A stretch of 64,000 bases of DNA from positions 124,001 to 188,000 of the forward strand of contig NZ_JMLS01000017.1 of the NCBI RefSeq assembly GCF_000686845.1. The letters run 5' to 3'. This stretch comes from Paenibacillus sp. UNC451MF. Lineage in GTDB: Bacteria > Bacillota > Bacilli > Paenibacillales > NBRC-103111. Under the pieces are notes generated by a model. The model was given only the letters and a program-made list of their open reading frames with translations, was not told where the DNA came from and ran no database searches. The position numbers and the translations under genes were made by a program. This document shows, piece after piece, positions 1 through 64,000 of the stretch (position 1 is its first letter; the number at the start of each line of letters is the position of its first letter).

Positions 1-895
1 CTAGCCCGGCTACATCGGCTGTTACTCCCTTAGTATCTGTTAACGACAGCACTAGGAAGTTTTGTGTGCTCGCATAAGCAGCGAAAAATAATCCCCGGGA
101 CGCAATAAGAGAAGGCAGCCCCTGGCGAAGTCTCAATGTCCCTGAGGGCAGCAACTTACGAAGCGGCTGTATCATAAAAACCAATCCTACAATCAGCATG
201 AGGCCAATTGCCTTTGGAAGCATACCGAGACCGCTCAAGAAAATTCCGGTACCGATGGCAAGCAAGATGGATAGCCAAGTGGAGCCTGAGGTGCTTCTTT
301 CTTGAACAGCCGGAACCTGCAGTTTACGGAAGACAGGCAAGCTGAGAAGGGCGGCTAGAAGCAGAAAGGGAAGTACTCCCCAAAAAACGAAGCGCCAAGA
401 CAGTTGTTGTGCAATGACACCTGCAACGTAAGGACCTATCATAGATGGCAGCACATAGGCGGTACCAAAAGCACCCAATATTTTCGTGCGGAGCTTATCG
501 GGATAGCTTAAAGAGATCGCTGTATAGACGCAAGTCATCATGGCACCGGCGCCGAAACCCTGCAACGCTCGGGAAATGATCAGAATCAGCATATGATTCG
601 CCATGGCAGCAGCAATAAGCCCCAATGCAAATAGAATCATGGCGAGAGTGAAAGGCAGAGCAGGTCCTTTCTTGTCAATTTGACGCCCAACTACCAAAGT
701 CCCAATAATTTGCGCAAGCAAGTAAGCGCTGAAAATCCACCCATAAAGATGGATTCCATTTAAATCGCCCGCAATGGCAGGTGCCACCGTAATGACAGCT
801 AATCCTTCGAAACCTACGGCCATTACCGCCAAAATGATTCCAATAGATAAGGCTATGTATTTCGGTCCAAAAATACTATTTTCTGTGTCAGGCAA
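1..895 (-). CDS. MFS drug-type transporter (3' part outside window)
   Basis: The reverse strand is open from a TTG at 895 to the window edge, about 298 codons. Translation gives successive hydrophobic helices with features typical of the major facilitator superfamily: a helix 2 ending in YLLAQIIGTLVVGRQIDKKG (the conserved loop 2-3 region) and a later GFGAGAMMTCVYTAI segment as in drug:H+ antiporters. The TTG start is chosen because a GGAGG lies 9 nt upstream at 905-909, and the ATG overlapping that site runs into a stop after seven codons. It should export a small molecule by proton antiport; the substrate is unknown. The divergent Fe-S-type regulator at 1069 probably controls it. The C-terminal part is cut off by the window. 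Confidence 0.85.
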   Translation of the reverse strand, partial: MPDTENSIFGPKYIALSIGIILAVMAVGFEGLAVITVAPAIAGDLNGIHLYGWIFSAYLLAQIIGTLVVGRQIDKKGPALPFTLAMILFALGLIAAAMANHMLILIISRALQGFGAGAMMTCVYTAISLSYPDKLRTKILGAFGTAYVLPSMIGPYVAGVIAQQLSWRFVFWGVLPFLLLAALLSLPVFRKLQVPAVQERSTSGSTWLSILLAIGTGIFLSGLGMLPKAIGLMLIVGLVFMIQPLRKLLPSGTLRLRQGLPSLIASRGLFFAAYASTQNFLVLSLTDTKGVTADVAGL

Positions 896-1068
896 AACGA
901 TCAACCTCCATTTGCTCAGTTTTTTATTATGTATACTTCGTATCCGGATACTTTGTAAACATATTACTTTACAAAATACAGGTGAAAGTTTACTTTGTCA
1001 ATATTTATCTTTATAATGTCTGTATACTTCTTATTTCTCATTTTCGTGTACAAAGAGGGTGTTATTAA
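896..1068. promoter_or_regulatory. Divergent promoter region with palindromic operator candidate
   Basis: This 173-base gap separates the MFS transporter and the HTH regulator. It holds a perfect 12-base palindrome GTATCCGGATAC at 940-951. The element GTATACTTC occurs twice in the same orientation, at 931-939 and 1022-1030. Such a layout fits a regulator that represses both itself and the transporter. The palindrome and repeats are seen directly; binding by the neighbour is inferred. Confidence 0.4.
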
Positions 1069-1728
1069 ATGAAAAATAACAGTCATGGGAGAGAGGCCAA
1101 CGCTGAAAAAACAAGGCGTACCATTGTGAAGCTGTTAAAACAGCAAGGTCCTTCGGATGCACTTCAGCTGTCGACTGAGCTTGGCATATCAAGAATGGCC
1201 GTGAGGCAGCACTTATACGATCTGCATGAACAGCAGTTGGTAACGTTCGAGGAAGAAGCTAGAGCTATGGGGCGCCCTGCAAAAATGTGGAGACTGACCC
1301 AAGAGGCTAATCGACTTTTCCCTGACGGGTATGCCGATCTTACCGTCAACTTAATTGATTCGATGAGGGAGGCGTTTGGAGAAGAAGGGTTGGAGAAGCT
1401 GCTTGAAATTCGAAACCGCAAGCAAGTGGTCGAATACAAGAAAAAAGCGCCAGTCCACTTACCCCTAAATGAACAATTACAGGCACTTGCCGAACAACGT
1501 ACGGCTGAAGGCTATATGGCTGAAATCATTGAGAATGCGGACGGTACGTATTATTTTGTTGAAAAGCATTGCCCTATTTGTGAAGCGGCACAAGTCTGTT
1601 CGGGACTTTGCAGTAAAGAGTTGGAAATGCTTCAGCTCGTCCTGGGCAATGAGGTTATAGTGGAGAGAAAAGAGCATATGCTAACAAGCGGCAGCCGATG
1701 TGTGTATCAGATCCAACGATGTTGTTAG
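1069..1728 (+). CDS. SufR-like HTH transcriptional regulator with cysteine cluster
   Basis: A 219-residue protein. A winged helix-turn-helix occupies about residues 14-75 (ILKQQGPSDALQLSTELGISRMAV type, DeoR/ArsR-like), and residues near 69 carry the GRPAKMWRLT wing seen in the SufR group. The C-terminal half has a cysteine cluster: C168, C171, C177, C181, C211 and a terminal C218-C219 pair. C168 and C181 are 12 residues apart, as in the first pair of SufR cluster ligands, so an Fe-S or metal sensor is likely. It is divergent from the MFS transporter at 1-895 and probably represses it. The spacing to the later cysteines differs from canonical SufR, so the ligand set is uncertain. Confidence 0.8.
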   Translation: MKNNSHGREANAEKTRRTIVKLLKQQGPSDALQLSTELGISRMAVRQHLYDLHEQQLVTFEEEARAMGRPAKMWRLTQEANRLFPDGYADLTVNLIDSMREAFGEEGLEKLLEIRNRKQVVEYKKKAPVHLPLNEQLQALAEQRTAEGYMAEIIENADGTYYFVEKHCPICEAAQVCSGLCSKELEMLQLVLGNEVIVERKEHMLTSGSRCVYQIQRCC

Positions 1729-1782
1729 CCTTTGTGGAGGAAACGGCATATTACGGAAACAGTCTCCATGGCGTGAAAGAAT

Positions 1783-1816
1783 AAAAAACCGACCCGTAAA
1801 GAAGGATCGGTTTTTT
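1783..1816. terminator. Bidirectional rho-independent terminator
   Basis: The stem AAAAAACCGA (1783-1792) pairs with TCGGTTTTTT (1807-1816). A-rich and T-rich flanks let it serve the regulator on the plus strand and the CDF gene converging from the minus strand. Confidence 0.8.
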
Positions 1817-1841
1817 GCATATCGTCTGAATCAAACTAACA

Positions 1842-2840
1842 TTATGCGAACTTATTTAAAACATCTGGTGTCCAGTCTTTTACACCATTATCTTCTAAAA
1901 TACCTAATACAACGTCTGTAATATCTGGGTCAGCAATCAATTTATCTTGAACTCGGAATTTTATATCGTCAGCATCGGCTAATGTGAGGCCTTTGCGTAA
2001 TTCAATCATCGCATCGACGTGATAATAACGTCCTTCTTGTGTAATACGAATCTCGTTAATGTCTATTACATCCTTATCGGAAAGGATTAGCATCGCTACT
2101 TTTTCAGCTACATCGCGAGGGGCAGCCACACCGATCAAACCAATCATATTGTCATATCCAACTCGAAATGCAACGCCGACCATCAATAAACCGATGAGGA
2201 TAGTTACGACACCATCAAGAGCTTCAAATGTGGTTAGAGAAGTTATTAATACCGCCATCATAGCTAATGCCGCACCCGTGACAGCAACAAGATCCTCGTA
2301 AAATACCAAACGAGTAGGGGGGGCTGAGCGACCTACATGTTTAAAGGATGCAACAATAAAACCTAACCCTCTAGTTTCAACTCTTGCTTCTTTCATAATT
2401 TCCTTCATAGCTTTTAATAAGATTAGACCGTCAACAACAAGGTTAAACAGTAATGCTACAATATTTAACCAAATTCCTTGACCAGCTTGAACTGGATGAT
2501 GAATCAAATGCCATCCTTCTCGAACCGTTTCGTAAGCCATGATGGATACGACAATAACCGCAATCATACAAAAGATGTTAATAACTCGACCAAATCCAGT
2601 TGGAAATTGACGAGTAGGTTTTTTCTCTGCAAGGATGCTACCTACAAACACAAAACCTTGGTTAATACTGTCCGCCAATGAATGCATTGCAGAGGCAAAC
2701 ATTGCACCGCTACCACTCATTGAAGCACCTACACCTTTGGCAATGGCAATAAAGGCATTACCGATCATCGCAATAGCGGATGATTTATTTCCTTTCTTAA
2801 TCAAGCTCAATAAATTTTCTCGTTCCGGGTCCGGGTCCAT
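1842..2840 (-). CDS. Cation diffusion facilitator (CDF) family transporter, ZnT9-like
   Basis: A 332-residue membrane protein with about six hydrophobic segments in the first 220 residues and a soluble C-terminal domain of about 90 residues, the usual CDF layout. The HSLAD motif near residue 53 matches the HxxxD metal site of helix 2. The helix 5 counterpart appears as EDLVAVTG instead of HxxxD, as in the ZnT9-like branch. CDF proteins export divalent metals such as Zn2+, Co2+ or Mn2+ by proton exchange; the metal cannot be read from the sequence. The start at 2840 follows an AAGGAGGAAG ribosome binding site. The next gene upstream on this strand encodes a His-rich YmaF-like protein, which also hints at metals. 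Confidence 0.88.
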   Translation of the reverse strand: MDPDPERENLLSLIKKGNKSSAIAMIGNAFIAIAKGVGASMSGSGAMFASAMHSLADSINQGFVFVGSILAEKKPTRQFPTGFGRVINIFCMIAVIVVSIMAYETVREGWHLIHHPVQAGQGIWLNIVALLFNLVVDGLILLKAMKEIMKEARVETRGLGFIVASFKHVGRSAPPTRLVFYEDLVAVTGAALAMMAVLITSLTTFEALDGVVTILIGLLMVGVAFRVGYDNMIGLIGVAAPRDVAEKVAMLILSDKDVIDINEIRITQEGRYYHVDAMIELRKGLTLADADDIKFRVQDKLIADPDITDVVLGILEDNGVKDWTPDVLNKFA

Positions 2841-3006
2841 TTCTTCCTCCTTAAAATTTGGAAATCCTTTTGAATATTACCTAATCCACATCTGCTTTAA
2901 ACTCTTGGGCTTAGATATCAATAATTAATACGAGCGAATATTACAGCAGTTTCACTTAACAAAAAAATTTTCTTCTCTATGTATTACCGAAATTCCAAGT
3001 AACTCA

Positions 3007-3039
3007 AAAAGCTTGTGTGCCATATACACACAAGCTTTT
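3007..3039. terminator. Terminator downstream of the YmaF-like gene
   Basis: A 13-base perfect stem AAAAGCTTGTGTG (3007-3019) / CACACAAGCTTTT (3027-3039) with a 7-base loop. It follows the minus-strand YmaF-like gene and separates it from the CDF gene. Confidence 0.85.
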
Positions 3040-3053
3040 ATTTATCCATTTCT

Positions 3054-3437
3054 TTAGCCTACTTCACGCCCTGTTGTACCTTGGTACCTATGAGAATGTG
3101 GAAAACGTCCGTTTACTGTTGTAAACCCTTGAAAATAGTGGTAATGTCCACCAGTAGGGAAGTCAATAGCAGGGCCAGTAACTCCACGAAGGTTATGTGT
3201 ATGCCCGTCATCAAGCGAGGTAACAGCGTAATAATCATGTGTATGTTGAACACCACTAGCAGCAGGCTCGGTCATTCCAGCATAATGATGATCATGTCCT
3301 GCATCAAATGAGGTAATCCCTGAAAATGGATGTGAATGAACAGGCCTCCCATCCCAAGAAGTGATATACAATTTGTGTGAATGGTCTGACTCAGAATCAT
3401 TTGAGTGAAAGATAAAGCCTGTAATAGGTATCTCCAT
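3054..3437 (-). CDS. YmaF family His-repeat protein
   Basis: A 127-residue protein made of about seven short repeats (roughly 20 residues each), each centred on an HxH-type motif: DHSH, VHSH, GHDHH, QHTH, GHTH, GHYHY and PHSH. This is the pattern of the Bacillus YmaF family, whose function is unknown. The regular spacing suggests a beta-repeat fold with metal-binding histidines. The ATG at 3437 is preferred; an in-frame GTG three codons upstream at 3446 is an alternative, and neither has a strong ribosome binding site. There is no signal peptide. It lies beside a CDF metal transporter, which fits a role in metal binding, but this is inference. Confidence 0.75.
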   Translation of the reverse strand: MEIPITGFIFHSNDSESDHSHKLYITSWDGRPVHSHPFSGITSFDAGHDHHYAGMTEPAASGVQHTHDYYAVTSLDDGHTHNLRGVTGPAIDFPTGGHYHYFQGFTTVNGRFPHSHRYQGTTGREVG

Positions 3438-3663
3438 AATACACACCCACGCTTTCTATGATATTTGCCTATCCATAATATGAATGGGGAAGACGATTGG
3501 ATACTCCTCCATCCGGTGAATGACCAAAATCAGCTTTTTTGGGTAATGACTGAAGAAATTTTCCAAAGTAAGAATTCTTTCACACTGGTTAGGGCAAGAT
3601 ACTTTGGGGAACTGCAACTGCGAGAAGAAGCATTTCCTAATACAGTGTGAGGGAGTGAGATGA

Positions 3664-3909
3664 ATGGTAAAGAACAATGAGCGTAATCGTAATGATGATT
3701 CTGCCCAAGAAACGACTGAGATGGCTGGTGCTGACGTAGGCGAAGCTGTAGGAACAGCAGGTGGCGGTGCTCTAGGAGCAATCGTAGGCTCTGCCTTGGG
3801 GCCTGTTGGTACCGTTGTAGGTGGTATAGTAGGCGCAGCTGTTGGTAACAAGGCCGGCGAGAACGTTGGAGATAATGAAGCTGCAAATGATAATAATCAG
3901 AAAGATTAA
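3664..3909 (+). CDS. Small glycine-zipper protein
   Basis: An 81-residue protein. Residues about 22-70 are dominated by Gly, Ala and Val with GxxxG spacing (GTAGGGALGAIVGSALG, then GTVVGGIVGAAVG), flanked by charged, hydrophilic ends. This matches glycine-zipper proteins that form helical hairpins in or on membranes. The start follows GGGAGTGAG. It is the last gene before the bacteriocin cluster but is separated from it by terminators, so it is probably an independent unit. Stress-related membrane proteins and pore-forming peptides share this composition; the function is unknown. Confidence 0.7.
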   Translation: MVKNNERNRNDDSAQETTEMAGADVGEAVGTAGGGALGAIVGSALGPVGTVVGGIVGAAVGNKAGENVGDNEAANDNNQKD

Positions 3910-3920
3910 CATGATGTGAG

Positions 3921-3956
3921 AAAAAAAGGTGCAGGTGAAATCCTGCATCTTTTTTT
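3921..3956 (+). terminator. Terminator of the glycine-zipper gene
   Basis: The stem GGTGCAGG with a 6-base loop and CCTGCATC, flanked by A7 and T8 runs, lies 11 bases after the stop codon. A second, weaker hairpin followed by T7 is at about 3990-4017. Confidence 0.85.
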
Positions 3957-4083
3957 ACTAACTTCTTACATTCCAAGAATCGAATTCTTAAAAACCGTGC
4001 CTAGACGGCTTTTTTTATTTTAAGGGACCAAATCCTTGTCTAAATTAAGACAAGAATTTGGTTATTTTTTTGAGCAAAGAGAA

Positions 4084-4128
4084 GCGTTTAATTGGCATTT
4101 GGTACAAACGCCTATAAAATGGGCGTTT
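4084..4128 (+). promoter_or_regulatory. Candidate promoter and operator of the bacteriocin precursor
   Basis: A TTGGCA (4092-4097) and a TATAAA (4113-4118), spaced by 15 bases, resemble a sigma-A promoter with short spacing. The second box sits in the loop of an inverted repeat: AAACGCC at 4106-4112 and GGCGTTT at 4122-4128. A further GCGTTT at 4084-4089 pairs with the same AAACGC. These arms could bind a repressor. The repeats are seen directly; promoter activity is inferred. Confidence 0.4.
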
Positions 4129-4241
4129 GATTCAGTAACAAATGCGGAGATACTCCATAAATTGGAATTATGTTCATCAAGAGCAGTTGAGCCTTCCATT
4201 ATGCTCATACCAACTAGAAAAAATTATTGGAGGTTTTTAAA

Positions 4242-4556
4242 ATGAATGAATTCCAAAATGATCTTCAACAATTAAGCGTTTCTTCCCAATTTCAATCCAG
4301 TGAGATGACGCCTTGGAGCCAACAAAGCCAATATCCAGAAGGTCAGTATCCCTATGGAGTGAATCCGGTGGATCCAGCACGGTTATGTATTGGTTTTGGT
4401 GTCGGTTTTTGTGTCGGCTTTTGCGGTGGTTTTTGCACTGGCTTCTGTGGAGGTTGCGGCGGCTGCGGAGGCTGCGGAGGTTGCGGTGGATTCCGCTGCG
4501 GAGGTTTTCGTTGTGGTGGATTCCGTTGCGGCGGCTGCCACCATCGTTGTCGCTAA
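4242..4556 (+). CDS. Heterocycloanthracin/sonorensin-type bacteriocin precursor
   Basis: A 104-residue peptide with a ribosome binding site GGAGG at 4229-4233 and ATG at 4242. Residues 1 to about 50 form a hydrophilic leader beginning MNEFQNDLQQLSV, similar in style to heterocycloanthracin leaders. The rest is a core made almost only of Gly and Cys with Phe and Arg: repeated xGFC units, then four GGC units, three GGFRC units and a GGCHHRC end. There are 14 cysteines, no Ser and a single core Thr, so a YcaO cyclodehydratase would produce thiazol(in)es. The four downstream genes encode that machinery. The cleavage site between leader and core is not evident. Confidence 0.92.
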   Translation: MNEFQNDLQQLSVSSQFQSSEMTPWSQQSQYPEGQYPYGVNPVDPARLCIGFGVGFCVGFCGGFCTGFCGGCGGCGGCGGCGGFRCGGFRCGGFRCGGCHHRCR

Positions 4557-4579
4557 TCGTTTCGTCTCGCTGAAAACCC

Positions 4580-4609
4580 TGCCCCTGCAACGACAAGTTG
4601 TCAGGGGCA
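4580..4609 (+). terminator. Hairpin between precursor and maturation genes (attenuator-like)
   Basis: The stem TGCCCCTG (4580-4587) / CAGGGGCA (4602-4609) is extended inside by CAAC/GTTG and followed by TTTATT. The U-tract is weak, so partial read-through is likely. That would give more precursor mRNA than enzyme mRNA, a common arrangement for ribosomal peptides. Confidence 0.65.
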
Positions 4610-4712
4610 TTTATTCATTATGGGCAATGGCATGTGGGACGAATTGATGTACATATATTACTAGGAGAGCGATTCTACAAATTGGCACTATGTACCATTT
4701 AGGAGGAGTGAA

Positions 4713-6641
4713 ATGACAAATTTAACCCCTGCTGCACGTCTGAAAGTAAAGGAGGACACGTTTTTTCTCCCTGTTCCGAACGATGCGGTGTATTTCCGGA
4801 ATAATGTAGGCACATTTCGGATGGAAGGCGGGATGATCGAGCGTTGGATTGAAAAATTAGTTCCTATGTTTAATGGGGAGCATACATTAGCGGATTTAAC
4901 GAACGGATTATCGCACCCGCATCGGGAACGGGTTTACGAAATCGCGAACGTGTTGAACCAGAAGGGCTTTGTCCGGGATGTTAGTAAAGACAGGCCGCAT
5001 CAATTATCGAACGAGATTATCCAAAAGTTCGCTGCTCAAATCGTATTTTTAGAAAGCTTTGGCGATTCAGGGGCATATCGGTTTCAGAGTTATCGGCAGA
5101 CTGGCGTACTAGCAGTAGGCTCTGGTCCGTTTTTTGTCGGGTTGGTTTCTGCATTATTAGAGTCAGGACTTCCAAAGATCAATATGTTGATAACGGAATC
5201 CGAGCCAACGAACCGAGAGCGGCTGGCAGAATTGGCGGATCAAGCCCGTCTTAGTGATCCTGATGTGGTGCTTAAGGAGATTAATAAACGAAAAGAAGGA
5301 GCAGACGGTTGGAGGGACGCTGTACAACCATATCAAGCGATTTTGTATGTATCTCAAGTTGGAGATTTAGAGGAGTTCCGACTCCTCCATGCAGTTTGCA
5401 AAGCAGAGAAGAAAGTTTTGCTTCCGGCCATGTGCCTTCATCAGACAGGAATGGCAGGTCCCGTCGTGCATCCAGAGTATGAAGGGTGCTGGGAATCGGC
5501 ATGGCGCCGAGTCCACCAAACGGCTGTTCACAAGAATCCTGAGCAGCATTCTTTCTCAACCACTGCCGGGTCGATGCTTGCTAATGTGATTGTGTTCGAG
5601 CTTTTTAAAAAAGTTACTGGAGAAACTGAGCTAAGAAACTCGTTTTTTCTGCTGAATCTGGAAACATTGGAAGGGGGCTGGCATCCATTCATACCGCATC
5701 CTTTGGTACACGGGTTTGCGAAGCCACAGGCGGATCGAGCATCGAAGCTGCAATTTGACGGGAAAGAGGAGAGTTCGGACCCAGATGCATCCAACCGTTT
5801 GTTTACTTATTTGAATCAATTGACTTCACCGCAATCGGGAATCCTCCATATTTGGGAAGAGGGGGATCTAAAGCAACTCCCACTTTCCCAGTGCCGTGTC
5901 CAGGCGGTTAATCCGCTTTCGGAAGGACCGGTCGAAATGCTGCCGGAGATGCTTGGAACAGGTCTTACACACGAAGAAGCGCGGTGGGAAGCAGGGTTGA
6001 TTGGGATTGAAGCGTATGTAGCCCGCTTGGCGGAAATGCTCGTGCCTACTAAAGAAGTTATGGGAATCGGTGTAGGAGGAACTACGGCAGAAGCGATGTT
6101 ACGTGGGTTACAAGCAAATTTAACCGAACGGTTGGCTGCACAGCAGGAAGTTCGGAAGCCATATGTCACACGGGTGCAGTTGAGCAGAGTGGAAGATGAA
6201 CGATGTCGGTATTATATGCAAGCTTTGACTGCTATGGGGAAAGAACCGGTGATTGGCTTGGGCGAGGAAGTTTTGGGATTCCCTACAGTTTGGGTCGGTA
6301 CAACTGACTATTGGTATGCCAGTACCGGATTAAATAAAACAATGGCTTTGCAGAGAGCACTTAAAGCGGCGCTGCAGAAGGTACAAAATCAATCCGTATA
6401 CCCAGCGCATCACGTGCTGGAAACCGCATCGGTGCGAATTGGAAACGAAACGATGTCTGATCTCATGATTCCTTCGAGTGAAGGAACTGCACAATCACAG
6501 ACAGCATTACAGGAAGCTTTGGAGATTCTGACGAAGAACGGCAAGCAGCTCTTTGTTGTGGATCTAGCCGTGGAGCCGTTTTTGAAAGAAGGGCTTAGTG
6601 GTGTATATGGTGTGCTGCTTCGAGAGGGGGAATCCCGGTGA
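4713..6641 (+). CDS. Ocin-ThiF-like protein (putative thiazole-containing bacteriocin maturation protein)
   Basis: A 642-residue protein with ATG 7 nt after GGAGGAG. The N-terminal about 90 residues resemble a peptide-recognition winged domain, followed by an E1/ThiF-like Rossmann fold (about 125-330, QTGVLAVGSGPFFVGLVSALL) and a C-terminal YcaO-related region (about 420-640) without the full catalytic motifs. It matches the F protein of heterocycloanthracin clusters. From work on that family, F proteins bind the precursor leader and present it to the cyclodehydratase. Its stop overlaps the GTG start of the next gene (GTGA), so the two are translationally coupled, as expected for partners in one complex. 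Confidence 0.88.
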   Translation: MTNLTPAARLKVKEDTFFLPVPNDAVYFRNNVGTFRMEGGMIERWIEKLVPMFNGEHTLADLTNGLSHPHRERVYEIANVLNQKGFVRDVSKDRPHQLSNEIIQKFAAQIVFLESFGDSGAYRFQSYRQTGVLAVGSGPFFVGLVSALLESGLPKINMLITESEPTNRERLAELADQARLSDPDVVLKEINKRKEGADGWRDAVQPYQAILYVSQVGDLEEFRLLHAVCKAEKKVLLPAMCLHQTGMAGPVVHPEYEGCWESAWRRVHQTAVHKNPEQHSFSTTAGSMLANVIVFELFKKVTGETELRNSFFLLNLETLEGGWHPFIPHPLVHGFAKPQADRASKLQFDGKEESSDPDASNRLFTYLNQLTSPQSGILHIWEEGDLKQLPLSQCRVQAVNPLSEGPVEMLPEMLGTGLTHEEARWEAGLIGIEAYVARLAEMLVPTKEVMGIGVGGTTAEAMLRGLQANLTERLAAQQEVRKPYVTRVQLSRVEDERCRYYMQALTAMGKEPVIGLGEEVLGFPTVWVGTTDYWYASTGLNKTMALQRALKAALQKVQNQSVYPAHHVLETASVRIGNETMSDLMIPSSEGTAQSQTALQEALEILTKNGKQLFVVDLAVEPFLKEGLSGVYGVLLREGESR

Positions 6642-8581
6642 ACGTAGGGGTAGCTATTATTGGCGAGGGAGGATTGGCGGGGCTCGTAAGTAAAGAGATG
6701 TCCTCCCTATGCCAGGTTGTGCGTCTGAACGATTTTAAGGAAGAAGTTCCTGAATCGGTCGATTTTGCCTTGGTACTGCACGATGCATGGCATCCTTCTG
6801 TTCATCGGGAGGCGGAAGAGATGTTCCGGGCAGCAGGCATTCCATGGCTGCGAGGCTTTGTTACCTTCGGTGAAGGTGTAATCGGACCACTGGTTCGGCC
6901 AGGGGTCTCCGGTTGCTCGCATTGTGCTGACACACGCCATCTCATGGCGGGACGTGACCGCAAGGAAATGTGGATGCTGGAGCAGCGTCTGACTGAGGCA
7001 GGGGGAATTCCTCACGATGCTTGGGCATCGCGTACTGGACTTTTACAGATGACACATCTGCTTGTTAAAGAGTCACAGAAGGTAATTCAGGGCAAACGGT
7101 CTCAATTGGAGGAACTGATGTTTTTCCTTGATCTGAAAACATTGACGGGTAAAACTCATTTCTTTTTGCCCGACCCGCTATGTCCGACATGCAGCTATTT
7201 GATAGAAGATACGCCGGAGAGGGCGTCCATTTTGCTTCAACCAAGTCCTAAAATCAACAGAAAAAGCTACCGAAGTCGATCATTAGAGGATCTGGCGGGA
7301 TTTTTAGTTAAAGATTATTTGGATTATAAGACCGGGTTCTTGAATGGAAAAATGGTTGATCTTGTTTCTCCTTTTGCCGATGTGAGCGTAAATCTTCCGA
7401 TGTTTGATCAGGATGAGCCAACGGCTGGCCGTACCCATTCCTACGCGGAGAGCGAGCTGACAGCTATTATGGAGGGATTGGAGAGATATTGTGGAATGGC
7501 GCCCCGTGGCAAAATGCCGGTGATCCATGATAGTTATCGTAATCTGGCGAATCATGCCCTTGATCCTTCAGCAGTAGGCTTGTATGCGAAGGAACAATAT
7601 GAGCAGCCACATTTTCCATTCAAGCCCTTTCACTCTGAAGAGCCTATCGACTGGGTGTGGGGTTATTCATTCGAGAGACAAAGTCCGATATTAGTACCGC
7701 AACAGCTAGCCTATTACAGTTCTCCCTGCGGACATGGGTTTATCTATGAAACGTCCAACGGCTGCGCGTTGGGTGGAAGCATGGAGGAGGCAATATTTTA
7801 CGGCATCATGGAAGTGGTGGAACGAGATTCTTTCCTGATGACTTGGTATGCGCAGCTTCCGCTCCCTCGGCTTGATGTACATTCTACCGGTGATTCCGAA
7901 TTGGAGCTTATGATCAACCGCTTGCGAACGGTGGCAGGATTCGATGTGTATTTGTATAACGCGACTATGGAAAATGGAATTCCGAGCGTTTGGGCGTTGG
8001 CCAAAAACATGAAACCCAAAGGGGTAAATCTCATTTGCGCTGCAGGAGCACATCCGGATCCGGTTCGTGCTGCGAAAAGTGCGGTTCACGAATTATCTGG
8101 GATGATGCTGACGCTCGATGGAAAGTTCGAAGAAAACCGAGAGAGGAACGTGCAGATGTTCCACGATCCGTGGTTGGTTCGCAGTATGGAGGATCATTCT
8201 ATGCTGTACAGCCTGCGGGAAGCAGAGGATCGTCTTCAATTTCTACTGGAAGATAACCGACCTTTAAGGACATTCCAGGAGGAATTCAAACAAGCGCCTG
8301 AACACACAGATCTGACCGATGACCTGAAGGCTGCGCTCCAATCGTTCCACCGGTTGAAGCTCGATGTGATCGTAGTCGATCAGACGACTCCAGAATTAAA
8401 ACGAAACAATCTATATTGTGTTAAGGTGCTAATTCCAGGAATGCTTCCAATGACTTTCGGTCACCATCTCATGAGGGTGACGGGGTTGGATAGAGTATTA
8501 AAGGTACCGGCACTACTCGGGTATGTAAAGCAACCGCTGCTCTTAGAACAGCTTAATCCGCATCCGCATCCGTTCCCATAA
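6638..8581 (+). CDS. Fused E1-like/YcaO azoline-forming cyclodehydratase
   Basis: A 647-residue protein. The N-terminal E1-like part (1 to about 240) holds two CxxC pairs, C93-C96 and C182-C185, the zinc tetrathiolate of such partner domains. The YcaO domain (about 255-647) shows the ATP-binding Glu/Arg pattern (ESELTAIMEGLERY; EAIFYGIMEVVERD) and ends in PHPHPFP, the Pro-rich C-terminus (PxPxP) characteristic of azoline-forming YcaO enzymes. It would use ATP to phosphorylate the amide and cyclise Cys residues of the precursor to thiazolines. The GTG start at 6638 is preceded by AGGGGG and overlaps the stop of the F protein gene. Confidence 0.93.
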   Translation: MNVGVAIIGEGGLAGLVSKEMSSLCQVVRLNDFKEEVPESVDFALVLHDAWHPSVHREAEEMFRAAGIPWLRGFVTFGEGVIGPLVRPGVSGCSHCADTRHLMAGRDRKEMWMLEQRLTEAGGIPHDAWASRTGLLQMTHLLVKESQKVIQGKRSQLEELMFFLDLKTLTGKTHFFLPDPLCPTCSYLIEDTPERASILLQPSPKINRKSYRSRSLEDLAGFLVKDYLDYKTGFLNGKMVDLVSPFADVSVNLPMFDQDEPTAGRTHSYAESELTAIMEGLERYCGMAPRGKMPVIHDSYRNLANHALDPSAVGLYAKEQYEQPHFPFKPFHSEEPIDWVWGYSFERQSPILVPQQLAYYSSPCGHGFIYETSNGCALGGSMEEAIFYGIMEVVERDSFLMTWYAQLPLPRLDVHSTGDSELELMINRLRTVAGFDVYLYNATMENGIPSVWALAKNMKPKGVNLICAAGAHPDPVRAAKSAVHELSGMMLTLDGKFEENRERNVQMFHDPWLVRSMEDHSMLYSLREAEDRLQFLLEDNRPLRTFQEEFKQAPEHTDLTDDLKAALQSFHRLKLDVIVVDQTTPELKRNNLYCVKVLIPGMLPMTFGHHLMRVTGLDRVLKVPALLGYVKQPLLLEQLNPHPHPFP

Positions 8582-8602
8582 AACGACCTAGGAGGAAGGA
8601 AG

Positions 8603-10180
8603 ATGAGTCTGGAAAAATTCCTGGGCAGCCTTCATTCGGATAGCGATGATTTCAAGCCTTCGGATTGGGAAGTCGATTGGGATGATGCGCCGCTAACATA
8701 TAAGCTATACCGCAACTTACCTGTTATTCCACTTTCCCCTGAGCTGCCATTGTCTCTCTATAGATATAAATCGCCCGCCAATCCTGATCTGACAACCATC
8801 GGTCACATTCTCTGGCATGTTTATGGTCTAACCCGAATAAACCAGTTACCTACATATTCTTCCATGGGCTATACGGGCAGCCCTGTACAGATGTACCGGC
8901 GGTTTGTCCCTTCGGGCGGCGGTTTGTACCCGAACGAGCTATACGTATATTTGAAGACAGCGGATGCTCCTGTAGGAGTATATCATTATGACGCGGCGCA
9001 TCATCGGTTGGTTTTGCTCCGCGAGGGCGATTTTGATTCCTATCTGACCCGGGCACTAGGTAATCGATGCGACATATCGGGTTGTTTTGGAACGGTCTTT
9101 ACTTCAGTCATGTTTTGGAAAAACTATTATAAATACAATAACTTTGCTTATCGCCTACAAGGACTAGACACTGGTGTATTGACGGGTCAATTACTCGAGG
9201 TGACGAGACGGTTCGGTTATGAATCAAGTGTATATTTTCAATTTCTTGATCGAGCAGTCAATCATCTGCTTGGGATAACCGATCAGGAGGAAAGTGTATA
9301 TGCTGTCATTCCGCTTTCGGCCAAACCAACAGCAACAAGACTTAATCAGGGGATCGTCGAATTGGCGGGAAGCTCTGCCGTTGAATTGTGCAGGGAACTT
9401 CCAGTCATTCGGCACGAGCACTACGTACGGTCGCTAGAAATCAAGGAGTACCCGATGCTGACCAAGATGAACGAAGCTTCAATGTTAGATTCAACCAGTT
9501 CTTTTGGATATGTTAAGGCGGTGAAGCATGTTGAAAGCGGGCTTCAGACCGTATTCATGCCCCGTGTGGATCGGTTAACGTATGATTTAGCATCCGTCTG
9601 CCGGAAGCGAGCTTCGCCAGAGTCGAATTTCGTATTGAGTAAGGTGACACAGTCAGAAGTGGCGACTCTCCTGCAAGAAGCGACGGCTTCTTTGTCCTAT
9701 AATAATGATTTGAATGGTAATAATGAAAATCCTATTTCACGTATTTCCTTATACTGTTGCTTGTATAACGTTGATGGCATTCCAAACGGAGCTTATTGTT
9801 ATGATAGTGAGGCTCATTTGTTACGCCGAGTACGGCCAGGAGATCAACGGCTACGGTTACAGAAGGGAATGTCGTTGGATAACGTGAATTTGTTTCAGGT
9901 ACCAATGTGCTTGCATGTAGTTGGTGACAAGGACTACCACAAATCGGTATTAGGGTATAGGGGATATCGAATACAGCAGATGGAAGCGGGTATGCTTGTA
10001 CAAAGCTTGTTATTAGCGGCGTCTTCCATCGGATTGGGTGGGCGGCCATTGCTCGGATTTGATCCTGCTCTTTGTGACGAACTTTACCAATTGACTGATC
10101 AAGGAAAGACTACCCTGATCCAAATTCCGATCGGTCACTATCGTTATCGTGCTCTTTTGGAAGGCAGCCTGCACAGTTAG
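8603..10180 (+). CDS. SagB/ThcOx-type FMN-dependent azoline dehydrogenase
   Basis: A 525-residue protein starting 21 bases after the cyclodehydratase, with an AGGAGGAAG ribosome binding site. It contains two nitroreductase-like halves. The first (about 60-260) has RRFVPSGGGLYPNELY near 99-114, the FMN-binding signature of SagB proteins. The second (about 340-520) has LVQSLLLAASSIGLGGRPLLGFD. Such enzymes oxidise thiazolines to aromatic thiazoles with FMN. The tandem-domain length is usual for many Bacillus-group SagB-type proteins. No protease or exporter follows in the cluster. Confidence 0.9.
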   Translation: MSLEKFLGSLHSDSDDFKPSDWEVDWDDAPLTYKLYRNLPVIPLSPELPLSLYRYKSPANPDLTTIGHILWHVYGLTRINQLPTYSSMGYTGSPVQMYRRFVPSGGGLYPNELYVYLKTADAPVGVYHYDAAHHRLVLLREGDFDSYLTRALGNRCDISGCFGTVFTSVMFWKNYYKYNNFAYRLQGLDTGVLTGQLLEVTRRFGYESSVYFQFLDRAVNHLLGITDQEESVYAVIPLSAKPTATRLNQGIVELAGSSAVELCRELPVIRHEHYVRSLEIKEYPMLTKMNEASMLDSTSSFGYVKAVKHVESGLQTVFMPRVDRLTYDLASVCRKRASPESNFVLSKVTQSEVATLLQEATASLSYNNDLNGNNENPISRISLYCCLYNVDGIPNGAYCYDSEAHLLRRVRPGDQRLRLQKGMSLDNVNLFQVPMCLHVVGDKDYHKSVLGYRGYRIQQMEAGMLVQSLLLAASSIGLGGRPLLGFDPALCDELYQLTDQGKTTLIQIPIGHYRYRALLEGSLHS

Positions 10181-10236
10181 TCAGAAACGCTTATCATCCA
10201 ACCAATGATTTGCTAATCTTACTCCACCAGTAATGT

Positions 10237-10242
10237 TATAAT
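10237..10242 (+). promoter_or_regulatory. Extended -10 promoter candidate before the acetyltransferase
   Basis: TGTTATAAT reads as a TGnTATAAT extended -10, with TATAAT at 10237-10242. The -35 region is weak (a TAATCT 17 bases upstream). It suggests the acetyltransferase can be expressed apart from the azole enzymes. Confidence 0.4.
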
Positions 10243-10294
10243 CATAGAAGATTAACTTTTCTTGGACATGGATTATCGAAAGTGGTGAATAGGA

Positions 10295-10855
10295 TTGGAT
10301 ACATTGGAGTACCAGATCACAGACGAGTGGGACGAAACCCGTTGGATCACCGTGGAGCAAATCTACGAACAAGCGTTTCCGCTTGACGGCAAGAAAAGTC
10401 GAGACATCATTCGTCGCATGTTTGAAAAACGTATGTGTCAGCTGCACACAATCGCTCAAGGATCAGAAATCGTTGGGATGGCGCTAACTGGAATCGATAA
10501 ACAAGCAGACGCTTTGCTAATCGATTATTTAGCGGTTCGTACTGATGTTCGCGGCAGAGGTTACGGACGATTACTGCTGGACCGAATCAAGCAATGGACG
10601 CGTACGGCTGCGGGCTGCAAAGGAATTATTGTTGAAGTGGAATCCGAACCGACGGAGGAGAATAGCCGGCGAGTCCATTTTTGGGAAATGAACGGGTTCC
10701 ATCTTACTGCTTATGTTCATCAATACATTTGGGTACCTGAGCCTTATCAGGCAATGTATTTGAACTTCGATGAGATGGATCGGTTGCCTGAGGATGGGAT
10801 AATGTTATTTCGCAGTATTACACGGTTTCATGAAAAGGCGTATCGTCGTAAATAA
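10295..10855 (+). CDS. GNAT family N-acetyltransferase at the end of the bacteriocin cluster
   Basis: A 186-residue protein. The acetyl-CoA binding motif appears as [15 protein letters not shown] (about residues 85-100), after the LIDYLAVR beta strand, and a FWEMNGF segment marks the usual C-terminal part. The TTG start at 10295 is chosen because no ATG is near; the ribosome binding site is poor (AGTGGTGA or AGGA). It lies 114 bases after the dehydrogenase gene on the same strand. In other azole peptide pathways an acetyltransferase can modify the peptide N-terminus or protect the producer. Either is possible here, as is an unrelated role. Confidence 0.8.
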
Positions 10856-10943
10856 TAGTGTCCCCCCGATAACAAAGAATGAATCACAAATGAATATTCT
10901 GTCCATATTAACTGTGGTGTGAATTATTAAGGAGGAATATTCA

Positions 10944-11153
10944 ATGACAGACCAACAATCGAATCAACATGAGCAAAGTGCAAGAACCAAAGCTCAAAAT
11001 GAGTTGAATCACGCACTCCACGCGCTTAACGAAGCAACTCATAGTAATGTCAATCGAGAACAAGACGTTCAGGCTGCAAAAGAGCAGCTGCAAAAAGCCC
11101 AATTGGAACATATGCAGGCTAAAGTTTCTGACAGCCAAGACTCACTTTCTTAA
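10944..11153 (+). CDS. Small hydrophilic coiled-coil protein
   Basis: A 69-residue protein, very rich in Gln, Glu, Ala and His, with no hydrophobic segment. Heptad-like spacing (about residues 14-58) suggests one long helix or coiled coil. It has a strong AAGGAGGAAT ribosome binding site and its own terminator, so it is probably a real single-gene unit. No family was recognised. It resembles small soluble spore or stress proteins in composition only. Confidence 0.6.
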   Translation: MTDQQSNQHEQSARTKAQNELNHALHALNEATHSNVNREQDVQAAKEQLQKAQLEHMQAKVSDSQDSLS

Positions 11154-11163
11154 ACGATAATTG

Positions 11164-11180
11164 CCCCCCCAAGAGGGGGT
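11164..11180 (+). terminator. Terminator after the small coiled-coil gene
   Basis: A C-run and a G-run around AAGA form a short GC-only stem, followed by TGTTTTTAT. It starts about 10 bases after the stop codon. Confidence 0.75.
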
Positions 11181-11227
11181 GTTTTTATATACAAAAGTCC
11201 TACAATGCAGAAAATGAATCCAGGCAG

Positions 11228-11278
11228 TTGACATACTTGTTGTTTCAAGGATATTATAGATACAATAAGTCTTTGTAT
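11228..11278 (+). promoter_or_regulatory. Promoter and dyad of the Rrf2 regulator gene
   Basis: TTGACA (11228-11233) and TATTAT (11252-11257) are spaced by 18 bases. Just downstream lies the dyad ATACAA (11260-11265) / TTGTAT (11273-11278), a good position for autorepression by the Rrf2 protein. Confidence 0.55.
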
Positions 11279-11290
11279 TGAGGTGTTATT

Positions 11291-11689
11291 ATGAGATTTA
11301 CAAAAGCGACCAATTATGCTCTGCATACTATGCTCTTGCTTGTTGATGCTTCTTCAGCGAAGCCAGTTGGCGTTCAGCAGTTGGCGGAATCTCAAGGTGT
11401 TTCACCCACCTATCTTTCCAAAATTTTAACGAGGCTCGTGAAAGCTGGAATGATCGAATCGATTTCCGGGGCCAACGGAGGCTATCGATTATCCCGCAAA
11501 AAAGACGACATTAATTTTTTGGATATTATCCATGCCATTGAGGGGAATGCCTCCTTGTTTGAATGTGATTTTGTCCATGGCGACGAATGCTTGATTCAAG
11601 CTGTTATGAAGGAAGCGGAAGAGAAGATGGAGGGGCATCTCAAGAATACAAAATTGATGGATCTGGCCAAAAAGCAAACGCAAGTTTAA
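11291..11689 (+). CDS. Rrf2 family transcriptional regulator
   Basis: A 132-residue protein with the standard Rrf2 start MRFTKATNYALHTMLLL and a winged helix (about residues 1-80, with GVSPTYLSKILTRLVKAGMIES as the recognition region). Two Cys residues follow in the C-terminal half (FECDF and DECLIQ), fewer than the three of Fe-S cluster members such as IscR or NsrR. It may sense redox state or be cofactor-free like YwnA. It precedes a CPYC flavoprotein gene on the same strand and may control it; a related ATAGATAT dyad lies between the two genes. Confidence 0.88.
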   Translation: MRFTKATNYALHTMLLLVDASSAKPVGVQQLAESQGVSPTYLSKILTRLVKAGMIESISGANGGYRLSRKKDDINFLDIIHAIEGNASLFECDFVHGDECLIQAVMKEAEEKMEGHLKNTKLMDLAKKQTQV

Positions 11690-11758
11690 GGAGAACCATG
11701 TTAGGTTGAATGAAAGATTAAGATTCTCTAAGTGTGTTAAGTATTTTTTGGTTTTATT

Positions 11759-11786
11759 ATAGATATAAAGAATCTGTAATATCTAT
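11759..11786 (+). promoter_or_regulatory. Inverted repeat upstream of the flavoprotein gene
   Basis: ATAGATAT (11759-11766) and ATATCTAT (11779-11786) form a dyad with a 12-base spacer, just ahead of the ribosome binding site. The promoter region of the Rrf2 gene contains a similar ATTATAGATA, so both may be bound by that regulator. Confidence 0.4.
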
Positions 11787-11803
11787 TATAGGAGATGATC
11801 ATT

Positions 11804-12706
11804 ATGATTTACGATTGCGCGATAATTGGTGGAGGCCCTGCCGGGTTAAATGCTGCTCTTGTACTCGGTAGAGCAAGAAGAAGCGTGGCTTTGTTCGACA
11901 ATAATCGCCCCAGAAATGCCGTTACACATGCATCTCACGGCTTTATTACGAGAGACGGCGTAACACCGGCAGAGTTCCGCCGCGTTGCCTATGAGGAGGT
12001 ACTGCGATATCCTTCTGTCGATCATCTGCAAACCGAGGTTGTTACGGTTAGTAAAATCGATTCCGGATTTGAGATGATTGATTCATCAGGCGTTGTAACT
12101 CGAGCTCGAAAGCTGATTTTGGCGACAGGAGTTAAGGAGATATTTCCCGAAATTGAAGGTTTACATCCGTTGTATGGGAAAAGTTTGTTTAATTGTCCCT
12201 ATTGTGATGGTTGGGAGCTACGCGATCAACCGCTTGTCATTGTTTCAGAACATTCGTCAGTTTTTCATACGGCCAAAATGCTCCACAACTGGAGCAAGGA
12301 TTTAATCGTCTGCACGAATGGCCAGGTGTCTTTGTCGGATGAGCAAAAAAAGCGGCTTCTATCAAAAGGGATTGATGTGATAGAAAAACCTATAGCGGCT
12401 TTCATAGGTAAAGATGGCCAGTTAGAACATGTTCGTTTTGCCGATGGGACTCAAATCCCAAGGGCTGGTGGCTTCGTGGCTCCCAAATTTGTGCAAAGCG
12501 CACCGTTCGGCGAACGTTTGGGCTGTGAAAGGACGGAGTTAGGCGGGATCAAGACCGATCATTCGGGAAGAACCTCAATACCTGGTTTATATTCTGCAGG
12601 AGATGCTTCGTACTTCATGCCTTCCCAATTAATTTTTGCCGCGGCAGACGGCAGCAGAACTGCTATGGGGGTTAATATGGATTTGACGGAAGAAGATTTT
12701 GAATAA
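11804..12706 (+). CDS. NAD(P)/FAD-dependent oxidoreductase, thioredoxin reductase-like
   Basis: A 300-residue protein. The FAD-binding Rossmann motif GGGPAG is at residues 9-14, CPYC at 131-134 forms a redox-active disulfide in place of the CATC of thioredoxin reductase, and a GDAS motif near the C-terminus binds FAD. The family reduces small disulfide proteins or acts on other thiols. The ATG at 11804 is chosen since GGAG is 9 nt upstream; an in-frame ATG at 11795 sits directly on that site. The upstream Rrf2 gene suggests redox-responsive control. Confidence 0.88.
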   Translation: MIYDCAIIGGGPAGLNAALVLGRARRSVALFDNNRPRNAVTHASHGFITRDGVTPAEFRRVAYEEVLRYPSVDHLQTEVVTVSKIDSGFEMIDSSGVVTRARKLILATGVKEIFPEIEGLHPLYGKSLFNCPYCDGWELRDQPLVIVSEHSSVFHTAKMLHNWSKDLIVCTNGQVSLSDEQKKRLLSKGIDVIEKPIAAFIGKDGQLEHVRFADGTQIPRAGGFVAPKFVQSAPFGERLGCERTELGGIKTDHSGRTSIPGLYSAGDASYFMPSQLIFAAADGSRTAMGVNMDLTEEDFE

Positions 12707-12841
12707 CAATGTAATGTGTCCCTTATTCATGACACAAATGTTCCTGAAAAATGAACTCTCCTAAAGGAATTAGGTATTTCTCGACGAAATATTTTACTTG
12801 AGAGACTTATCTGAATTAGTCCAGCAAGGAGTGTGTGGATT

Positions 12842-14107
12842 ATGGAAGTATTTCGAAACTGGGCAGGTAACTATAAGTACAGCACCTCGCACCTTCATGT
12901 TCCCGAAAATACGGAACAAGTACAAGAATTAGTGGCACGCTGCGGCCGAATCAAGGTGCTTGGTACGCGCCACTCATTTAATGGAATCTCCGATTCTACT
13001 GAAAATCTGCTCTCTTTGCAGAAGCTTAATCGAGTGATTGCATTAGATCGCACTAGCAGTAGAGTGACGATCGAGGCCGGTGTCCGATATGGTGAGCTAT
13101 GCCAATATCTTCACAGCAATGGCTATGCGCTGCACAATCTGGCTTCACTTCCTCATATTACTGTCGTAGGTGCATGTGCTACGGCAACGCATGGTTCCGG
13201 TGATCTGAACGGCAACCTAGCGACAGCAGTTCATTCCCTGGAGGTCATCAAAGCGAATGGGGAGACGATTGTCTTCTCACGGGATCAACAAGACGGGGTC
13301 TTCGATGGAACCGTTGTAGGACTAGGGGGCCTGGGTGTAGTCACCAAAATGACTTTGGATATATTACCGGAATTTCAGATGAGTCAGCAAGTATATGACA
13401 ATTTGCCTCTGGTACAGCTTAAAGACCATTTCGATGATATATTTTCCAGTGCTTACAGCGTCAGTCTATTTACTGATTGGAAGAATGCGACATTCAATCA
13501 AGTGTGGATAAAACAGAAAACAACAAATCAATCCTCCGATCCGATGGAGCCTGAGTTTTTCGGAGCGGCACGGGCAACTGCACGACGACACCCAGTGCCA
13601 GGTCAGACATCAGAGAATTGTACCGAACAGATGGGCATTCCAGGACCATGGTACGAACGGATGCCGCATTTTCGCATGGATTTCACCCCAAGCGCCGGAG
13701 AGGAGCTGCAAAGCGAGTATTTCGTATCGCGCCATGATGCATATCAAGCATTGTGTGCGATTGACCAGATACGGGAATACATATCGCCACTGCTCTATGT
13801 TTCCGAGGTTCGTACGATTGCAAAAGACGAGCTGTGGATGAGCCCTTGCTATAAGCAGGAATCTGTAGCTATCCACTTTACGTGGAAGCCTAATTGGGAG
13901 GCGGTTCAAAAAGTATTGCCTATCATCGAGGAAAAGCTCGCGCCTTTCCATGCTCGTCCACACTGGAGTAAGCTCTTTGCCATGCAGCCGGAGCAACTGC
14001 ATTCCCTCTATGAGAAGCTGCCCGACTTTCAACAGCTGCTCCTTCGATGTGATCCCGAAGGGAAATTCCGCAATGACTACTTGAATAAATACATTATGGG
14101 GAACTAA
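12842..14107 (+). CDS. FAD-linked alditol (xylitol/sorbitol) oxidase-like protein
   Basis: A 421-residue protein of the VAO/PCMH flavoprotein fold, similar in length to Streptomyces alditol oxidase (about 418). The FAD-binding domain covers about 1-180: GTRHSFNGIS contains H44, matching the histidine that binds FAD covalently, and LPHITVVGACATATHGSG carries the diphosphate loop. The C-terminal substrate domain includes HFTWKPNW and ends in YLNKYIMG, as in the family. It would oxidise a sugar alcohol with O2 and release H2O2. The ATG at 12842 has AGGAG 10 nt upstream. It appears to be a single-gene unit. Confidence 0.88.
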   Translation: MEVFRNWAGNYKYSTSHLHVPENTEQVQELVARCGRIKVLGTRHSFNGISDSTENLLSLQKLNRVIALDRTSSRVTIEAGVRYGELCQYLHSNGYALHNLASLPHITVVGACATATHGSGDLNGNLATAVHSLEVIKANGETIVFSRDQQDGVFDGTVVGLGGLGVVTKMTLDILPEFQMSQQVYDNLPLVQLKDHFDDIFSSAYSVSLFTDWKNATFNQVWIKQKTTNQSSDPMEPEFFGAARATARRHPVPGQTSENCTEQMGIPGPWYERMPHFRMDFTPSAGEELQSEYFVSRHDAYQALCAIDQIREYISPLLYVSEVRTIAKDELWMSPCYKQESVAIHFTWKPNWEAVQKVLPIIEEKLAPFHARPHWSKLFAMQPEQLHSLYEKLPDFQQLLLRCDPEGKFRNDYLNKYIMGN

Positions 14108-14150
14108 TTCCTTGGTTATTTACTTTATTGTATAGAGTAATCAACAATAC

Positions 14151-14180
14151 GAAGCTGCCGTTGAGAAGAACGGCAGCTTC
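14151..14180 (+). terminator. Hairpin after the alditol oxidase gene
   Basis: A 12-base perfect stem GAAGCTGCCGTT (14151-14162) / AACGGCAGCTTC (14169-14180). The following GTTGCGTTTA is a poor U-tract, but stem strength and position suggest termination. Confidence 0.65.
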
Positions 14181-14305
14181 GTTGCGTTTAAAAACGGCAG
14201 GATAGTTCGGTTATTATTAAATATTCTCTGGTCATCTTTGGGTATGTTGATACTATGGATAGTGATTCGTGAGAAAATCACTTTAATGGACTGGAGGGGT
14301 GGAAT

Positions 14306-15019
14306 TTGAGTAATCAGGACTGGATCAAACCCTATAAGTTGGTGGAATACCATGCAGAGGCTTTGTTTACACATGACCATAACTTGCGGCTACGCACGAT
14401 AAATGAACCCTGGCCCGGAGCTGCCGATGCTCCACGGTTTTTCTTGGGTCGATCTATTGAGGGAACGACTCTCAGTCGATTCCGGTATGATGTACAGGAG
14501 AAGCTTGTCAGGCAATTAGAAGGACTTTGCGCTGACGAACCAATTGTGACAGATTTCCAGACGAAGCCAAAACATTTTGAAGCGTATATGAACCTCCTCC
14601 AAGGGAAAAGGTTCACGATGGGACCATGTTATCTTGTTCCTAGAGAGGCCGCATCTACAATGAAGGTAGTCAACGTCAACCGGGAAAATATGAAGGAATT
14701 GTTGGGCGGAAATTTCGAATGGATGACTTCAGAAATAGACTACGCGCAGCCTTGCGTAGCGCTAATAAGGGAAAACCAGGCTGTCTCGATTTGCCGAAGT
14801 GTTCGCATCACATCCATGGCACATGAAGCTGGTCTTGAGACCTTGGAAGAGTTTCGTGGTATAGGATATGCTGCTTCAGTTGTAGCCGGATGGGCAATGG
14901 AGGTTCGGAAGGTAGGAGGTTTACCGTTATACAGTACCTCGTGGGACAATCTTGCATCCCAAAGTGTAGCTAGAAAATCAGCATTGTCCTTTTATGGAGT
15001 CAATTTCACAGTTTATTGA
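14306..15019 (+). CDS. GNAT family N-acetyltransferase
   Basis: A 237-residue protein. The C-terminal part (about 130-237) has the GNAT core: a beta strand, then EEFRGIGYAASVVAGWA, a variant acetyl-CoA motif (RGxGxA type), and a WDNLASQSVARKSALSFYG ending typical of acetyltransferases acting on small molecules. The N-terminal half is less recognisable. The start is a TTG at 14306 with a strong GGAGGGGTGG. It is preceded by a hairpin and is followed by a second GNAT gene; they do not overlap. The substrate is unknown. Confidence 0.8.
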   Translation: MSNQDWIKPYKLVEYHAEALFTHDHNLRLRTINEPWPGAADAPRFFLGRSIEGTTLSRFRYDVQEKLVRQLEGLCADEPIVTDFQTKPKHFEAYMNLLQGKRFTMGPCYLVPREAASTMKVVNVNRENMKELLGGNFEWMTSEIDYAQPCVALIRENQAVSICRSVRITSMAHEAGLETLEEFRGIGYAASVVAGWAMEVRKVGGLPLYSTSWDNLASQSVARKSALSFYGVNFTVY

Positions 15020-15137
15020 ACCGTTTCGTATAGGGAGATGTGTTTAATCCTATTTGAGGTAGCGGGTAGAATTAGAGAAGCGTAAATGTGATAAAATAAA
15101 GGGGAAATCAAACTATTTTGAATTAGGAGAATTAAAT

Positions 15138-15674
15138 GTGAGCATAACTATCAGAAAAGAACTATTAGATGATTATAAATTGACTGAAAGAATCATAAAG
15201 AATGCATTTGCTAATTTAGAGTTCAGCGATAAAAAAGAACATGAATTGGTGGCTCGAATTAGAAAATCAGATGTTTTCATTCCTGAACTATCATTAGTGG
15301 CCACGGACAAAGATAATAATGAGATCGTTGGACATATACTTTTATCTAAAATAAAAATTATTAATGATAATCAAAGTGTTGAATCACTTGCTCTTGCTCC
15401 TGTTTCGGTCTTGCCAAATTACCAAAATAAAGGCATAGGAGAGCAGTTGATTCTTGAAGCATTACAAAAAGCAAAAGAATTTGGATACCATTCTGTCGTT
15501 GTACTCGGACATCCACAATATTACCCGAAGTTTGGCTTCAAAAAAGCATCTTTATGGGGGATAACGGCACCATTTGAAGTGCCAGATGAAGCATTTATGG
15601 CGCTTGAGCTGCGTCAAGGAACTCTTGATAATGCTTCAGGAGTTGTTGAGTATCCAAGTGTTTTCTTTGATTAA
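15138..15674 (+). CDS. GNAT family N-acetyltransferase, YhbS-like
   Basis: A 178-residue protein with the motif SVLPNYQNKGIGEQLI (acetyl-CoA binding, about residues 92-107), preceded by the strand LALAPV and followed by VVLGHPQYYPKFGF, which is typical of the YhbS group. The GTG start at 15138 has AGGAGA upstream; the overlapping ATG at 15136 is followed directly by a stop (ATGTGA). Its AT-rich codon use differs somewhat from its neighbours. The substrate is unknown. Confidence 0.87.
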   Translation: MSITIRKELLDDYKLTERIIKNAFANLEFSDKKEHELVARIRKSDVFIPELSLVATDKDNNEIVGHILLSKIKIINDNQSVESLALAPVSVLPNYQNKGIGEQLILEALQKAKEFGYHSVVVLGHPQYYPKFGFKKASLWGITAPFEVPDEAFMALELRQGTLDNASGVVEYPSVFFD

Positions 15675-15774
15675 GTTACGATTACAATCTTAATTGTCGT
15701 TTCCAGTATATTGCCGAAGGATAGTCGTCGGATCGAAGAAGCTCATTATTCTCTAGAGGCCATCATTAATACTG

Positions 15775-15825
15775 AAAAAAGACATAAACCATTCTTCAAT
15801 GGGAAGGATGATTTATGTCTTTTTT
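15775..15825. terminator. Long bidirectional terminator
   Basis: AAAAAAGACATAAA and TTTATGTCTTTTTT form the outer stem, extended inside by CATTCTTC and GGAAGGATG around a 4-base loop. Symmetric A and T tracts allow termination from both sides. Confidence 0.85.
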
Positions 15826-15919
15826 GGTATTCATAACTTTTATTTATACATAGAACAAATTATATATTATTAATGGATGCTTGGTCTGTGTATACTTGAG
15901 CTACAAAGGAGGTTGAAAC

Positions 15920-16366
15920 ATGATCAACTACACAAAGTATATGAGAAAAAGCATATTATCGCTGGTCAGTTTAGCTTTTCTGTTTATGTCTACTGCTTGT
16001 TCTGGAGCCATTGATGCAAAAAGCAGCTCTGCACAAGCGGTTGACGTTGATGTAAAAACGGTTCAGGAAGTGCTGCTACCTGGACGAGCAATTCTTATAG
16101 ACGCTGACGTAGCCCAAGGGAATAATAAGGTAAAGGATGCGGATGATGTCAAAATAGAAATTTGGAAAAAAGATAGTGACAACCATAAAATGATTACTGC
16201 AACTCATTGGCTTGACGGCACTTACCGTACTAAAACGTTATTTTCGGAAAGTGGAACCTATTATATGCGAGCGCACGTCAAGGATCAAAGAGGGGATGTT
16301 ACAACTACCGAACAGGAATTGTTCGTTAAAGATGTACTTCCTTCCGAGAGTCAAATAAAGTCTTGA
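15920..16366 (+). CDS. FixH/YtkA-like domain lipoprotein
   Basis: A 148-residue protein with an N-terminal signal and lipobox ending at C27 (FMSTAC). The mature part (about 40-140) forms a beta-sandwich of the YtkA/FixH type: DADDVKIEIWKK, a WLDGTYRTKTLF strand and GTYYMRAHVKDQRG. Such proteins sit on the outer face of the membrane; some take part in copper or oxidase assembly, which is interesting with a quinol oxidase operon 2 kb away, but the link is not proven. A strong AAAGGAGGTTG ribosome binding site precedes the ATG. Confidence 0.78.
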   Translation: MINYTKYMRKSILSLVSLAFLFMSTACSGAIDAKSSSAQAVDVDVKTVQEVLLPGRAILIDADVAQGNNKVKDADDVKIEIWKKDSDNHKMITATHWLDGTYRTKTLFSESGTYYMRAHVKDQRGDVTTTEQELFVKDVLPSESQIKS

Positions 16367-16395
16367 ATCATCGTTTAACTATAAATTAGATAGCT

Positions 16396-16435
16396 CAGGA
16401 ACTCTATGGAATCACCATTTCCAAGAGTTCTTTTA
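16396..16435. terminator. Terminator between converging genes
   Basis: GGAACTCT and AGAGTTCTTTT pair around an inner GGAA/TTCC, between the lipoprotein gene and the LysR gene converging from the other strand. Confidence 0.65.
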
Positions 16436-16452
16436 CATAGGTCGGGTTTCAT

Positions 16453-17355
16453 TTAAGCTTTATTTTTAAGAACTATAGAAATAAAATCGCGAATATATCC
16501 TTCCAAATAAGCCGGTTCATGTGAACAAAGTACGATCTTATTCGTAAGCCGGATTCCGTCAACCTCAACCTTTGCCAGCTCTCCACGCCTAATGAATTGA
16601 CTTGCTACAAGAAGAGAAACATAACTGACCCCGTATCCCGCTACAACAGCTTGAATCGTTTCATTAAGTCCATTAAATTGCAATTCTATACTTGGAGGAC
16701 TCACGTTCTGGGCTGTGCATACTTCAACTAGCCTTTTTCTTGTGGTGCTACCTTCCTCCCTCATGATAAACGGTTCCTTGATCATTTCCTCAATTGAAAT
16801 ATGCTGGTTGGCATATTTATGGTTGGGAGCAACCACGAAAACAAATTCATCACTGTATAATTCCAAGCACTGCAGAGAGTGGTTGGTCTGTGTCGTGATA
16901 TTACTGTTCCCAAAAATTGCGATATCTACTTCGTAATTATTCAAGCTCTCAAATGCGTTTTGTGAATTAACAGTCGAGATTTCGACTTCTACCTGAGAAT
17001 ATTTTTGTTTAAAAAGAGAAGCCCACCTCGGGATAAGAACACTTGTTGCAAGATAATTACCGGAGATTCTCAGCTTTCCTTTGGGATGACTTTGGTAATC
17101 TTCGATCATGCCTTGAATTTGCTCTTCCAAAATAAATAGCTTTTCCGTAGGTTTAAACAGCTTTTGCCCAAATGGGGTTAGAACCAAGTTTCGACCCTTT
17201 TTCTCGAATAAAATGATACCATATTGCTTTTCGAAATTTCGGATTTGGGCTGAAATAGCGGGTTGACTGATGTTCAGCCTTTTGGATGCCTCTGTAACAC
17301 TTCCGGCTATTGCAACATGATAAAACAACATCAAGGCATGCAGATTAATGGACAT
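16453..17355 (-). CDS. LysR family transcriptional regulator
   Basis: A 300-residue protein. The N-terminal winged HTH (about 1-65) contains GSVTEASKRLNISQPAISAQIRNFEKQYG, the LysR signature. The effector-binding domain (about 90-295) has two Rossmann-like halves, with LRISGNYLATSVLIPRW starting the first. It most resembles the CysL/CbbR branch, but the effector cannot be told. It is divergent from the histidine phosphatase gene at 17460; a 21-base AT-rich dyad lies between them and could be its operator. Confidence 0.9.
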   Translation of the reverse strand: MSINLHALMLFYHVAIAGSVTEASKRLNISQPAISAQIRNFEKQYGIILFEKKGRNLVLTPFGQKLFKPTEKLFILEEQIQGMIEDYQSHPKGKLRISGNYLATSVLIPRWASLFKQKYSQVEVEISTVNSQNAFESLNNYEVDIAIFGNSNITTQTNHSLQCLELYSDEFVFVVAPNHKYANQHISIEEMIKEPFIMREEGSTTRKRLVEVCTAQNVSPPSIELQFNGLNETIQAVVAGYGVSYVSLLVASQFIRRGELAKVEVDGIRLTNKIVLCSHEPAYLEGYIRDFISIVLKNKA

Positions 17356-17385
17356 TCGAGCACCTTCTATACATTCTATTAATAT

Positions 17386-17406
17386 ATAATATAAAACCTA
17401 TATTAT
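17386..17406. promoter_or_regulatory. AT-rich dyad, candidate LysR operator
   Basis: ATAATATA (17386-17393) and TATATTAT (17399-17406) are perfect inverted arms with a 5-base spacer, in the divergent gap between the LysR gene and the phosphatase gene. The length suits LysR binding sites. The composition is AT-rich, so the dyad could also arise by chance. Confidence 0.4.
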
Positions 17407-17459
17407 TATTTTATGCATTACGAAGGTATACTTCAAGTAATTGGGAAAGGGGATGCGTT

Positions 17460-18116
17460 ATGGATAGCACATCAGTCTACCTCGTTAGACATGGACAGAC
17501 GGAATGGAATGTGGAACAGAGAATGCAAGGGCACTTGGATTCACCCTTAACTCGAGAGGGCCAAAAGCAAGCCGCTCAACTGCGAGACCGATTAAAGGAG
17601 ATGAAGTGGGACGCCATATTCTCAAGTTCAAGTCCGAGAGCTGTCCAAACAGCCGAGATAATTTCCGGAATGAACCGTGAGCATGTCAGACAATTGGATG
17701 CATTCAAAGAAATCAATATGGGCCTGTGGGAGGGCCAGCTCTTAACTGAAATACATGGGCTTTACACAAGGGAGTACGGACGGTTTTTTGAAGAGCCACA
17801 CCTATATTGCCCGACTGAAGGAGGAGAGACTTACTTTGAGTTGTTGGTACGGGGCGTATCCGCTTTGGAAGATATTTTAACCGCTTTTAAAGGGGGAAAG
17901 ATTCTTATTGTAACTCACCGTATCACTTTGAAAGTCATTATGAACTATTACTTTGGGAACACGCTAAGTGAGATGAGGGAAATGCCAGATATTGCCCCAG
18001 CTAGCCTAAGCAGCATCCATTTCAAAGACGGCAAATCCTTTATAGAATTGTATGGCGATAATTCACATTACGCAAACCATTTAGCAGCAGCCTACCCCAA
18101 GGAAGCTGAGAAATGA
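17460..18116 (+). CDS. Histidine phosphatase family protein
   Basis: A 218-residue protein of the phosphoglycerate mutase-like superfamily. The catalytic RHG is at R10-H11-G12 (YLVRHGQTEWN), followed by DSPLTREGQKQAAQL and a second SSSSPRAVQTAE motif with an Arg contacting phosphate. The second conserved catalytic His is in VTHRIT near residue 155, where the usual THG has become THR. It may act on phosphosugars or other small phosphate esters. The ATG follows AAAGGGG. Confidence 0.88.
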   Translation: MDSTSVYLVRHGQTEWNVEQRMQGHLDSPLTREGQKQAAQLRDRLKEMKWDAIFSSSSPRAVQTAEIISGMNREHVRQLDAFKEINMGLWEGQLLTEIHGLYTREYGRFFEEPHLYCPTEGGETYFELLVRGVSALEDILTAFKGGKILIVTHRITLKVIMNYYFGNTLSEMREMPDIAPASLSSIHFKDGKSFIELYGDNSHYANHLAAAYPKEAEK

Positions 18117-18143
18117 ATAGTGCTAAGAAAGTTCAACTGTCAG

Positions 18144-18177
18144 AAAATTGGCTCTCCTGTGGTGGGCTATTTTTTTT
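18144..18177 (+). terminator. Terminator-like hairpin after the phosphatase gene
   Basis: AAAAT..GCTC pairs with GGGC.ATTTT (one G-T pair), and a T8 run follows. It lies between the phosphatase gene and the cyo operon. Confidence 0.5.
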
Positions 18178-18328
18178 GGAAATATGACCAAATCATGATC
18201 AAATGATCTCAAAATGTTGAACTTGGAGGGTGGAATTGTGTCCTCAAGCGGTTGGTGACACTTTTGCCGCTCTCTTTTAGAGTGAAGCTTAATGCAAGCC
18301 ATACTGAAACAAGGAGTTGAGACACAAC

Positions 18329-19234
18329 ATGAATTTTTCCCAAACGCTGAGATGGTTCGCATTATTATCCATGATGATGGTTTTGCTGTTCCTCTTCACT
18401 GGATGTTCCGATATCAGCGTACTTAATCCGAAGGGACCTATTGCGGAGCAGCAGAGGGATTTGATGCTCATTTCAACAGCGTTATGCTCCATAGTCATTA
18501 TCCCGGTACTCATTCTAACGGCCATCATCTTATGGCGTTATAGGGATAGAAAGGGCAGAAAAGCAGACTATTCGCCGAATTGGGCACACAGCACCAAGCT
18601 GGAGGTTATCTGGTGGGGGATTCCGATTATCGTCATTCTGGCGATAGCGGTGATTACCGTCCAATTCACTTATGCGTTAGAGCCTTCCAAACCGATAAAG
18701 TCCGATGTCAAACCAATGACCGTTCAGGTGACCTCTTTAAACTGGAAGTGGCTGTTTCAATATCCTGAACAAGGGATAGCCACCGTGAATGAGTTAAAAA
18801 TTCCTAAAGGCGTTCCTATCCGGTTCGAGATAACGGCTGATTCTCCTATGAATTCTTTTTGGATTCCTCAGCTTGGAGGACAAATCTATGCTATGTCCGG
18901 CATGGCCATGACGCTTTATTTGCAAGCGGATGAATTAGGTACATTTTGGGGATCAGGCGCCAACTTTACTGGTAAAGACTTTGCGAAAATGTATTTTGAC
19001 GTAGACTCCATAACACAGGACCAATTTGATCAATGGGTAAGAGGGGTTAAAGCGGATTCGCCAGCGCTTACGCTCGATGGCTACAGGCAGTTGGCTGAGC
19101 CTTCCGCTTCTAAGGTTCTGACGTACTCTTCCTTCCCTGAAGGATTGTTTCAAAAAATCGTGACCAAATATGCAGCATCTCATCATCATGAAATGTCTGT
19201 ACAGGAAGATAACACTATGCACGAGCATAAGTAA
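18329..19234 (+). CDS. cyoA: Quinol oxidase subunit II (CyoA-type)
   Basis: A 301-residue lipoprotein: signal with lipobox ending at C26 (LFTGC), two TM helices (about 35-60 and 90-115), and a cupredoxin domain outside the cell (about 130-250). The Cys and His ligands of the Cu-A centre are absent; the segment reads IPQLGGQIYAMSGM, as in CyoA/QoxA. The electron donor is therefore quinol and not cytochrome c. The ATG at 18329 has AAGGAG 12 nt upstream; the in-frame TTG at 18317 lies on that site. It is the first gene of the operon. Confidence 0.92.
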   Translation: MNFSQTLRWFALLSMMMVLLFLFTGCSDISVLNPKGPIAEQQRDLMLISTALCSIVIIPVLILTAIILWRYRDRKGRKADYSPNWAHSTKLEVIWWGIPIIVILAIAVITVQFTYALEPSKPIKSDVKPMTVQVTSLNWKWLFQYPEQGIATVNELKIPKGVPIRFEITADSPMNSFWIPQLGGQIYAMSGMAMTLYLQADELGTFWGSGANFTGKDFAKMYFDVDSITQDQFDQWVRGVKADSPALTLDGYRQLAEPSASKVLTYSSFPEGLFQKIVTKYAASHHHEMSVQEDNTMHEHK

Positions 19235-19259
19235 GCTGTAGGAAAGGAGAAATAACTTC

Positions 19260-21245
19260 ATGCTGGATCATGCCAAAAGCTTCGCCTCCCAATTTTTCGT
19301 AACCGGCGATCCGTTGATTTATGGTGCCGATGTAAGTATCGTACTGACTCTGTTGGCTATTTTATTTGCACTGACTTATTTCAAAAGATGGGGGTGGCTG
19401 TGGCGAGAATGGCTGACAACGGTCGATCACAAGAAAATCGGTATTTTGTATATTCTTTCCGCTTTTCTTATGTTGTTTCGCGGCGGGGTGGACGCTCTAC
19501 TAATGCGAACGCAGCTCGCGATGCCGGAGCTGGGATTTCTGCAGCCTGAACATTACAACTCGATATTCACCACGCATGGCGTCATTATGATATTGTTTAT
19601 GGCTATGCCCTTTATGTTCGGTCTATTTAATGTGGTGGTGCCGCTTCAGCTCGGAGCGCGGGACGTAGCGTATCCGTTCCTGAATGCACTCAGCTTCTGG
19701 CTGTTCTTCGCTGGAGCCATGCTGTTCAATCTGAGCTTTGTTATCGGCGGTTCGCCAGATGCAGGCTGGCTTGCTTACCCGCCTTATTCTGAGCTGATGT
19801 ATAACCCTGGTGTCGGACAAGACTTCTATATATGGGGCATCCAAATATCCGGGATCGGCAGCTTGATGACCGGTATTAATTTTATCGTTACCATTCTAAA
19901 GATGCGTGCACCAGGCATGAAGCTGATGAAAATGCCGATGTTCGTTTGGTCTGTACTCTCGAGCTGTATTGCAATTATTTTCTCGTTTCCCATCCTGACC
20001 GCGACATTGGCGTTGTTGTTTTTGGACCGATATGCCGGAGCACACTTTTTCACATTAGATGGCGGCGGGAATCCCATGATGTACATTAACCTGATCTGGA
20101 TGTGGGGACATCCCGAAGTCTATATTATTGTTCTGCCGGCGTTCGGTATTTTCTCCGAAGTAGTGGCGACCTTTTCCAAGAAAAAGCTATTTGGCTATAA
20201 ATCAATGGTGTATGCGATGATGATCATCAGCGTTTTATCGTTTCTTGTGTGGGCGCACCATTTCTTTACGATGGGTTCGGGGGCGGACGTCAATGCCTTC
20301 TTCGCTTTGTCCACAATGCTGATAGCCATCCCGACCGGGGTCAAAGTGTTCAACTGGCTGTTTACCATGTTTCGGGGCAAGATAACTTTCGAATCGCCTA
20401 TGCTTTGGACGGTTGGGTTTATTCCTTGTTTTGTGATTGGCGGTATGACAGGAGTGCTGCTATCGGTTGCTCCAGCGGATTTTCAATATCATAACAGTTA
20501 CTTTCTGATCGCACATTTTCATCAAGTGATTATAGGCGGTGTCGTGTTCGGGTACTTTGCAGGCTTGTATTACTGGTGGCCTAAATTGTTCGGTTTCAAG
20601 CTGAACGAGCGCATCGGCAAGTGGGCGTTCTGGTTCTGGAATATCGGTTTCTATGTATGCTTTATGCCGCAATATGTACTCGGGTTAATGGGCATGACAC
20701 GGCGTGTCGTCACCTATAGCTGGGATAAAGGCTGGTGGGAGCTCAATCTGGTATCTACTATCGGCGCCGGGCTCATGGGAATTGCGTTTCTGTTCCAGGT
20801 GTGGCAAATTGCCCATGGCGTCAAGCATTTTCGGAAAAATCTCGATACGACAGGGGATCCATGGAACGGACGCACTTTGGAATGGTCCATTCCTTCTCCA
20901 GCGCCTCACTACAATTTTGCAGTGATTCCGCAAGTATCGGAGCAGGATGAATGGTGGGAGGAGAAGCACCGAAGGGGAGAGGGACCGTATGTTCCGAATG
21001 CTGCAAAATCATTAGAGCCGATTCATATGCCCAAAAACTCCGGTATTCCGATAGTAATGGCGGGGTTCTGGTTTGTAGCTGGCTTCGGATTCGTGTTCCA
21101 TTGGCTGTGGTTAATCATACCTGGATTAGCGGGCGTTGCAGCTTGCATGCTAGCTCACTCTTTTAACTATGATACCGACTATTATATTCCGGTCGACGAA
21201 GTTCAGCGTACGGAGGCAGCTTTAAGGAAGGTGAACAACTCATGA
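19260..21245 (+). CDS. cyoB: Quinol oxidase subunit I (CyoB-type)
   Basis: A 661-residue membrane protein, close to the length of E. coli CyoB (663), with about 14-15 TM helices. It has all heme-copper ligands: a His in TTHGVIMI and one in HFHQVI for low-spin heme, HFH for high-spin heme, WGHPEVY with the cross-linked His-Tyr, and the HHFF pair for Cu-B. It reduces O2 to water at the heme-Cu-B centre and pumps protons. The C-terminal GDPWNGRTLEWSIPSPAPHY and HMPKNSGIP segments resemble CyoB. Its stop overlaps the next ATG (ATGA). Confidence 0.95.
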   Translation: MLDHAKSFASQFFVTGDPLIYGADVSIVLTLLAILFALTYFKRWGWLWREWLTTVDHKKIGILYILSAFLMLFRGGVDALLMRTQLAMPELGFLQPEHYNSIFTTHGVIMILFMAMPFMFGLFNVVVPLQLGARDVAYPFLNALSFWLFFAGAMLFNLSFVIGGSPDAGWLAYPPYSELMYNPGVGQDFYIWGIQISGIGSLMTGINFIVTILKMRAPGMKLMKMPMFVWSVLSSCIAIIFSFPILTATLALLFLDRYAGAHFFTLDGGGNPMMYINLIWMWGHPEVYIIVLPAFGIFSEVVATFSKKKLFGYKSMVYAMMIISVLSFLVWAHHFFTMGSGADVNAFFALSTMLIAIPTGVKVFNWLFTMFRGKITFESPMLWTVGFIPCFVIGGMTGVLLSVAPADFQYHNSYFLIAHFHQVIIGGVVFGYFAGLYYWWPKLFGFKLNERIGKWAFWFWNIGFYVCFMPQYVLGLMGMTRRVVTYSWDKGWWELNLVSTIGAGLMGIAFLFQVWQIAHGVKHFRKNLDTTGDPWNGRTLEWSIPSPAPHYNFAVIPQVSEQDEWWEEKHRRGEGPYVPNAAKSLEPIHMPKNSGIPIVMAGFWFVAGFGFVFHWLWLIIPGLAGVAACMLAHSFNYDTDYYIPVDEVQRTEAALRKVNNS

Positions 21246-21853
21246 ATGGCACCCATCTGACTGAACCGTCAGTTACAGGGCATCACGAACATCCAGATTT
21301 GGAAGAGATGCGCACGTTCGGCTTCTGGATTTACCTCATGACGGATATTATGATCTTCGGCACGTTCTTTGCCACTTATATCGTTCTGAAAAACAGTACC
21401 AATGGAGGACCCGGTCCAGCCGATTTGTTCGAACTGAATGGAGTTATTGCAAGCACATTGATATTGCTTACAAGCAGTTATACATGTGGGTTGGCCGTAC
21501 TTGCCATGCACAAAGGAAAACAGAAGGCTCTGGTAGGGTGGCTCGGCCTCACGGCTTTGCTCGGTGCCCTGTTTATCGGACTGGAGGTCAAGGAGTTTGC
21601 CGAATTCGTGAACGAGGGCGCAACGATGGGTACCAGCGCATTTTTATCGGCATTTTACACGCTGGTAGGTACTCATGGATTGCATGTCACAATTGGATTG
21701 GTTTGGATGATCGCGTTGATGATGCAGCTGACCAAAAAGGGGATTACCCCCGTAACGAAACGAAAAGTCCATGTAATCAGCCTGTTTTGGCACTTTCTGG
21801 ACGTGGTTTGGATTTTTGTATTTACCGTTGTCTATCTAATGGGGGTGAACTAA
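21242..21853 (+). CDS. cyoC: Quinol oxidase subunit III (CyoC-type)
   Basis: A 203-residue protein with five TM helices, usual for CyoC/QoxC. Characteristic segments are FGFWIYLMTDIMIFGTFFATY near the N-terminus, ILLTSSYTCGLAVLAMHKG, and FYTLVGTHGLHVTIGLVWM. It supports the stability of the catalytic subunit and proton entry. The start overlaps the stop of the subunit I gene by four bases, so translation is coupled. Confidence 0.93.
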   Translation: MNGTHLTEPSVTGHHEHPDLEEMRTFGFWIYLMTDIMIFGTFFATYIVLKNSTNGGPGPADLFELNGVIASTLILLTSSYTCGLAVLAMHKGKQKALVGWLGLTALLGALFIGLEVKEFAEFVNEGATMGTSAFLSAFYTLVGTHGLHVTIGLVWMIALMMQLTKKGITPVTKRKVHVISLFWHFLDVVWIFVFTVVYLMGVN

Positions 21854-21854
21854 G

Positions 21855-22181
21855 ATGGCGCACATGATTTCGGCACATTCACAGGAAGAAACGCATGGAT
21901 CCTTTCGATCGTATACAATAGGTTTCTTATGTTCCCTCATCTTGACTGCCATTCCTGTCGCCATCGTCATGGGGGGGTGGCTTACGGGGAGCACTAAAGC
22001 TATTGTATTGATGGCGGCGGGAGTACTTCAATTGGTCGTGCAGCTGTTTTTCTTTATGCATCTGAGGGAAGAGAAGAAGCCGCGTTACAATTTGATTTCA
22101 CTCCTTCTTGGGCTGGTGATTCTGTTGGTCATCGTTGCTGGGTCGATGTGGATCATGCTATACAACATGGTGGCAGCATGA
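21855..22181 (+). CDS. cyoD: Quinol oxidase subunit IV (CyoD-type)
   Basis: A 108-residue protein with three TM helices: about 18-40 (YTIGFLCSLILTAIPVAIVM), 48-68 and 80-102. The motif LQLVVQLFFFMHL in helix 2 is the hallmark of CyoD/QoxD. It starts one base after the subunit III stop, with GGGGGTGA as ribosome binding site. It assists assembly of the oxidase. Confidence 0.92.
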   Translation: MAHMISAHSQEETHGSFRSYTIGFLCSLILTAIPVAIVMGGWLTGSTKAIVLMAAGVLQLVVQLFFFMHLREEKKPRYNLISLLLGLVILLVIVAGSMWIMLYNMVAA

Positions 22182-23062
22182 GCCTAACATCTTCATTCCG
22201 AGACTGGATCGAATTGACCAAACCACGCATTCTTCAACTAAATCTCATTGCTGCATTTGGGGGCTACTGGTTAGCTTCCAAATGGTCAGTGGATTGGGAG
22301 CTTCTGTTATGGGTGCTGATAGGAATCACGCTTACGATGGCATCTTCTTGTGTCATGAATAATGTGTGGGATTATAAGCTTGACCAAAGAATGAACCGGA
22401 CCAAGGATCGGCCGCTTGCCACGGAGAGAATTAAACGCAAGAGTGCGTTGGCATATGGATTGATACTTGGGATTGCGGGAGAAATCGTGTTATTCTGGAA
22501 AGTAAACGAACTTTGCGGTTGGCTCAGCCTTGTCGGCATGTTTGTTTACATAGTGGTCTACACTATATGGTTGAAACGAGCCTCCACCTGGAGCACATCG
22601 ATTGGAGGAATATCAGGAGCCATACCACCGGTTATTGGTTATTGTGCTTTTTCCAATGAGATCGATACAGGAGCACTTCTTCTGTTTGCGTTATTGTTTC
22701 TATGGCAGCCAGCTCATTTCTGGTCGCTTGCAATTCGACGCGTTGAAGAATACAGAGCAGCGGGATATCCGCTGTTACCAGTCCAGAAAGGAATTAGACG
22801 AACCAAACAGCAGATGATTCCTTATGTCGTTCTGCTGCTCCCGACAATCATTTTACTCTATTTGTTTGGCTATTCCGGGCTCGTCTTCCTGATCGTATCC
22901 TTGCTAGCATGTGTGGCCTGGTGTTGGCACACGCTGTGCGGGATTGTGACTGTCAACAACGATGCTTGGGCAAAAACCAATTTTCTTTTATCTGTCAATT
23001 ACTTGATGATCGTGTTTGTCGTTATGATTCTGGATACGCCAGGACGCCCTTTTTTGAATTGA
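22178..23062 (+). CDS. cyoE: Heme O synthase (protoheme IX farnesyltransferase, CyoE/CtaB)
   Basis: A 294-residue membrane protein of the UbiA prenyltransferase family with about nine TM helices. The catalytic Asp-rich motif is in NNVWDYKLDQRMNRTKDRPLA, and the second conserved loop in FLWQPAHFWSLAI. It attaches a farnesyl group to heme B to make heme O for the oxidase. The ATG at 22178 overlaps the CyoD stop (ATGA). No ctaA for heme A is next to it, so the oxidase could be of the bo3 type unless ctaA is elsewhere. Confidence 0.93.
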   Translation: MSLTSSFRDWIELTKPRILQLNLIAAFGGYWLASKWSVDWELLLWVLIGITLTMASSCVMNNVWDYKLDQRMNRTKDRPLATERIKRKSALAYGLILGIAGEIVLFWKVNELCGWLSLVGMFVYIVVYTIWLKRASTWSTSIGGISGAIPPVIGYCAFSNEIDTGALLLFALLFLWQPAHFWSLAIRRVEEYRAAGYPLLPVQKGIRRTKQQMIPYVVLLLPTIILLYLFGYSGLVFLIVSLLACVAWCWHTLCGIVTVNNDAWAKTNFLLSVNYLMIVFVVMILDTPGRPFLN

Positions 23063-23084
23063 ACGAAAGGGTAGGAATGGGAAA

Positions 23085-23115
23085 AAAAGGTTGGCATCGA
23101 GAATGCCAACCTTTT
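23085..23115. terminator. Bidirectional terminator after the cyo operon
   Basis: A 13-base perfect stem AAAAGGTTGGCAT (23085-23097) / ATGCCAACCTTTT (23103-23115) with a 5-base loop, between cyoE and the converging MocR-type gene. Confidence 0.9.
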
Positions 23116-23135
23116 CATTATATGGTACCGGAAGG

Positions 23136-24572
23136 CTAGGTCATCAATTCCCTTAGCGCTTCAGCAAATTTGGAGATACCAGATTTTATTTCTTCGGCAT
23201 TTGCTCTTGCATACGTGAACCGAACGAAACCCGGGTCTGAACCATACACGCTGCCAGGTACAAAAACGACGCCCTTTTTGATCGCTTCTTCCAGCAGTTT
23301 AGCATCGGGAACTACGTGCAACAGCTTGCACCACAAATGCAACCCGCCCTGAGGCGCAGTGAAGGTAACCAAATCCGGCAGCTCCTTCCGCAGAGATTCG
23401 ATCAGTAGATCCCGTTTGAACTGCAATTGGATTTGCAGACGATCCAAATGAGGTCTAAAGTAAGACGATTTGATGAATTGGGCGGCTACCTGCTGCGGAA
23501 TGACGCTTAGACCAAAGTCCATTTGCTGTCTGGCATCAGCGAGTCTCTCCACAATTGATCGCGGTGCTACCATCCAGCCGATCCGTAGACCGGAAGCGGC
23601 AATTTTGGAAAATGAACCGATATAAAGAATGGAACCGTTCGAATCCATCGATTTGAGCGGCATGGGTACTTTACCCTCGTAAGCCGTTAAGCTAAAAGGA
23701 TCATCCTCCACAATTGGAAGTCCTAATTCGCTTGCGACGTCAAACAATTGTTTTCGCCGTTCCAAACTGATTACGGTACCAGTCGGGTTTTGAAAATTCG
23801 GGTTCAAGAACACCATCTTGATACGATGCTTTTTGTATAAAGAGCGAATGTCGTCCGGACACACTCCGTGCTCGTCAACAGGCAGCCGGAACAGACGCAG
23901 ACCAGCGGATTGAAACATGGGCAATGAGTAGCAGTAAGAAGGATCTTCTATTGCAACGGCATCTCCTGGAGACAATAAACATTGCGTAATTAAATACAAA
24001 GACTGCTGGGAGCCGGATGTTATCAAAATGGATGATTCGGATGCTTGTATACCCCGATATGTATCCAAATAGGATACCAGTGCTTCTCTTAGCGGAACAT
24101 AGCCTTGTGGGTTGTCATAGCCCAAATAAGATGTGTAACGATGTTCACTCATCAGTGCAGCAATTTCGTTGACGGGAGCTAAATCCGGTGATAGTTCGCC
24201 GCTGGCAAAATCTATCAAAGAAGGCTGCTGAGTCAGCGCTTCTCGAATCCTGCGCAAAAAGGGCAGATTGGGCAGAAAGCTGCCACCCTCGGCGTATCGA
24301 CTCCAGTTAGGCGTATGCTTCGGCATAGCTCCCCATTTGGTTCTGCTTACACGCGTTCCGCTGCCTGCCCGGCTTTCAATGATCCCCATTGATCGAAGCT
24401 CGCCAAATGCCAAAATGACGGTGCTTCGGTTGACACCCAGTTGTTCCGCAAGTTTTCGTTCGGAGGGAAGCAAGCTGCCCGGGGGGAATTCACCGTAGGA
24501 AATTTTTTGTTCCAGGTGGTCTGCAATTTGTTCATAAAGAGGTTTGCTGCTTTGTCGATCGGGTTTCCACAT
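23136..24572 (-). CDS. MocR-type transcriptional regulator (GntR HTH fused to aminotransferase domain)
   Basis: A 478-residue protein: a GntR winged HTH (about 1-75, PLYEQIADHLEQKISYGEFPPGSLLPSERKLAEQLGVNRSTV), a linker, and a class I aminotransferase-like domain (about 110-478). The PLP lysine is in GSFSKIAASGLRIGW. MocR proteins bind PLP and use it to sense amino compounds. The ATG at 24572 is chosen because AGGGTGATG lies 8 nt upstream; an upstream in-frame ATG at 24632 lacks such a site. It is divergent from a nitrilase gene, so nitrile or amino acid metabolism may be its target. Direct repeats lie in the gap. Confidence 0.92.
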   Translation of the reverse strand: MWKPDRQSSKPLYEQIADHLEQKISYGEFPPGSLLPSERKLAEQLGVNRSTVILAFGELRSMGIIESRAGSGTRVSRTKWGAMPKHTPNWSRYAEGGSFLPNLPFLRRIREALTQQPSLIDFASGELSPDLAPVNEIAALMSEHRYTSYLGYDNPQGYVPLREALVSYLDTYRGIQASESSILITSGSQQSLYLITQCLLSPGDAVAIEDPSYCYSLPMFQSAGLRLFRLPVDEHGVCPDDIRSLYKKHRIKMVFLNPNFQNPTGTVISLERRKQLFDVASELGLPIVEDDPFSLTAYEGKVPMPLKSMDSNGSILYIGSFSKIAASGLRIGWMVAPRSIVERLADARQQMDFGLSVIPQQVAAQFIKSSYFRPHLDRLQIQLQFKRDLLIESLRKELPDLVTFTAPQGGLHLWCKLLHVVPDAKLLEEAIKKGVVFVPGSVYGSDPGFVRFTYARANAEEIKSGISKFAEALRELMT

Positions 24573-24842
24573 GATTTCATCACCCTTTGTTCGTAAATAA
24601 AACGTAGCTGTGATGTTTATCATACCATTCATCTTTAATAGGTATGAACATGGTTTTCATCGTAACGTTGACAATTGTTTATCTATTTTTTGAACTTGGA
24701 TGGTTCAAGAATGAATCAATTGGCTGGTCCGATTTCTTCTCCTTTTGGATGGTTTAATTGCTGCTCATTTCATTTATCATAGTAATCAAATAGGATTTAT
24801 TTTGGGTTCATTGCCAAATTTTATACGGTGAGGTGTATTGAG
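24573..24842. promoter_or_regulatory. Divergent promoter region with direct repeats
   Basis: In this 270-base gap the 10-base sequence TTGGATGGTT occurs twice in the same orientation, at 24696-24705 and 24745-24754, 49 bases apart. A TTGACA-like box is near 24669. MocR proteins such as GabR and PdxR bind direct repeats, so these are good operator candidates. Confidence 0.45.
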
Positions 24843-25796
24843 ATGAGAAAAAATCATTTAAAAGTAGCTGTTGTTCAATCCGCTCCCATATTGTTCAATA
24901 AACAATCTGCTTTGGACAAGATTGCTTCCATGACGAAGGAAGCTACCCATCAAGGGGCAGAACTGATCGTATTTCCTGAAGTCTTTTTGCCAGGCTATCC
25001 ACGAGGACTGAGTTTTGGAACACGAGTCGGAAGCCGCACCGCAGACGGGAGAAAAGATTGGGAACGTTATTGGGCAAGCGCTATCGAAATACCGGGAGCC
25101 GAAACCCGGACTCTTGGTGAACTGGCAAAGGAGCTTGGGGTTTATCTGGTTATTGGCGTTGTAGAGCGGGATCAAGAATTTAGTACCGGCACGTTATTTA
25201 ATTCGATTGTTTACATCGGCCCGGATGGGGAGCTTCTGGGCAAGCATCGAAAGCTAGTTCCTACAGGCTCCGAACGACTTCTATGGGGACAAGGGGATGG
25301 TAGTACGCTGAGTGTCTTCAATACGCCTTTCGGTAAAATTGGCGGATTGATTTGCTGGGAAAATTATATGCCACTAGCGAGAACGGCCATGTACGCACAA
25401 GGAATCGATATTTATATTGCGCCTACAGCGGACGCTCGCGATACTTGGCAAGCTACCATACGGCATATTGCTTGTGAAGGCCGCTGCTTTGTCATTTCCT
25501 GCAATCAGTATGTAACCAAGGCGTCTTATCCCACGGACTTGGCATGTTATGAAGACATTAAGGAAGATGCCGACATCCTCAGCAGAGGGGGAAGCGCCAT
25601 TGTCGGCCCGCTTGGCGACTACATCGTTGAGCCGCTCTATAATGAGGAAGGGATTTTAATCGCAACATTAGATCTTAGTGAGATCATCCAAAGCCGTTTC
25701 GATTTTGATGTTGTTGGGCATTACAGTCGCCCGGATATATTTCAATTGGTCATTAACGATAATAAACAAGAGATTGTTCGGTCAAAAAAGCTGTAG
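24843..25796 (+). CDS. Nitrilase (carbon-nitrogen hydrolase family)
   Basis: A 317-residue protein with the complete catalytic triad: E46 (VFPEVF), K137 (GKHRKLVPT) and C171 (ICWENYMPLAR). The CWENYMP signature and the length fit true nitrilases, which hydrolyse nitriles to carboxylic acids and ammonia, over amidases. The ATG at 24843 is preceded by AGGTG at 7 nt; an in-frame GTG at 24828 is an alternative. There is no signal peptide. The divergent MocR gene probably regulates it. The natural nitrile, perhaps a plant-derived one, is unknown. Confidence 0.92.
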   Translation: MRKNHLKVAVVQSAPILFNKQSALDKIASMTKEATHQGAELIVFPEVFLPGYPRGLSFGTRVGSRTADGRKDWERYWASAIEIPGAETRTLGELAKELGVYLVIGVVERDQEFSTGTLFNSIVYIGPDGELLGKHRKLVPTGSERLLWGQGDGSTLSVFNTPFGKIGGLICWENYMPLARTAMYAQGIDIYIAPTADARDTWQATIRHIACEGRCFVISCNQYVTKASYPTDLACYEDIKEDADILSRGGSAIVGPLGDYIVEPLYNEEGILIATLDLSEIIQSRFDFDVVGHYSRPDIFQLVINDNKQEIVRSKKL

Positions 25797-26137
25797 ATCC
25801 TTTACATTATATTATGTGACACGGCCTTGTGGTCGTGTTTTTTTTCTTTCCGTTCAAGAATGTAGGGGAGAAGGTTCATGCAGTTCATGTATCATCCAGG
25901 AATGGATTGTCCAGGGTGATGTTTTTGCCTATTTTTTTTACAATTTGAATACAATTCTTATGATGGTGCGTAGTACATGGTGGAATATATTTATAATTAC
26001 CCAATATAGTCAAAAAACAACAATATGATAACTTTTTTTGGTAAAATAGACAGGGTAGGTGCTTTTAGCAGAATTTGTCTAATTCAAGAGGATCCTGGAA
26101 TGATTAGCTGCGTAGTACCCATAGGAGGTGAATACAT
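25797..26137. other. Intergenic region upstream of the VWA/TelA operon
   Basis: A 341-base gap. A terminator at 25819-25846 closes the nitrilase gene. The rest is AT-rich and presumably carries the operon promoter (a TAAAAT at 26042-26047 could be a -10), but no clear -35 or operator is visible. The small frame across 25678-26028 overlaps the nitrilase gene and is not a gene. Confidence 0.5.
25819..25846 (+). terminator. Terminator of the nitrilase gene
   Basis: ACACGGCC (25819-25826) pairs with GGTCGTGT (25831-25838, one G-T pair), loop TTGT, followed by eight T residues. Confidence 0.85.
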
Positions 26138-26875
26138 TTGAATATTACAAAATACATAAAGCTAATGGGACTAATTATCAGTGTGGTCGTTGTGAATATC
26201 TTAGTCCTTTCTCCTGGATTTATTGGAGTAAAGATAGGTGGCAGCCCTCTCGAAACTGCAGTTGGAGTAACTGTATTATTTGCAAGTGTGCTTGTGCTGC
26301 TCTACGGGAGTTATGCATTGCTATTTAAAACGCCCGCAGCGTTACCCGTAAAACAGATCAAAACATATGAGGACTATGTAGAGGCTTTGACTCACTACAG
26401 AAAAGTAAAAGTGTTGGAGTCAGACATCACTCTTGCGTTAAGGCAGCTGGAACGAATTAGAAAAAAGAAAGACACCTTATTAGAAATCCTAAATCAGAGA
26501 TTTGAATCCACGGAGTTAAGTTACATAAAGTTTACTTCCGTGACTCAAGAGGTAGAAAAGCTATTTTATCTTAATTTAAGAAGTGTTCTGAACAGGCTTC
26601 ATGTTTTTGATGAGGCAGAGTATGAAAGTGTCATCGTTCAGAAATCAACACAATTATCCCCAAAGATTCTTCAAGAGAGAACTATAGTTTATAACGAGTA
26701 TATGAATTTCATCAAAAATTCTCTTTCTACGAACGAAGAAATCTTATTAAAGCTAGATAAGCTGATATTGGAAATATCTCGGCTAGATAGCTTGGAGCCT
26801 GGGGATATTGAAGCGATGCCTTGTATGCAGGAGATAGACTCCTTAATTAAACAAACAAAACATTACAAACAGTAA
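26138..26875 (+). CDS. Two-TM membrane protein with coiled-coil domain, XpaC-like position
   Basis: A 245-residue protein. Two TM helices (about 7-30 and 40-63) form an N-terminal hairpin; the rest is a charged helical domain with heptad-like stretches (RKVKVLESDITLALRQLERIRKKK). The TTG start at 26138 is fixed by AGGAGGTG 7 nt upstream. It opens a three-gene operon ending with a TelA-family gene. In Bacillus the TelA homologue YaaN is paired with XpaC, a small membrane protein with a coiled-coil tail, so an XpaC-like role is plausible; clear similarity cannot be shown by eye. The function is unknown. Confidence 0.6.
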   Translation: MNITKYIKLMGLIISVVVVNILVLSPGFIGVKIGGSPLETAVGVTVLFASVLVLLYGSYALLFKTPAALPVKQIKTYEDYVEALTHYRKVKVLESDITLALRQLERIRKKKDTLLEILNQRFESTELSYIKFTSVTQEVEKLFYLNLRSVLNRLHVFDEAEYESVIVQKSTQLSPKILQERTIVYNEYMNFIKNSLSTNEEILLKLDKLILEISRLDSLEPGDIEAMPCMQEIDSLIKQTKHYKQ

Positions 26876-26887
26876 GAGGTGCTAAGA

Positions 26888-28576
26888 ATGCAAAAAAGAA
26901 GTAAATTTTTTCTGGTTTCAGGAATTATGGTTGTATTCGTATTTATCATGGTATATGCAGGAGTAAGTCTAACTTCAAATTTTGGAAAATCAAAAGCACA
27001 AATTACTTCTGAAGATGCAGCAAAGAAATTAAGAAAGCTTTACTCTGATGTTTCCGTTGCAACCGAGACACCCGTGAAGGGGCAAATAGACCTTAACCCG
27101 ATAGATGTCGCGGCATCCTTGCCTGATATTTCCAAGTTCCCTATAACCGTAAACAACACGACGGATAATTTTGTTGAAATTTTCTCGTCTACTGAGAAGT
27201 CAGGGACTGGCGTTGACGGTTGGTTGACTGAGGTAGCAACGGAGTTTAACAAAGCCAATATCATGGTAAACGGCAAATCTGCTTCCGTAAAAATTCGCAA
27301 TATTGCTTCCGGCACTGCTGCTGATTATATTAAATCCGGTAAATATGTTCCAGACGCTTTTACCCCTTCAAATGAATTGTGGGGAGAAATGGTCAAGGCC
27401 AGCGGGGTCAAGACGCAGCTCGTATCCAAGCGTCTCACAGGTAACGTTCCTGGAATTGTTATAACTAAGTCTAAATATGATGCTATAGTGGGCAAATATG
27501 GTTCGGTGAATGTAAAAACCGTTACGGATGCTATTGCGAATAACGAACTTGCCATGGGTTATACCGATCCCTTTGCCAGTTCCACTGGGTTGAATTTTCT
27601 TGTAACCGCGCTCAGCACGTTCGACAGTTCGAATATTTTGAGTGATAAAGCGGTTCAAGGATTTGAAAAATTTCAATCTAACGTACCATTTATTGCATCT
27701 ACAACCATACAGATGAGGGACGCGGCTAAGTCTGGTGCACTTGATGGATTTGTTTTGGAATACCAGACGTATGTCAATACAGCCGACTTGAAATCTGGCT
27801 TTGTCTTTACCCCATTTGGTGTAAGGCATGACAGTCCATTATATGCATTGGGCGATCTTTCGCAAAACAAATCAGAAATTCTCTCTAAATTCTCGGAATT
27901 CGTAACGCAGGATAAATATCAAAAGGCGGCACAACAAAAAGGCTTTAACAGTCTAGAGGAGTACAAATCCGAACTCGCACCCGTCGATGGTAACCTTCTG
28001 TCATCTGCGCAAAAGGTTTGGAAAGAAAAGAAAGACGGTAGCAAGCCCCTTGCAGCGGTTTTTGTAACGGATGTTTCGGGCAGCATGGCGGGAACGCCTA
28101 TCAACCGATTGAAGGAATCATTGATAAAAGGTCAAAAATATTTAGGTAAAAGCAATAGCATCGGTCTTGTCTCTTATTCAAGTGGCGTAACCATAAAGCT
28201 GCCTATCGGTAAATACGATACTTCCCAGCAGTCTATGTTTGTCGGGGCTGTGAATAGTCTCCAGGCTAGTGGCGGCACGGCCACCTTTGATGCCATTATT
28301 GTAGCGTTGAAGATGCTTCAAGATGAGGTAGCTGCCAACCCCGATGTTAAGCCTATCATCTTCGTCCTTAGTGATGGAGAAACAAATGAGGGCCATTCAT
28401 TAAATGACATTAAAGGGTTAGTCGAGGCTTTCAAGATCCCTATTTACACTGTTGGCTACAACGCAAACATAAAGGCACTTCAAAGTATTTCAAGCATCAA
28501 TGAAGCAGCAAGTATTAATGCAGATACAGATGATGTGGTCTACAAGCTAGGCAATTTATTTAATGTCCAAATGTAG
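26888..28576 (+). CDS. Membrane-anchored solute-binding-like/VWA fusion protein
   Basis: A 562-residue protein. One TM anchor (about 7-28) puts the rest outside the cell. Residues about 80-350 look like a periplasmic-binding (SBP_bac_11-type) fold: FVEIFSSTEKSGTGVDGWLTE, PDAFTPSNELW and GYTDPFASSTGLNFL. Residues about 395-560 form a von Willebrand A domain with a complete MIDAS: DVSGSM (DxSxS), GGTATFD (Thr) and SDGETNEG (Asp). The C-terminus has no second TM. The ATG at 26888 has GAGGTG 6 nt upstream. Partners are the preceding two-TM protein and the following TelA protein. It may bind a ligand outside and relay this through metal-dependent protein contacts. Confidence 0.82.
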   Translation: MQKRSKFFLVSGIMVVFVFIMVYAGVSLTSNFGKSKAQITSEDAAKKLRKLYSDVSVATETPVKGQIDLNPIDVAASLPDISKFPITVNNTTDNFVEIFSSTEKSGTGVDGWLTEVATEFNKANIMVNGKSASVKIRNIASGTAADYIKSGKYVPDAFTPSNELWGEMVKASGVKTQLVSKRLTGNVPGIVITKSKYDAIVGKYGSVNVKTVTDAIANNELAMGYTDPFASSTGLNFLVTALSTFDSSNILSDKAVQGFEKFQSNVPFIASTTIQMRDAAKSGALDGFVLEYQTYVNTADLKSGFVFTPFGVRHDSPLYALGDLSQNKSEILSKFSEFVTQDKYQKAAQQKGFNSLEEYKSELAPVDGNLLSSAQKVWKEKKDGSKPLAAVFVTDVSGSMAGTPINRLKESLIKGQKYLGKSNSIGLVSYSSGVTIKLPIGKYDTSQQSMFVGAVNSLQASGGTATFDAIIVALKMLQDEVAANPDVKPIIFVLSDGETNEGHSLNDIKGLVEAFKIPIYTVGYNANIKALQSISSINEAASINADTDDVVYKLGNLFNVQM

Positions 28577-28597
28577 TGTAACCAAAGGAGGATTGGC

Positions 28598-29737
28598 ATG
28601 TCATTTTCTATGGAAGTTGTAAGTACGGAAGTAATTAAAGAAGTGATAGAGCAAGAGGTAAAGCCTGTACCTGAGGAGATAGCAAAGCTGAAGGAGGCAG
28701 CGGATGCGAATGTTGCGATCATTATGGCATTAGATCTTGATTCGCTTGATAAGAAGAAAGAAATATTGCAGTCTATTGACACCTATGGCTTGAATACAAT
28801 GAGAATGTCCTCGAAAAAAAATACAATGCTGCAGGTTTCTGTAGGAAATCTTTCAAAAATTGGCGACGAGGGGGGACCGATAGCAAAGGGTCTTGCCGAG
28901 TTGCATACTCAGTTAAAAGATTTGGACCCGAGCGTAGTTGACTTTGCAAAGAGAGGTCTCCTTGGAAAATTGTTCAATCCGTTGCGTGCGTACTTCCTTA
29001 AATATGAAAAAGCGGACGTGGTGATAGCGGATATTGTTGTTTCTTTGGAGAAGGGGAAATCGACCCTCAAAAATGACAACACAACCCTTGAAATCGAACA
29101 ACAGGAAGTCAGGGAATTGACTAAAAAACTTAGAAAAGAAATTCAACTGGGGATGTTAATGGATGAGTCCATTGAAGCGCAAATCGAAGCAGCGAAACTG
29201 CGTAACGAGGATCCAGATAAAATCCGTTTCATCACAGAAGAAGTGTTATTTCCTTTGCGTCAGCGCTTAATGGATATGCAGCAAATGTTGGCTGTGAATC
29301 AACAGGGCATTATGGCTTTCGAGGTTATAATTCGTAACAATAAAGAGCTCATTCGTGGAGTAGATAGGGCTAATACGGTTACTATTTCTGCTTTGCGAAT
29401 TGCTGTAACTGTAGCAAGCGCGCTTTACAATCAAGGAATCGTTCTGAAAAAGATCGACCTCTTGAACCAAACGACGAATGATATTATCGCAGGTACGTCA
29501 AGGATGTTGAAGGAGCAAGGGGTTGCAATACAAAAACAAGCTATGCAAACTAGTGTTTCGGTAGAGACATTGAAACAGGCCTTTACTGACGTATTGTCTG
29601 CTTTCGATTCTATTAGCATGTATAAGCAAGAAGCACTTCCTAAGATGCGTGAAACGATCGATCAATTCCGAACATTGGCGGATGCTGGCGAGAAGCAGAT
29701 TCTGCGGTTAGAGAAAGGGAATATGTTGGGTCTTTAA
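28598..29737 (+). CDS. TelA/KlaA family (toxic anion resistance) protein
   Basis: A 379-residue, almost wholly helical cytoplasmic protein of the TelA family. The conserved stretches are GLLGKLFNPLRAYFLKYEKADVVIADI, the central MLMDESIEAQIEAAK and the repeated hydrophobic QRLMDMQQMLAVNQQGIMAFEVIIRNNKELIRGVDRANTVT region. Some members were linked to tellurite resistance on plasmids; most chromosomal ones relate to envelope stress by gene neighbourhood only. It starts 21 bases after the VWA gene, with AAAGGAGG. It is the last gene of the operon before a terminator. Confidence 0.9.
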   Translation: MSFSMEVVSTEVIKEVIEQEVKPVPEEIAKLKEAADANVAIIMALDLDSLDKKKEILQSIDTYGLNTMRMSSKKNTMLQVSVGNLSKIGDEGGPIAKGLAELHTQLKDLDPSVVDFAKRGLLGKLFNPLRAYFLKYEKADVVIADIVVSLEKGKSTLKNDNTTLEIEQQEVRELTKKLRKEIQLGMLMDESIEAQIEAAKLRNEDPDKIRFITEEVLFPLRQRLMDMQQMLAVNQQGIMAFEVIIRNNKELIRGVDRANTVTISALRIAVTVASALYNQGIVLKKIDLLNQTTNDIIAGTSRMLKEQGVAIQKQAMQTSVSVETLKQAFTDVLSAFDSISMYKQEALPKMRETIDQFRTLADAGEKQILRLEKGNMLGL

Positions 29738-29768
29738 TCATTAGAAAGAATTAGATCCTGCCAGAATT

Positions 29769-29802
29769 AGTGCGGTCATGTTCTACTTGGCCGCACTTTT
29801 TT
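29769..29802 (+). terminator. Terminator of the VWA/TelA operon
   Basis: AGTGCGG and CCGCACT with inner CA/TG pairs form the stem, with TTTTTTCTTTT following, about 30 bases after the TelA stop. Confidence 0.85.
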
Positions 29803-29850
29803 CTTTTATCAAACATAAGTTTCTGAGCTTGTTGAAGGAGGATACAACGA

Positions 29851-30786
29851 ATGGAGGACTCTGTAGTAATACAAGCAGAACGGATTGCGGGCTATTTTCT
29901 GCTAGAACAAGTGAAAACATCATACCAGATCGTAGGTAAAGGCACCGTAAATAAGGTTTGCGTTGTTGAGACGGAGAGTCGTAAAGTAGTTGTCCGTATG
30001 AACGATTCAAGTACATTTCCAAGCTTTATTAAAGAAAAATGGTGTATCGAGCAGGCAGCTGCAGTTGGCATTCCTGGACCTAGGGTGTTGTCCATTGGAT
30101 TAGTTAATGAAACAGCTTATATGATTCAATCTTTTATTGATGGTGATAACGGGTTAGATAGTACGATTCGCAAGTCCTATGTTTGGAAGCAACTTGGCGA
30201 ATACGCCAAACTTATTCACTCGATTCAAGTGAAAGGATACGGAGAAAATCTGATTGATCCAGTCCGTGGTGTGTTTCAGTCACCTTCTCATCCGGGATCA
30301 GACGGCAGTTGGGAGGGGTATGTGCAGTATAATATCCATAGTTTGACAGAGTATGATCGATTGATTGAGCTTGGAGTAATCACTCAGAAGGAATCGCAGA
30401 GAGTGCGAAAACTGTTCGAGAATTTGAAGAAAGAAACATTCCGCTTCGGTTTAAATCATGGAGATATCTCTTTGAAGAATACGATTGTCAGTCAGGCAGG
30501 CCAAGTTATATTACTGGATTGGGGCAGTGCAGAAGTAAGTGTGGTACCACATGGTGATATTATCCAAATGATACAGTGCCAAATCCTAAATGAAAGGCCG
30601 AATGTTGACGAACTCAAAACATTTTTAGACGGTTACGGGATAAGTGAAAAAGAGCTTACTGCCCTGAAACATTTGCTGCTGTTAAGAGCTTTCGATAAAC
30701 TCAGGTGGGCTATTGATCGAAGACCTGACCTGGTCGAACCCTTTGCTGCGTTTGCAAAACAAGTCGTTAATAGGATAATGGATTAG
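29851..30786 (+). CDS. APH (aminoglycoside phosphotransferase)-type kinase
   Basis: A 311-residue protein of the APH/choline kinase fold. The ATP site includes a VVRMN Lys/Arg strand near residue 48, the catalytic loop is FGLNHGDISLKNTIV (HGD with following Asn, about 205-219) and the metal-binding Asp is in LLDWGSAEV. The family phosphorylates small hydroxyl compounds, including antibiotics, choline and homoserine; true aminoglycoside resistance cannot be claimed. The ATG follows GAAGGAGGATAC. It forms a single-gene unit after the operon terminator. Confidence 0.85.
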   Translation: MEDSVVIQAERIAGYFLLEQVKTSYQIVGKGTVNKVCVVETESRKVVVRMNDSSTFPSFIKEKWCIEQAAAVGIPGPRVLSIGLVNETAYMIQSFIDGDNGLDSTIRKSYVWKQLGEYAKLIHSIQVKGYGENLIDPVRGVFQSPSHPGSDGSWEGYVQYNIHSLTEYDRLIELGVITQKESQRVRKLFENLKKETFRFGLNHGDISLKNTIVSQAGQVILLDWGSAEVSVVPHGDIIQMIQCQILNERPNVDELKTFLDGYGISEKELTALKHLLLLRAFDKLRWAIDRRPDLVEPFAAFAKQVVNRIMD

Positions 30787-30959
30787 AAGTAATTGAAAGC
30801 TGTACAGCTCGAATTTAGCAATAGCTCCGCGGCTTGGAATATACCAGGGTTAGCCACTTCGAATAGAAGAAGCAGATTTATTGTCCCCATGGACAACATT
30901 GTAAGATCTTGTAATTTAGGTTTTGAACGATTTTTTTAGTGCAAATAAAACTAGATATC

Positions 30960-30973
30960 ACTATAATTATAGT
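30960..30973. promoter_or_regulatory. Palindrome over the likely -10 of the recombinase gene
   Basis: ACTATAATTATAGT is a perfect 14-base palindrome that contains a TATAAT (30962-30967) about 60 bases before the recombinase start. It could be an operator over the promoter. No convincing -35 is seen. Confidence 0.35.
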
Positions 30974-31025
30974 ATAAATTTCTTCTACATTGATGTTAGA
31001 GAGCGAAGAGAGGAGGAAATTTAGA

Positions 31026-31955
31026 ATGGGCCATGCCTATTTCGATGATGATCTACTGGATTTTTTTGATATATGGATGAAAGACCAAGGCTTTACTTCC
31101 CAAACGCAAAAAGCTTATCTTGGCGATACGCGACAGTTTTTAGAATCGATTGCGCCAAAGGCAATAACAGAAATTGAATCCATCGATATTATGCGATTCC
31201 TTACTAAAGTACGGCAGCGTGGAGCAGGCGACTCAACAAGGAACCGATATTTATCATCTGTGCGCACATTTTACAACGCCTTAGTAGAGCACAGGTATGT
31301 TTCGAATAATCCCGCATTGCATATAAAAAAGTCAAGGATTGAAAAAGAAAAGATGCCTTCCTACCTTGAGGAAAATCTGTTATCCCTTTTTATAGAATCC
31401 ATCGAAGGCAAATATCAAATTAGAAACGTAGCTATGTTCCTTCTAATGAGTTATGCTGGACTGCGCGTTAGTGAATTGAGTAAAATGAATATTTCAGATT
31501 TCAAAAAATCGACCAACGTTTTAGAAGTTAATGGTAAGGGGAGAAAATGGAGGACAATCCCACTTCCGGAGCAGTTGGTTTATATTCTCAATTTAGCGCT
31601 CGAAGAACGTATTCAACCTAAAAAGGATACGGAGCAAGCTTTTTTTATTTCTCAGTTTGGTCGGCGGATAACCATTCGAATGATTCAAAAAATTGCTGAA
31701 GCCAACTTCTCAGTGCTCAAAAAGAAGTATAGCGAGCTTCAGGGAAAAGCGCTAAGTAGTCACAAGCTAAGGCATACGTTTGCTACTCAGCAGGTAATCG
31801 CAGGGACGGATATACGGACTTTACAAGAACTACTTGGGCATTCAAGTATTCAAACTACTCAAATTTATACGCACGTTGGTGATAAGCAAAAACAAGAAGC
31901 TATGAACCGAGTCGTACCTTATTTGCCCAAATTCCGCAGTCAAGTTTCACTATAA
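31026..31955 (+). CDS. Tyrosine recombinase (XerC/D-like site-specific integrase)
   Basis: A 309-residue protein. An N-terminal SAM-like core-binding domain (about 5-90) is followed by a catalytic domain (about 110-300) with the full set: Arg in SYAGLRVSEL, Lys in GKGRKWRTIP, HxxR in SSHKLRHTFA, His in LGHSSIQTT and the nucleophile Tyr in QIYTHV. It is shorter than phage integrases and resembles XerC/XerD-type or small integron-like recombinases. The ATG at 31026 is fixed by AGGAGG 9 nt upstream. No phage genes, excisionase or attachment repeats are visible nearby, so it looks like an orphan. Confidence 0.9.
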   Translation: MGHAYFDDDLLDFFDIWMKDQGFTSQTQKAYLGDTRQFLESIAPKAITEIESIDIMRFLTKVRQRGAGDSTRNRYLSSVRTFYNALVEHRYVSNNPALHIKKSRIEKEKMPSYLEENLLSLFIESIEGKYQIRNVAMFLLMSYAGLRVSELSKMNISDFKKSTNVLEVNGKGRKWRTIPLPEQLVYILNLALEERIQPKKDTEQAFFISQFGRRITIRMIQKIAEANFSVLKKKYSELQGKALSSHKLRHTFATQQVIAGTDIRTLQELLGHSSIQTTQIYTHVGDKQKQEAMNRVVPYLPKFRSQVSL

Positions 31956-32042
31956 GCTCTTGGCAATGAGTGGCTAAACAAAGCCGATGAAAAACGATAT
32001 GCAATTCACGAGATTTCTTCTTGTTCTGGAGAATAAATCGCA

Positions 32043-32068
32043 AAAAGCCGCCCGTGAAGGCGGCTTTT
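32043..32068. terminator. Terminator between recombinase and thioredoxin genes
   Basis: A perfect 10-base stem AAAAGCCGCC (32043-32052) / GGCGGCTTTT (32059-32068) with a 6-base loop; usable from both strands. Confidence 0.85.
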
Positions 32069-32110
32069 GCATTTAATGATGCTGTTTAATCCATGTGACG
32101 AAGAATTCAG

Positions 32111-32428
32111 TCATAAGTAACGTGAGAGCAGCGTTTCGTACACACTTTTCGGCCGAAGCCCTACCAGCTTTTCAACGGGTTCTCCGTTGTGGAACACAAT
32201 GACGGTTGGCATCGACATAATTCCGTACTCGGCAGCTACCTCAGGCGATGCATCACAATCCACTTTCAATAACGATAACCTTTCCCCATACTCGCGGTCT
32301 AGCTCTTCGAGAATTGGCAGCAGCACTTTGCACGGAGGACACCAAGAAGCGCCAAATTCGACGAGCGTCACCCCTTGTTCGCGTATCATTCTTCGAAAAG
32401 ATGTATCATTGTTAACTTTCATGCTCAT
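32111..32428 (-). CDS. Thioredoxin family protein
   Basis: A 105-residue protein with the thioredoxin fold. The active site is WCPPC with C30 and C33, a variant of WCGPC, and MPTVIVF holds the conserved cis-Pro. It reduces disulfides in the cytoplasm; there is no signal peptide. The start at 32428 follows GAGGAAT. It is the second gene of an operon, three bases after the MerR gene stop, so it is probably controlled by that regulator. Confidence 0.92.
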   Translation of the reverse strand: MSMKVNNDTSFRRMIREQGVTLVEFGASWCPPCKVLLPILEELDREYGERLSLLKVDCDASPEVAAEYGIMSMPTVIVFHNGEPVEKLVGLRPKSVYETLLSRYL

Positions 32429-32431
32429 AGC

Positions 32432-32803
32432 TCATTCCTCCTTATCGTCAATTTGTCGCTCATCTAAGATGGAGCGGATGCGATCCTCTAAATTCAACTT
32501 GATATTTTGCAGCAGATGAATCTGATCATCAATCTCCGCAAGCTTCTGACGGTAAATGGGGAGCACTTCCTGACAGAATGCTTCCTTGTTCTTCAAGACA
32601 CATTGCAGAAAGCCAGCAATCTGCTCTGTTGACAGCCCGAGGGCCAGATATAACTGAATTGTCCGCACCTGTTCTTCTGTGAGTGGCGAATATTCCCGAT
32701 ATCCGTTACCATGGCGGGCTGGAGTAAGTAGACCCTGCTGCTCGTAATAGCGCAACGATCTAATGCTAACCCCTGTACGGGCTGACAGCTCCCCGATTTT
32801 CAT
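32432..32803 (-). CDS. MerR family transcriptional regulator
   Basis: A 123-residue protein. The winged HTH (about 1-70) shows the signature MKIGELSARTGVSIRSLRYYEQQGLL, followed by a dimerisation coiled coil (about 78-115). C68 and C77 lie at the junction, where SoxR-like and metal-sensing MerR proteins carry ligands; only two Cys are present, so thiol sensing is an option. The ATG at 32803 has AGGAGGT at 7 nt. The gene is preceded by a MerR-style promoter with a dyad, and it is followed by a thioredoxin gene. Confidence 0.9.
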   Translation of the reverse strand: MKIGELSARTGVSIRSLRYYEQQGLLTPARHGNGYREYSPLTEEQVRTIQLYLALGLSTEQIAGFLQCVLKNKEAFCQEVLPIYRQKLAEIDDQIHLLQNIKLNLEDRIRSILDERQIDDKEE

Positions 32804-32836
32804 ACAAAGCACCTCCTTTTCGGACGATACACATTC

Positions 32837-32868
32837 ATTATAAACCCTGACATTAATGTGAGGGTCAA
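32837..32868 (-). promoter_or_regulatory. MerR-type promoter with 22-base operator dyad
   Basis: On the minus strand TTGACC (32868-32863) and TATAAT (32842-32837) are 20 bases apart, longer than the usual 17. The spacer is filled by the near-perfect dyad ACCCT-ACATTAATGT-AGGGT at 32844-32865 (only one mirrored position differs). Long spacers with a dyad between the two boxes are the mark of MerR-activated promoters. Confidence 0.8.
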
Positions 32869-33018
32869 GTGGTTTTATTATAAAAATGCCGGAGACATTA
32901 GATCACAATGTGGAAGTCTTTTTGTGGTTCTGCAGATACATTGCAACATAAAAAACTAGTTTACGTCTAGAAGAATAGGGTTAATTAAACAAATATGCCT
33001 AAAGGAGGGAAATGGTGA

Positions 33019-34599
33019 ATGATGAACATGGAAAAAAATATCCAAGCAGATATTGCCATTATAGGCGGAGGGGTAGGAGGTTGTTCCGCAGCGCTAGCCG
33101 CATGCAGTTTGGGAAAGAAAGTGTACATGACCGAAGAATACGATTGGATTGGCGGTCAGTTGACGAGTCAGGCTGTTCCACCTGATGAGCATAAGTGGAT
33201 TGAGCAATTCGGCTGTACGCGAAGCTATCGAAAATTTCGCGACCAGGTCAGGAGCTATTACCATCATAACTATCTGTTATCGGAATATGGGCGTTCGGCA
33301 TACTATTTGAATCCCGGTAACGGCGGAGTAAGCCGGCTATGCGCTGAACCGCGCGTCATGCATGCCGTGCTGCAGCAGATGCTCGCACCATTCATCAACA
33401 GCGGGAAACTCACCGTTCATACACGTTGTAAAATAACAAAAGCACATACACAAGGTAACAAGATCCAAGCCGTTTCCGTAAAACACGAAAATGGGGAGAC
33501 ACTGACTGTCCACGCAGCTTATTTTCTTGATGCAACGGAATGCGGGGACGTGCTGCCTCTTGCGGAGGTTGAATACGTAACCGGGGCAGAATCGAGACAA
33601 GAAACAAGCGAACCACATGCATTGGAGGGTCCTGCTGATCCTTATGATATCCAAGCATTTACTTACTGCTTCGCCATGGACTATTTCGAAGGTGAAAATC
33701 ACGTGATTGATAAACCCAAAGATTATGAGTTCTGGCGTACTTTTCAAGCGCCATTCTGGCCAAACCCGCAGCTGAATTGGGTATCACCAGATCCCAAAAC
33801 GCTGGAACCGACGGAAGAAACTCTTTTTCCCGGTACAGATAAATATCCTTTGTATGTTTATCGTCGTATTGTGGATCAAGCGAATTTTACATCCGGAACG
33901 TATCCGTCAGATATTTCGTTAGTCAACTGGGCTCAGAATGATTACTTTCTTGGAAACATCTACGATGTGCCTGAATCACTGGTCGAAAAGCATCTGCACC
34001 AAGCGAAACAGTTGAGCTTTTCTTTGTTATACTGGCTGCAGACGGAAGCTCCTCGGCCTGACGGGGGAGTGGGTTACCCGGGACTGAGGCTGCGTCCAGA
34101 TGTTGTCGGGACTACTGATGGAATGGCTCAGGGGCCGTATATTCGGGAATCGCGCAGGATAAAGGCGGAATTCACGGTATTAGAACAGCATGTAAGTGCT
34201 GCAATACGAGACGAGCAGGGGGCAGAAGAGTTCCCAGACAGCGTAGGAATCGGATGTTACAGAATTGATTTGCATCCAACTATGCGGGGACACAATTTCC
34301 TGGACATTTCTTCGGTACCTTTTCAGATTCCACTGGGTAGTCTGATTCCCAAACGGGTTACGAACCTACTAGCTGCATGCAAAAATATTGGGACGACCCA
34401 TATTACGAATGGTTGCTACAGACTTCATCCGGTTGAATGGAATATAGGGGAGTCCGCAGGCTATACAGCAGCATTTTGTTTGAACCAGAGCATGAACCCC
34501 AGTGAGGTTCGCGCAAACGCAGAGAAGCTCAAAGAACTTCAAGCTTTACTTACGGCGAATGGGATCGAATTGGCTTGGCCTAAGATAGGAGCTGTGTAA
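33019..34599 (+). CDS. FAD-dependent oxidoreductase (FAD_oxidored/PF12831-like)
   Basis: A 526-residue protein. The N-terminal dinucleotide motif is ADIAIIGGGVGGCSAALAA (GGGxGG), followed by YDWIGGQLTSQAV as the usual second FAD contact. A C-terminal ACKNIGTTHITNGCYRLHPVEWNIGESAG closes the FAD site, as in the FAD_oxidored family. It has no signal peptide. The reaction is unknown; members are often found among carbohydrate genes. The ATG at 33019 follows AAAGGAGGGA. It is the first gene of the carbohydrate region, with an AraC gene converging on it, and a second member of the family lies at 43188-44489. Confidence 0.85.
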   Translation: MMNMEKNIQADIAIIGGGVGGCSAALAACSLGKKVYMTEEYDWIGGQLTSQAVPPDEHKWIEQFGCTRSYRKFRDQVRSYYHHNYLLSEYGRSAYYLNPGNGGVSRLCAEPRVMHAVLQQMLAPFINSGKLTVHTRCKITKAHTQGNKIQAVSVKHENGETLTVHAAYFLDATECGDVLPLAEVEYVTGAESRQETSEPHALEGPADPYDIQAFTYCFAMDYFEGENHVIDKPKDYEFWRTFQAPFWPNPQLNWVSPDPKTLEPTEETLFPGTDKYPLYVYRRIVDQANFTSGTYPSDISLVNWAQNDYFLGNIYDVPESLVEKHLHQAKQLSFSLLYWLQTEAPRPDGGVGYPGLRLRPDVVGTTDGMAQGPYIRESRRIKAEFTVLEQHVSAAIRDEQGAEEFPDSVGIGCYRIDLHPTMRGHNFLDISSVPFQIPLGSLIPKRVTNLLAACKNIGTTHITNGCYRLHPVEWNIGESAGYTAAFCLNQSMNPSEVRANAEKLKELQALLTANGIELAWPKIGAV

Positions 34600-34656
34600 C
34601 CGATCCTCACTTAGAGTTAACATGATTTACAGTTGCAAGAATCATTATATTCTAAT

Positions 34657-34706
34657 AAAGATCGCTCTCCACCTGGTAAAACAGGGAAATGAGGAGAGCG
34701 ATCTTT
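34657..34706. terminator. Terminator between converging genes
   Basis: A 14-base stem AAAGATCGCTCTCC (34657-34670) / GGAGAGCGATCTTT (34693-34706) with a 22-base loop, between the oxidoreductase and the AraC gene on the other strand. Confidence 0.85.
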
Positions 34707-34707
34707 T

Positions 34708-35553
34708 TCAGCCTTCTTTTGACATAACACCGAACATCATTCGATACTGCAAGGGTGAAAAGCCAAACTGATTTTTAAACTGACGGCTGAAGTAATGAAG
34801 CTGGATTCCTACCGTTGAAGCGATGTCCGTAACCGACAAGGAGGTGGAGGTCAGCAGTTTTTTTGCCTTCTCCATCCTTAATTCATGAATGTATTGAACG
34901 GGCGACAACCCTAGCATCGATTTGAATAATTGGCTGAAATACTGAGGATTCATGTGAACCAACGATACGAGTTCGTTCATTGTAATCGGCTCTGACAGAT
35001 GATCCTCTATATATTGTACGACGAGCTCCATCTTCTCGTGAGACAACGCTCCAGCAAGATGTACCTTCTCAATTCCTGATTGTTCGAAAAAGTAATGCAG
35101 CAGCTCGAACAGAAGCGCCTTCACTTTCCAGACGGCAATAAGATCAGGACTCCTGAAATAATGGACAAGCTCCTGAAATAGCCTTTTTACTCGCTCCATA
35201 TCGCTAACTTCTATATAAAACGGTGTTTGTAATACATCCAGTAAACTCAAATCTCCGATGGACGCCGTAAAATGGCAAAAATATTTTAAATACGTATGAT
35301 CGCTGATGGTCCCATGCCCTTCCCGAATTCCCGAAGGAATCAAATATAATTGCCCAGCTCGGGGACTGAATTCTTGATCGTTGATGCTAAGCCATCCTTC
35401 TCCATCCAAAATAAAATAAAATTTATGAAGCTCGGGAACAAAACTCATATTTCCCCAACTGCGCGGAACTCTTACCATACTGGCAGACGTAACCGTCGTT
35501 TGCATATTGGACAAATAATGCTTCAAAAGTCGATTGTGATGGATCAGAATCAT
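34708..35553 (-). CDS. AraC family transcriptional regulator
   Basis: A 281-residue protein with an N-terminal cupin-like sensing domain (about 20-160; FYFILDGEGWLSINDQEF, RAGQLYLIPSGI) and a C-terminal double HTH (about 178-278; TMNELVSLVHMNPQYFSQLFKSMLGLSPVQYI and SVTDIASTVGIQ.HYFSRQFKNQFGFSPLQYR). The ATG at 35553 is chosen because GGAGG is 7 nt upstream and lies on the alternative start at 35565. It is divergent from a solute-binding lipoprotein gene at 35678 and probably activates that operon when its sugar is present. Confidence 0.92.
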   Translation of the reverse strand: MILIHHNRLLKHYLSNMQTTVTSASMVRVPRSWGNMSFVPELHKFYFILDGEGWLSINDQEFSPRAGQLYLIPSGIREGHGTISDHTYLKYFCHFTASIGDLSLLDVLQTPFYIEVSDMERVKRLFQELVHYFRSPDLIAVWKVKALLFELLHYFFEQSGIEKVHLAGALSHEKMELVVQYIEDHLSEPITMNELVSLVHMNPQYFSQLFKSMLGLSPVQYIHELRMEKAKKLLTSTSLSVTDIASTVGIQLHYFSRQFKNQFGFSPLQYRMMFGVMSKEG

Positions 35554-35677
35554 AATTTCCTCCATATTATGGTAAATTTTTAGGAACTTTAAGTGGTTTA
35601 TGCAAAGATATTATACAACAGAATCTTTAGAATGGGAGTGAAAGGAGAGGTTTATAAGCTGAAAGGGAGGAAGGGAT

Positions 35678-36976
35678 ATGGTTCGATCATTCGGTTTGTT
35701 ATTAATTGCGGTATGGATTGTATTAACGACTGCAGGTTGCACTCCAACAGAAGGAAGTAACAGTAAGGAGCGGGGAATGGAACAAGAAAGCTCCCTCAAA
35801 CCCGTCAATTTAAAGGTACTCGGCATTATTACATTCTCCGACGAGCAGTGGGACAACATCTTCGTCAAGCCGATCCAAAAGAAATTTCCTAACGTGACAT
35901 TGGAGAGATTGAACGAAAAAAATTACAGGGAAAGACTAACATCGGGGTATGTTCCAGACCTGCTCATTACTTCTTATGCTTCTATTCCAGATTTGATCGA
36001 ACTGAAGGTTGCCGGCGATATCGGACCCATGATGCAAAAATATAAGTTCGATGGTACCAATTTTGATAAGCCTGTTATGGACATGTTCAAAAGCTTCCCT
36101 TCATTCCAATTTGCCGGTTTACCAATGTATAAAAACCCTAAGGTAATGTTTTACAACAAAGATATTTTCGATAGGTTTGGCGTTCCTTACCCTACGGATA
36201 ATATGACCTGGGAGCAAGCAGTAGAGCTTGCCCGCAAATTGACAGTTACTGATGAAGGCATTCCTTACATGGGACTTCAGCCGGGAGGGCTGTCGCATCT
36301 TGCAGGACAATTATCTCTTCTGCAAGTCGATCCGAAAACGAATAAAGCTGCGGTTAATTCCGACGATTACCAACGGCTGTTTCAATTTTTGAAGCAGATC
36401 CAAACGATTCCAGGTATGGATTTGGGCAAGGCCAACTCGGATGCTTTTTTCAAAAACCGCACGCTTGCGATGTACGATTATTGGACGACGGACGGTTTGA
36501 TTCCACTAGAGGAAGCTCATAAAACGGGAAATCCGTTGAACTGGGATTTGGTTACTTCGCCAATGTTCGCAGATAAACCTGGAATTCACTCGATGACGGA
36601 TGTACATGTCATGCTCATGTCTGAGATGAGCGAGCACAAAGATCTGGTGTATCAAATCATGTCCTATATTGCCTCTTCAGAGGAAGTTCAATCCGAGTTC
36701 GCCAAAATTGGAAGAGCTCCTGTGTTACGCAGCGATAAAGTATTTCAACACTTCGGAGAAAATTTCGCTAGCGTGAAAGGAAAGAATCTTGAAGCCATCT
36801 TTAAGACTGGATTCGCGCCAAGACCCGCACCTTCTGCATATGAAGGATTGGCCAGTAAGCCAGTGAATGATGCGCTGTCCCGAGTCTTATCCGGTAGCGA
36901 GGATATCAACACCGCATTGAGGAAAGCTGAGGAGGAAGCCAATAAAAACATTGAAACGGCTGCAACAGCGAAGTAG
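35678..36976 (+). CDS. Solute-binding lipoprotein of a carbohydrate ABC transporter (orphan 1)
   Basis: A 432-residue lipoprotein; signal with lipobox ending at C21 (TTAGC). The mature part has the family 1 solute-binding fold, with the conserved VMFYNKDIFDRFGVPYP and MTWEQAVELARKL motifs near residues 155-190. The C-terminus (INTALRKAEEEANKNIE) is shared with the other two orphan proteins in this window. It would catch an oligosaccharide outside the cell. Permease genes are not adjacent. The next genes encode a GH123_N-like protein and a GH89 enzyme, pointing to a GlcNAc-containing ligand. ATG follows GGGAGGAAGGG. Confidence 0.9.
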   Translation: MVRSFGLLLIAVWIVLTTAGCTPTEGSNSKERGMEQESSLKPVNLKVLGIITFSDEQWDNIFVKPIQKKFPNVTLERLNEKNYRERLTSGYVPDLLITSYASIPDLIELKVAGDIGPMMQKYKFDGTNFDKPVMDMFKSFPSFQFAGLPMYKNPKVMFYNKDIFDRFGVPYPTDNMTWEQAVELARKLTVTDEGIPYMGLQPGGLSHLAGQLSLLQVDPKTNKAAVNSDDYQRLFQFLKQIQTIPGMDLGKANSDAFFKNRTLAMYDYWTTDGLIPLEEAHKTGNPLNWDLVTSPMFADKPGIHSMTDVHVMLMSEMSEHKDLVYQIMSYIASSEEVQSEFAKIGRAPVLRSDKVFQHFGENFASVKGKNLEAIFKTGFAPRPAPSAYEGLASKPVNDALSRVLSGSEDINTALRKAEEEANKNIETAATAK

Positions 36977-37020
36977 CGGGATGATGCGAATGACTGCTAG
37001 AGAAGGAGTGTAATAACCAA

Positions 37021-39594
37021 GTGACGCAAAAAGAGAGTGAAGTAAGGAAACAGCGGCTTGTTGATAAAGGAGTTCAAGAACAATCAGACTTCTACTTACT
37101 TGCAGTGGAGAGGGAACGGCCCATTGTTACACTTCAGGATATGCCTGAAGATTGGCTTGAACGTTCCGAGCGGAGAGAGTTTACAGCTGTCACAAGACCG
37201 GGCGAGTTTTTTGCTCTACAAATCGTGTTATTCGCTAGTAGCTGTTCGTTGCAGCAGGTACAAGCAGACTTCAAGGATTTGGTATCCGGGCATGGACAGC
37301 GAATTCCTTCTTCAGGGATCGAATGCTTTGCCTTGGAAGGACAAGATGCCTCAGGTCAATTGTTCAAGAAGGACGTTACTGTCAATCAGGGTGGGGTTCA
37401 GTCATTATGGATTGGAATCTCTGTTCCGACAGATGCATCAGCGGACCATTATATCGGTGAATGGACCATTATGGCTGGCAGCAAACGTAAGCAGTTAACC
37501 GTTAGGCTTACCGTAGCGGGGGAACCATTGGACGATGCCGGGGATAGCGAACTATGGAGACATTCCCGTTTAAGGTGGCTGAACTCGGATGTGGCCCTGG
37601 ATGACGATGTTACATTGCCCTATACTCCGGTTACCTTAAAAGGCATGACGGTAGGATGCCTTGGCAGGGAAATGACGTTAGACGAGCATGGATTTCCCGA
37701 ATCGATTATCAGTCGGTTTAATTACGCGGTGGACGGAATGCTGGAAAAAGGACGGCCTATTCTCGAGGAACGGATACGACTTGTTGTGGAGAGCCAACAC
37801 GGAGAAGTCGAGTGGAAGAGTAAGGGATTCCAAATCGAACAGCAGACAGACAGCTGCATCGGTTGGATTGCGGAAAGCGACAGTAGAACATGGGAGATGA
37901 GTTGTCAGGCTAAGTTGGAGTTCGATGGATTCGTTCAATTCGACGTGACCTTAAGGGCGAAAGAGTCGGTATGCATCAACGATATACGGCTGGATATTCC
38001 TTTTGTACCAGAAGTGGCGCGCTATGCGATGGGAATGGGCCATAAGGGAGGATTCCTCCCCGACCAGCTTGATTGGAAATGGGACCCATCCAAGCATCAA
38101 AATGCGATATGGATCGGAGACGTCAATGCCGGTCTTCGGTGCCGGCTTCTCGACCCGGATGGACAGAGACCGTTCGTTAATATCTACTACAAGCACCGTC
38201 CGATAACGGTCCCGGACAGTTGGCATAATCAAGGTAAAGGAGGCGTTACACTCTTAAGGCAAGAACGCAACGTACTATTCCGCGCTTATAGCGGAGAACG
38301 TATTGTCGATAGGGGAGAGGAGCTCCATTTCCAGTTCGATCTGATGATCACACCGCTGAAGACTATCGATATGCTCGGTCATTGGAACAACCGGTATTAT
38401 CATCGTCTGGAAGGAAAGGCGTTAATGAATACGTGGCAGGCAGCAGCGGAGGCAAGCGGCGCCAATATCATCAATGTTCATCATGGTGCCGAAGCCCATC
38501 CTTATATTAACTATCCGTTCCTTGAAGTGGAGAACTTGAAGCAATTCGTTGAGGAAGCTCACGACAAGGACTTGAAGGTTAAGCTGTATTACACCGTTCG
38601 GGAAATGTCCGATCATATGGTGGAACTGAAAGCACTCCGAAGCTTGGGTGATGAAATATTTCCACATCCGAACCCAGCAGTAACCACTTCATTGTGGCAG
38701 GGGGATGCCGCCGCTTGGGTGCGCGAGCATCTGGGAGATGACGTCATACCGGCATGGAAACATGAATTTAAAGTAGGAAAACATGCCGGGGAAATTGATG
38801 CGGCTATTCTTACAGACGGCACTTCGAGGATGGTCAACTACTATCTGGAGGGGCTGAAATGGCTCGCGGAGCAGGTCGGTATTGATGGTATTTATATTGA
38901 TGATACCGCATATGACCGTATCGCAATGCGTCGTGCCCGCAAAGTTCTGGATCGGGCGAAACCCGGCTCCCTCATCGATTTTCATACATGGAATCATATG
39001 AACGAGCGGGCAGGCTTTATCAACAATGCCATTTTGTATATGGAGCTGTTTCCTTATCTGGACAGCTTATGGATTGGAGAAGGCTTTCGCTATAACGAGG
39101 TAAGCCCTGAATATTGGCTTGTAGAAATAAGCGGTATCCCATTCGGATTAATGGGAGAAATGCTCGGTCATGGCAATCCGTGGCGCGGGATGGTATACGG
39201 CATGCCGAATCGGCTTGGTTGGTTCGGCCAAAGTCCCGAACATCTCTGGAAGCTGTGGGATCACTTCGGTATTCAGGAAGCACAAATGCTCGGTTATTGG
39301 CATCCTGATAATCCGGTGCATCCCGAGCGATCCGATGTGCAAGCCACTGTCTACAGTATGCCTGAGCAATTACTCATTGTTCTTGCGAGCTGGGCGGAGG
39401 AGCCGATCGAGTGTGGGCTGCAAATCGATTGGGAGAAGCTTGGTTGGAATCGCGAATTGATATCCATCGAAGTGCCGGCGATTCCGGATGTTCAAGAACG
39501 ATTGACACTGGAATCATTAGACAGGATACCGCTGCAGCCTCAGCAAGGTTTACTTATTGTATTGCGATCAAATAAGAGACAACAGGAGGAGTAA
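37021..39594 (+). CDS. Glycoside hydrolase-like protein (DUF6067/GH123_N-like)
   Basis: An 857-residue cytoplasmic protein without signal peptide. The N-terminal about 450 residues look like beta-sandwich domains; FTAVTRPGEFFALQIVLFASS near 55-75 is typical for this group. The central part (about 480-770) is probably a TIM barrel: ANIINVHHGAEAHPYINYPF, then DGIYIDDTAYDR with Asp pairs, and YMELFPYLDSLWIGEG. It resembles GH123_N/DUF6067 proteins; the catalytic pair and substrate are unknown. The GTG start at 37021 follows GAAGGAG, with a rather long 12-nt spacing. It lies between the solute-binding gene and the GH89 gene on one strand, so it is likely in one operon. Confidence 0.72.
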   Translation: MTQKESEVRKQRLVDKGVQEQSDFYLLAVERERPIVTLQDMPEDWLERSERREFTAVTRPGEFFALQIVLFASSCSLQQVQADFKDLVSGHGQRIPSSGIECFALEGQDASGQLFKKDVTVNQGGVQSLWIGISVPTDASADHYIGEWTIMAGSKRKQLTVRLTVAGEPLDDAGDSELWRHSRLRWLNSDVALDDDVTLPYTPVTLKGMTVGCLGREMTLDEHGFPESIISRFNYAVDGMLEKGRPILEERIRLVVESQHGEVEWKSKGFQIEQQTDSCIGWIAESDSRTWEMSCQAKLEFDGFVQFDVTLRAKESVCINDIRLDIPFVPEVARYAMGMGHKGGFLPDQLDWKWDPSKHQNAIWIGDVNAGLRCRLLDPDGQRPFVNIYYKHRPITVPDSWHNQGKGGVTLLRQERNVLFRAYSGERIVDRGEELHFQFDLMITPLKTIDMLGHWNNRYYHRLEGKALMNTWQAAAEASGANIINVHHGAEAHPYINYPFLEVENLKQFVEEAHDKDLKVKLYYTVREMSDHMVELKALRSLGDEIFPHPNPAVTTSLWQGDAAAWVREHLGDDVIPAWKHEFKVGKHAGEIDAAILTDGTSRMVNYYLEGLKWLAEQVGIDGIYIDDTAYDRIAMRRARKVLDRAKPGSLIDFHTWNHMNERAGFINNAILYMELFPYLDSLWIGEGFRYNEVSPEYWLVEISGIPFGLMGEMLGHGNPWRGMVYGMPNRLGWFGQSPEHLWKLWDHFGIQEAQMLGYWHPDNPVHPERSDVQATVYSMPEQLLIVLASWAEEPIECGLQIDWEKLGWNRELISIEVPAIPDVQERLTLESLDRIPLQPQQGLLIVLRSNKRQQEE

Positions 39595-39599
39595 CGCTC

Positions 39600-41723
39600 A
39601 TGATAGGAGATATGAAGAAGAATTTTTTTAATAAAGAGGTTGTAAACGGCTTATTGAACAGGCTACTGGGTTCAGCGAATCGAGAACAATTTGATCTGGA
39701 AGAGATTGCACAGGAGAATGGACTTGATGTGTTTGAAATTGAAAACAGAGGTAAACGCGTCGTGCTCCGGGGCTCTAACGGCATCAGTCTTGCTTCCGCT
39801 CTCCACTGGTATTTGAAATATAGTTGCCATGCTCATATATCCTGGTCGGGAAATCAGCTTTCATTGCCGGAGCAGCTTCCTCAGGCAGTAGAGATTCGTA
39901 ATACGACGCCATACCGCCACCGCTATATGTACAACTTCTGCACCTTCAATTATTCGATGACTTGGTGGGATTGGGAGCGTTGGGAGCGCGAAATCGATTG
40001 GATGGCTCTGCACGGGATCAATATGCCGCTCTCCGTAACCGGACAGGAAGCGGTTTGGATGGCGACCGGGCGCAGACTCGGGCTGTCAGACGAAGATATG
40101 CTGCAGCATTTGACAGGACCGGCATATTTGGCATGGCACTATATGGGAAATGTAGACGGTATGGGAGGACCACTTCCGCAAAGCTGGATCGACGGGCAGC
40201 AGGAGCTGCAGCAGCAAATACTTGAGCGCGAGCGGCAATTCGGTATGACACCGGTACTTGCGGGATTCTACGGTCATGTACCAGCTGTATTGAGAGAGAA
40301 GCGTCCCGGCGCGAATATCACGCAGCTTAAGTCATGGTTCGGTATGCCCGGCATTCACTTCCTCGATCCTCGCGACCCGTTGTTTGACGAGGCAGCTGCT
40401 ATTTTTTACGAGGAACAGGAAAGGCTCTATGGCACGAACCATTTGTATGCTATGGATCTGTTCCATGAAGGCAAATCTCCTGACAACTCGCCAGAATATG
40501 TGACGGCGTCAGCAAAGGCTGTTTGTCAAAGCATGTTGAACCACGACACAGAGGGAGTTTGGGTCATGCAAAGCTGGTCGATGTCAGAGCCGATTGTGCG
40601 AGCGCTCCCAGAGCGGCATCTTCTGATGCTGGATCTGTATGCGGAGAATAACGCCAAGTGGAAGCAAACCCATGCCTTCTACGGCAAACCGTGGGTTTGG
40701 TGCATGCTGCATAATTTCGGAGGGCGCAACGGAATGTTCGGCGATTTGGAGGCTGTGGCGCAAGGTCCGGCGCAGGCGCTTCACGATCCGGGGAAGGGCG
40801 ATATGGCAGGAATCGGATTCGCTCCCGAAGCCATAGAAGAAAACCCTGTATTTTACGAGCTGCTGAGTGAAATGGTTTGGCGGAAGGAAGCTCCCGAGCT
40901 GGATAAGTGGGTGCCAACTTATTTGCAACGCCGTTATGGGAGCCACAATGAAACAGCAGTGGAAGCGTGGCATTGGCTACGACGGTCGGTATATTCCAAA
41001 AATTCGAATTATGAAACCGTCGTTTGTGCCAGACCCAAGCTGGAGATCAGACGAACATGCAATGGAACTGTAGTCCCCTTTTACGATGTACGAATGCTGC
41101 TACGTGCATGGGAGTGTTTGTTGGGTTCTGGGGATGAATTGCGGTCATCTGCCAATTACCAGTACGATCTTGTCAATGTAGGCCGTCAAGTGCTGTCTGA
41201 TATCGCCAGGCCTCTGCACTTGAAAATGATCGAGTCGTTTCGGCAAAAAGACCGCACGCTGTTCAATCACAATTGGAGCGCATTGGAGACACTGATCAGT
41301 GATCTGGATGAGTTGCTTGCAACGAATGTTCATTTTCTTACAGGACCTTGGGTAAACAGTGCGAAGAAGTGGGGGGGCAATACCGAAGAGAAGGCGCTTC
41401 ACGAGTTCAATGCCCGCACGATCATCTCCACCTGGTGGCCTGAAGTCACTTTCGACGACTATGCACACAAACAGTGGTCCGGTATTATGTCAAGCTTTTA
41501 TCTGGAAAGGTGGAGAAGATTCGCCGTCTGTTTGGAAGCTGCTATCGACGAACCGGATGCATTCGACCAGGAAGCCTTTGACCTTGATATTCGCAAATGG
41601 GAGCTAGACTGGATGAAGGGAAGCGATGCGTTTGCCACAGAACCGGCAGGGGACCCCGTAGCCGTATCCCGTCGGTTGTGCGAGACATATGCGTCTTGGG
41701 TCGACCATTTCTGGAATAAATAA
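39600..41723 (+). CDS. Alpha-N-acetylglucosaminidase (GH89)
   Basis: A 707-residue protein similar to human NAGLU and bacterial GH89 enzymes. Landmarks: RYMYNFCTFNYSMTWWDWERWEREIDWMALHGIN near 104-140, GFYGHVPAVL, a catalytic Glu in MDLFHEGKSP, HNFGGRNGMFGDL, and the second Glu in GFAPEAIEENPVFYELLSEM. It cleaves terminal alpha-linked GlcNAc, found in mucin-type glycans, heparan and some bacterial polymers. No signal peptide is present, so it should act on imported oligosaccharides. The ATG at 39600 has GGAGGAG upstream, and it begins six bases after the preceding gene. Confidence 0.93.
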   Translation: MIGDMKKNFFNKEVVNGLLNRLLGSANREQFDLEEIAQENGLDVFEIENRGKRVVLRGSNGISLASALHWYLKYSCHAHISWSGNQLSLPEQLPQAVEIRNTTPYRHRYMYNFCTFNYSMTWWDWERWEREIDWMALHGINMPLSVTGQEAVWMATGRRLGLSDEDMLQHLTGPAYLAWHYMGNVDGMGGPLPQSWIDGQQELQQQILERERQFGMTPVLAGFYGHVPAVLREKRPGANITQLKSWFGMPGIHFLDPRDPLFDEAAAIFYEEQERLYGTNHLYAMDLFHEGKSPDNSPEYVTASAKAVCQSMLNHDTEGVWVMQSWSMSEPIVRALPERHLLMLDLYAENNAKWKQTHAFYGKPWVWCMLHNFGGRNGMFGDLEAVAQGPAQALHDPGKGDMAGIGFAPEAIEENPVFYELLSEMVWRKEAPELDKWVPTYLQRRYGSHNETAVEAWHWLRRSVYSKNSNYETVVCARPKLEIRRTCNGTVVPFYDVRMLLRAWECLLGSGDELRSSANYQYDLVNVGRQVLSDIARPLHLKMIESFRQKDRTLFNHNWSALETLISDLDELLATNVHFLTGPWVNSAKKWGGNTEEKALHEFNARTIISTWWPEVTFDDYAHKQWSGIMSSFYLERWRRFAVCLEAAIDEPDAFDQEAFDLDIRKWELDWMKGSDAFATEPAGDPVAVSRRLCETYASWVDHFWNK

Positions 41724-42053
41724 TACTATTCAAAAAGGTTGCTCCTTATAATAAAGCCAACCTCCTATTCCGAGAACCGGAGTAGGGGGTTGTTTGTGTT
41801 CATTTTTCACTTTATATTTGATACAAAACACTAAACAGCAACTTAGAACTGTTAAAGCGGTATAATGAAATAATCGATGCCAATACGTTTAGGTAAAAAC
41901 TGTTATGGAAGAGACTGGAAGGATCATGTAAAATAGGAATGCAGATCAGAACAGCTGCGGTTGAGACTGAATAATGGGAGAGGATAATTACGATAAGAGA
42001 ACTAAATGAGTTCAACTTACAGCAATCTTTAGGTGTTGAGAAAGGGGTACACT
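41724..42053. other. Intergenic region after the GH89 gene
   Basis: A 330-base gap. Apart from the terminator at 41758-41793 there is no gene or clear motif; the rest probably holds the promoter for the acetyltransferase. Confidence 0.55.
41758..41793 (+). terminator. Terminator of the GH89 operon
   Basis: CAACCTCCTATTCCG pairs with CCGGAGTAGGGGGTTG (with one bulge and a G-T pair) around AGAA, followed by TTTGTGTT. Confidence 0.7.
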
Positions 42054-43004
42054 TTGCAACTCTGTATACGTGAATATGAAAGTCATGATTTGGAGCAGGT
42101 ACTGAAATTATCACATGCTTTTTATGCTGGAATTCAGGGTTCATTTTCGTTGGTTGACAATATAATGGGAAATCGAATGATTGCGAAGTATGTGATAAGT
42201 GATTTGGAAACTGGACTCATTTATGGATATGCACTACTAGCAGAACAGATTATGCAAAAAATCAAGTTAAGATTAGAGTTTGTCGTAAAAAACGACTTCA
42301 CGCTGATGGAGGTAATTCATGAACTTTACAACAAAATAGAAAATGTCATAAAAAAGGTGGCCCCCTACACAGTCGAAACAAGAATGTTCACTCCAAATTC
42401 GAAAGAAATCAATTTTTTTACAGGAAAAGGGTTTAAAGAAAATCATCGTATGGTAAAACAGATTCTTCATATTCAGTCAGCTAACATAGATTCTATTACT
42501 GGTCTTGAGAATGATCTGCAGAATAAAGGAATCATTATCAGCACGTTGGCTGAAGAGAAAGTCTATCGCTCAGAGTCCTTGAATGATTTAAAAAGACTTA
42601 TACTTGACACCAATCCCGATTTTCCAAACGAGCTCCCATCACATTTAATGCAACCAAATAAGGATACATCATGGTTGAACAAATCAGAACTAATTCCAGA
42701 GGCATTTTTTATCGCAATTCAAGAAGGATGTTATGTCGGTTATTCATGTCTATTTAAGGGTCCAAATAACTCATTGATTCAAGGTAATACAGCTATTTGC
42801 AGGGATTTAAGAAATCTCGGAATTGCTACATTACTGAAATTGAGAGGGATCTCTTTCGCCAAGATGAATAGCTTTGACATTATCTATACAGCAAATCGAG
42901 ATTCGAATAGATCCATGGCAAGGATTAATGAAAAGCTTGGGTGGATTATGTACGATAGTGAAATTCGTATGGAGAAGATAGTAAATAAACAATACGGAAT
43001 TTAA
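42054..43004 (+). CDS. Tandem GNAT N-acetyltransferase
   Basis: A 316-residue protein with two GNAT-like halves. The second (about 160-316) has YVGYSCLFKGPNNSLIQGNTAICRDLRNLGIATLLKLRGI, an acetyl-CoA motif of the RxxGIA type, and a TANRDSNRSMARINEKLGW ending. The first half retains the fold but has a poor motif. The start is probably the TTG at 42054 because AAAGGGG lies 6 nt upstream; an in-frame GTG at 42033 is possible. It stands alone on the plus strand. Its AT-rich codons differ from those of the enzymes around it. Confidence 0.75.
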   Translation: MQLCIREYESHDLEQVLKLSHAFYAGIQGSFSLVDNIMGNRMIAKYVISDLETGLIYGYALLAEQIMQKIKLRLEFVVKNDFTLMEVIHELYNKIENVIKKVAPYTVETRMFTPNSKEINFFTGKGFKENHRMVKQILHIQSANIDSITGLENDLQNKGIIISTLAEEKVYRSESLNDLKRLILDTNPDFPNELPSHLMQPNKDTSWLNKSELIPEAFFIAIQEGCYVGYSCLFKGPNNSLIQGNTAICRDLRNLGIATLLKLRGISFAKMNSFDIIYTANRDSNRSMARINEKLGWIMYDSEIRMEKIVNKQYGI

Positions 43005-43072
43005 TAATGTCAGTTAATATAATCATTGTTTGCTGTTTTGAATAGGACAGGTGATGTTAGAAGAGGAGTTGT

Positions 43073-43124
43073 AACCGCTATCTATCCAGCACTTAGAGAA
43101 GCGAAAGGACAATAGCGGTTTTTT
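43073..43124 (+). terminator. Terminator after the tandem GNAT gene
   Basis: AACCGCTAT (43073-43081) pairs with ATAGCGGTT (43112-43120), followed by TTTT; the 30-base loop is long. Confidence 0.55.
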
Positions 43125-43187
43125 GGGGATACGATCGAGAACTTAGCCTTTTTCCAGATGAGTCTACAGGGAAATGTAAATACTACT

Positions 43188-44489
43188 CTACGGGACAATA
43201 GCCCCGAATCGTTCCAATTCACGACGCAGACGGTCAATAGGAACGTCTCGTACCGAACTTCGCTCTTCAACTGCAATCGCTGCAGCCATTCCTGCTACCT
43301 GTCCGGTGGCCATACAGCTGGCTTGAACGCGAAATGCCGAATTCGCCATCCTGTCGCCGGAAACGCAGCGGCCGGCAACGAGTAGGTCATCGCTTCCTTT
43401 CGGAATTAATGCCCGGTAAGGCAGTGTGGGTACAACTCCCGGCGCAATCATTTTTTGCTCGATATGAAAGTCGCTATGATGGTGCAAATCGATCGGATAA
43501 AAGCTGTTGCAGACCGCATCCGGCCATACATATCCGGACACATATGCTAATTCGTCCACGACCGCTTCTCCATCGATGCGCCAAGTTTCACGAATTCCGC
43601 ATTCGTTCGCAAAATATCGGACCTCCAGCTTTTCGCAGCCAGGAACACTTCGCAGCATTGTTACAGTATCTAGCAAATATTGTCTTGCTTGGATCTCCGC
43701 AAGCGTCTTCGTCTCCGAATCTGAACCATCAATCCCCTGAATATGCATATGAATACGCCCCGACTTCAGATCATGGTACAAATTGTTTCGGCTGCGGCCG
43801 ATGACTCCGTTTCGATAGGCATCCTCATATATCCGATTCAGCTCTTTTTCGTTCACAGCCGTGAGATCGTAACCATCAATATCATTGATCAGCGTTCCCG
43901 GTTGAAGCTGCTCTCCTTTCATGCGCGAGTATCCCATTATTCCCGTTACATTAGCATCACCGGTCGCATCAATAAGCTTGCTGGCCTTAAACCACTTTAA
44001 GCCCTCCTTGCCGACCAGCGCTACATAGTTTCCATCATCTCGTTTTACAACGGCAGCCGGCATTTCATGAAATCTTAGACACACGCCTGCTTCAAGACAC
44101 ATCTGATCCAGCACCGAACAATAAATAAACCGGTTCACCCCTATTTGTTGCATCCAATGCTTTTGCGGGATAATGGAGAAGTCAGGAAGTTCCGCTCCAC
44201 CCAACGACGCAGTACGTTCAATAATTTCCCACCCGATACCCCGTATCACCTGCTTACCCCAAGCATGAAAGAGGCCAGGAAAATTGACCGATGCTACGGT
44301 TGTCGTTCCGCCGAGGACACCGTTTTTTTCTACTAGCGCTGTCCGTTTTCCAGCACGAGCTGCTTGAATTGCCGCCACACATCCAGCTGATCCGCCACCG
44401 AAAACTATGATGTCATATTCTTCTTGTACCGTAATACTTGCATGTATAGGGTTGTCTGCCAACAATCCGGCGTTTTGCTCCATATTCAT
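43188..44489 (-). CDS. FAD-dependent oxidoreductase (FAD_oxidored-like), second copy
   Basis: A 433-residue protein with the FAD motif DIIVFGGGSAGCVAAIQAA (GGGxAG) at about 26-44 and EKNGVLGGTTTVASVNFPG, as in the FAD_oxidored family. The C-terminal VAGRCVSGDRMANSAFRVQASCMATGQVAG completes the FAD site. Its ATG overlaps the stop of the solute-binding protein gene (ATGA), so both proteins are made together. That coupling suggests it acts on the imported ligand. There is no signal peptide. It is shorter than the family member at 33019, which shares the same closing segment in looser form. Confidence 0.87.
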   Translation of the reverse strand: MNMEQNAGLLADNPIHASITVQEEYDIIVFGGGSAGCVAAIQAARAGKRTALVEKNGVLGGTTTVASVNFPGLFHAWGKQVIRGIGWEIIERTASLGGAELPDFSIIPQKHWMQQIGVNRFIYCSVLDQMCLEAGVCLRFHEMPAAVVKRDDGNYVALVGKEGLKWFKASKLIDATGDANVTGIMGYSRMKGEQLQPGTLINDIDGYDLTAVNEKELNRIYEDAYRNGVIGRSRNNLYHDLKSGRIHMHIQGIDGSDSETKTLAEIQARQYLLDTVTMLRSVPGCEKLEVRYFANECGIRETWRIDGEAVVDELAYVSGYVWPDAVCNSFYPIDLHHHSDFHIEQKMIAPGVVPTLPYRALIPKGSDDLLVAGRCVSGDRMANSAFRVQASCMATGQVAGMAAAIAVEERSSVRDVPIDRLRRELERFGAIVP

Positions 44490-45793
44490 TTTCTCACCGC
44501 TTCCAAAGCTTTATTGGCCTGCTCCTCAGTCTCTCTCAGTGCAGTATTCAGATCCATATTGCCCACAATGACCTTTGCCAGATTCACGCTAAGCGGCGTT
44601 GATATCAAGCCATCATTTGCGGAACGGATGATTGGAGCAGCAGGCTTATTCGTCGATAGCGCCTCAATGATTTGTTTATCTTTATAGGTTGTATCCTGAC
44701 CGAATGCATCTCGGACAGCCTGGCTTTTTACGACAGGTATAAAGCCCTTCTTCGATAGAGTCGTCTGGAATTCGTCCGAAACTAGAAATTTCAAAACTTC
44801 CATCCCCTGATCCTTATACTTGCTCGTACTCGTAATAAAGAGGCCATTCGGATAAGGCTGGGAGCCTACTCCCGGCAAATCGCTGAACACAGGCAAGCTG
44901 ACAATCCCCCAGTTGAATGTGTTAAAGTCAGGCTGCATTTGCAGGTAAAAATTCATAACAAACATAGCCATATTTTTGTCTTTCATAAAGTTGTCGTTAT
45001 TGAATGTTTTATTTAATGAGGTTAAATATCCGCGATAACCGTCCGCAAAGGTCGGCTCCAGAATGGTTTTGCTGATCAGCTTGTAATAATCACTAGTATT
45101 GATTGCCGCTTTTCCCGTCGCCTCATTGATAAAAGGCAAAGAGTACGGATTCATCGTCAACATGTGATTGATGGAAACGCCAAGACCAATGTACTGTCGA
45201 TCTTCGAAACGGGTTAACCTATTTCCCAACGCAATAGCCTCATCCCAAGTCATTCCATTTTTAGGATAAGGGACGCCGAATTTATCGAAAATGTCCTTGT
45301 TGTAATAAAGCACCAGCCCTCCATCATGAAGCGGAAAACCGTACAATTTCCCTTGATCGCTTAGCGATTGGAATACAGCAGGTTCGAACCGTTCCATATC
45401 AATTTTATGTGTCTTAATAAGCGGAGTCAGATCATAGTTGAAACCGTTATCAATTATATTGGTGCGCATGCCCCCTATTGAATCATGAATCAGGTCGATT
45501 GTTTGACCGGAAGTGATTACATTTTGAAGCGAGTTTTGAGCGTTTCCCTGAATGTAGGTGAATTTGTACTTCGGAAACTTTTGTTTAAGTGCTGTCCCAA
45601 ACCGTTCATTCCATACTTCTTCCGAATTGCCGACCGCACCAAAAACAACGAGTTCAGCTGGCTCATCGGTATACGTTTTTGATTCAGCATCGGGTATCGG
45701 TTGTTCCGATAGGTTCAACGTTTCGCTGCATGCCACCAAAACGAAAGCCATTAGCAGACACGTTGCGAATGCCTTACAATTGGTCTTTCTCAT
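44486..45793 (-). CDS. Solute-binding lipoprotein of a carbohydrate ABC transporter (orphan 2)
   Basis: A 435-residue lipoprotein with lipobox ending at C22 (VLVAC). The family 1 solute-binding fold is shown by LVLYYNKDIFDKFGVPYPKNGMTWDEAIALGNRLT and a C-terminal DLNTALRETEEQANKALEA, both shared with the proteins at 35678 and 49023. It is coupled to the downstream FAD oxidoreductase gene. The divergent AraC gene at 45965 probably regulates it. No permease gene is adjacent, so it must share one from elsewhere. Confidence 0.9.
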   Translation of the reverse strand: MRKTNCKAFATCLLMAFVLVACSETLNLSEQPIPDAESKTYTDEPAELVVFGAVGNSEEVWNERFGTALKQKFPKYKFTYIQGNAQNSLQNVITSGQTIDLIHDSIGGMRTNIIDNGFNYDLTPLIKTHKIDMERFEPAVFQSLSDQGKLYGFPLHDGGLVLYYNKDIFDKFGVPYPKNGMTWDEAIALGNRLTRFEDRQYIGLGVSINHMLTMNPYSLPFINEATGKAAINTSDYYKLISKTILEPTFADGYRGYLTSLNKTFNNDNFMKDKNMAMFVMNFYLQMQPDFNTFNWGIVSLPVFSDLPGVGSQPYPNGLFITSTSKYKDQGMEVLKFLVSDEFQTTLSKKGFIPVVKSQAVRDAFGQDTTYKDKQIIEALSTNKPAAPIIRSANDGLISTPLSVNLAKVIVGNMDLNTALRETEEQANKALEAVRK

Positions 45794-45823
45794 GGTACGT
45801 ACAACCCCTTTGTTTTATGGGAT

Positions 45824-45839
45824 ATAGCAGGCCTGCTAT
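45824..45839. promoter_or_regulatory. 16-base perfect palindrome in divergent promoter region
   Basis: ATAGCAGGCCTGCTAT is a perfect palindrome between the solute-binding gene (starts at 45793, minus strand) and the AraC gene (starts at 45965). It is only 30 bases from the first start codon. It could be an operator or the base of an mRNA hairpin. Confidence 0.45.
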
Positions 45840-45964
45840 CCTCATTTATTGTAGGTGAATGGATTTACTTTCTCCATACACTTTTGTAAGCTAAATGATA
45901 TACAAATGATCCTAGCTAAAGAACAAGTCGTTCACGGATGATCTTACAGAAGAGGGGAAATCTA

Positions 45965-46777
45965 TTGAATATTCCGTTAATCGGACTTATCCCGCAATTG
46001 ACGTATTTTCGGCACGTGGTTCGACGAGAACAATTTTTTGAATATGAGAGTATTCAGAAGGAATGGCTCTTATTTGCTGTAGAGGACGGATCGTTTTATT
46101 TTGAAATCGAACACCATCACGCAACCGCCTCTTTCGGCGATCTCGTCTTCTGTCCACCTGGCGTCGTGTTTCGTCGGGTTGTCATCTCTCCCGTCACGCT
46201 CTTTGTACTCCGGATGGGGTGGAGGGACGATCAGGGGAATGAACTCAATCCTATGCAGCTCGATAGTCTTCCGATTGGTAAAGTCAGCTTGCGCAATATG
46301 GAAAAGCTTCTTGCCGATTACACTGCATTAAAACAGAACAATTACCTTGACGAGCGATGGAACATGGTTATTAAAAGCCATTATCTGCACCATATCTGGC
46401 TTCTGCATTGCGAAGAAGCGGAAGACTTGCCGACCGTAGTGGTTCCCCGTACCTCAGATCCACTCGTTCAGAAGGCGACTAAGCTTATTCAGACGCAAGC
46501 ATTTGAGCAGTTAAGCTTGAATTCGATCGCCTCAACCCTTGGAATTAGCAGGGTGCAGTTATGCCAAAAGTTCCAAGAGGAACTAGGGACGACTCCAATC
46601 AAATATCTCACCGCCCTTCGTATCGAGAAAGCCAAGAAGCTGCTTACCGAAACGAATTTGACGCTGGATCAAATATCGGAATGCTGTGGCTATCAGAACG
46701 GGTTTTACTTAAGCCGTGTATTTAAACACAATTGCTCGATGACTCCCAAACAATACCGTAAGGAACATCGCCTGTAG
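45965..46777 (+). CDS. AraC family transcriptional regulator
   Basis: A 270-residue protein. The N-terminal cupin part (about 20-110) includes DGSFYFEIEHHHATASFGDLVFCPPGVVF. The double HTH is at about 170-268, with LSLNSIASTLGISRVQLCQKFQEELGTTPIKYL and TLDQISECCGYQNGFYLSRVFKHNCSMTPKQYR. The TTG at 45965 is chosen since GAGGGG is 7 nt upstream; an in-frame ATG at 45938 has no ribosome binding site. It is divergent from the solute-binding/oxidoreductase operon and is its likely regulator. Confidence 0.9.
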   Translation: MNIPLIGLIPQLTYFRHVVRREQFFEYESIQKEWLLFAVEDGSFYFEIEHHHATASFGDLVFCPPGVVFRRVVISPVTLFVLRMGWRDDQGNELNPMQLDSLPIGKVSLRNMEKLLADYTALKQNNYLDERWNMVIKSHYLHHIWLLHCEEAEDLPTVVVPRTSDPLVQKATKLIQTQAFEQLSLNSIASTLGISRVQLCQKFQEELGTTPIKYLTALRIEKAKKLLTETNLTLDQISECCGYQNGFYLSRVFKHNCSMTPKQYRKEHRL

Positions 46778-46860
46778 GGACATCTCATAGTTAACGGACA
46801 GGATTATGTGATGATAAGCAAGTCATAGGCAAGTAGTTCGATAATGTGGAGGAATAAACC

Positions 46861-47415
46861 ATGTCTTATCCATTCGATTGCATTACCAACTTTATTTTCG
46901 TTGAAACCGAAATTGCTCCAGCAGATGTGATTTTAGTTCCTGGTGCAAGTCATCCACAATTAATGGAAAAAGCGGCTTCCTTGTATCTACAGGGACTAGC
47001 GCCGTATATACTTCCATCTGGCGGAGCTAACCAATATGTAGAAACCACTGAATGGGATTTTTTACGGAATATTGCCATTGCGAATGGAGTGCCTGAAGAA
47101 GCCATTTTAAAGGAAGATAAAGCACAAAATACTTTTCAAAATGCTCGTTTTTCGCTGGAGGTTCTAAAAAATAAAGGAGTTTCCCCTAAAAAAGTTATAT
47201 TGGTTTGTAAAGCAGGACACTCTCGTCGAGCATTATTAACTTATCAAACCGTGTTTCCAAAAGAAACTGAATTCTTCATCTCGCCTGTAATCGACAGAGC
47301 AGGAATAACCAAGGAAAACTGGTTTTTATCTGAAGTTGGGGTAAGTCGTATAATGACTGAAGTTGAGAAAATCGGTAAATACTTTGGTCATTCTATTTTA
47401 AATTGGGTTAAATAA
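46861..47415 (+). CDS. YdcF family (DUF218) protein
   Basis: A 184-residue protein of the YdcF/SanA-like DUF218 family: VILVPGASHPQLMEKAASLY, then LPSGGANQYVETTEWDFL, EDKAQNTFQNARFSLEVL and VKKVILVCKAGHSRRALLTYQ-type segments in the expected order. Unlike SanA or ElyC it has no TM helix, so it is cytoplasmic. Members bind nucleotide-like ligands; the reaction is unknown. The ATG has GTGGAGGAAT upstream. Confidence 0.87.
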   Translation: MSYPFDCITNFIFVETEIAPADVILVPGASHPQLMEKAASLYLQGLAPYILPSGGANQYVETTEWDFLRNIAIANGVPEEAILKEDKAQNTFQNARFSLEVLKNKGVSPKKVILVCKAGHSRRALLTYQTVFPKETEFFISPVIDRAGITKENWFLSEVGVSRIMTEVEKIGKYFGHSILNWVK

Positions 47416-47422
47416 AAGAAAT

Positions 47423-47451
47423 ACCGGCTACTGATGAATTCAGTAGCCGGT
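47423..47451. terminator. Bidirectional terminator
   Basis: ACCGGCTACTGA (47423-47434) pairs with TCAGTAGCCGGT (47440-47451), TTT follows; it lies between the YdcF gene and the converging nucleoside hydrolase gene. Confidence 0.85.
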
Positions 47452-47458
47452 TTTAGCG

Positions 47459-48400
47459 TCATTTTGTACCAAAAACCGAATATTGTTCAAGCTTGAAAAA
47501 GAAATCCTTGAAGATCGGGTCTCTATGCACAAAATTAGCATAACGGATGAAATGGCGCGAGTTATCTTGACTCCAGGTGATCTGATTCGTCAATAGGGGA
47601 CTATGGACAAGTGCGGTTGGAACGGTAGCAGGGTTAACTAACCACGCGATTACGGAAATGTCCCAGATGACACGGGAGTATGCAAAATGGTCCTTACTGC
47701 ATGCTTCATAACGTTCCGCGAGGAAATCTCCGATAGATCCTTTGCCCTTAACATATCGCTCCACTTCGGGAAGCGTCGTTAATAAGTGGGATGCTACGCC
47801 GACACATGGGATGAGTACAAGCGGCACGCCACAATCAAACAGGATTTGGGCTGAGAGAACGTCCTGCTTCAGATTGAATTCATTCGTATCAGCCCAATCG
47901 AGATGGTGACCTCCCAACCAAACGACAACGATTCTTTCTATAATCTTGGGTTCAAGCAGGATTGCTGAAGCAACGTTGGTGATTGCACCTATGCCAACTA
48001 CATATAATGGTTCATTATCCGGAGCAGCCATGGCACGTGCAATAAGATCACGGGCAGCCGGACTATCTACCGGCTCTTCAGCCGCTCGCAAGAACCTCTC
48101 AGAACCTCGAAAGACGAAGTCCTCCGCATGAACATTCATTCTTTGCAAAATACGAATAATTTCGTCATAACTTTTTTTCATCCCGTCCTTGGGACCTTCG
48201 GACAAGTGGTTAAAAAACGGTGCAGCATAAATCGCATGCAGATTGATTTTTTCTTTGGATAACAACGTGTAGACAATAGCGAATTGATCGTCGATTTCAT
48301 TAAACGTGTCCGTATCAAGCACGACATTTACCATGCCTAACGGCGGCTGCAAGCGCCGAATAAGCTGTTCTTCATGGATTCTCGGGAATTTGACCGGCAT
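47459..48400 (-). CDS. Inosine/uridine-preferring nucleoside hydrolase family protein
   Basis: A 313-residue protein. The calcium and ribose binding motif DTDTFNEIDDQFA lies at residues 29-41, matching DTDxxxExDDxxA of nucleoside hydrolases, with VVWLGGHHLDWADTNEFNLKQD as the second site (the NxxxE/F loop). It would hydrolyse an N-glycosidic bond in the cytoplasm. In sugar-use regions such proteins may act on N-glycosides other than nucleosides. The ATG at 48400 follows AAAGGTGAAT. It is divergent from the solute-binding gene at 49023. Confidence 0.88.
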   Translation of the reverse strand: MPVKFPRIHEEQLIRRLQPPLGMVNVVLDTDTFNEIDDQFAIVYTLLSKEKINLHAIYAAPFFNHLSEGPKDGMKKSYDEIIRILQRMNVHAEDFVFRGSERFLRAAEEPVDSPAARDLIARAMAAPDNEPLYVVGIGAITNVASAILLEPKIIERIVVVWLGGHHLDWADTNEFNLKQDVLSAQILFDCGVPLVLIPCVGVASHLLTTLPEVERYVKGKGSIGDFLAERYEACSKDHFAYSRVIWDISVIAWLVNPATVPTALVHSPLLTNQITWSQDNSRHFIRYANFVHRDPIFKDFFFKLEQYSVFGTK

Positions 48401-49022
48401 AGGAATTCACCTTTCTTTTTGTGATTGAGATAAGTTTTCTATATCTTTTGGTTATTTCATGATGAATTATAACGAAGAAGGTATGTGAATTATATATTTA
48501 TTCGGAGGTTCTTTTATATATATCGGCTTTATAAACAACGGAAGACGATCTGGCTTAGTTGGGATGGTCTCTTTTCAACGCGAATCTATTCAGATGCTTA
48601 TAAATAGCCAAAAAGTATAATTGAGTATCCGAAAAATGATAAGATTCGTGAACGATGATGCAGATAAGGAGAGACGACGTTAAATCATGATAATTTTTTG
48701 AGGCATGCTCCGAATGATCATCAAGATATGTTAAAAAAAGCCGAAAGATATAAATGAATTCTCCGAATAATTATATTATTCATCCCTAAGCGCCAGTATA
48801 ATTTTGTCATGATTCATATAAATCGTTTGAATGAACAAGTCAATGATAAGGAGGGCGATTGCAGCAGATCATTTTTTGCCAACTTAATTTGAGTGTCTTT
48901 AATGAAAGCGCTTTATACGAGGATAATATGTGACTTGAGGCTTTGAAAACGGGGGATAGGTTTCCAACGGTGTGTGAGTTGGGACCGAACCATTATAACA
49001 ATTAGAAAGGGAGGAAGCAGTA
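48401..49022. promoter_or_regulatory. Long regulatory region upstream of solute-binding gene 3
   Basis: A 622-base gap without a gene. Two similar blocks of about 36 bases begin at 48606 and 48739 (both AGCC-AAA...TATAA-TGA...TCCGAA-AAT). Each is followed by GATAAGGAG (48663 and 48845) with no open frame after it. A dyad GAATAAT/ATTATTC lies at 48765-48781. A CcpA box is at 48903-48916. The doubled blocks look like tandem leader or activator-binding modules. Confidence 0.55.
48903..48916 (+). promoter_or_regulatory. cre box (CcpA site)
   Basis: TGAAAGCGCTTTAT matches 13 of 14 positions of the cre consensus TGWAARCGYTWNCW. It lies between a possible -35 (TTGAGT, 48889-48894) and overlaps the matching -10 (TTTATA), so CcpA binding would block transcription when preferred sugars are present. 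Confidence 0.75.
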
Positions 49023-50354
49023 ATGTTCACAAAAAGCGTCGTGTTGACAGTAACAGCAGCAAGCCTCTTGACAATCATGGCCGGATGTACACCACCTTCG
49101 GTAGAAGAGAAGAAACCAGAGACCTCACAGCAGCCGAAGATCGAAGTTCCGCAAGGCCCGGTGACCTTCAAAGTCGCTTCGAGCAGGACTAAGGATAGCT
49201 TCGAGGAGGTAACCAAGTCTATTCGTGCGAAATATCCGAACGTTAAATTGGAATTCATGACCAATTACAAGCTTGAAGAGAAGACGCTTAGAGAGATGAT
49301 CGCATCGGGGGATGTGCCAGATATTTTCGACGTTGCTACAACCCATATTCCAATTATCCTAGACTTAGACTTTCCTCTTGATCTCGAGCCGATAATCCAA
49401 AAGTATAATGTAAACCTCAGCCATATCGATCAGGAAGCGCTAAAAGACATTCGTGCTTATAATGGGAAGCAGATGATGATACCGACGAACTTGACGCCGC
49501 CAATGGCACTTTTTTACAACAAAGATTTATTTGACCGTTATGGTGTACCGTACCCGAAGGTCGGAAGTACGTGGGATGAACTGATGGATTCAGCCAAAAA
49601 GCTGTCACGTTCCGATGGTGGTATTAACTACATGGGGTTGTCTACAAGCAATAACGCCAACTATATGGTTAAACAGATGTCTCTGTCTTATATTGACCCC
49701 CAAAATGGTAGATCCGGCTTAGTCTCGAACGAAGGATGGAAAAGAATGTTTGAGAAGTGGAAGGATATCTACAGTATCCCGGGCAATTACCCAACGGGTA
49801 CAAGATTCACCGCTGGAACGAATTATTTCCTGAAGGATAAGAACCTGGCCATGTATCCGTTCTATCTCTTTTTGCTGCAAGAGAAGGCATTTCAGGATGC
49901 TGCGAGCAGTGGGTTTAATTGGGGAGTAACGACTTGGCCAACCTTTAAAGATGCTCCGGGGGTTGGTTTTGGGAGCTTTTCCGGAGGATTTATGATTAGC
50001 AAATCGAATAAGTATCCAGAATTTGCTTTTCAAGTCATGATGACCTTGATGTCGGATGAAGGGCAGATCGATCTGGCGAAGAATGGCATGACACCGAGTG
50101 TGACAAAGCCGGAGCTCCGCAGCCACATCTATGAAGGCAATCCGGTTGTGAATCAAATCCCTAAAGACATATTGACCGCCATTTATAACACGAAAGAACC
50201 AAAGCCAGTTTTCAGAACTAAATATGATACAACCGCTTTAAGCATCGTAACGAAATATATGCATGAATATCTTGATGGCAAAACAGATTTGAACACAGTG
50301 CTCTTAAGAGCGGATGAGGAAATCAATAAGGTTATCGAAGCGGATAAGAAATAA
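49023..50354 (+). CDS. Solute-binding lipoprotein of a carbohydrate ABC transporter (orphan 3)
   Basis: A 443-residue lipoprotein with lipobox ending at C22 (IMAGC). It has the family 1 solute-binding motifs MALFYNKDLFDRYGVPYPKVGSTWDEL and the C-terminal DLNTVLLRADEEINKVIEA shared with orphans 1 and 2. AAAGGGAGGAAG precedes the ATG. A cre box and doubled elements lie upstream, and an AraC gene follows 167 bases downstream on the same strand. No permease genes adjoin it. Confidence 0.9.
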   Translation: MFTKSVVLTVTAASLLTIMAGCTPPSVEEKKPETSQQPKIEVPQGPVTFKVASSRTKDSFEEVTKSIRAKYPNVKLEFMTNYKLEEKTLREMIASGDVPDIFDVATTHIPIILDLDFPLDLEPIIQKYNVNLSHIDQEALKDIRAYNGKQMMIPTNLTPPMALFYNKDLFDRYGVPYPKVGSTWDELMDSAKKLSRSDGGINYMGLSTSNNANYMVKQMSLSYIDPQNGRSGLVSNEGWKRMFEKWKDIYSIPGNYPTGTRFTAGTNYFLKDKNLAMYPFYLFLLQEKAFQDAASSGFNWGVTTWPTFKDAPGVGFGSFSGGFMISKSNKYPEFAFQVMMTLMSDEGQIDLAKNGMTPSVTKPELRSHIYEGNPVVNQIPKDILTAIYNTKEPKPVFRTKYDTTALSIVTKYMHEYLDGKTDLNTVLLRADEEINKVIEADKK

Positions 50355-50521
50355 GAGAACGTAACATCGGTGCTAGTAGCTTCGCTATGATGCGTAAAGA
50401 CGGTTCCTGGGTATCCAGGAGTCGTCTTTTGTTGTAGTCTTTGCATAGGACTGCATTTGGGAAAGCAGTGGGAAGTGCTAAGCAAATATTTGGGGTTTTC
50501 AACACCCAGGAGGGAGTAAAC

Positions 50522-51283
50522 ATGAACGTTATTCTCAATTTGTTTCATACGGTAACTCGCGCTGCGGACAGTTATATTCATTTTCACACTCACAACGGTT
50601 TTGAAATCGTATATTACGTCAACGGAAGTGGTACGACGCAGATTGACAAAGAGAAATTTGATTATGATGCCAGTTGTTTCTCTGTCAGTCAGCCGGGTTG
50701 CCGACATGATGAATACCGTCGTACTACCACGGATGTAATCTATCTCGTTTTTAACTGCAATATCTCAACGATCCCACTTCGGAATGGTCTATACCGCGAT
50801 CCCGACGGAACCATCTGTAAGCTGCTGCAGCGGATGGCTGCAGAACTCTCTTGCAAGTCGAAATACTATGATATCCTTCTTCGCTGCCTCCTAATGGAAG
50901 TTATTGTAGAGATCGGCCGGATCACGAATGTTGAGACGGTAGAAGAGGCAGACGATAACCTGATCTATGCTAAAAACTACATCGAGCAATATCACGGTGA
51001 GAAAATGGATCTGCAAGGTCTTGCCAAAACGCTAGGTTACAGCTATGACTACTTTCGTCATTTATTTAAAGACTATACAGGTTATTCGCCTATGCAATAT
51101 GCCGTTCAACAGCGTCTTGAACGCTCCAGACAGATGCTTACGGAGGGCAGAGAACCGATTACAACGATCTCAATTGAATGCGGCTTCTCCAACAGCCCTC
51201 AATTTTGCAAAATGTTCAAGAATCAATTTGGGATGAGCCCGAAGCGATTTCGGGAAAAGCATGGGGTTATGCAAAAGCTATAA
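50522..51283 (+). CDS. AraC family transcriptional regulator
   Basis: A 253-residue protein. The N-terminal part (about 15-90) is cupin-like: HFHTHNGFEIVYYVNGSGTTQI. The double HTH (about 155-250) includes MDLQGLAKTLGYSYDYFRHLFKDYTGYSPMQYAV and ITTISIECGFSNSPQFCKMFKNQFGMSPKRFR. The ATG at 50522 is fixed by AGGAGGGAG 5 nt upstream. It probably regulates the solute-binding gene before it or the enzyme genes after it. A second AraC gene follows in the same direction. Confidence 0.9.
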   Translation: MNVILNLFHTVTRAADSYIHFHTHNGFEIVYYVNGSGTTQIDKEKFDYDASCFSVSQPGCRHDEYRRTTTDVIYLVFNCNISTIPLRNGLYRDPDGTICKLLQRMAAELSCKSKYYDILLRCLLMEVIVEIGRITNVETVEEADDNLIYAKNYIEQYHGEKMDLQGLAKTLGYSYDYFRHLFKDYTGYSPMQYAVQQRLERSRQMLTEGREPITTISIECGFSNSPQFCKMFKNQFGMSPKRFREKHGVMQKL

Positions 51284-51362
51284 ATACCAGAATTCCTATT
51301 TTTCTGAAAAAGTTATAAAATAAACTACATACAAGCCTTTGGCAGATTGTGGGGGACAAATG

Positions 51363-52199
51363 ATGAAGGGAAATAGCATGCCTGATAGCCTGAACCGCTT
51401 ATTGCGCCACCGGCTTTCCGGCTTGAGGCTGAATTTGATACATGCAAAGTATTCGGAATGTCCTTCGAACTGGATAAGGCACAATTTCATACCCGAATAT
51501 AATAAGTTCTACTATATTACCGAAGGTTACGGTTCCATAAAGGTTGGCAACCATATCTTTGAACCAGAGCCGGGGCAGTTGTTCTTTGCCCCAGCAGATA
51601 TTTTGCAATCCTTTGCAGTGACTAATGGACAGCCTTACCGGATGTATTGGAGTCATTTTATTTCCAATATAGGATTAGGACAATTATTCCAAACGTTCGG
51701 TCTCCCGAATATTGTTACTGTGAGGGAGCCTAGCCGATTGCTGGAGCATTTTCGTCAAATGAGTACAAATCGAGAAAGTCCGTTGCCTACGTCTTCTTTG
51801 AAAATCCAATCAGCTCTATTTGAAATTCTGTCTTTGTTTATTGATACAGCATTGTCCGAAGGGGCCGTCAGTGTGCCTGTTTTATCTGATAGCAAGCTAC
51901 TTGACACGATTCAATACATCGATCAAAATCTGTCCAATGAATTTACAATCGACGAGCTGTCGGAAATCGCGCATTTTCATCCAAACTATTTTATACGTTT
52001 CTTTAAAATGCATTTGGGTGTTCCACCGATGCGCTATATTTACGAACGGAGACTTGAGAAAGCCAAGGAGCTGCTGGTGAGCACGGACTTGAAGATCAGT
52101 GAAATAGCTGATTCCACAGGGTTCTATGAAGCATCCCATTTCTCCACAGCCTTTAAAAAATATACGGGTATTTCGCCGTCGGCGTATAGGAACAAGTAG
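51363..52199 (+). CDS. AraC family transcriptional regulator
   Basis: A 278-residue protein with a cupin part (about 40-115; FYYITEGYGSIKVGNHIFEPEPGQLFFAPADI) and a double HTH (about 180-278; FTIDELSEIAHFHPNYFIRFFKMHLGVPPMRYI and KISEIADSTGFYEASHFSTAFKKYTGISPSAYR). Starts at 51360, 51363 and 51378 are in frame; 51363 gives a 6-nt spacing from GGGGGA. It is the second of two adjacent AraC genes, and next to it lies the secreted discoidin protein gene with its own cre box. Confidence 0.9.
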   Translation: MKGNSMPDSLNRLLRHRLSGLRLNLIHAKYSECPSNWIRHNFIPEYNKFYYITEGYGSIKVGNHIFEPEPGQLFFAPADILQSFAVTNGQPYRMYWSHFISNIGLGQLFQTFGLPNIVTVREPSRLLEHFRQMSTNRESPLPTSSLKIQSALFEILSLFIDTALSEGAVSVPVLSDSKLLDTIQYIDQNLSNEFTIDELSEIAHFHPNYFIRFFKMHLGVPPMRYIYERRLEKAKELLVSTDLKISEIADSTGFYEASHFSTAFKKYTGISPSAYRNK

Positions 52200-52301
52200 A
52201 TGTACCCCTAGCTAAGTGCGTAGGAAAGGAGTTTGGGAACAGAACTTTTACAAAGTTAGTTAGATATAAGCAGTAGTTAATATTATTCATTTCAGTCAAA
52301 A

Positions 52302-52315
52302 TGAAAGCGCTTTAT
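52302..52315 (+). promoter_or_regulatory. cre box (CcpA site) upstream of the discoidin gene
   Basis: TGAAAGCGCTTTAT is identical to the box at 48903 (17 shared bases with flanks). It overlaps a TATAAT at 52313-52318, which is a probable -10, so it should repress. Confidence 0.75.
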
Positions 52316-52475
52316 AATAAAAAAGCACAAGATTCAGCTGTGCAAGTAAAAGGTTATAGACCCTAGTATGAAAGGGGGAGTAGGCTTTAGACTGATTAGA
52401 AGCAGAAGATTCCGGAGGAATACTGCACCGCATTCTATTCAAGCCAATTGGCACTGAAAAGGAGGAAATTATCTT

Positions 52476-54137
52476 ATGTCTAGGTTCTTTGCTATTCTTA
52501 AGGTACAAATGAAGTGTCTCGCATTAACCGGATTGCTCTTAACCAGCCTCTCACCGTTTACAGTCGGTCAGGTTCAAGCCGCCGATCCTATGGTGGTTGA
52601 CAGTTTCAGTGGTCCTGTTACTCAGAATGAAATAAATTCGTTTAAATCCTACATCTTAAGCCTTCAGCCTGTCGTTTGGCCCAATACCGAATCCATGCAA
52701 AACGAATATGCCCAAGGGAAAAGTGGCGAAAGCATTAAAGCTATGGGGCTTATGTATGAAATGACAGGTGATACGGCTATTCTTGATCGTATGATCTACT
52801 TCTGCGGGGTCCTTCTCTCCCAGCGTAACGATATATTGCCGGCTCCATACGGCCAACGGACCGTATGGACTAATACTATTGCTCCCGTATGGCCGGGCAA
52901 CAGTACTGGAACCGCGTCCGCAGATTCAGCCAACGGCGACCCGGTCGGTCATCTTGCCAACTGCGCCAGGTTAATCCTTTCAACTCCATCGATTTGGAAT
53001 ACGACGGTTCCGGACGGCAACCCTTATGGTCACGGTGTGACCTATAAACAACGTGCAACCAAATTTTTAACTGAAGCCGATTTTGTAGTCAGCCAGTTCA
53101 TTTTTCCAAAGCTGCTTAATTTATCGAACGGCAATAAGTACTACTTTTCATCGCAATCCCCTTACATGACCAATGGGGCAATGCCTTGGAACCAGCAAAT
53201 GATGATTTCGTTCGGCTTGCAAAATCTTGCCGTTGCTCATGAACTTCTGGGAGATAATCCGACGCTTGTATCCCAATATGACAGCATTGTACAGGCGAAT
53301 GTGAATTGGTTTTTTGCCAACAATTCTGCCAAACAGGTTTATACGAACAGTGCCGGTAATACCACTTACAATTGGGGTTATAACCCTACGCTTCTGAGCG
53401 GGGAGGATAACAGTCACGGGAGTCTGGACGTAGCAGGTTTCTATCGCCAATTTTTAAGCGGCCGTTACGGCATAACGGCTGCGCAGCTGAAGCCTCTTGC
53501 CAACATGTATGCAGACATTATGATGAGGGGGCCAAACGATTTTGCGGGTAAAGTTGACGGAACGGATGGCTCAGGGAACAGTGCACCTACGACGTATGCC
53601 CGGAGCGGATACTTATTCTTGACGGCGCTTCGTCCGGATGTATACAACGCGTTAACCAACGCGGATTCGTCGAGAGCTGGCACAAGCATGGATATATTCT
53701 CCCGATTGATGTGGGCAAAAAACAAGAGGTACCAAAATGGCGGGAACCTTGCCTCGGGTAAGACCTACAGTGCCTCCTCGACTTGGAGCTCGTCGTACGA
53801 CGCTAATAAAGCGTTCGACGGTGACGCTGCAAGCCGTTGGTCGGCGTCAAGCGGCTCTGTGAGTAACCAATGGATCCGTGTTGATTTAGGCACCGCGAAA
53901 AATTTTAATCAGGTGTTCGTTAAGGAAATCACCTACAATAGGATTACGTCCTACAAGCTGCAATACTCTAATGACGGAACGACATTTACGGATATTGCTG
54001 GTACGTCGGGAACAACGATCGGTGCAGGCAAGTCGATAGATTTTAGTAATATTAGCGCCCGATATTTGCGGCTTTACATCAACTCTGCCAGTCAGGAGCC
54101 GACCGTTAACGAGATAGAGGTATACGAATCAAATTGA
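52476..54137 (+). CDS. Secreted discoidin (F5/8 type C)-domain protein with helical N-terminal domain
   Basis: A 553-residue protein with a signal peptide (about 1-35, cleavage near VQA-AD). Residues about 45-405 are helical and rich in aromatic residues (MGLMYEMTGDTAILDRMIYFCGVLL, FGLQNLAVAHELLG), like an alpha/alpha-toroid of polysaccharide lyases or hydrolases; HLANCARLIL and DNSHGSLDVAGFYRQFL may hold catalytic residues. Residues about 420-553 form an F5/8 type C/CBM32-like domain (GNLASGKTYSASSTWSSSYDANKAFDGDAASRWSA). It probably degrades or binds a polysaccharide outside the cell. The exact enzyme family is not recognised. Confidence 0.75.
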   Translation: MSRFFAILKVQMKCLALTGLLLTSLSPFTVGQVQAADPMVVDSFSGPVTQNEINSFKSYILSLQPVVWPNTESMQNEYAQGKSGESIKAMGLMYEMTGDTAILDRMIYFCGVLLSQRNDILPAPYGQRTVWTNTIAPVWPGNSTGTASADSANGDPVGHLANCARLILSTPSIWNTTVPDGNPYGHGVTYKQRATKFLTEADFVVSQFIFPKLLNLSNGNKYYFSSQSPYMTNGAMPWNQQMMISFGLQNLAVAHELLGDNPTLVSQYDSIVQANVNWFFANNSAKQVYTNSAGNTTYNWGYNPTLLSGEDNSHGSLDVAGFYRQFLSGRYGITAAQLKPLANMYADIMMRGPNDFAGKVDGTDGSGNSAPTTYARSGYLFLTALRPDVYNALTNADSSRAGTSMDIFSRLMWAKNKRYQNGGNLASGKTYSASSTWSSSYDANKAFDGDAASRWSASSGSVSNQWIRVDLGTAKNFNQVFVKEITYNRITSYKLQYSNDGTTFTDIAGTSGTTIGAGKSIDFSNISARYLRLYINSASQEPTVNEIEVYESN

Positions 54138-54146
54138 ATCAGGTAA

Positions 54147-54449
54147 TTAAAGTAAACTCGAACTAGATAGTATTCCATTTAAATCATAGTGTACCTGCCA
54201 TCTTGTTTCTAAGGATCGGCAGGTATTTTTATATTGAACATTTGCTATTTGATCGAACTCTTCAGTTAACTGCACAAGCTGATTGTGTGGAAAAAGTGAG
54301 TTATATACAAAAATACCTTGGAAAAAGACATTCCCTTTTTGAGTGAGTGTTATAAAATAAAAATAGGATCGGCAATGGGGACAGGCACAATTTAGTGTGG
54401 AACCTACTACCTTGGTGGAACTTTGCATGTCCAGCTTACTTATTGGCAT
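54147..54449 (-). CDS. Doubtful small Cys-rich protein
   Basis: A 100-residue frame. It has a CACPHC motif near residues 22-27, like a zinc ribbon, and a possible AAAGGAC ribosome binding site upstream. Against it, the terminator of the discoidin gene lies inside its 3' part, and no family was recognised. It may be chance. Confidence 0.25.
   Translation of the reverse strand: MPISKLDMQSSTKVVGSTLNCACPHCRSYFYFITLTQKGNVFFQGIFVYNSLFPHNQLVQLTEEFDQIANVQYKNTCRSLETRWQVHYDLNGILSSSSLL
54192..54230 (+). terminator. Terminator of the discoidin gene
   Basis: TACCTGCC (54192-54199) pairs with GGCAGGTA (54218-54225), followed by TTTTTAT. Confidence 0.75.
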
Positions 54450-54490
54450 TTAGTTCGTCCTTTCAAGTGCTCGGTGATAGTATACTAAAA

Positions 54491-54504
54491 TGAAGACGCT
54501 TGCA
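54491..54504 (+). promoter_or_regulatory. cre-like box upstream of the GH97 gene
   Basis: TGAAGACGCTTGCA matches 13 of 14 positions of the cre consensus. It lies 72 bases before the GH97 start codon. A closely related sequence lies at the start of the permease gene at 59023. Confidence 0.6.
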
Positions 54505-54575
54505 AAAGTAAGGGATGTATGTGAGTAGATTTAATTTTGAGGAAATCTTTATTCTACTTTTAGGAGGCAAACTAC

Positions 54576-56495
54576 ATGCAAACTGGACCGAAATCGACGA
54601 TTGAATTGAATGAGGAAGAGAAGCCATCAAGAAGAACACAACGGGTACTACCGTTGAACGAGGTTGAGGTAGTCAGTCCAGACGGCAGAGTGAAGTTCAT
54701 CGTGGGCTCCAATCCGGAGCGGATAAGCTTCAAAGTGACACTAGATGACACCATCGTCATTGAACCATCCGCATTACACATGATAGTAGACGGTTACCAT
54801 CTATCTTCGGGTGTCATTTTGGGTGGACTCGAAACGTACAACATAGACGAAACCTATGCGTGGCACGGCGCCCATAGCACAGCAACCAATCAATGCAATG
54901 GCGTGAAGATGCAGCTTACCCATGATCTAAGCATGACTTCTTATATTTTGGAAATCCGGGTATTTAATGATGGCGTAGCCTATCGTCATGTCGTTGCAGG
55001 TGAGGAAGAGGATGTTCGCGTACCGGACGAAGCTTCCGAGTTCATCCTTCCAGCGGGTTCTACGGTCTGGTTCCACGGGCTAGAAGGACACTACGAAGCT
55101 GAATATGCCAAGGAGGAAGTGTCCAATACCCTATCGGGTCAGTGGAGCGGCCCTCCATTGACCTTCCAGCTGCCGGATAATAAGGGGTATGGTGCAATAA
55201 CTGAAGCCAATCTGGTGAATTATAGCGGAATGGCCTTGGAAAGTGACGGAAGGCGTGGTTGGGTTATTGGTCTTGCTCATCGTCATCCGATAAATTATCC
55301 GTATGAGCTTCGATATGGACGTGAAGAGGCGAAACGTCTGGCTACGCCAGCTTCGGTTAACGGCACTGTGACCACGCCTTGGCGCGTGGTGTTGGTGGCT
55401 CGTGACTTAAACATGCTTGTGAACTGCGATATTGTGCACAATCTATGTCCTCAGGCGGACACGCGACTGTTCCCTCAACAGGTGAAAACGCCTTGGGTGG
55501 AGCCAGGCCTCGCCGTATGGGATTACCTGGACAGGAATTACGAGCCAAGGGAGGGTATCAGTCCTTTGGATCTGATGAAACGCTTCTCCCTAATGGCTAA
55601 TGAGATTGGTGCCAAATATCACATTCTGGAGGGCTTCGCCTACCGCTGGTCTGACGAAGAAATCCGGGAGTTTGTGGATTACTCGAATGCTCTAGGCGTA
55701 AGAGTCATGTTCTGGAGGCACAGCAATCAGTTACGGACTGAGGAGAGCCGAGAACAGTTTTTCTCACGGCTGCATCGACTGGGTGTGAGCGGTGCCAAGA
55801 TCGACTTCTTTGACCATGAGGCCAAGGAAAATATTGATCTTTACGAGGAGCTGCTCAGATTGGCTGCGGAGTACGAGCTTGTGCTCAACTTCCATGGCTC
55901 CAACAAGCCAACAGGCCGCATCCGAACTTGGCCGAATGCCATGATCTATGAAGGAATCCGAGGTATGGAATCAAGCGGGTTGATGAAGCGGGCACGTCAC
56001 GAGACGATTCTGCCTTTCACTCGCTATTTGGCTGGACCAGCGGATTACACAACGATGATCTTCACGGAACGGAGAAGGGATTCAACTTGGGCGCACCAGA
56101 TCGCATGCCTTGCGACATTCCACAGTCCGATGCTGACGATCGCTGCGCATCCGCAGAGTGTTCTGGATAATCCAGCTGTGGAAGTTATCAAAAGCATTCA
56201 GGCTGTATGGGATGAGACTATAGTGCTGCCGGAGTCGAGGATTGGGGAGCTGACGATCTTCGCAAGGCGGAGCGGCGAGAAATGGATATTAGCGGTCATG
56301 AGTGCCAGTCCTGCCCCAAAAATCCAAGTGCCTTTATCCTTCCTTGGTGAGGGGGCATATAAGGCAGTCTTCGTGCATGACAATATGGAAAATGATGGAG
56401 CCGTTGTCGTTGAGAATAGCACTTCAGAGCGAACCGAAACGTTGACAATTGAACTGAACAGCGGCGGCGGATTTGTCGGCCTGTTCACAAAGTAA
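54576..56495 (+). CDS. Glycoside hydrolase family 97 protein
   Basis: A 639-residue protein with the three-part GH97 layout: an N-terminal beta-sandwich (about 25-275), a TIM barrel (about 290-550) and a C-terminal beta domain (about 560-639). In the barrel, GAKIDFFDHEAKENIDLYEELLRLAAEYELVLNFHGSNKPTG carries an Asp where retaining GH97 members have their nucleophile, so it may be of the alpha-galactosidase-like type and not the inverting alpha-glucosidase type. No signal peptide: it should act on imported sugars. GGAGG lies 8 nt before the ATG. Confidence 0.9.
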   Translation: MQTGPKSTIELNEEEKPSRRTQRVLPLNEVEVVSPDGRVKFIVGSNPERISFKVTLDDTIVIEPSALHMIVDGYHLSSGVILGGLETYNIDETYAWHGAHSTATNQCNGVKMQLTHDLSMTSYILEIRVFNDGVAYRHVVAGEEEDVRVPDEASEFILPAGSTVWFHGLEGHYEAEYAKEEVSNTLSGQWSGPPLTFQLPDNKGYGAITEANLVNYSGMALESDGRRGWVIGLAHRHPINYPYELRYGREEAKRLATPASVNGTVTTPWRVVLVARDLNMLVNCDIVHNLCPQADTRLFPQQVKTPWVEPGLAVWDYLDRNYEPREGISPLDLMKRFSLMANEIGAKYHILEGFAYRWSDEEIREFVDYSNALGVRVMFWRHSNQLRTEESREQFFSRLHRLGVSGAKIDFFDHEAKENIDLYEELLRLAAEYELVLNFHGSNKPTGRIRTWPNAMIYEGIRGMESSGLMKRARHETILPFTRYLAGPADYTTMIFTERRRDSTWAHQIACLATFHSPMLTIAAHPQSVLDNPAVEVIKSIQAVWDETIVLPESRIGELTIFARRSGEKWILAVMSASPAPKIQVPLSFLGEGAYKAVFVHDNMENDGAVVVENSTSERTETLTIELNSGGGFVGLFTK

Positions 56496-56508
56496 CAGCT
56501 ATAATAAC

Positions 56509-56551
56509 ATCAAGCCTTAGCCTAACCTCCATGGTTTGACTAAGGCTTGAT
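56509..56551 (+). terminator. Hairpin after the GH97 gene
   Basis: A perfect 12-base stem ATCAAGCCTTAG (56509-56520) / CTAAGGCTTGAT (56540-56551). The following CTGTTTC is a weak U-tract. Confidence 0.6.
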
Positions 56552-56606
56552 CTGTTTCAGTAGCTCGTTTCCGGATACATTACTTTCACCGGATAGGAGA
56601 ATGATC

Positions 56607-58880
56607 ATGACAAAGAAAAGTTACTTTTTAAAATTGCTGGCTTTCAATATTGCCCTCGTCATCATTTCTGTATCTTTTCTCGGTTACATAGCATATTGGA
56701 AAACATCCGGGGTATTAAATGAGAGGATCCACACTGTTAATACAGAGATGTTGATCCAAACACAGCTTCAATTAGAAAACTCGCTTCAATCCATAGAATC
56801 CGCCATCGTACAATTGTCATTATCGCCGATCTTCACAAAAATTTTGGAAGATGATTTAAATATCATAAGCTATGATAATTATTTAAAGGTCAGAAACATG
56901 GTGCTTGAAATCAGCTCCTTGTACTTACATGACTCCATTATTAATAATATCGAAATCATTAATTTGGAAAAAGGCTGGGTTTTACGCAATGGCGGAGTCC
57001 TTGCTATTACCGAGGTATATAATGACGAAGAAATCGAGAAGTTTAGGCAGTCCGGCACCGGGTCATCATGGAGCAAGTTGAATGCCGACTACTTTCAATA
57101 TACGTTAAAGGTTCCTTTTGCAAGCTTTCAACAGTTTCAAGGTATTATTCGAACGAAGCTGTCCAGTCACGAAATTAATCAAGAGCTGATGGCAAATAAA
57201 GAGCTGGGCGAAATCACGTTGATCGACGCTAATGGCCAGATGATTCGAAGCTTTACGCAATATAAGCTGAGAGACGACAATGTTAACGAAATCGTTGACC
57301 AAATTCACTCAAGAACTAGTCAGGCTCCACAAGGAACGTTCCTCGCCAAGCTCGGCGACGCCGACTATTCGATAATTTACATGCAGTCCGCCAAATATAA
57401 GTGGACGTATGTATCTGTCGTTTCTACCTTAGAGGCCAGACGAGACTCGCGATTTATCGGCTTATTTATTTTCATTACGGGCATTTTCGTGGTAAGCGTG
57501 TTTTTTGTTCTTTCTTTATTCGGTACGAGAAGGCTGTATTCACCGATCAAACGGTTATACCAGCTGGTTTCGTTGTACTCCAACGAGAAGTCTCCATTGC
57601 AGAGCAATGAACTGGACTTTATGAATAACAAGCTGCTTCTATTTTTTCAGGATAGTAAGAAGCTTCAAGGGCAGCTGGAAATTCAGACGCAGCAGCTGAA
57701 CGATTTTTTTGCCTTTAAGCTGTTCCAAGGGGAAGTCAAGCAGCGAGAGATTGATAAGAATTGGAGCAATCAAGTTCATTGGTGCCAATTTGGAGTGCTT
57801 ACTGTACAAATCGATACCATAGAGGGGACCGTATACAAGGATTCCGATAAAGATCTTTTGCTATTTGCGGTCAAAAATATGGGGACTGAAATCGCAGGGG
57901 AATTACTTGTGCTGAATCCCGTCATTATGCATAATATAGCCGTCGTTTTAATGGGTGTAAATCATCGCAGCGCTGGGGCATTCAAGGAAGAAATATATTT
58001 GCTATCGCGCTCTATTCAGCAAGCTATTAAGCAATATTTGCGGCTGCAAATCAGCATCGGGATCAGTGCACCATTCACCAAATTAGTACAGGCCGGAGTA
58101 GCTTTCCACGAAGCAGCCGATGCGCTCAAATCGCGGATTACCCATGGCCGTGAGGCGATATTATTTGCCTCTGAAGTCGATGTAGCCGATGCGGTGAAGG
58201 TGAAGTATCCGACACATATTGTGAAAGAATTAACCGATGCCGTCAAATTTGGTGATACCGACCAGTCCAAGCGTTCTCTAAATTCCTTTACCAAGGAAAT
58301 ATTTTCTGGTCAGTACGATTATCGGAATTGCTCCATGTTTGTCTTCCTATTGCTTATGGATTTGATTAAAATTTCTAATCACTCAGATGAAAGATTTCTC
58401 AAATTATTCAGGGAAAAGCCGATCTTTGACCAACTGGATTTATTGCTGCAAACGTCTGCTCAGGAAACGGAAGAGTGGATTCATAGTCAGGTTGTAGAGC
58501 CGATTATCGAAGAAATTCTTGCAAGGAACGAGACCCAACAAAGGAATATAACGAAAATGCTGATACAGTACATACAGGACGAGTATGATACGGAATTGAC
58601 TCTAGAAGGCTGCGCATCCCGTCTTCACTACAATCCCAATTATTTGGGGCAAATCTTCAAAAGAGAAACAGGGAGCACCTTCAGTGATTACCTGTCTCAA
58701 TACCGGCTGATCCTTTCAAAGAAGTTGCTCGTTGAAACCAATGATCAAGTACAAGAAATTGCGGAGAAGCTCCGCTTTAGCAATTCACAGAATTTTATTC
58801 GTTATTTTCGCAAAATGGAAGGGATGACGCCGAAACAGTATAGGGATTATGAAGCAAAACGCGGATCTTTGTCCCGATAA
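56607..58880 (+). CDS. Membrane-bound AraC-type sensor regulator
   Basis: A 757-residue protein with two TM helices (about 8-30 and 287-310) and an extracellular sensing domain of about 250 residues between them, probably a Cache-like fold. A cytoplasmic linker (about 310-640) follows, and a C-terminal double HTH (about 655-750; LTLEGCASRLHYNPNYLGQIFKRETGSTFSDYL and VQEIAEKLRFSNSQNFIRYFRKMEGMTPKQYR). Such one-component sensors are common in Paenibacillus beside LplB/YtcP importers. The ATG at 56607 has AGGAG at a fitting distance. It probably activates the importer operon that follows. Confidence 0.9.
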   Translation: MTKKSYFLKLLAFNIALVIISVSFLGYIAYWKTSGVLNERIHTVNTEMLIQTQLQLENSLQSIESAIVQLSLSPIFTKILEDDLNIISYDNYLKVRNMVLEISSLYLHDSIINNIEIINLEKGWVLRNGGVLAITEVYNDEEIEKFRQSGTGSSWSKLNADYFQYTLKVPFASFQQFQGIIRTKLSSHEINQELMANKELGEITLIDANGQMIRSFTQYKLRDDNVNEIVDQIHSRTSQAPQGTFLAKLGDADYSIIYMQSAKYKWTYVSVVSTLEARRDSRFIGLFIFITGIFVVSVFFVLSLFGTRRLYSPIKRLYQLVSLYSNEKSPLQSNELDFMNNKLLLFFQDSKKLQGQLEIQTQQLNDFFAFKLFQGEVKQREIDKNWSNQVHWCQFGVLTVQIDTIEGTVYKDSDKDLLLFAVKNMGTEIAGELLVLNPVIMHNIAVVLMGVNHRSAGAFKEEIYLLSRSIQQAIKQYLRLQISIGISAPFTKLVQAGVAFHEAADALKSRITHGREAILFASEVDVADAVKVKYPTHIVKELTDAVKFGDTDQSKRSLNSFTKEIFSGQYDYRNCSMFVFLLLMDLIKISNHSDERFLKLFREKPIFDQLDLLLQTSAQETEEWIHSQVVEPIIEEILARNETQQRNITKMLIQYIQDEYDTELTLEGCASRLHYNPNYLGQIFKRETGSTFSDYLSQYRLILSKKLLVETNDQVQEIAEKLRFSNSQNFIRYFRKMEGMTPKQYRDYEAKRGSLSR

Positions 58881-59021
58881 TCCCTAAACCACTACACTGT
58901 GGATTATAGATAACTCTTGTGAACAACGGTGATCACCAAACAACTGCGGGACGGATTATTTACGACTTACAGCCCGGCTTGGTATGTTACGGTTAGAAAC
59001 CGGTCAGAGGGAGGGAATGAA

Positions 59022-59993
59022 ATGAATACGCTTGCAAAAGGGGCTCAGGAAACGCCTTCTACGGCGAGCGTAAGGACGAGCGGTAAAATGGATCGATTCG
59101 TAAAAGAATTGATTAGAGACCGTTGGCTTTACCTTATGCTGCTACCAGGCGTACTGTTTTTTGTTGTGTTTCGCTACTTACCTATGTGGGGGCTAGTCAT
59201 CGCATTTCAAAATTATATGCCGTTTCTGGGGATCATGAAAAGCGAGTGGGTAGGCTTTGCTCATTTCGAGTATTTGTTTACAAGCCCTGATTTCTGGATG
59301 CTGCTGCGCAATACCGTCATTTTGGCCGTCTACAATATATTTTTCTTTTTTCCGCTGCCGATTATCATTGCACTCCTTCTTAACGAGCTTAGACATGAAT
59401 GGTTTAAAAAAATGGTTGTTTCGCTTATCTATGTGCCGCATTTTCTTTCTTGGGTTATTGTGGTCTCTTTCTTTTATATCTTTTTTACGATTAAAGACGG
59501 CATCATAAATGAGCTGATTCAGTCACTCGGCTTTGCTAAGATCCATTTTCTCGATAGTGCAGCCTGGTTCCGAACCGTGGTGACACTGGAAGTAATTTGG
59601 AAAGAAACCGGTTGGGGAACAATCATCTTTATGGCTGCATTGGCAGGTGTAAACCCCCAATTATATGAAGCGGCAAGGATGGATGGAGCGAACCGTCTTC
59701 AGCAGCTTTACCACATCACATTGCCTTCGATTCGAAGCACTATCATTATCCTATTAATTTTACGGTTAGGTTCGTTCTTAGATACTGGCTTCGAGCAAAT
59801 TTTCCTAATGCTCAATGCACTCAATCGTGAGGTCGGTGAAGTGTTCGATACCTATGTATACACAGTGGGAATTCAAGGCGGTCAATTTAGCTTTAGCGCA
59901 GCAGTCGGTATGTTTAAATCGGTGATCGGACTCCTGCTCGTATTAATCACCAATCGGTTAGCTAAGAAGTTTGGTGAGGAAGGCATTTACTAG
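59022..59993 (+). CDS. Carbohydrate ABC transporter permease, LplB-type
   Basis: A 323-residue protein with six TM helices (LYLMLLPGVLFFVVFRYLPMW first) and the EAA loop YEAARMDGANRLQQLYHITLPSI that contacts the ATPase. The ATG at 59022 is chosen because GAGGGAGGG is 6 nt upstream. The sequence TGAATACGCTTGCA, a 13 of 14 cre match, spans the start codon. No ATPase gene is nearby; such importers usually share a common MsmX-type ATPase. It is the first gene of the importer operon. Confidence 0.92.
   Translation: MNTLAKGAQETPSTASVRTSGKMDRFVKELIRDRWLYLMLLPGVLFFVVFRYLPMWGLVIAFQNYMPFLGIMKSEWVGFAHFEYLFTSPDFWMLLRNTVILAVYNIFFFFPLPIIIALLLNELRHEWFKKMVVSLIYVPHFLSWVIVVSFFYIFFTIKDGIINELIQSLGFAKIHFLDSAAWFRTVVTLEVIWKETGWGTIIFMAALAGVNPQLYEAARMDGANRLQQLYHITLPSIRSTIIILLILRLGSFLDTGFEQIFLMLNALNREVGEVFDTYVYTVGIQGGQFSFSAAVGMFKSVIGLLLVLITNRLAKKFGEEGIY
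59023..59036 (+). promoter_or_regulatory. cre-like box at the permease start codon
   Basis: TGAATACGCTTGCA matches 13 of 14 positions of the cre consensus and begins one base into the ATG of the LplB-type gene. Binding here would act as a roadblock. It shares about 20 of 21 bases with the box before the GH97 gene. Confidence 0.5.
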
Positions 59994-60020
59994 TAAGAAA
60001 CGTGGAAAGGAGAGAGGGGA

Positions 60021-60899
60021 ATGCATTTATATCGTTCTTGGGGCAGCCGGCTATTTGACACTCTCAACTATGTTCTTATGTTTCTCATAGCCTCCGTTAC
60101 GGTCATCCCATTCCTGCTTAACGTGACTGGTTCATTCGCTTCTCCGGAAGAGGCATTGCACAAAAACTTTATTCTCATTCCGGAACATTTTTCGTTAGAA
60201 GCATACCGTTATATATTCAGCACGAACATCATCCCCCGCTCGCTGCTCGTCACCATCTTTATTACGATTGCAGGTACAGTGATTAATATCGTACTTACCT
60301 CATTAATGGCCTTCCCATTGGCAACGAAGCGTTTGCGTCTTCGTCGGCCAATCATGCTGATGGTTATCTTCTCCATGCTGTTCAGCGGGGGGATGATTCC
60401 TACTTATTTGGTGATTAAAAGTCTAGGGCTCTTAAATACATATGGGGCGTTGCTGCTTCCGAGTGCCATAAGTGCATTTTATTTGATTATCTTGAAGAAC
60501 TTTTTCATGCAGCTCCCGGATGAGCTTGAGGATTCTGCCCGAATCGATGGCTGCAATGACCTTCAGACATTATTTCGAATCGTGATTCCTTTATCCATGC
60601 CGGCTATTGCGACACTAACGCTCTTTTATGCGGTTGGACATTGGAATACGTTTTTTAACGCCTTGCTGTATATTAATGACTCTGCAAAATTTCCAATTCA
60701 AGTGTGGCTGCGCACCATCGTCATCTTGTCACAAACAGGGATAGGGGATTCTGCGAATTCGTTCGAAGGAGCTATTCCTCCGGGCAAAACGATTCAAATG
60801 AGCGTCATCGTCGTATCCACGCTTCCTATATTGGTTGTTTACCCATTCCTGCAAAAGCATTTTGCCAAAGGCGTGCTGCTTGGGTCGGTTAAAGAGTAG
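60021..60899 (+). CDS. Carbohydrate ABC transporter permease, YtcP-type
   Basis: A 292-residue protein with six TM helices and the EAA loop LEDSARIDGCNDLQTLFRIVIPLSMP. The ending HFAKGVLLGSVKE is typical for YtcP proteins. It pairs with the LplB-type protein 27 bases upstream. AAAGGAGAGAGG precedes the ATG. Confidence 0.93.
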   Translation: MHLYRSWGSRLFDTLNYVLMFLIASVTVIPFLLNVTGSFASPEEALHKNFILIPEHFSLEAYRYIFSTNIIPRSLLVTIFITIAGTVINIVLTSLMAFPLATKRLRLRRPIMLMVIFSMLFSGGMIPTYLVIKSLGLLNTYGALLLPSAISAFYLIILKNFFMQLPDELEDSARIDGCNDLQTLFRIVIPLSMPAIATLTLFYAVGHWNTFFNALLYINDSAKFPIQVWLRTIVILSQTGIGDSANSFEGAIPPGKTIQMSVIVVSTLPILVVYPFLQKHFAKGVLLGSVKE

Positions 60900-60960
60900 G
60901 GTCGATTGCTCTGTGAAGGTTATCAATGCATCATACCAATAAAATGGAGGGTTGATTTTT

Positions 60961-62469
60961 ATGAAAAGAGGTCGGCTGAGCAAGTCTGTTACTTCAACTG
61001 TATTGTTCACGGTTTTCATTTCAGCCTTAACTGCTTGCAATACCAATACGGAAACGGCAGCCCCAGCCCCAGACGCTTCGGGTACCGGCCCGATGACCAT
61101 TAAAATGATGAGTCAGTATGAGAGTGCGGAGCCGCCTACTGCGGATAACCCCGTTATCAAGTATATCGAAAAGGAAACCAATACGAAATTGAATATCACG
61201 TGGGTACTGAACTCCAATTATACGGATAAATTGAATGTGACGATGGCATCTGGGGATCTGCCTCAGGCGATGCTTGTTGTCAATCCGCAGGATACCGTGA
61301 TTGTCAGTGCAGCACAAAACGGCTTTTTCTGGGATGTGGAGCCTTATTTGAAAGACTACCCCAATCTGAGCAAGCTTGATAAGAACACGCTCAATAATAC
61401 TCGGATTAACGGAAAAATATACGGGCTTTATCGCGGCCGCTATCCGGAAAGAATCGTGCTTTATTTCCGTAAGGATTGGCTCGACAATGTAGGTATCAAG
61501 GAGGCGCCTAAGACGGTGGATGAATACTATCAGGTGCTCAAAGCGTTTACGTATAACGACCCGGACAAGGATGGGAAGCAGAATACGTGGGGAATCACCG
61601 AGAACAAAGATCTTGGAACCTACACATTCCCGCTCCTGTTCGGCGCTCCGAACGGTTGGGGCTACGCAAACAACCAAGCGATTCCCGATTTCATGACTAA
61701 AGAATATATGGATTACCTTAAATTCATGAGAAAGCTATATGACGAGAAAATTTTAAACCAAGACTTTGCTACGGTGCCAAATGCTAATGTGTCGGATGAC
61801 TGGAGTAAAGGGAAAATCGGCATCCGAGGCAATATTGCTGAAAACTATCGCGGAGATTCCTTCTCTTACCTCGGCAGAACACTACCTGGTGCGGATGTTC
61901 ACATTATTCCGGCGTTAATCTCGACTACGGGACAGAAACGGGTCCAAACAAGCAGCGGCTATAACGGCATGTATATGTTCCCGAAATCAAGTGTGAAGAC
62001 CGAGGCTGAGCTCAAGAAAATTCTTGGCTTCTTTGACAAAATGGCTGACGACAAAATGATCAAAACCGTTATGCTCGGAATTGACGGAGTTCATTATAAA
62101 GAAGAGAACGGTGTAACAAAAATTTTGGATGATACGAAATACAACAAAGAAGTGGTGCCAGTAGTCCATATGGCGATGCGATTAGATCTCATAAATAACG
62201 GTACACCACTTGCCAAGGAAGCAGCGGATGCCTTGAAGGAAATTAAGCAGTACGGTGTTACCGATGCAACCTTCGGACTTATCCTAAGTGACGACGGGAA
62301 GAAAAAACTATCGACTAATAAGAAAATTATCGATGACGCCAAAATCAAATTCATTATGGGTGTGATTGATGAGGCAGGCTACGCTAAGGAGATCGATCGA
62401 TGGAAGCAGTTGGGCGGTAACGACGTCATTAAAGAATACACCGATCTGTATAACAAAAATAAGAAGTGA
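60961..62469 (+). CDS. Solute-binding lipoprotein, LplA-type
   Basis: A 502-residue lipoprotein with lipobox ending at C26 (ALTAC). The mature protein is of the long LplA-type: PPTADNPVIKYIEKETNTKLNITWV, then ALYFRKDWLDNVGI-like LYFRKDWLDNVGIKEAPKTVDEYYQVLKAF, and YNDPDKDGKQNTWGIT, a calcium-binding-like loop. It differs from the three orphan proteins in length and motifs. The ATG at 60961 has GGAGG about 10 nt upstream. It completes the importer with the two permeases. Confidence 0.92.
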   Translation: MKRGRLSKSVTSTVLFTVFISALTACNTNTETAAPAPDASGTGPMTIKMMSQYESAEPPTADNPVIKYIEKETNTKLNITWVLNSNYTDKLNVTMASGDLPQAMLVVNPQDTVIVSAAQNGFFWDVEPYLKDYPNLSKLDKNTLNNTRINGKIYGLYRGRYPERIVLYFRKDWLDNVGIKEAPKTVDEYYQVLKAFTYNDPDKDGKQNTWGITENKDLGTYTFPLLFGAPNGWGYANNQAIPDFMTKEYMDYLKFMRKLYDEKILNQDFATVPNANVSDDWSKGKIGIRGNIAENYRGDSFSYLGRTLPGADVHIIPALISTTGQKRVQTSSGYNGMYMFPKSSVKTEAELKKILGFFDKMADDKMIKTVMLGIDGVHYKEENGVTKILDDTKYNKEVVPVVHMAMRLDLINNGTPLAKEAADALKEIKQYGVTDATFGLILSDDGKKKLSTNKKIIDDAKIKFIMGVIDEAGYAKEIDRWKQLGGNDVIKEYTDLYNKNKK

Positions 62470-62488
62470 AGACAAGTCGTGGCTTTGC

Positions 62489-62514
62489 TGGATCAGGGCA
62501 AAAGCTCTGGTCCA
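62489..62514 (+). terminator. Hairpin between the solute-binding and hydrolase genes (attenuator-like)
   Basis: TGGATCAGGGC (62489-62499) and GCTCTGGTCCA (62504-62514) pair with two G-T pairs around an A4 loop; TTTCCT follows. Partial termination would raise the level of the binding protein above that of the enzyme. Confidence 0.45.
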
Positions 62515-62564
62515 TTTCCTACGGAAGCGAAGTTATCTATCATATCTGGGAGCGTGAATTCATA

Positions 62565-64000
62565 ATGGATTATAGGGAGCTTGTTTCGCATGGAGACTTA
62601 CATTATAACCATACGGTCAAAAGAAGCGAGGGCGGGCTGCCTATTGGCAATGGTAAAATGGGCAGTCTGCTTTGGACCTCACCCTCTGCCGTCAAATTCC
62701 AGGTCAACCGAGTCGATGTGTATGCCAATGACCGTTCCACGAACAGCTTCAATCAGAGACATACGGATTACGGCTATGCATGCGGCTTTGTGGACATCGA
62801 TTTGGTCGACTACGGAGAGGATGTTTTCCAAGACGGCACGGTCCACCAGCACTTAGATTTATACGATGCGCTTGCATCCATACGGGGCAATGGTGTGAAG
62901 CTTGAGGCTTTTGCATATGATCACAGCGATTTGTTTGCCATTAAGGTGGATGACGAAAGGGACCTACCTCAGGGTATCAATATTAAGCTGAAAATGCTGC
63001 GTCCAGCCGAGGTTATAACTAAAAGTCACTTGGCCGTTTCCACATTAAGCATGCAGAAAGGCATCATGCTCCTAAAGCAGGAATTCAGAGAGGGTAATTA
63101 TTATTGCTCGTCGGTAGTTGCTATTGGCATCTCAGGCCGGGAAGGCGTCATTCGGATGAACGATGAGATGGGTGGTCGTGAGCCTGTATGTGACTTCAGG
63201 GAAAGCAAGGTGCTTGGACAACCAAATGAAACGGAAATGCGCTTATGCGTCAAACCGGAAGCGGGCAGCTTTGAAATCTTAATTGCGAGTGCCGCTACCT
63301 TCGATGAGAACGAAGATATTACGACTGCGGCTGTTAATCAACTGGTATCCGCCCAGAATGCGGGCTATGAGCGTATGCTGCAAGAACATAAAGCATGGTG
63401 GAATGAGTTCTGGAGTAAGTCCTACATCCGATTAAGCAGTGCAGATGGCAGCGCCGAACGTGTAGAAACGCACTATACCTATTACTTGTACCTTATGGCA
63501 GCGAATTCCCGTGGAGGAAAATACGCTCCGAATTTCGGCGGCATGCTGTTGAGTCCACGGGGCGATTTCCGACATTGGGGCGCCATGCAGTGGTGGAGCA
63601 ACCTAAGACTTTATTACAATGCCGTTCTCGCTACAGGCCATCATGAGCTCATGCTGCCTTACTTCAGCATGTACTCAGGAATGTATGATTCCTGCGCCAA
63701 AGCAGCGGAGCAGCAGTGGGGGAGTAAAGGAATCTACATTCCGGAAACCGTATGGTTTAATGGTGTGGATGAGCTGCCAGAGGATGTCGCTGTGGAGATG
63801 AGAGAACTGTACTTGCTGCAAAAGCCATGGGAGGAGCGCTCGGAGCGGTTTAAACAATATGCCCACAACAAGCATCCGCACGAAAGCCGTTGGAATTGGA
63901 AAGGACATGAACGATGGGTGGATGGAAATTTAACCTATACCGATAAGAGCTGGGGTCCCTTTGGTTCCACATCGCATATGTTCGTCAACATCGCTGGGAT
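62565..64000 (+). CDS. Glycoside hydrolase (GH95/DUF5703-like), 3' part outside window
   Basis: The frame from the ATG at 62565 is open to the window edge, about 478 codons. The N-terminal beta domain (about 1-280) begins with LPIGNGKMGSLLWTSPSAVKFQVNRVDVYAND, typical of the DUF5703 and GH95-like proteins. From about residue 285 (AWWNEFWSKSYIRL) an alpha/alpha barrel starts: LYLMAANSRGGKYAPNFGGMLLSPRGDFRHWGAMQWWSNLRL. No signal peptide is seen. A GGGAG at 62548 is its likely ribosome binding site. It would cleave the sugar brought in by the importer upstream; alpha-L-fucosidase or galactosidase activity is possible but unproven. Confidence 0.78.
   Translation, partial: MDYRELVSHGDLHYNHTVKRSEGGLPIGNGKMGSLLWTSPSAVKFQVNRVDVYANDRSTNSFNQRHTDYGYACGFVDIDLVDYGEDVFQDGTVHQHLDLYDALASIRGNGVKLEAFAYDHSDLFAIKVDDERDLPQGINIKLKMLRPAEVITKSHLAVSTLSMQKGIMLLKQEFREGNYYCSSVVAIGISGREGVIRMNDEMGGREPVCDFRESKVLGQPNETEMRLCVKPEAGSFEILIASAATFDENEDITTAAVNQLVSAQNAGYERMLQEHKAWWNEFWSKSYIRLSSADGSAERVETHYTYYLYLMAANSRGGKYAPNFGGMLLSPRGDFRHWGAMQWWSNLRLYYNAVLATGHHELMLPYFSMYSGMYDSCAKAAEQQWGSKGIYIPETVWFNGVDELPEDVAVEMRELYLLQKPWEERSERFKQYAHNKHPHESRWNWKGHERWVDGNLTYTDKSWGPFGSTSHMFVNIAG

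Follow-up and report, generated by a model that had tools for sequence, protein, structure and literature searches.

A heterocycloanthracin-type cluster of Paenibacillus sp. UNC451MF with a precursor promoter resembling those of late sporulation genes

We analysed a 64,000-nucleotide stretch of DNA from Paenibacillus sp. UNC451MF (the window) and found that it carries a heterocycloanthracin (HCA)-type LAP/TOMM cluster with the standard gene set. From patterns in the upstream DNA, the precursor gene appears to be a late mother-cell sporulation gene of the sigma-K/GerE type, and expression of the HCA enzymes appears to start a little before that, from a sigma-E-like promoter, a reading that we consider likely. 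The identity of the sigma factors and regulators, the timing, the release route, the protease and the product are what we infer from the sequence. Because the sigma-K/GerE-type promoter is conserved across families, the timing, place, purpose and exit of the HCA peptide are directly testable, and the place to look for HCA peptides would be sporulating cells and spores rather than vegetative supernatants. If true, this reading would recast HCA peptides as spore-stage products and would explain the missing exporter gene.

Gene content and enzymes of the cluster

A profile search placed a complete HCA set (precursor, F, CD and B) at 4242-10180. The genes and the neighbours discussed below are as follows.

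4242..4556, plus strand: HCA precursor, 104 aa (TIGR03601 44.2 bits, cut-off 35)
4713..6641, plus strand: F protein (ocin-ThiF-like), 642 aa (TIGR03693 721.8 bits, cut-off 561.9)
6638..8581, plus strand: fused E1-like/YcaO cyclodehydratase (C-D, CD), 647 aa (TIGR03604 414.5 bits, cut-off 219.25; TIGR03882 151.9 bits, cut-off 36.9; PF02624 309 bits)
8603..10180, plus strand: SagB-type FMN dehydrogenase (B), 525 aa (TIGR03605 198.9 bits, cut-off 78.4)
10295..10855, plus strand: GNAT acetyltransferase (PF00583), a neighbour outside the cluster
2-904, minus strand: MFS gene, extending past the window edge and oriented away from the cluster

A sequence-only reading had described five genes on one strand that include an apparently complete HCA-type set, and the profile search bears this out: all five lie on the plus strand at the place it gave, and precursor, F, CD and B all exceed the curated cut-offs. 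The precursor, with an unmodified mass of 10,939 Da, contains 14 Cys and 25 Gly; its leader carries FxxxL (F4-L8), the boundary falls between DPARL and C, and the core holds the 14 Cys in CGG and CGGF(R) repeats. Residues 10-90 of F match the solved RRE of PbtF (8t19, E=1.7e-6), followed by an E1-like part and a C-terminal part, in which residues 450-619 give a weak YcaO-like match (PF02624 E=2e-4, under the cut-off). The GTG start of CD overlaps the F stop, its CxxC motifs lie at 93 and 182, and its C-terminus is PHPHPFP, as the same reading had noted. The YcaO domain of CD aligns to TruD, MusD and LynD, its C part shows a weak TruD alignment from residue 184 onward, and the RRE HMM lists no CD at E<=1, so that CD is without an RRE of its own. 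B has two nitroreductase-like stretches, and its residues 20-493 match 3eo7 (511 aa).

The roles of F, CD and B are established for relatives. The 64 CDs compared share without exception PHPF, the two CxxC pairs and the conserved acidic and Arg residues in their YcaO domain; we take these residues to be the ATP/Mg and Zn sites. Inactivating substitutions in the YcaO site, a possibility raised earlier, were absent from this comparison. The dN/dS values were 0.17-0.41 for CD and 0.26-0.42 for F in the locus pairs G000C-G002C, G000C-G007C, G044s-G049s, G058s-G046s and G096t-G079t (G000C-G009C and G000A-G009A were left out because their values came from out-of-frame comparisons). As judged from these residues the HCA enzymes of the window look intact, and since the HCA-type set is complete, the product is probably a polythiazole peptide, in agreement with the original proposal. 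Eleven further genomes of the genus keep a cluster of the same type (identity to the window proteins 69-83% for CD, 57-78% for F and 59-75% for B), so the set in the window is not due to chance; counting the own genome, the class A cluster is present in 12 of 13. An Rfam search of 3600-11300 gave 0 matches.

Precursor, F, CD and B are found in all 36 fetched Paenibacillaceae loci with a full-length F, and nothing else recurs throughout these loci; none of the exporter, protease, immunity or regulator families is widespread among them. Passages of Cox 2015 (PMC4603692) report the same for the HCA enzymes. Together with Haft 2009 (PMC2674419), this makes the missing exporter and protease genes a rule of the family and no anomaly: the statement that the cluster has none stands, and the oddity that it implied does not. 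Two neighbours had also been given roles. The GNAT protein, listed as a cluster member and here also considered as a tailoring enzyme, is a bystander, as blastp against the ORFs of the other examined loci returned only itself. The MFS gene, suggested as a possible but weak exporter candidate, is rejected because it lies on the minus strand, points away and is separated from the cluster by two genes (a SufR-like regulator and a cation-efflux gene), and because no exporter family recurs.

Predicted promoters of the precursor and of the enzyme operon

The upstream elements of the two transcription units are listed here.

4117..4128, plus strand: GerE-like box AAATGGGCGTTT, 12/12 against the presumed consensus RWWTRGGYNNYY
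4138..4164, plus strand: sigma-K-type promoter, AC (4138-4139)-N16-CATAAATTG (4156-4164), with AC-N16-CATA spanning 4138-4159
4577..4610, plus strand: hairpin between the precursor and F genes, -21.3 kcal/mol, a possible terminator or processing stem, with no Rfam match
4630..4659, plus strand: enzyme-operon promoter, sigma-E-like by pattern comparison, GCATGTG (4630-4636)-N15-CATATATT (4652-4659)

The GerE consensus behind the box call is a presumed one, and so are the sigma-E and SpoIIID strings used below. The sigma-K-type site sits within a conserved block, AGTAACAAATGCGGA-N7-CATA (4134-4159). For comparison across loci, we used 38 Paenibacillaceae precursors and 24 of 30 loci from other Bacilli families (L209, L210, L224, L231, L236 and L237 were left out, their precursors not being detected by the finder). 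A composite of the GerE core and AC-N15-18-CATA, which was defined post hoc, once alignments of both locus sets (with many related loci) had been inspected, is found upstream of 23/38 and 17/24 precursors and of one of 540 control genes (shuffle means 0.1 and 0.0), and has a single match in the whole window, at 4117. It is without a match in 15/38 Paenibacillaceae and 7/24 other precursors, with the GerE core missing in 13/38. Taken separately, the GerE-like 12-mer precedes 23/38 and 11/24 precursors and 11/540 controls, and AC-N16-18-CATA alone precedes 38/38, 22/24 and 62/540, respectively. A strict sigma-70-like pattern occurs in 3/38, 0/24 and 42/540. In the window itself a sigma-70-like site with a 10/12 match lies at 4092-4120, one of three in a region where the shuffle mean is 1.5.

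The layout AC-N16-CATA agrees with sigma-K promoters in PMC4750369 and PMC517825. In the former, the bclA sigma-K promoter is given as CAC-N16-CATATGTTA and its activity drops in a sigK mutant; the exosporium genes bclA, bclB and cotB, some of them GerE-controlled, share with the window a short -35 element with C, 16-nt spacing and a CATA -10 element. These three genes encode spore-surface proteins whose sigK/gerE dependence was measured according to that paper, whereas the dependence of the window genes is predicted from sequence. Of 104 Paenibacillaceae genomes, 45 carry the pattern AGTAACAANNGCGGA-N5-9-CATA, at 51 places in total against 0 for the reversed control, and by coordinate comparison 48 of the 51 places are directly upstream of an HCA precursor; CATATGTTG is present in 10/32 HCA promoters compared. 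The precursor motif is almost confined to HCA genes, and its conservation goes beyond the needs of a bare sigma-K site; it may therefore be bound by a dedicated regulator.

For the enzyme operon, RRAC[AG]R-N5-14-CATA...T lies ahead of 34/36 F genes versus 3/547 controls, KMAT-N16-18-CATA...T ahead of 21/36 versus 8/547, and CATA...T ahead of 35/36 versus 81/547. A plain match-count score for sigma-E and sigma-K at the F promoter barely exceeds shuffles (10.56 vs 9.79 and 7.69 vs 7.37). Between the two promoter elements of the window lies GGGACGAAT, SpoIIID-like with one mismatch against the presumed core; the strict SpoIIID core occurs in 17/36 F upstream regions and in 93/547 controls. Searched in the own genome, the F-promoter patterns matched at 1 and 2 places. 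Locus B is among these places, and no spore-gene set emerged; the window site cannot match either pattern exactly. For each of the 15 loci examined for a hairpin, the best window of 34 nt has a folding energy between -18.3 and -25.7 (raw energies).

A proposed sporulation model and its alternatives

We propose that the enzymes and precursor would be expressed in the sporulation mother cell. With its N-terminal RRE bound to the leader, F would pass the core on to the fused E1-like/YcaO enzyme. At the cost of ATP, this enzyme would close Cys side chains onto the preceding carbonyl, giving thiazolines; the FMN enzyme B would then oxidise these to thiazoles, with up to 14 rings and a mass change of about -280 Da. 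A sporulation protease that takes Arg at P1, with YabG as a candidate, may remove the leader at the conserved (S/A)R-L-C boundary; in the window precursor the cut is predicted after Arg47. Ahead of the core, 33/38 Paenibacillaceae precursors carry (S/A/G)R(L/Q)C, and 22/24 precursors of other families have a basic residue at most 4 residues before the first Cys. YabG is described in passages of PMC10681294 as a mother-cell product under sigma-E/K with a probable specificity for Arg at P1. The product could be freed by mother-cell lysis or deposited on the spore, and since it would be made in the mother cell, an exporter would not be needed.

HCA precursors are common in Bacilli, with matches in 59 of 398 sampled genomes at E<=1e-8. 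Extended to the family, the proposal holds HCAs to be sporulation products and not conventional secreted bacteriocins, with early synthesis of the enzymes and late synthesis of the precursor in the mother cell, removal of the leader by a spore protease specific for Arg, the product lysis-released or spore-mounted, and the RRE-less F/CD branch working without leader recognition; we regard the chances of this wider claim as about even. It would account for the absence of exporter, protease and immunity genes from the common set of the family. In a B. cereus biofilm, HCA-family genes were up, and sporulation genes were up at 24-48 h and dropped at 72 h, according to PMC6962202.

The modified peptide might instead be mainly a structural or protective component of the spore surface, thiol/azole-rich and perhaps metal-binding or UV-absorbing, and not antibacterial. 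This overlaps with the sporulation model, which leaves the role open, and we hold it to be quite possible, if somewhat short of probable: a late mother-cell type promoter, no recurring immunity gene and cores of low complexity that are rich in Cys (9 to 23 residues) together with Gly or His/Asn and vary greatly among loci would all suit it, while the family name and the sonorensin data favour antibacterial action. Sonorensin has Cys-rich repeats and a core sequence different from that of the window precursor. This peptide of Bacillus sonorensis, a predicted member of the same precursor family, is reported in passages of PMC4544038 as a purified, membrane-damaging antibacterial, and the word 'sporulation' is absent from that paper.

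Another reading is an ordinary secreted stationary-phase bacteriocin that relies on an exporter and a protease of general function, encoded at other places in the genome, in which case the upstream blocks would be sites of a cluster-specific or stationary-phase regulator. The reports on sonorensin, the near-exclusiveness of the precursor motif to HCA genes, which would suit a dedicated regulator, and the sigma-70-like site at 4092-4120 fit such a peptide, but exporter, protease, immunity and regulator families do not recur widely in the 36 loci, the layout is that of sigma-K/GerE in several families and there is no enrichment of the strict sigma-70-like pattern, so we consider it unlikely. A silent or decaying cluster is highly improbable given the open frames, invariant conserved residues, presence of class A in 12 of 13 genomes of the genus and conserved promoters.

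Other HCA loci and related systems

The HCA clusters of the B. cereus group described in Haft 2009 (PMC2674419) and Cox 2015 (PMC4603692) share with the window the precursor family, the RRE-bearing F, the truncated fused CD and the B dehydrogenase, and there too exporter and protease lie outside the common gene set. In the window the precursor adjoins the enzymes, whereas in most B. cereus clusters described there it is remote; the window also differs in the CGGF/CGGFR repeats of its core and in that its genome has three HCA loci.

One of these three belongs to a recurring class, an F/CD pair with an F that lacks the RRE, no dehydrogenase and mostly no adjoining precursor. The idea that such pairs depend on cluster A for an RRE was weakened by 11 genomes in which the sole F found is without a full RRE (a count that includes G102, a distant match, and excludes G071, G073 and G091, which have fragments only). 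TIGR03601 has a match in 0/11 of these genomes, and a TIGR03605 match is missing in 10/11. Conversely, G063 has a full-length F, yet no TIGR03601 or TIGR03605 match is listed for it. Downstream of locus B lie two ORFs of 252 and 142 aa, and ORFs of equal size are found at locus B of G009. By eye this pair looks ThrE-like; no counterpart family recurs at the class A loci.

Micrococcin TclI/TclJ/TclN and the thiopeptide F proteins (PbtF RRE 8t19) share with the window an F with RRE and E1-like parts, an E1-YcaO cyclodehydratase and an FMN dehydrogenase. None of the families that recur next to HCA loci, as named by eye, is a dehydratase or cycloaddition enzyme of the thiopeptide kind. For TclI, the description in PMC10634744 reaches residue 242, and the F of the window, at 642 aa, has a long additional C-terminal part.

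Gene content and enzyme integrity of the cluster

The sequence-only reading had proposed a complete heterocycloanthracin (HCA)-type set in the window, and the search bears this out: all four of the following products score above the cut-offs that NCBIfam has curated for components of HCA clusters.

4242-4556, precursor, 104 aa with 14 Cys
4713-6641, F, ocin-ThiF-like protein with an RRE
6638-8581, CD, fused E1-like/YcaO cyclodehydratase, GTG start overlapping the F stop
8603-10180, B protein, SagB-type FMN dehydrogenase

The genome (7.49 Mb, with the window on its contig C14) has its closest named CD relatives in Paenibacillus sp. RC67, Paenibacillus sp. 32352 and P. agricola (79-83% identity). 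The precursor has an FxxxL motif at F4-L8 and the boundary DPARL/C, and an FxxxB motif lies within residues 1-14 in 37 of 38 Paenibacillaceae precursors. Residues 10-90 of F match the solved RRE of PbtF, the YcaO domain of CD can be aligned with TruD, MusD and LynD, and the B protein matches the structure 3eo7 (511 aa) over residues 27-491 of the latter. We looked for inactivating substitutions in the YcaO ATP site and encountered none: E279, E282, R283, E384, E392, E395, R396, both CxxC pairs and PHPF are invariant across 64 CDs (G102 was excluded from the comparison). We take these to be residues of the ATP/Mg and Zn sites. A weak YcaO match, below cut-off (PF02624, E=2e-4), covers the C-terminal third of F (residues 450-619; gene 4713-6641), and by sequence F is possibly a degenerate relative of the whole C-D enzyme.

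For gene content, we fetched a non-random sample selected among search matches: 36 Paenibacillaceae loci, each with a full-length F. F, CD and B protein are present in all 36, as is a Cys-rich precursor-like ORF adjoining F. The family next in frequency, identified by its motifs as an ABC ATPase, occurs near 7 of the loci (ORFs of at least 70 aa counted). The GNAT gene, earlier counted with the cluster, has no homologue in the other loci and was dropped from it. Cox 2015 gives CD, F and B protein alone as common to all HCA clusters (PMC4603692), and Haft 2009 agrees with this picture (PMC2674419). Export genes are indeed absent at the locus; because the core-gene content of the 36 loci and both papers agree, we regard this absence as a property of the HCA family and not an oddity of the strain. 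A gene adjoining the cluster, at 3054-3446 (-), encodes a protein of 130 aa in which His-containing motifs (HSH/HDHxH-like) are numerous.

Promoters of the precursor and enzyme genes

A block upstream of the precursor is kept across genera; it reads as AC-N16-CATA, the layout of a sigma-K promoter, and the box directly upstream of it fits what we take to be the GerE consensus. The bclA sigma-K promoter is CAC-N16-CATATGTTA (PMC4750369), sigma-K is described with a five-base -35, a spacing of 15 +/- 1 nt and a ten-base -10, and the -10 is common to sigma-E and sigma-K (PMC517825).

Matches upstream of Paenibacillaceae precursors, precursors of other Bacilli (24 of 30 fetched loci) and other genes (controls); the composite was fixed after most of both precursor sets had been inspected
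Composite (GerE core + AC-N15-18-CATA): 23/38; 17/24; 1/540
GerE 12-mer: 23/38; 11/24; 11/540
GerE 8-mer: 25/38; 20/24; 63/540
AC-N16-18-CATA: 38/38; 22/24; 62/540
Strict sigma-70-like pattern: 3/38; 0/24; 42/540

The composite has a single match in the 64 kb window, at 4117; across the 1.24 Mb fetched it has 36, of which 24 lie before precursors. The pattern AGTAACAANNGCGGA-N5-9-CATA has 51 matches, spread over 45 of 104 family genomes (reversed control, 0), and by coordinate comparison 48 of these, including that in G045, lie directly upstream of a precursor; the matches in G041 (C35) and G075 (C23) look like chance. A related pattern has 32 matches in the fetched loci, every one of them ahead of a precursor. 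In G100 (L203:4514) the precursor promoter motif is intact and no precursor follows it; the gene there looks, by eye, like that of a transposase.

Some 80 bp before F, a regular expression picks up another conserved element in 34/36 loci: CATA as the -10 and a CATG block spaced from it as for sigma-E, with GGAC(A/G)A between the two. The GGAC..CATA part is present in 34/36 F upstreams vs 3/547 controls, the sigma-E layout in 21/36 vs 8/547, CATA...T in 35/36 vs 81/547 and the strict SpoIIID core in 17/36 vs 93/547. We hold the sigma-E-like reading of this promoter less firmly because a generic match score barely exceeded that of shuffles. A hairpin lies between precursor and F in the loci of the window's type examined, and 3' of 15/15 precursors examined, a count made without a shuffle control.

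A proposed mother-cell reading

Judged from these motifs, the enzymes would be made early and the precursor late, in the mother cell. The modified peptide would thus form inside a cell destined to lyse, so that neither exporter nor immunity would be needed. YabG would be a candidate protease for the leader, at hand in principle; it is described as a mother-cell product under sigma-E/K control in C. difficile and B. subtilis, probably Arg-specific at P1 (PMC10681294). The HCA boundary carries (S/A/G)R(L/Q)C in 33/38 Paenibacillaceae precursors and a basic residue in 22/24 from other families. Biofilms of B. cereus show raised expression of HCA-family genes; there, expression of sporulation genes is raised at 24-48 h and lowered at 72 h (PMC6962202). 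Titles and abstract openings of the literature searched held no link between HCA and sporulation control. The cluster proper belongs to a known kind; the regulatory reading is the part worth following, and it turns the absence of exporter genes into a testable model.

Additional loci and RRE-less F/CD pairs

The genome holds three F genes, three CD genes and three precursors, of which only the window's is above the TIGR03601 cut-off. Locus B, also a full cluster, has CHN repeats and is diverged (identity: F 50%, CD 55%, B protein 52%). Adjoining it, a 215-aa ORF of MWPGQGGGG and GGHGG repeats (L010:10704-11351, -) looks by eye like a spore or matrix protein of low complexity. At locus C, F is missing ~125 N-terminal residues, CD is 53% identical and B protein is absent; a precursor 68% identical to the window's, with the same promoter, lies ~8 kb off.

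Contig C3, L012:931-2496 (-), RRE-less F of locus C, CD adjacent (L011/L012)

Such pairs also occur in G002, G003, G004, G005, G007-G010 and other genera. Among 65 aligned F proteins, 36 retain 100 or more residues of the RRE region; the other 29 fall short of this, though 6 of them still give a partial RRE match. An RRE HMM found no separate RRE gene near the RRE-less F genes. In the CD tree, partners of RRE-containing F lie together to one side of a single branch (35 rows, 100/99), and those of RRE-less F are split among several groups (27 rows, 4 changes). Usable RRE-less pairs have dN/dS of 0.17-0.42. RRE-less F is the sole F kind in 11/104 family genomes (fragments not counted); TIGR03601 matches none of the 11 at E<=0.01, and TIGR03605 matches only G038. 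Neither B protein nor HCA-like precursor lies beside the pairs, save in G005 and G081, where the pair adjoins a full cluster, and in the window's genome with its distant precursor; in G065 one Cys-rich ORF without HCA leader lies by the pair. These pairs may modify a protein target, carry out thioamidation, or act on an unlinked precursor read another way. In G005 (L063:3476-12511) the pair immediately follows an entire HCA operon in the same orientation; it looks as though one cluster were served by two cyclodehydratases.

In seven genomes (L108-L114; G042, G044, G046, G049, G051, G058, G065) the RRE-less pairs are oriented head-to-head; the enzyme-type promoter motif before F is kept in 7/7, and in the CD clade containing them the last Pro is replaced by Leu in 11/12. 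G063 is an exception in the family search, with a full-length F and no TIGR03601 or TIGR03605 match listed. In G003 (L046:7684-8539), an extra HCA precursor is followed by an ORF matching just F residues 1-43, apparently a broken duplicate cluster.
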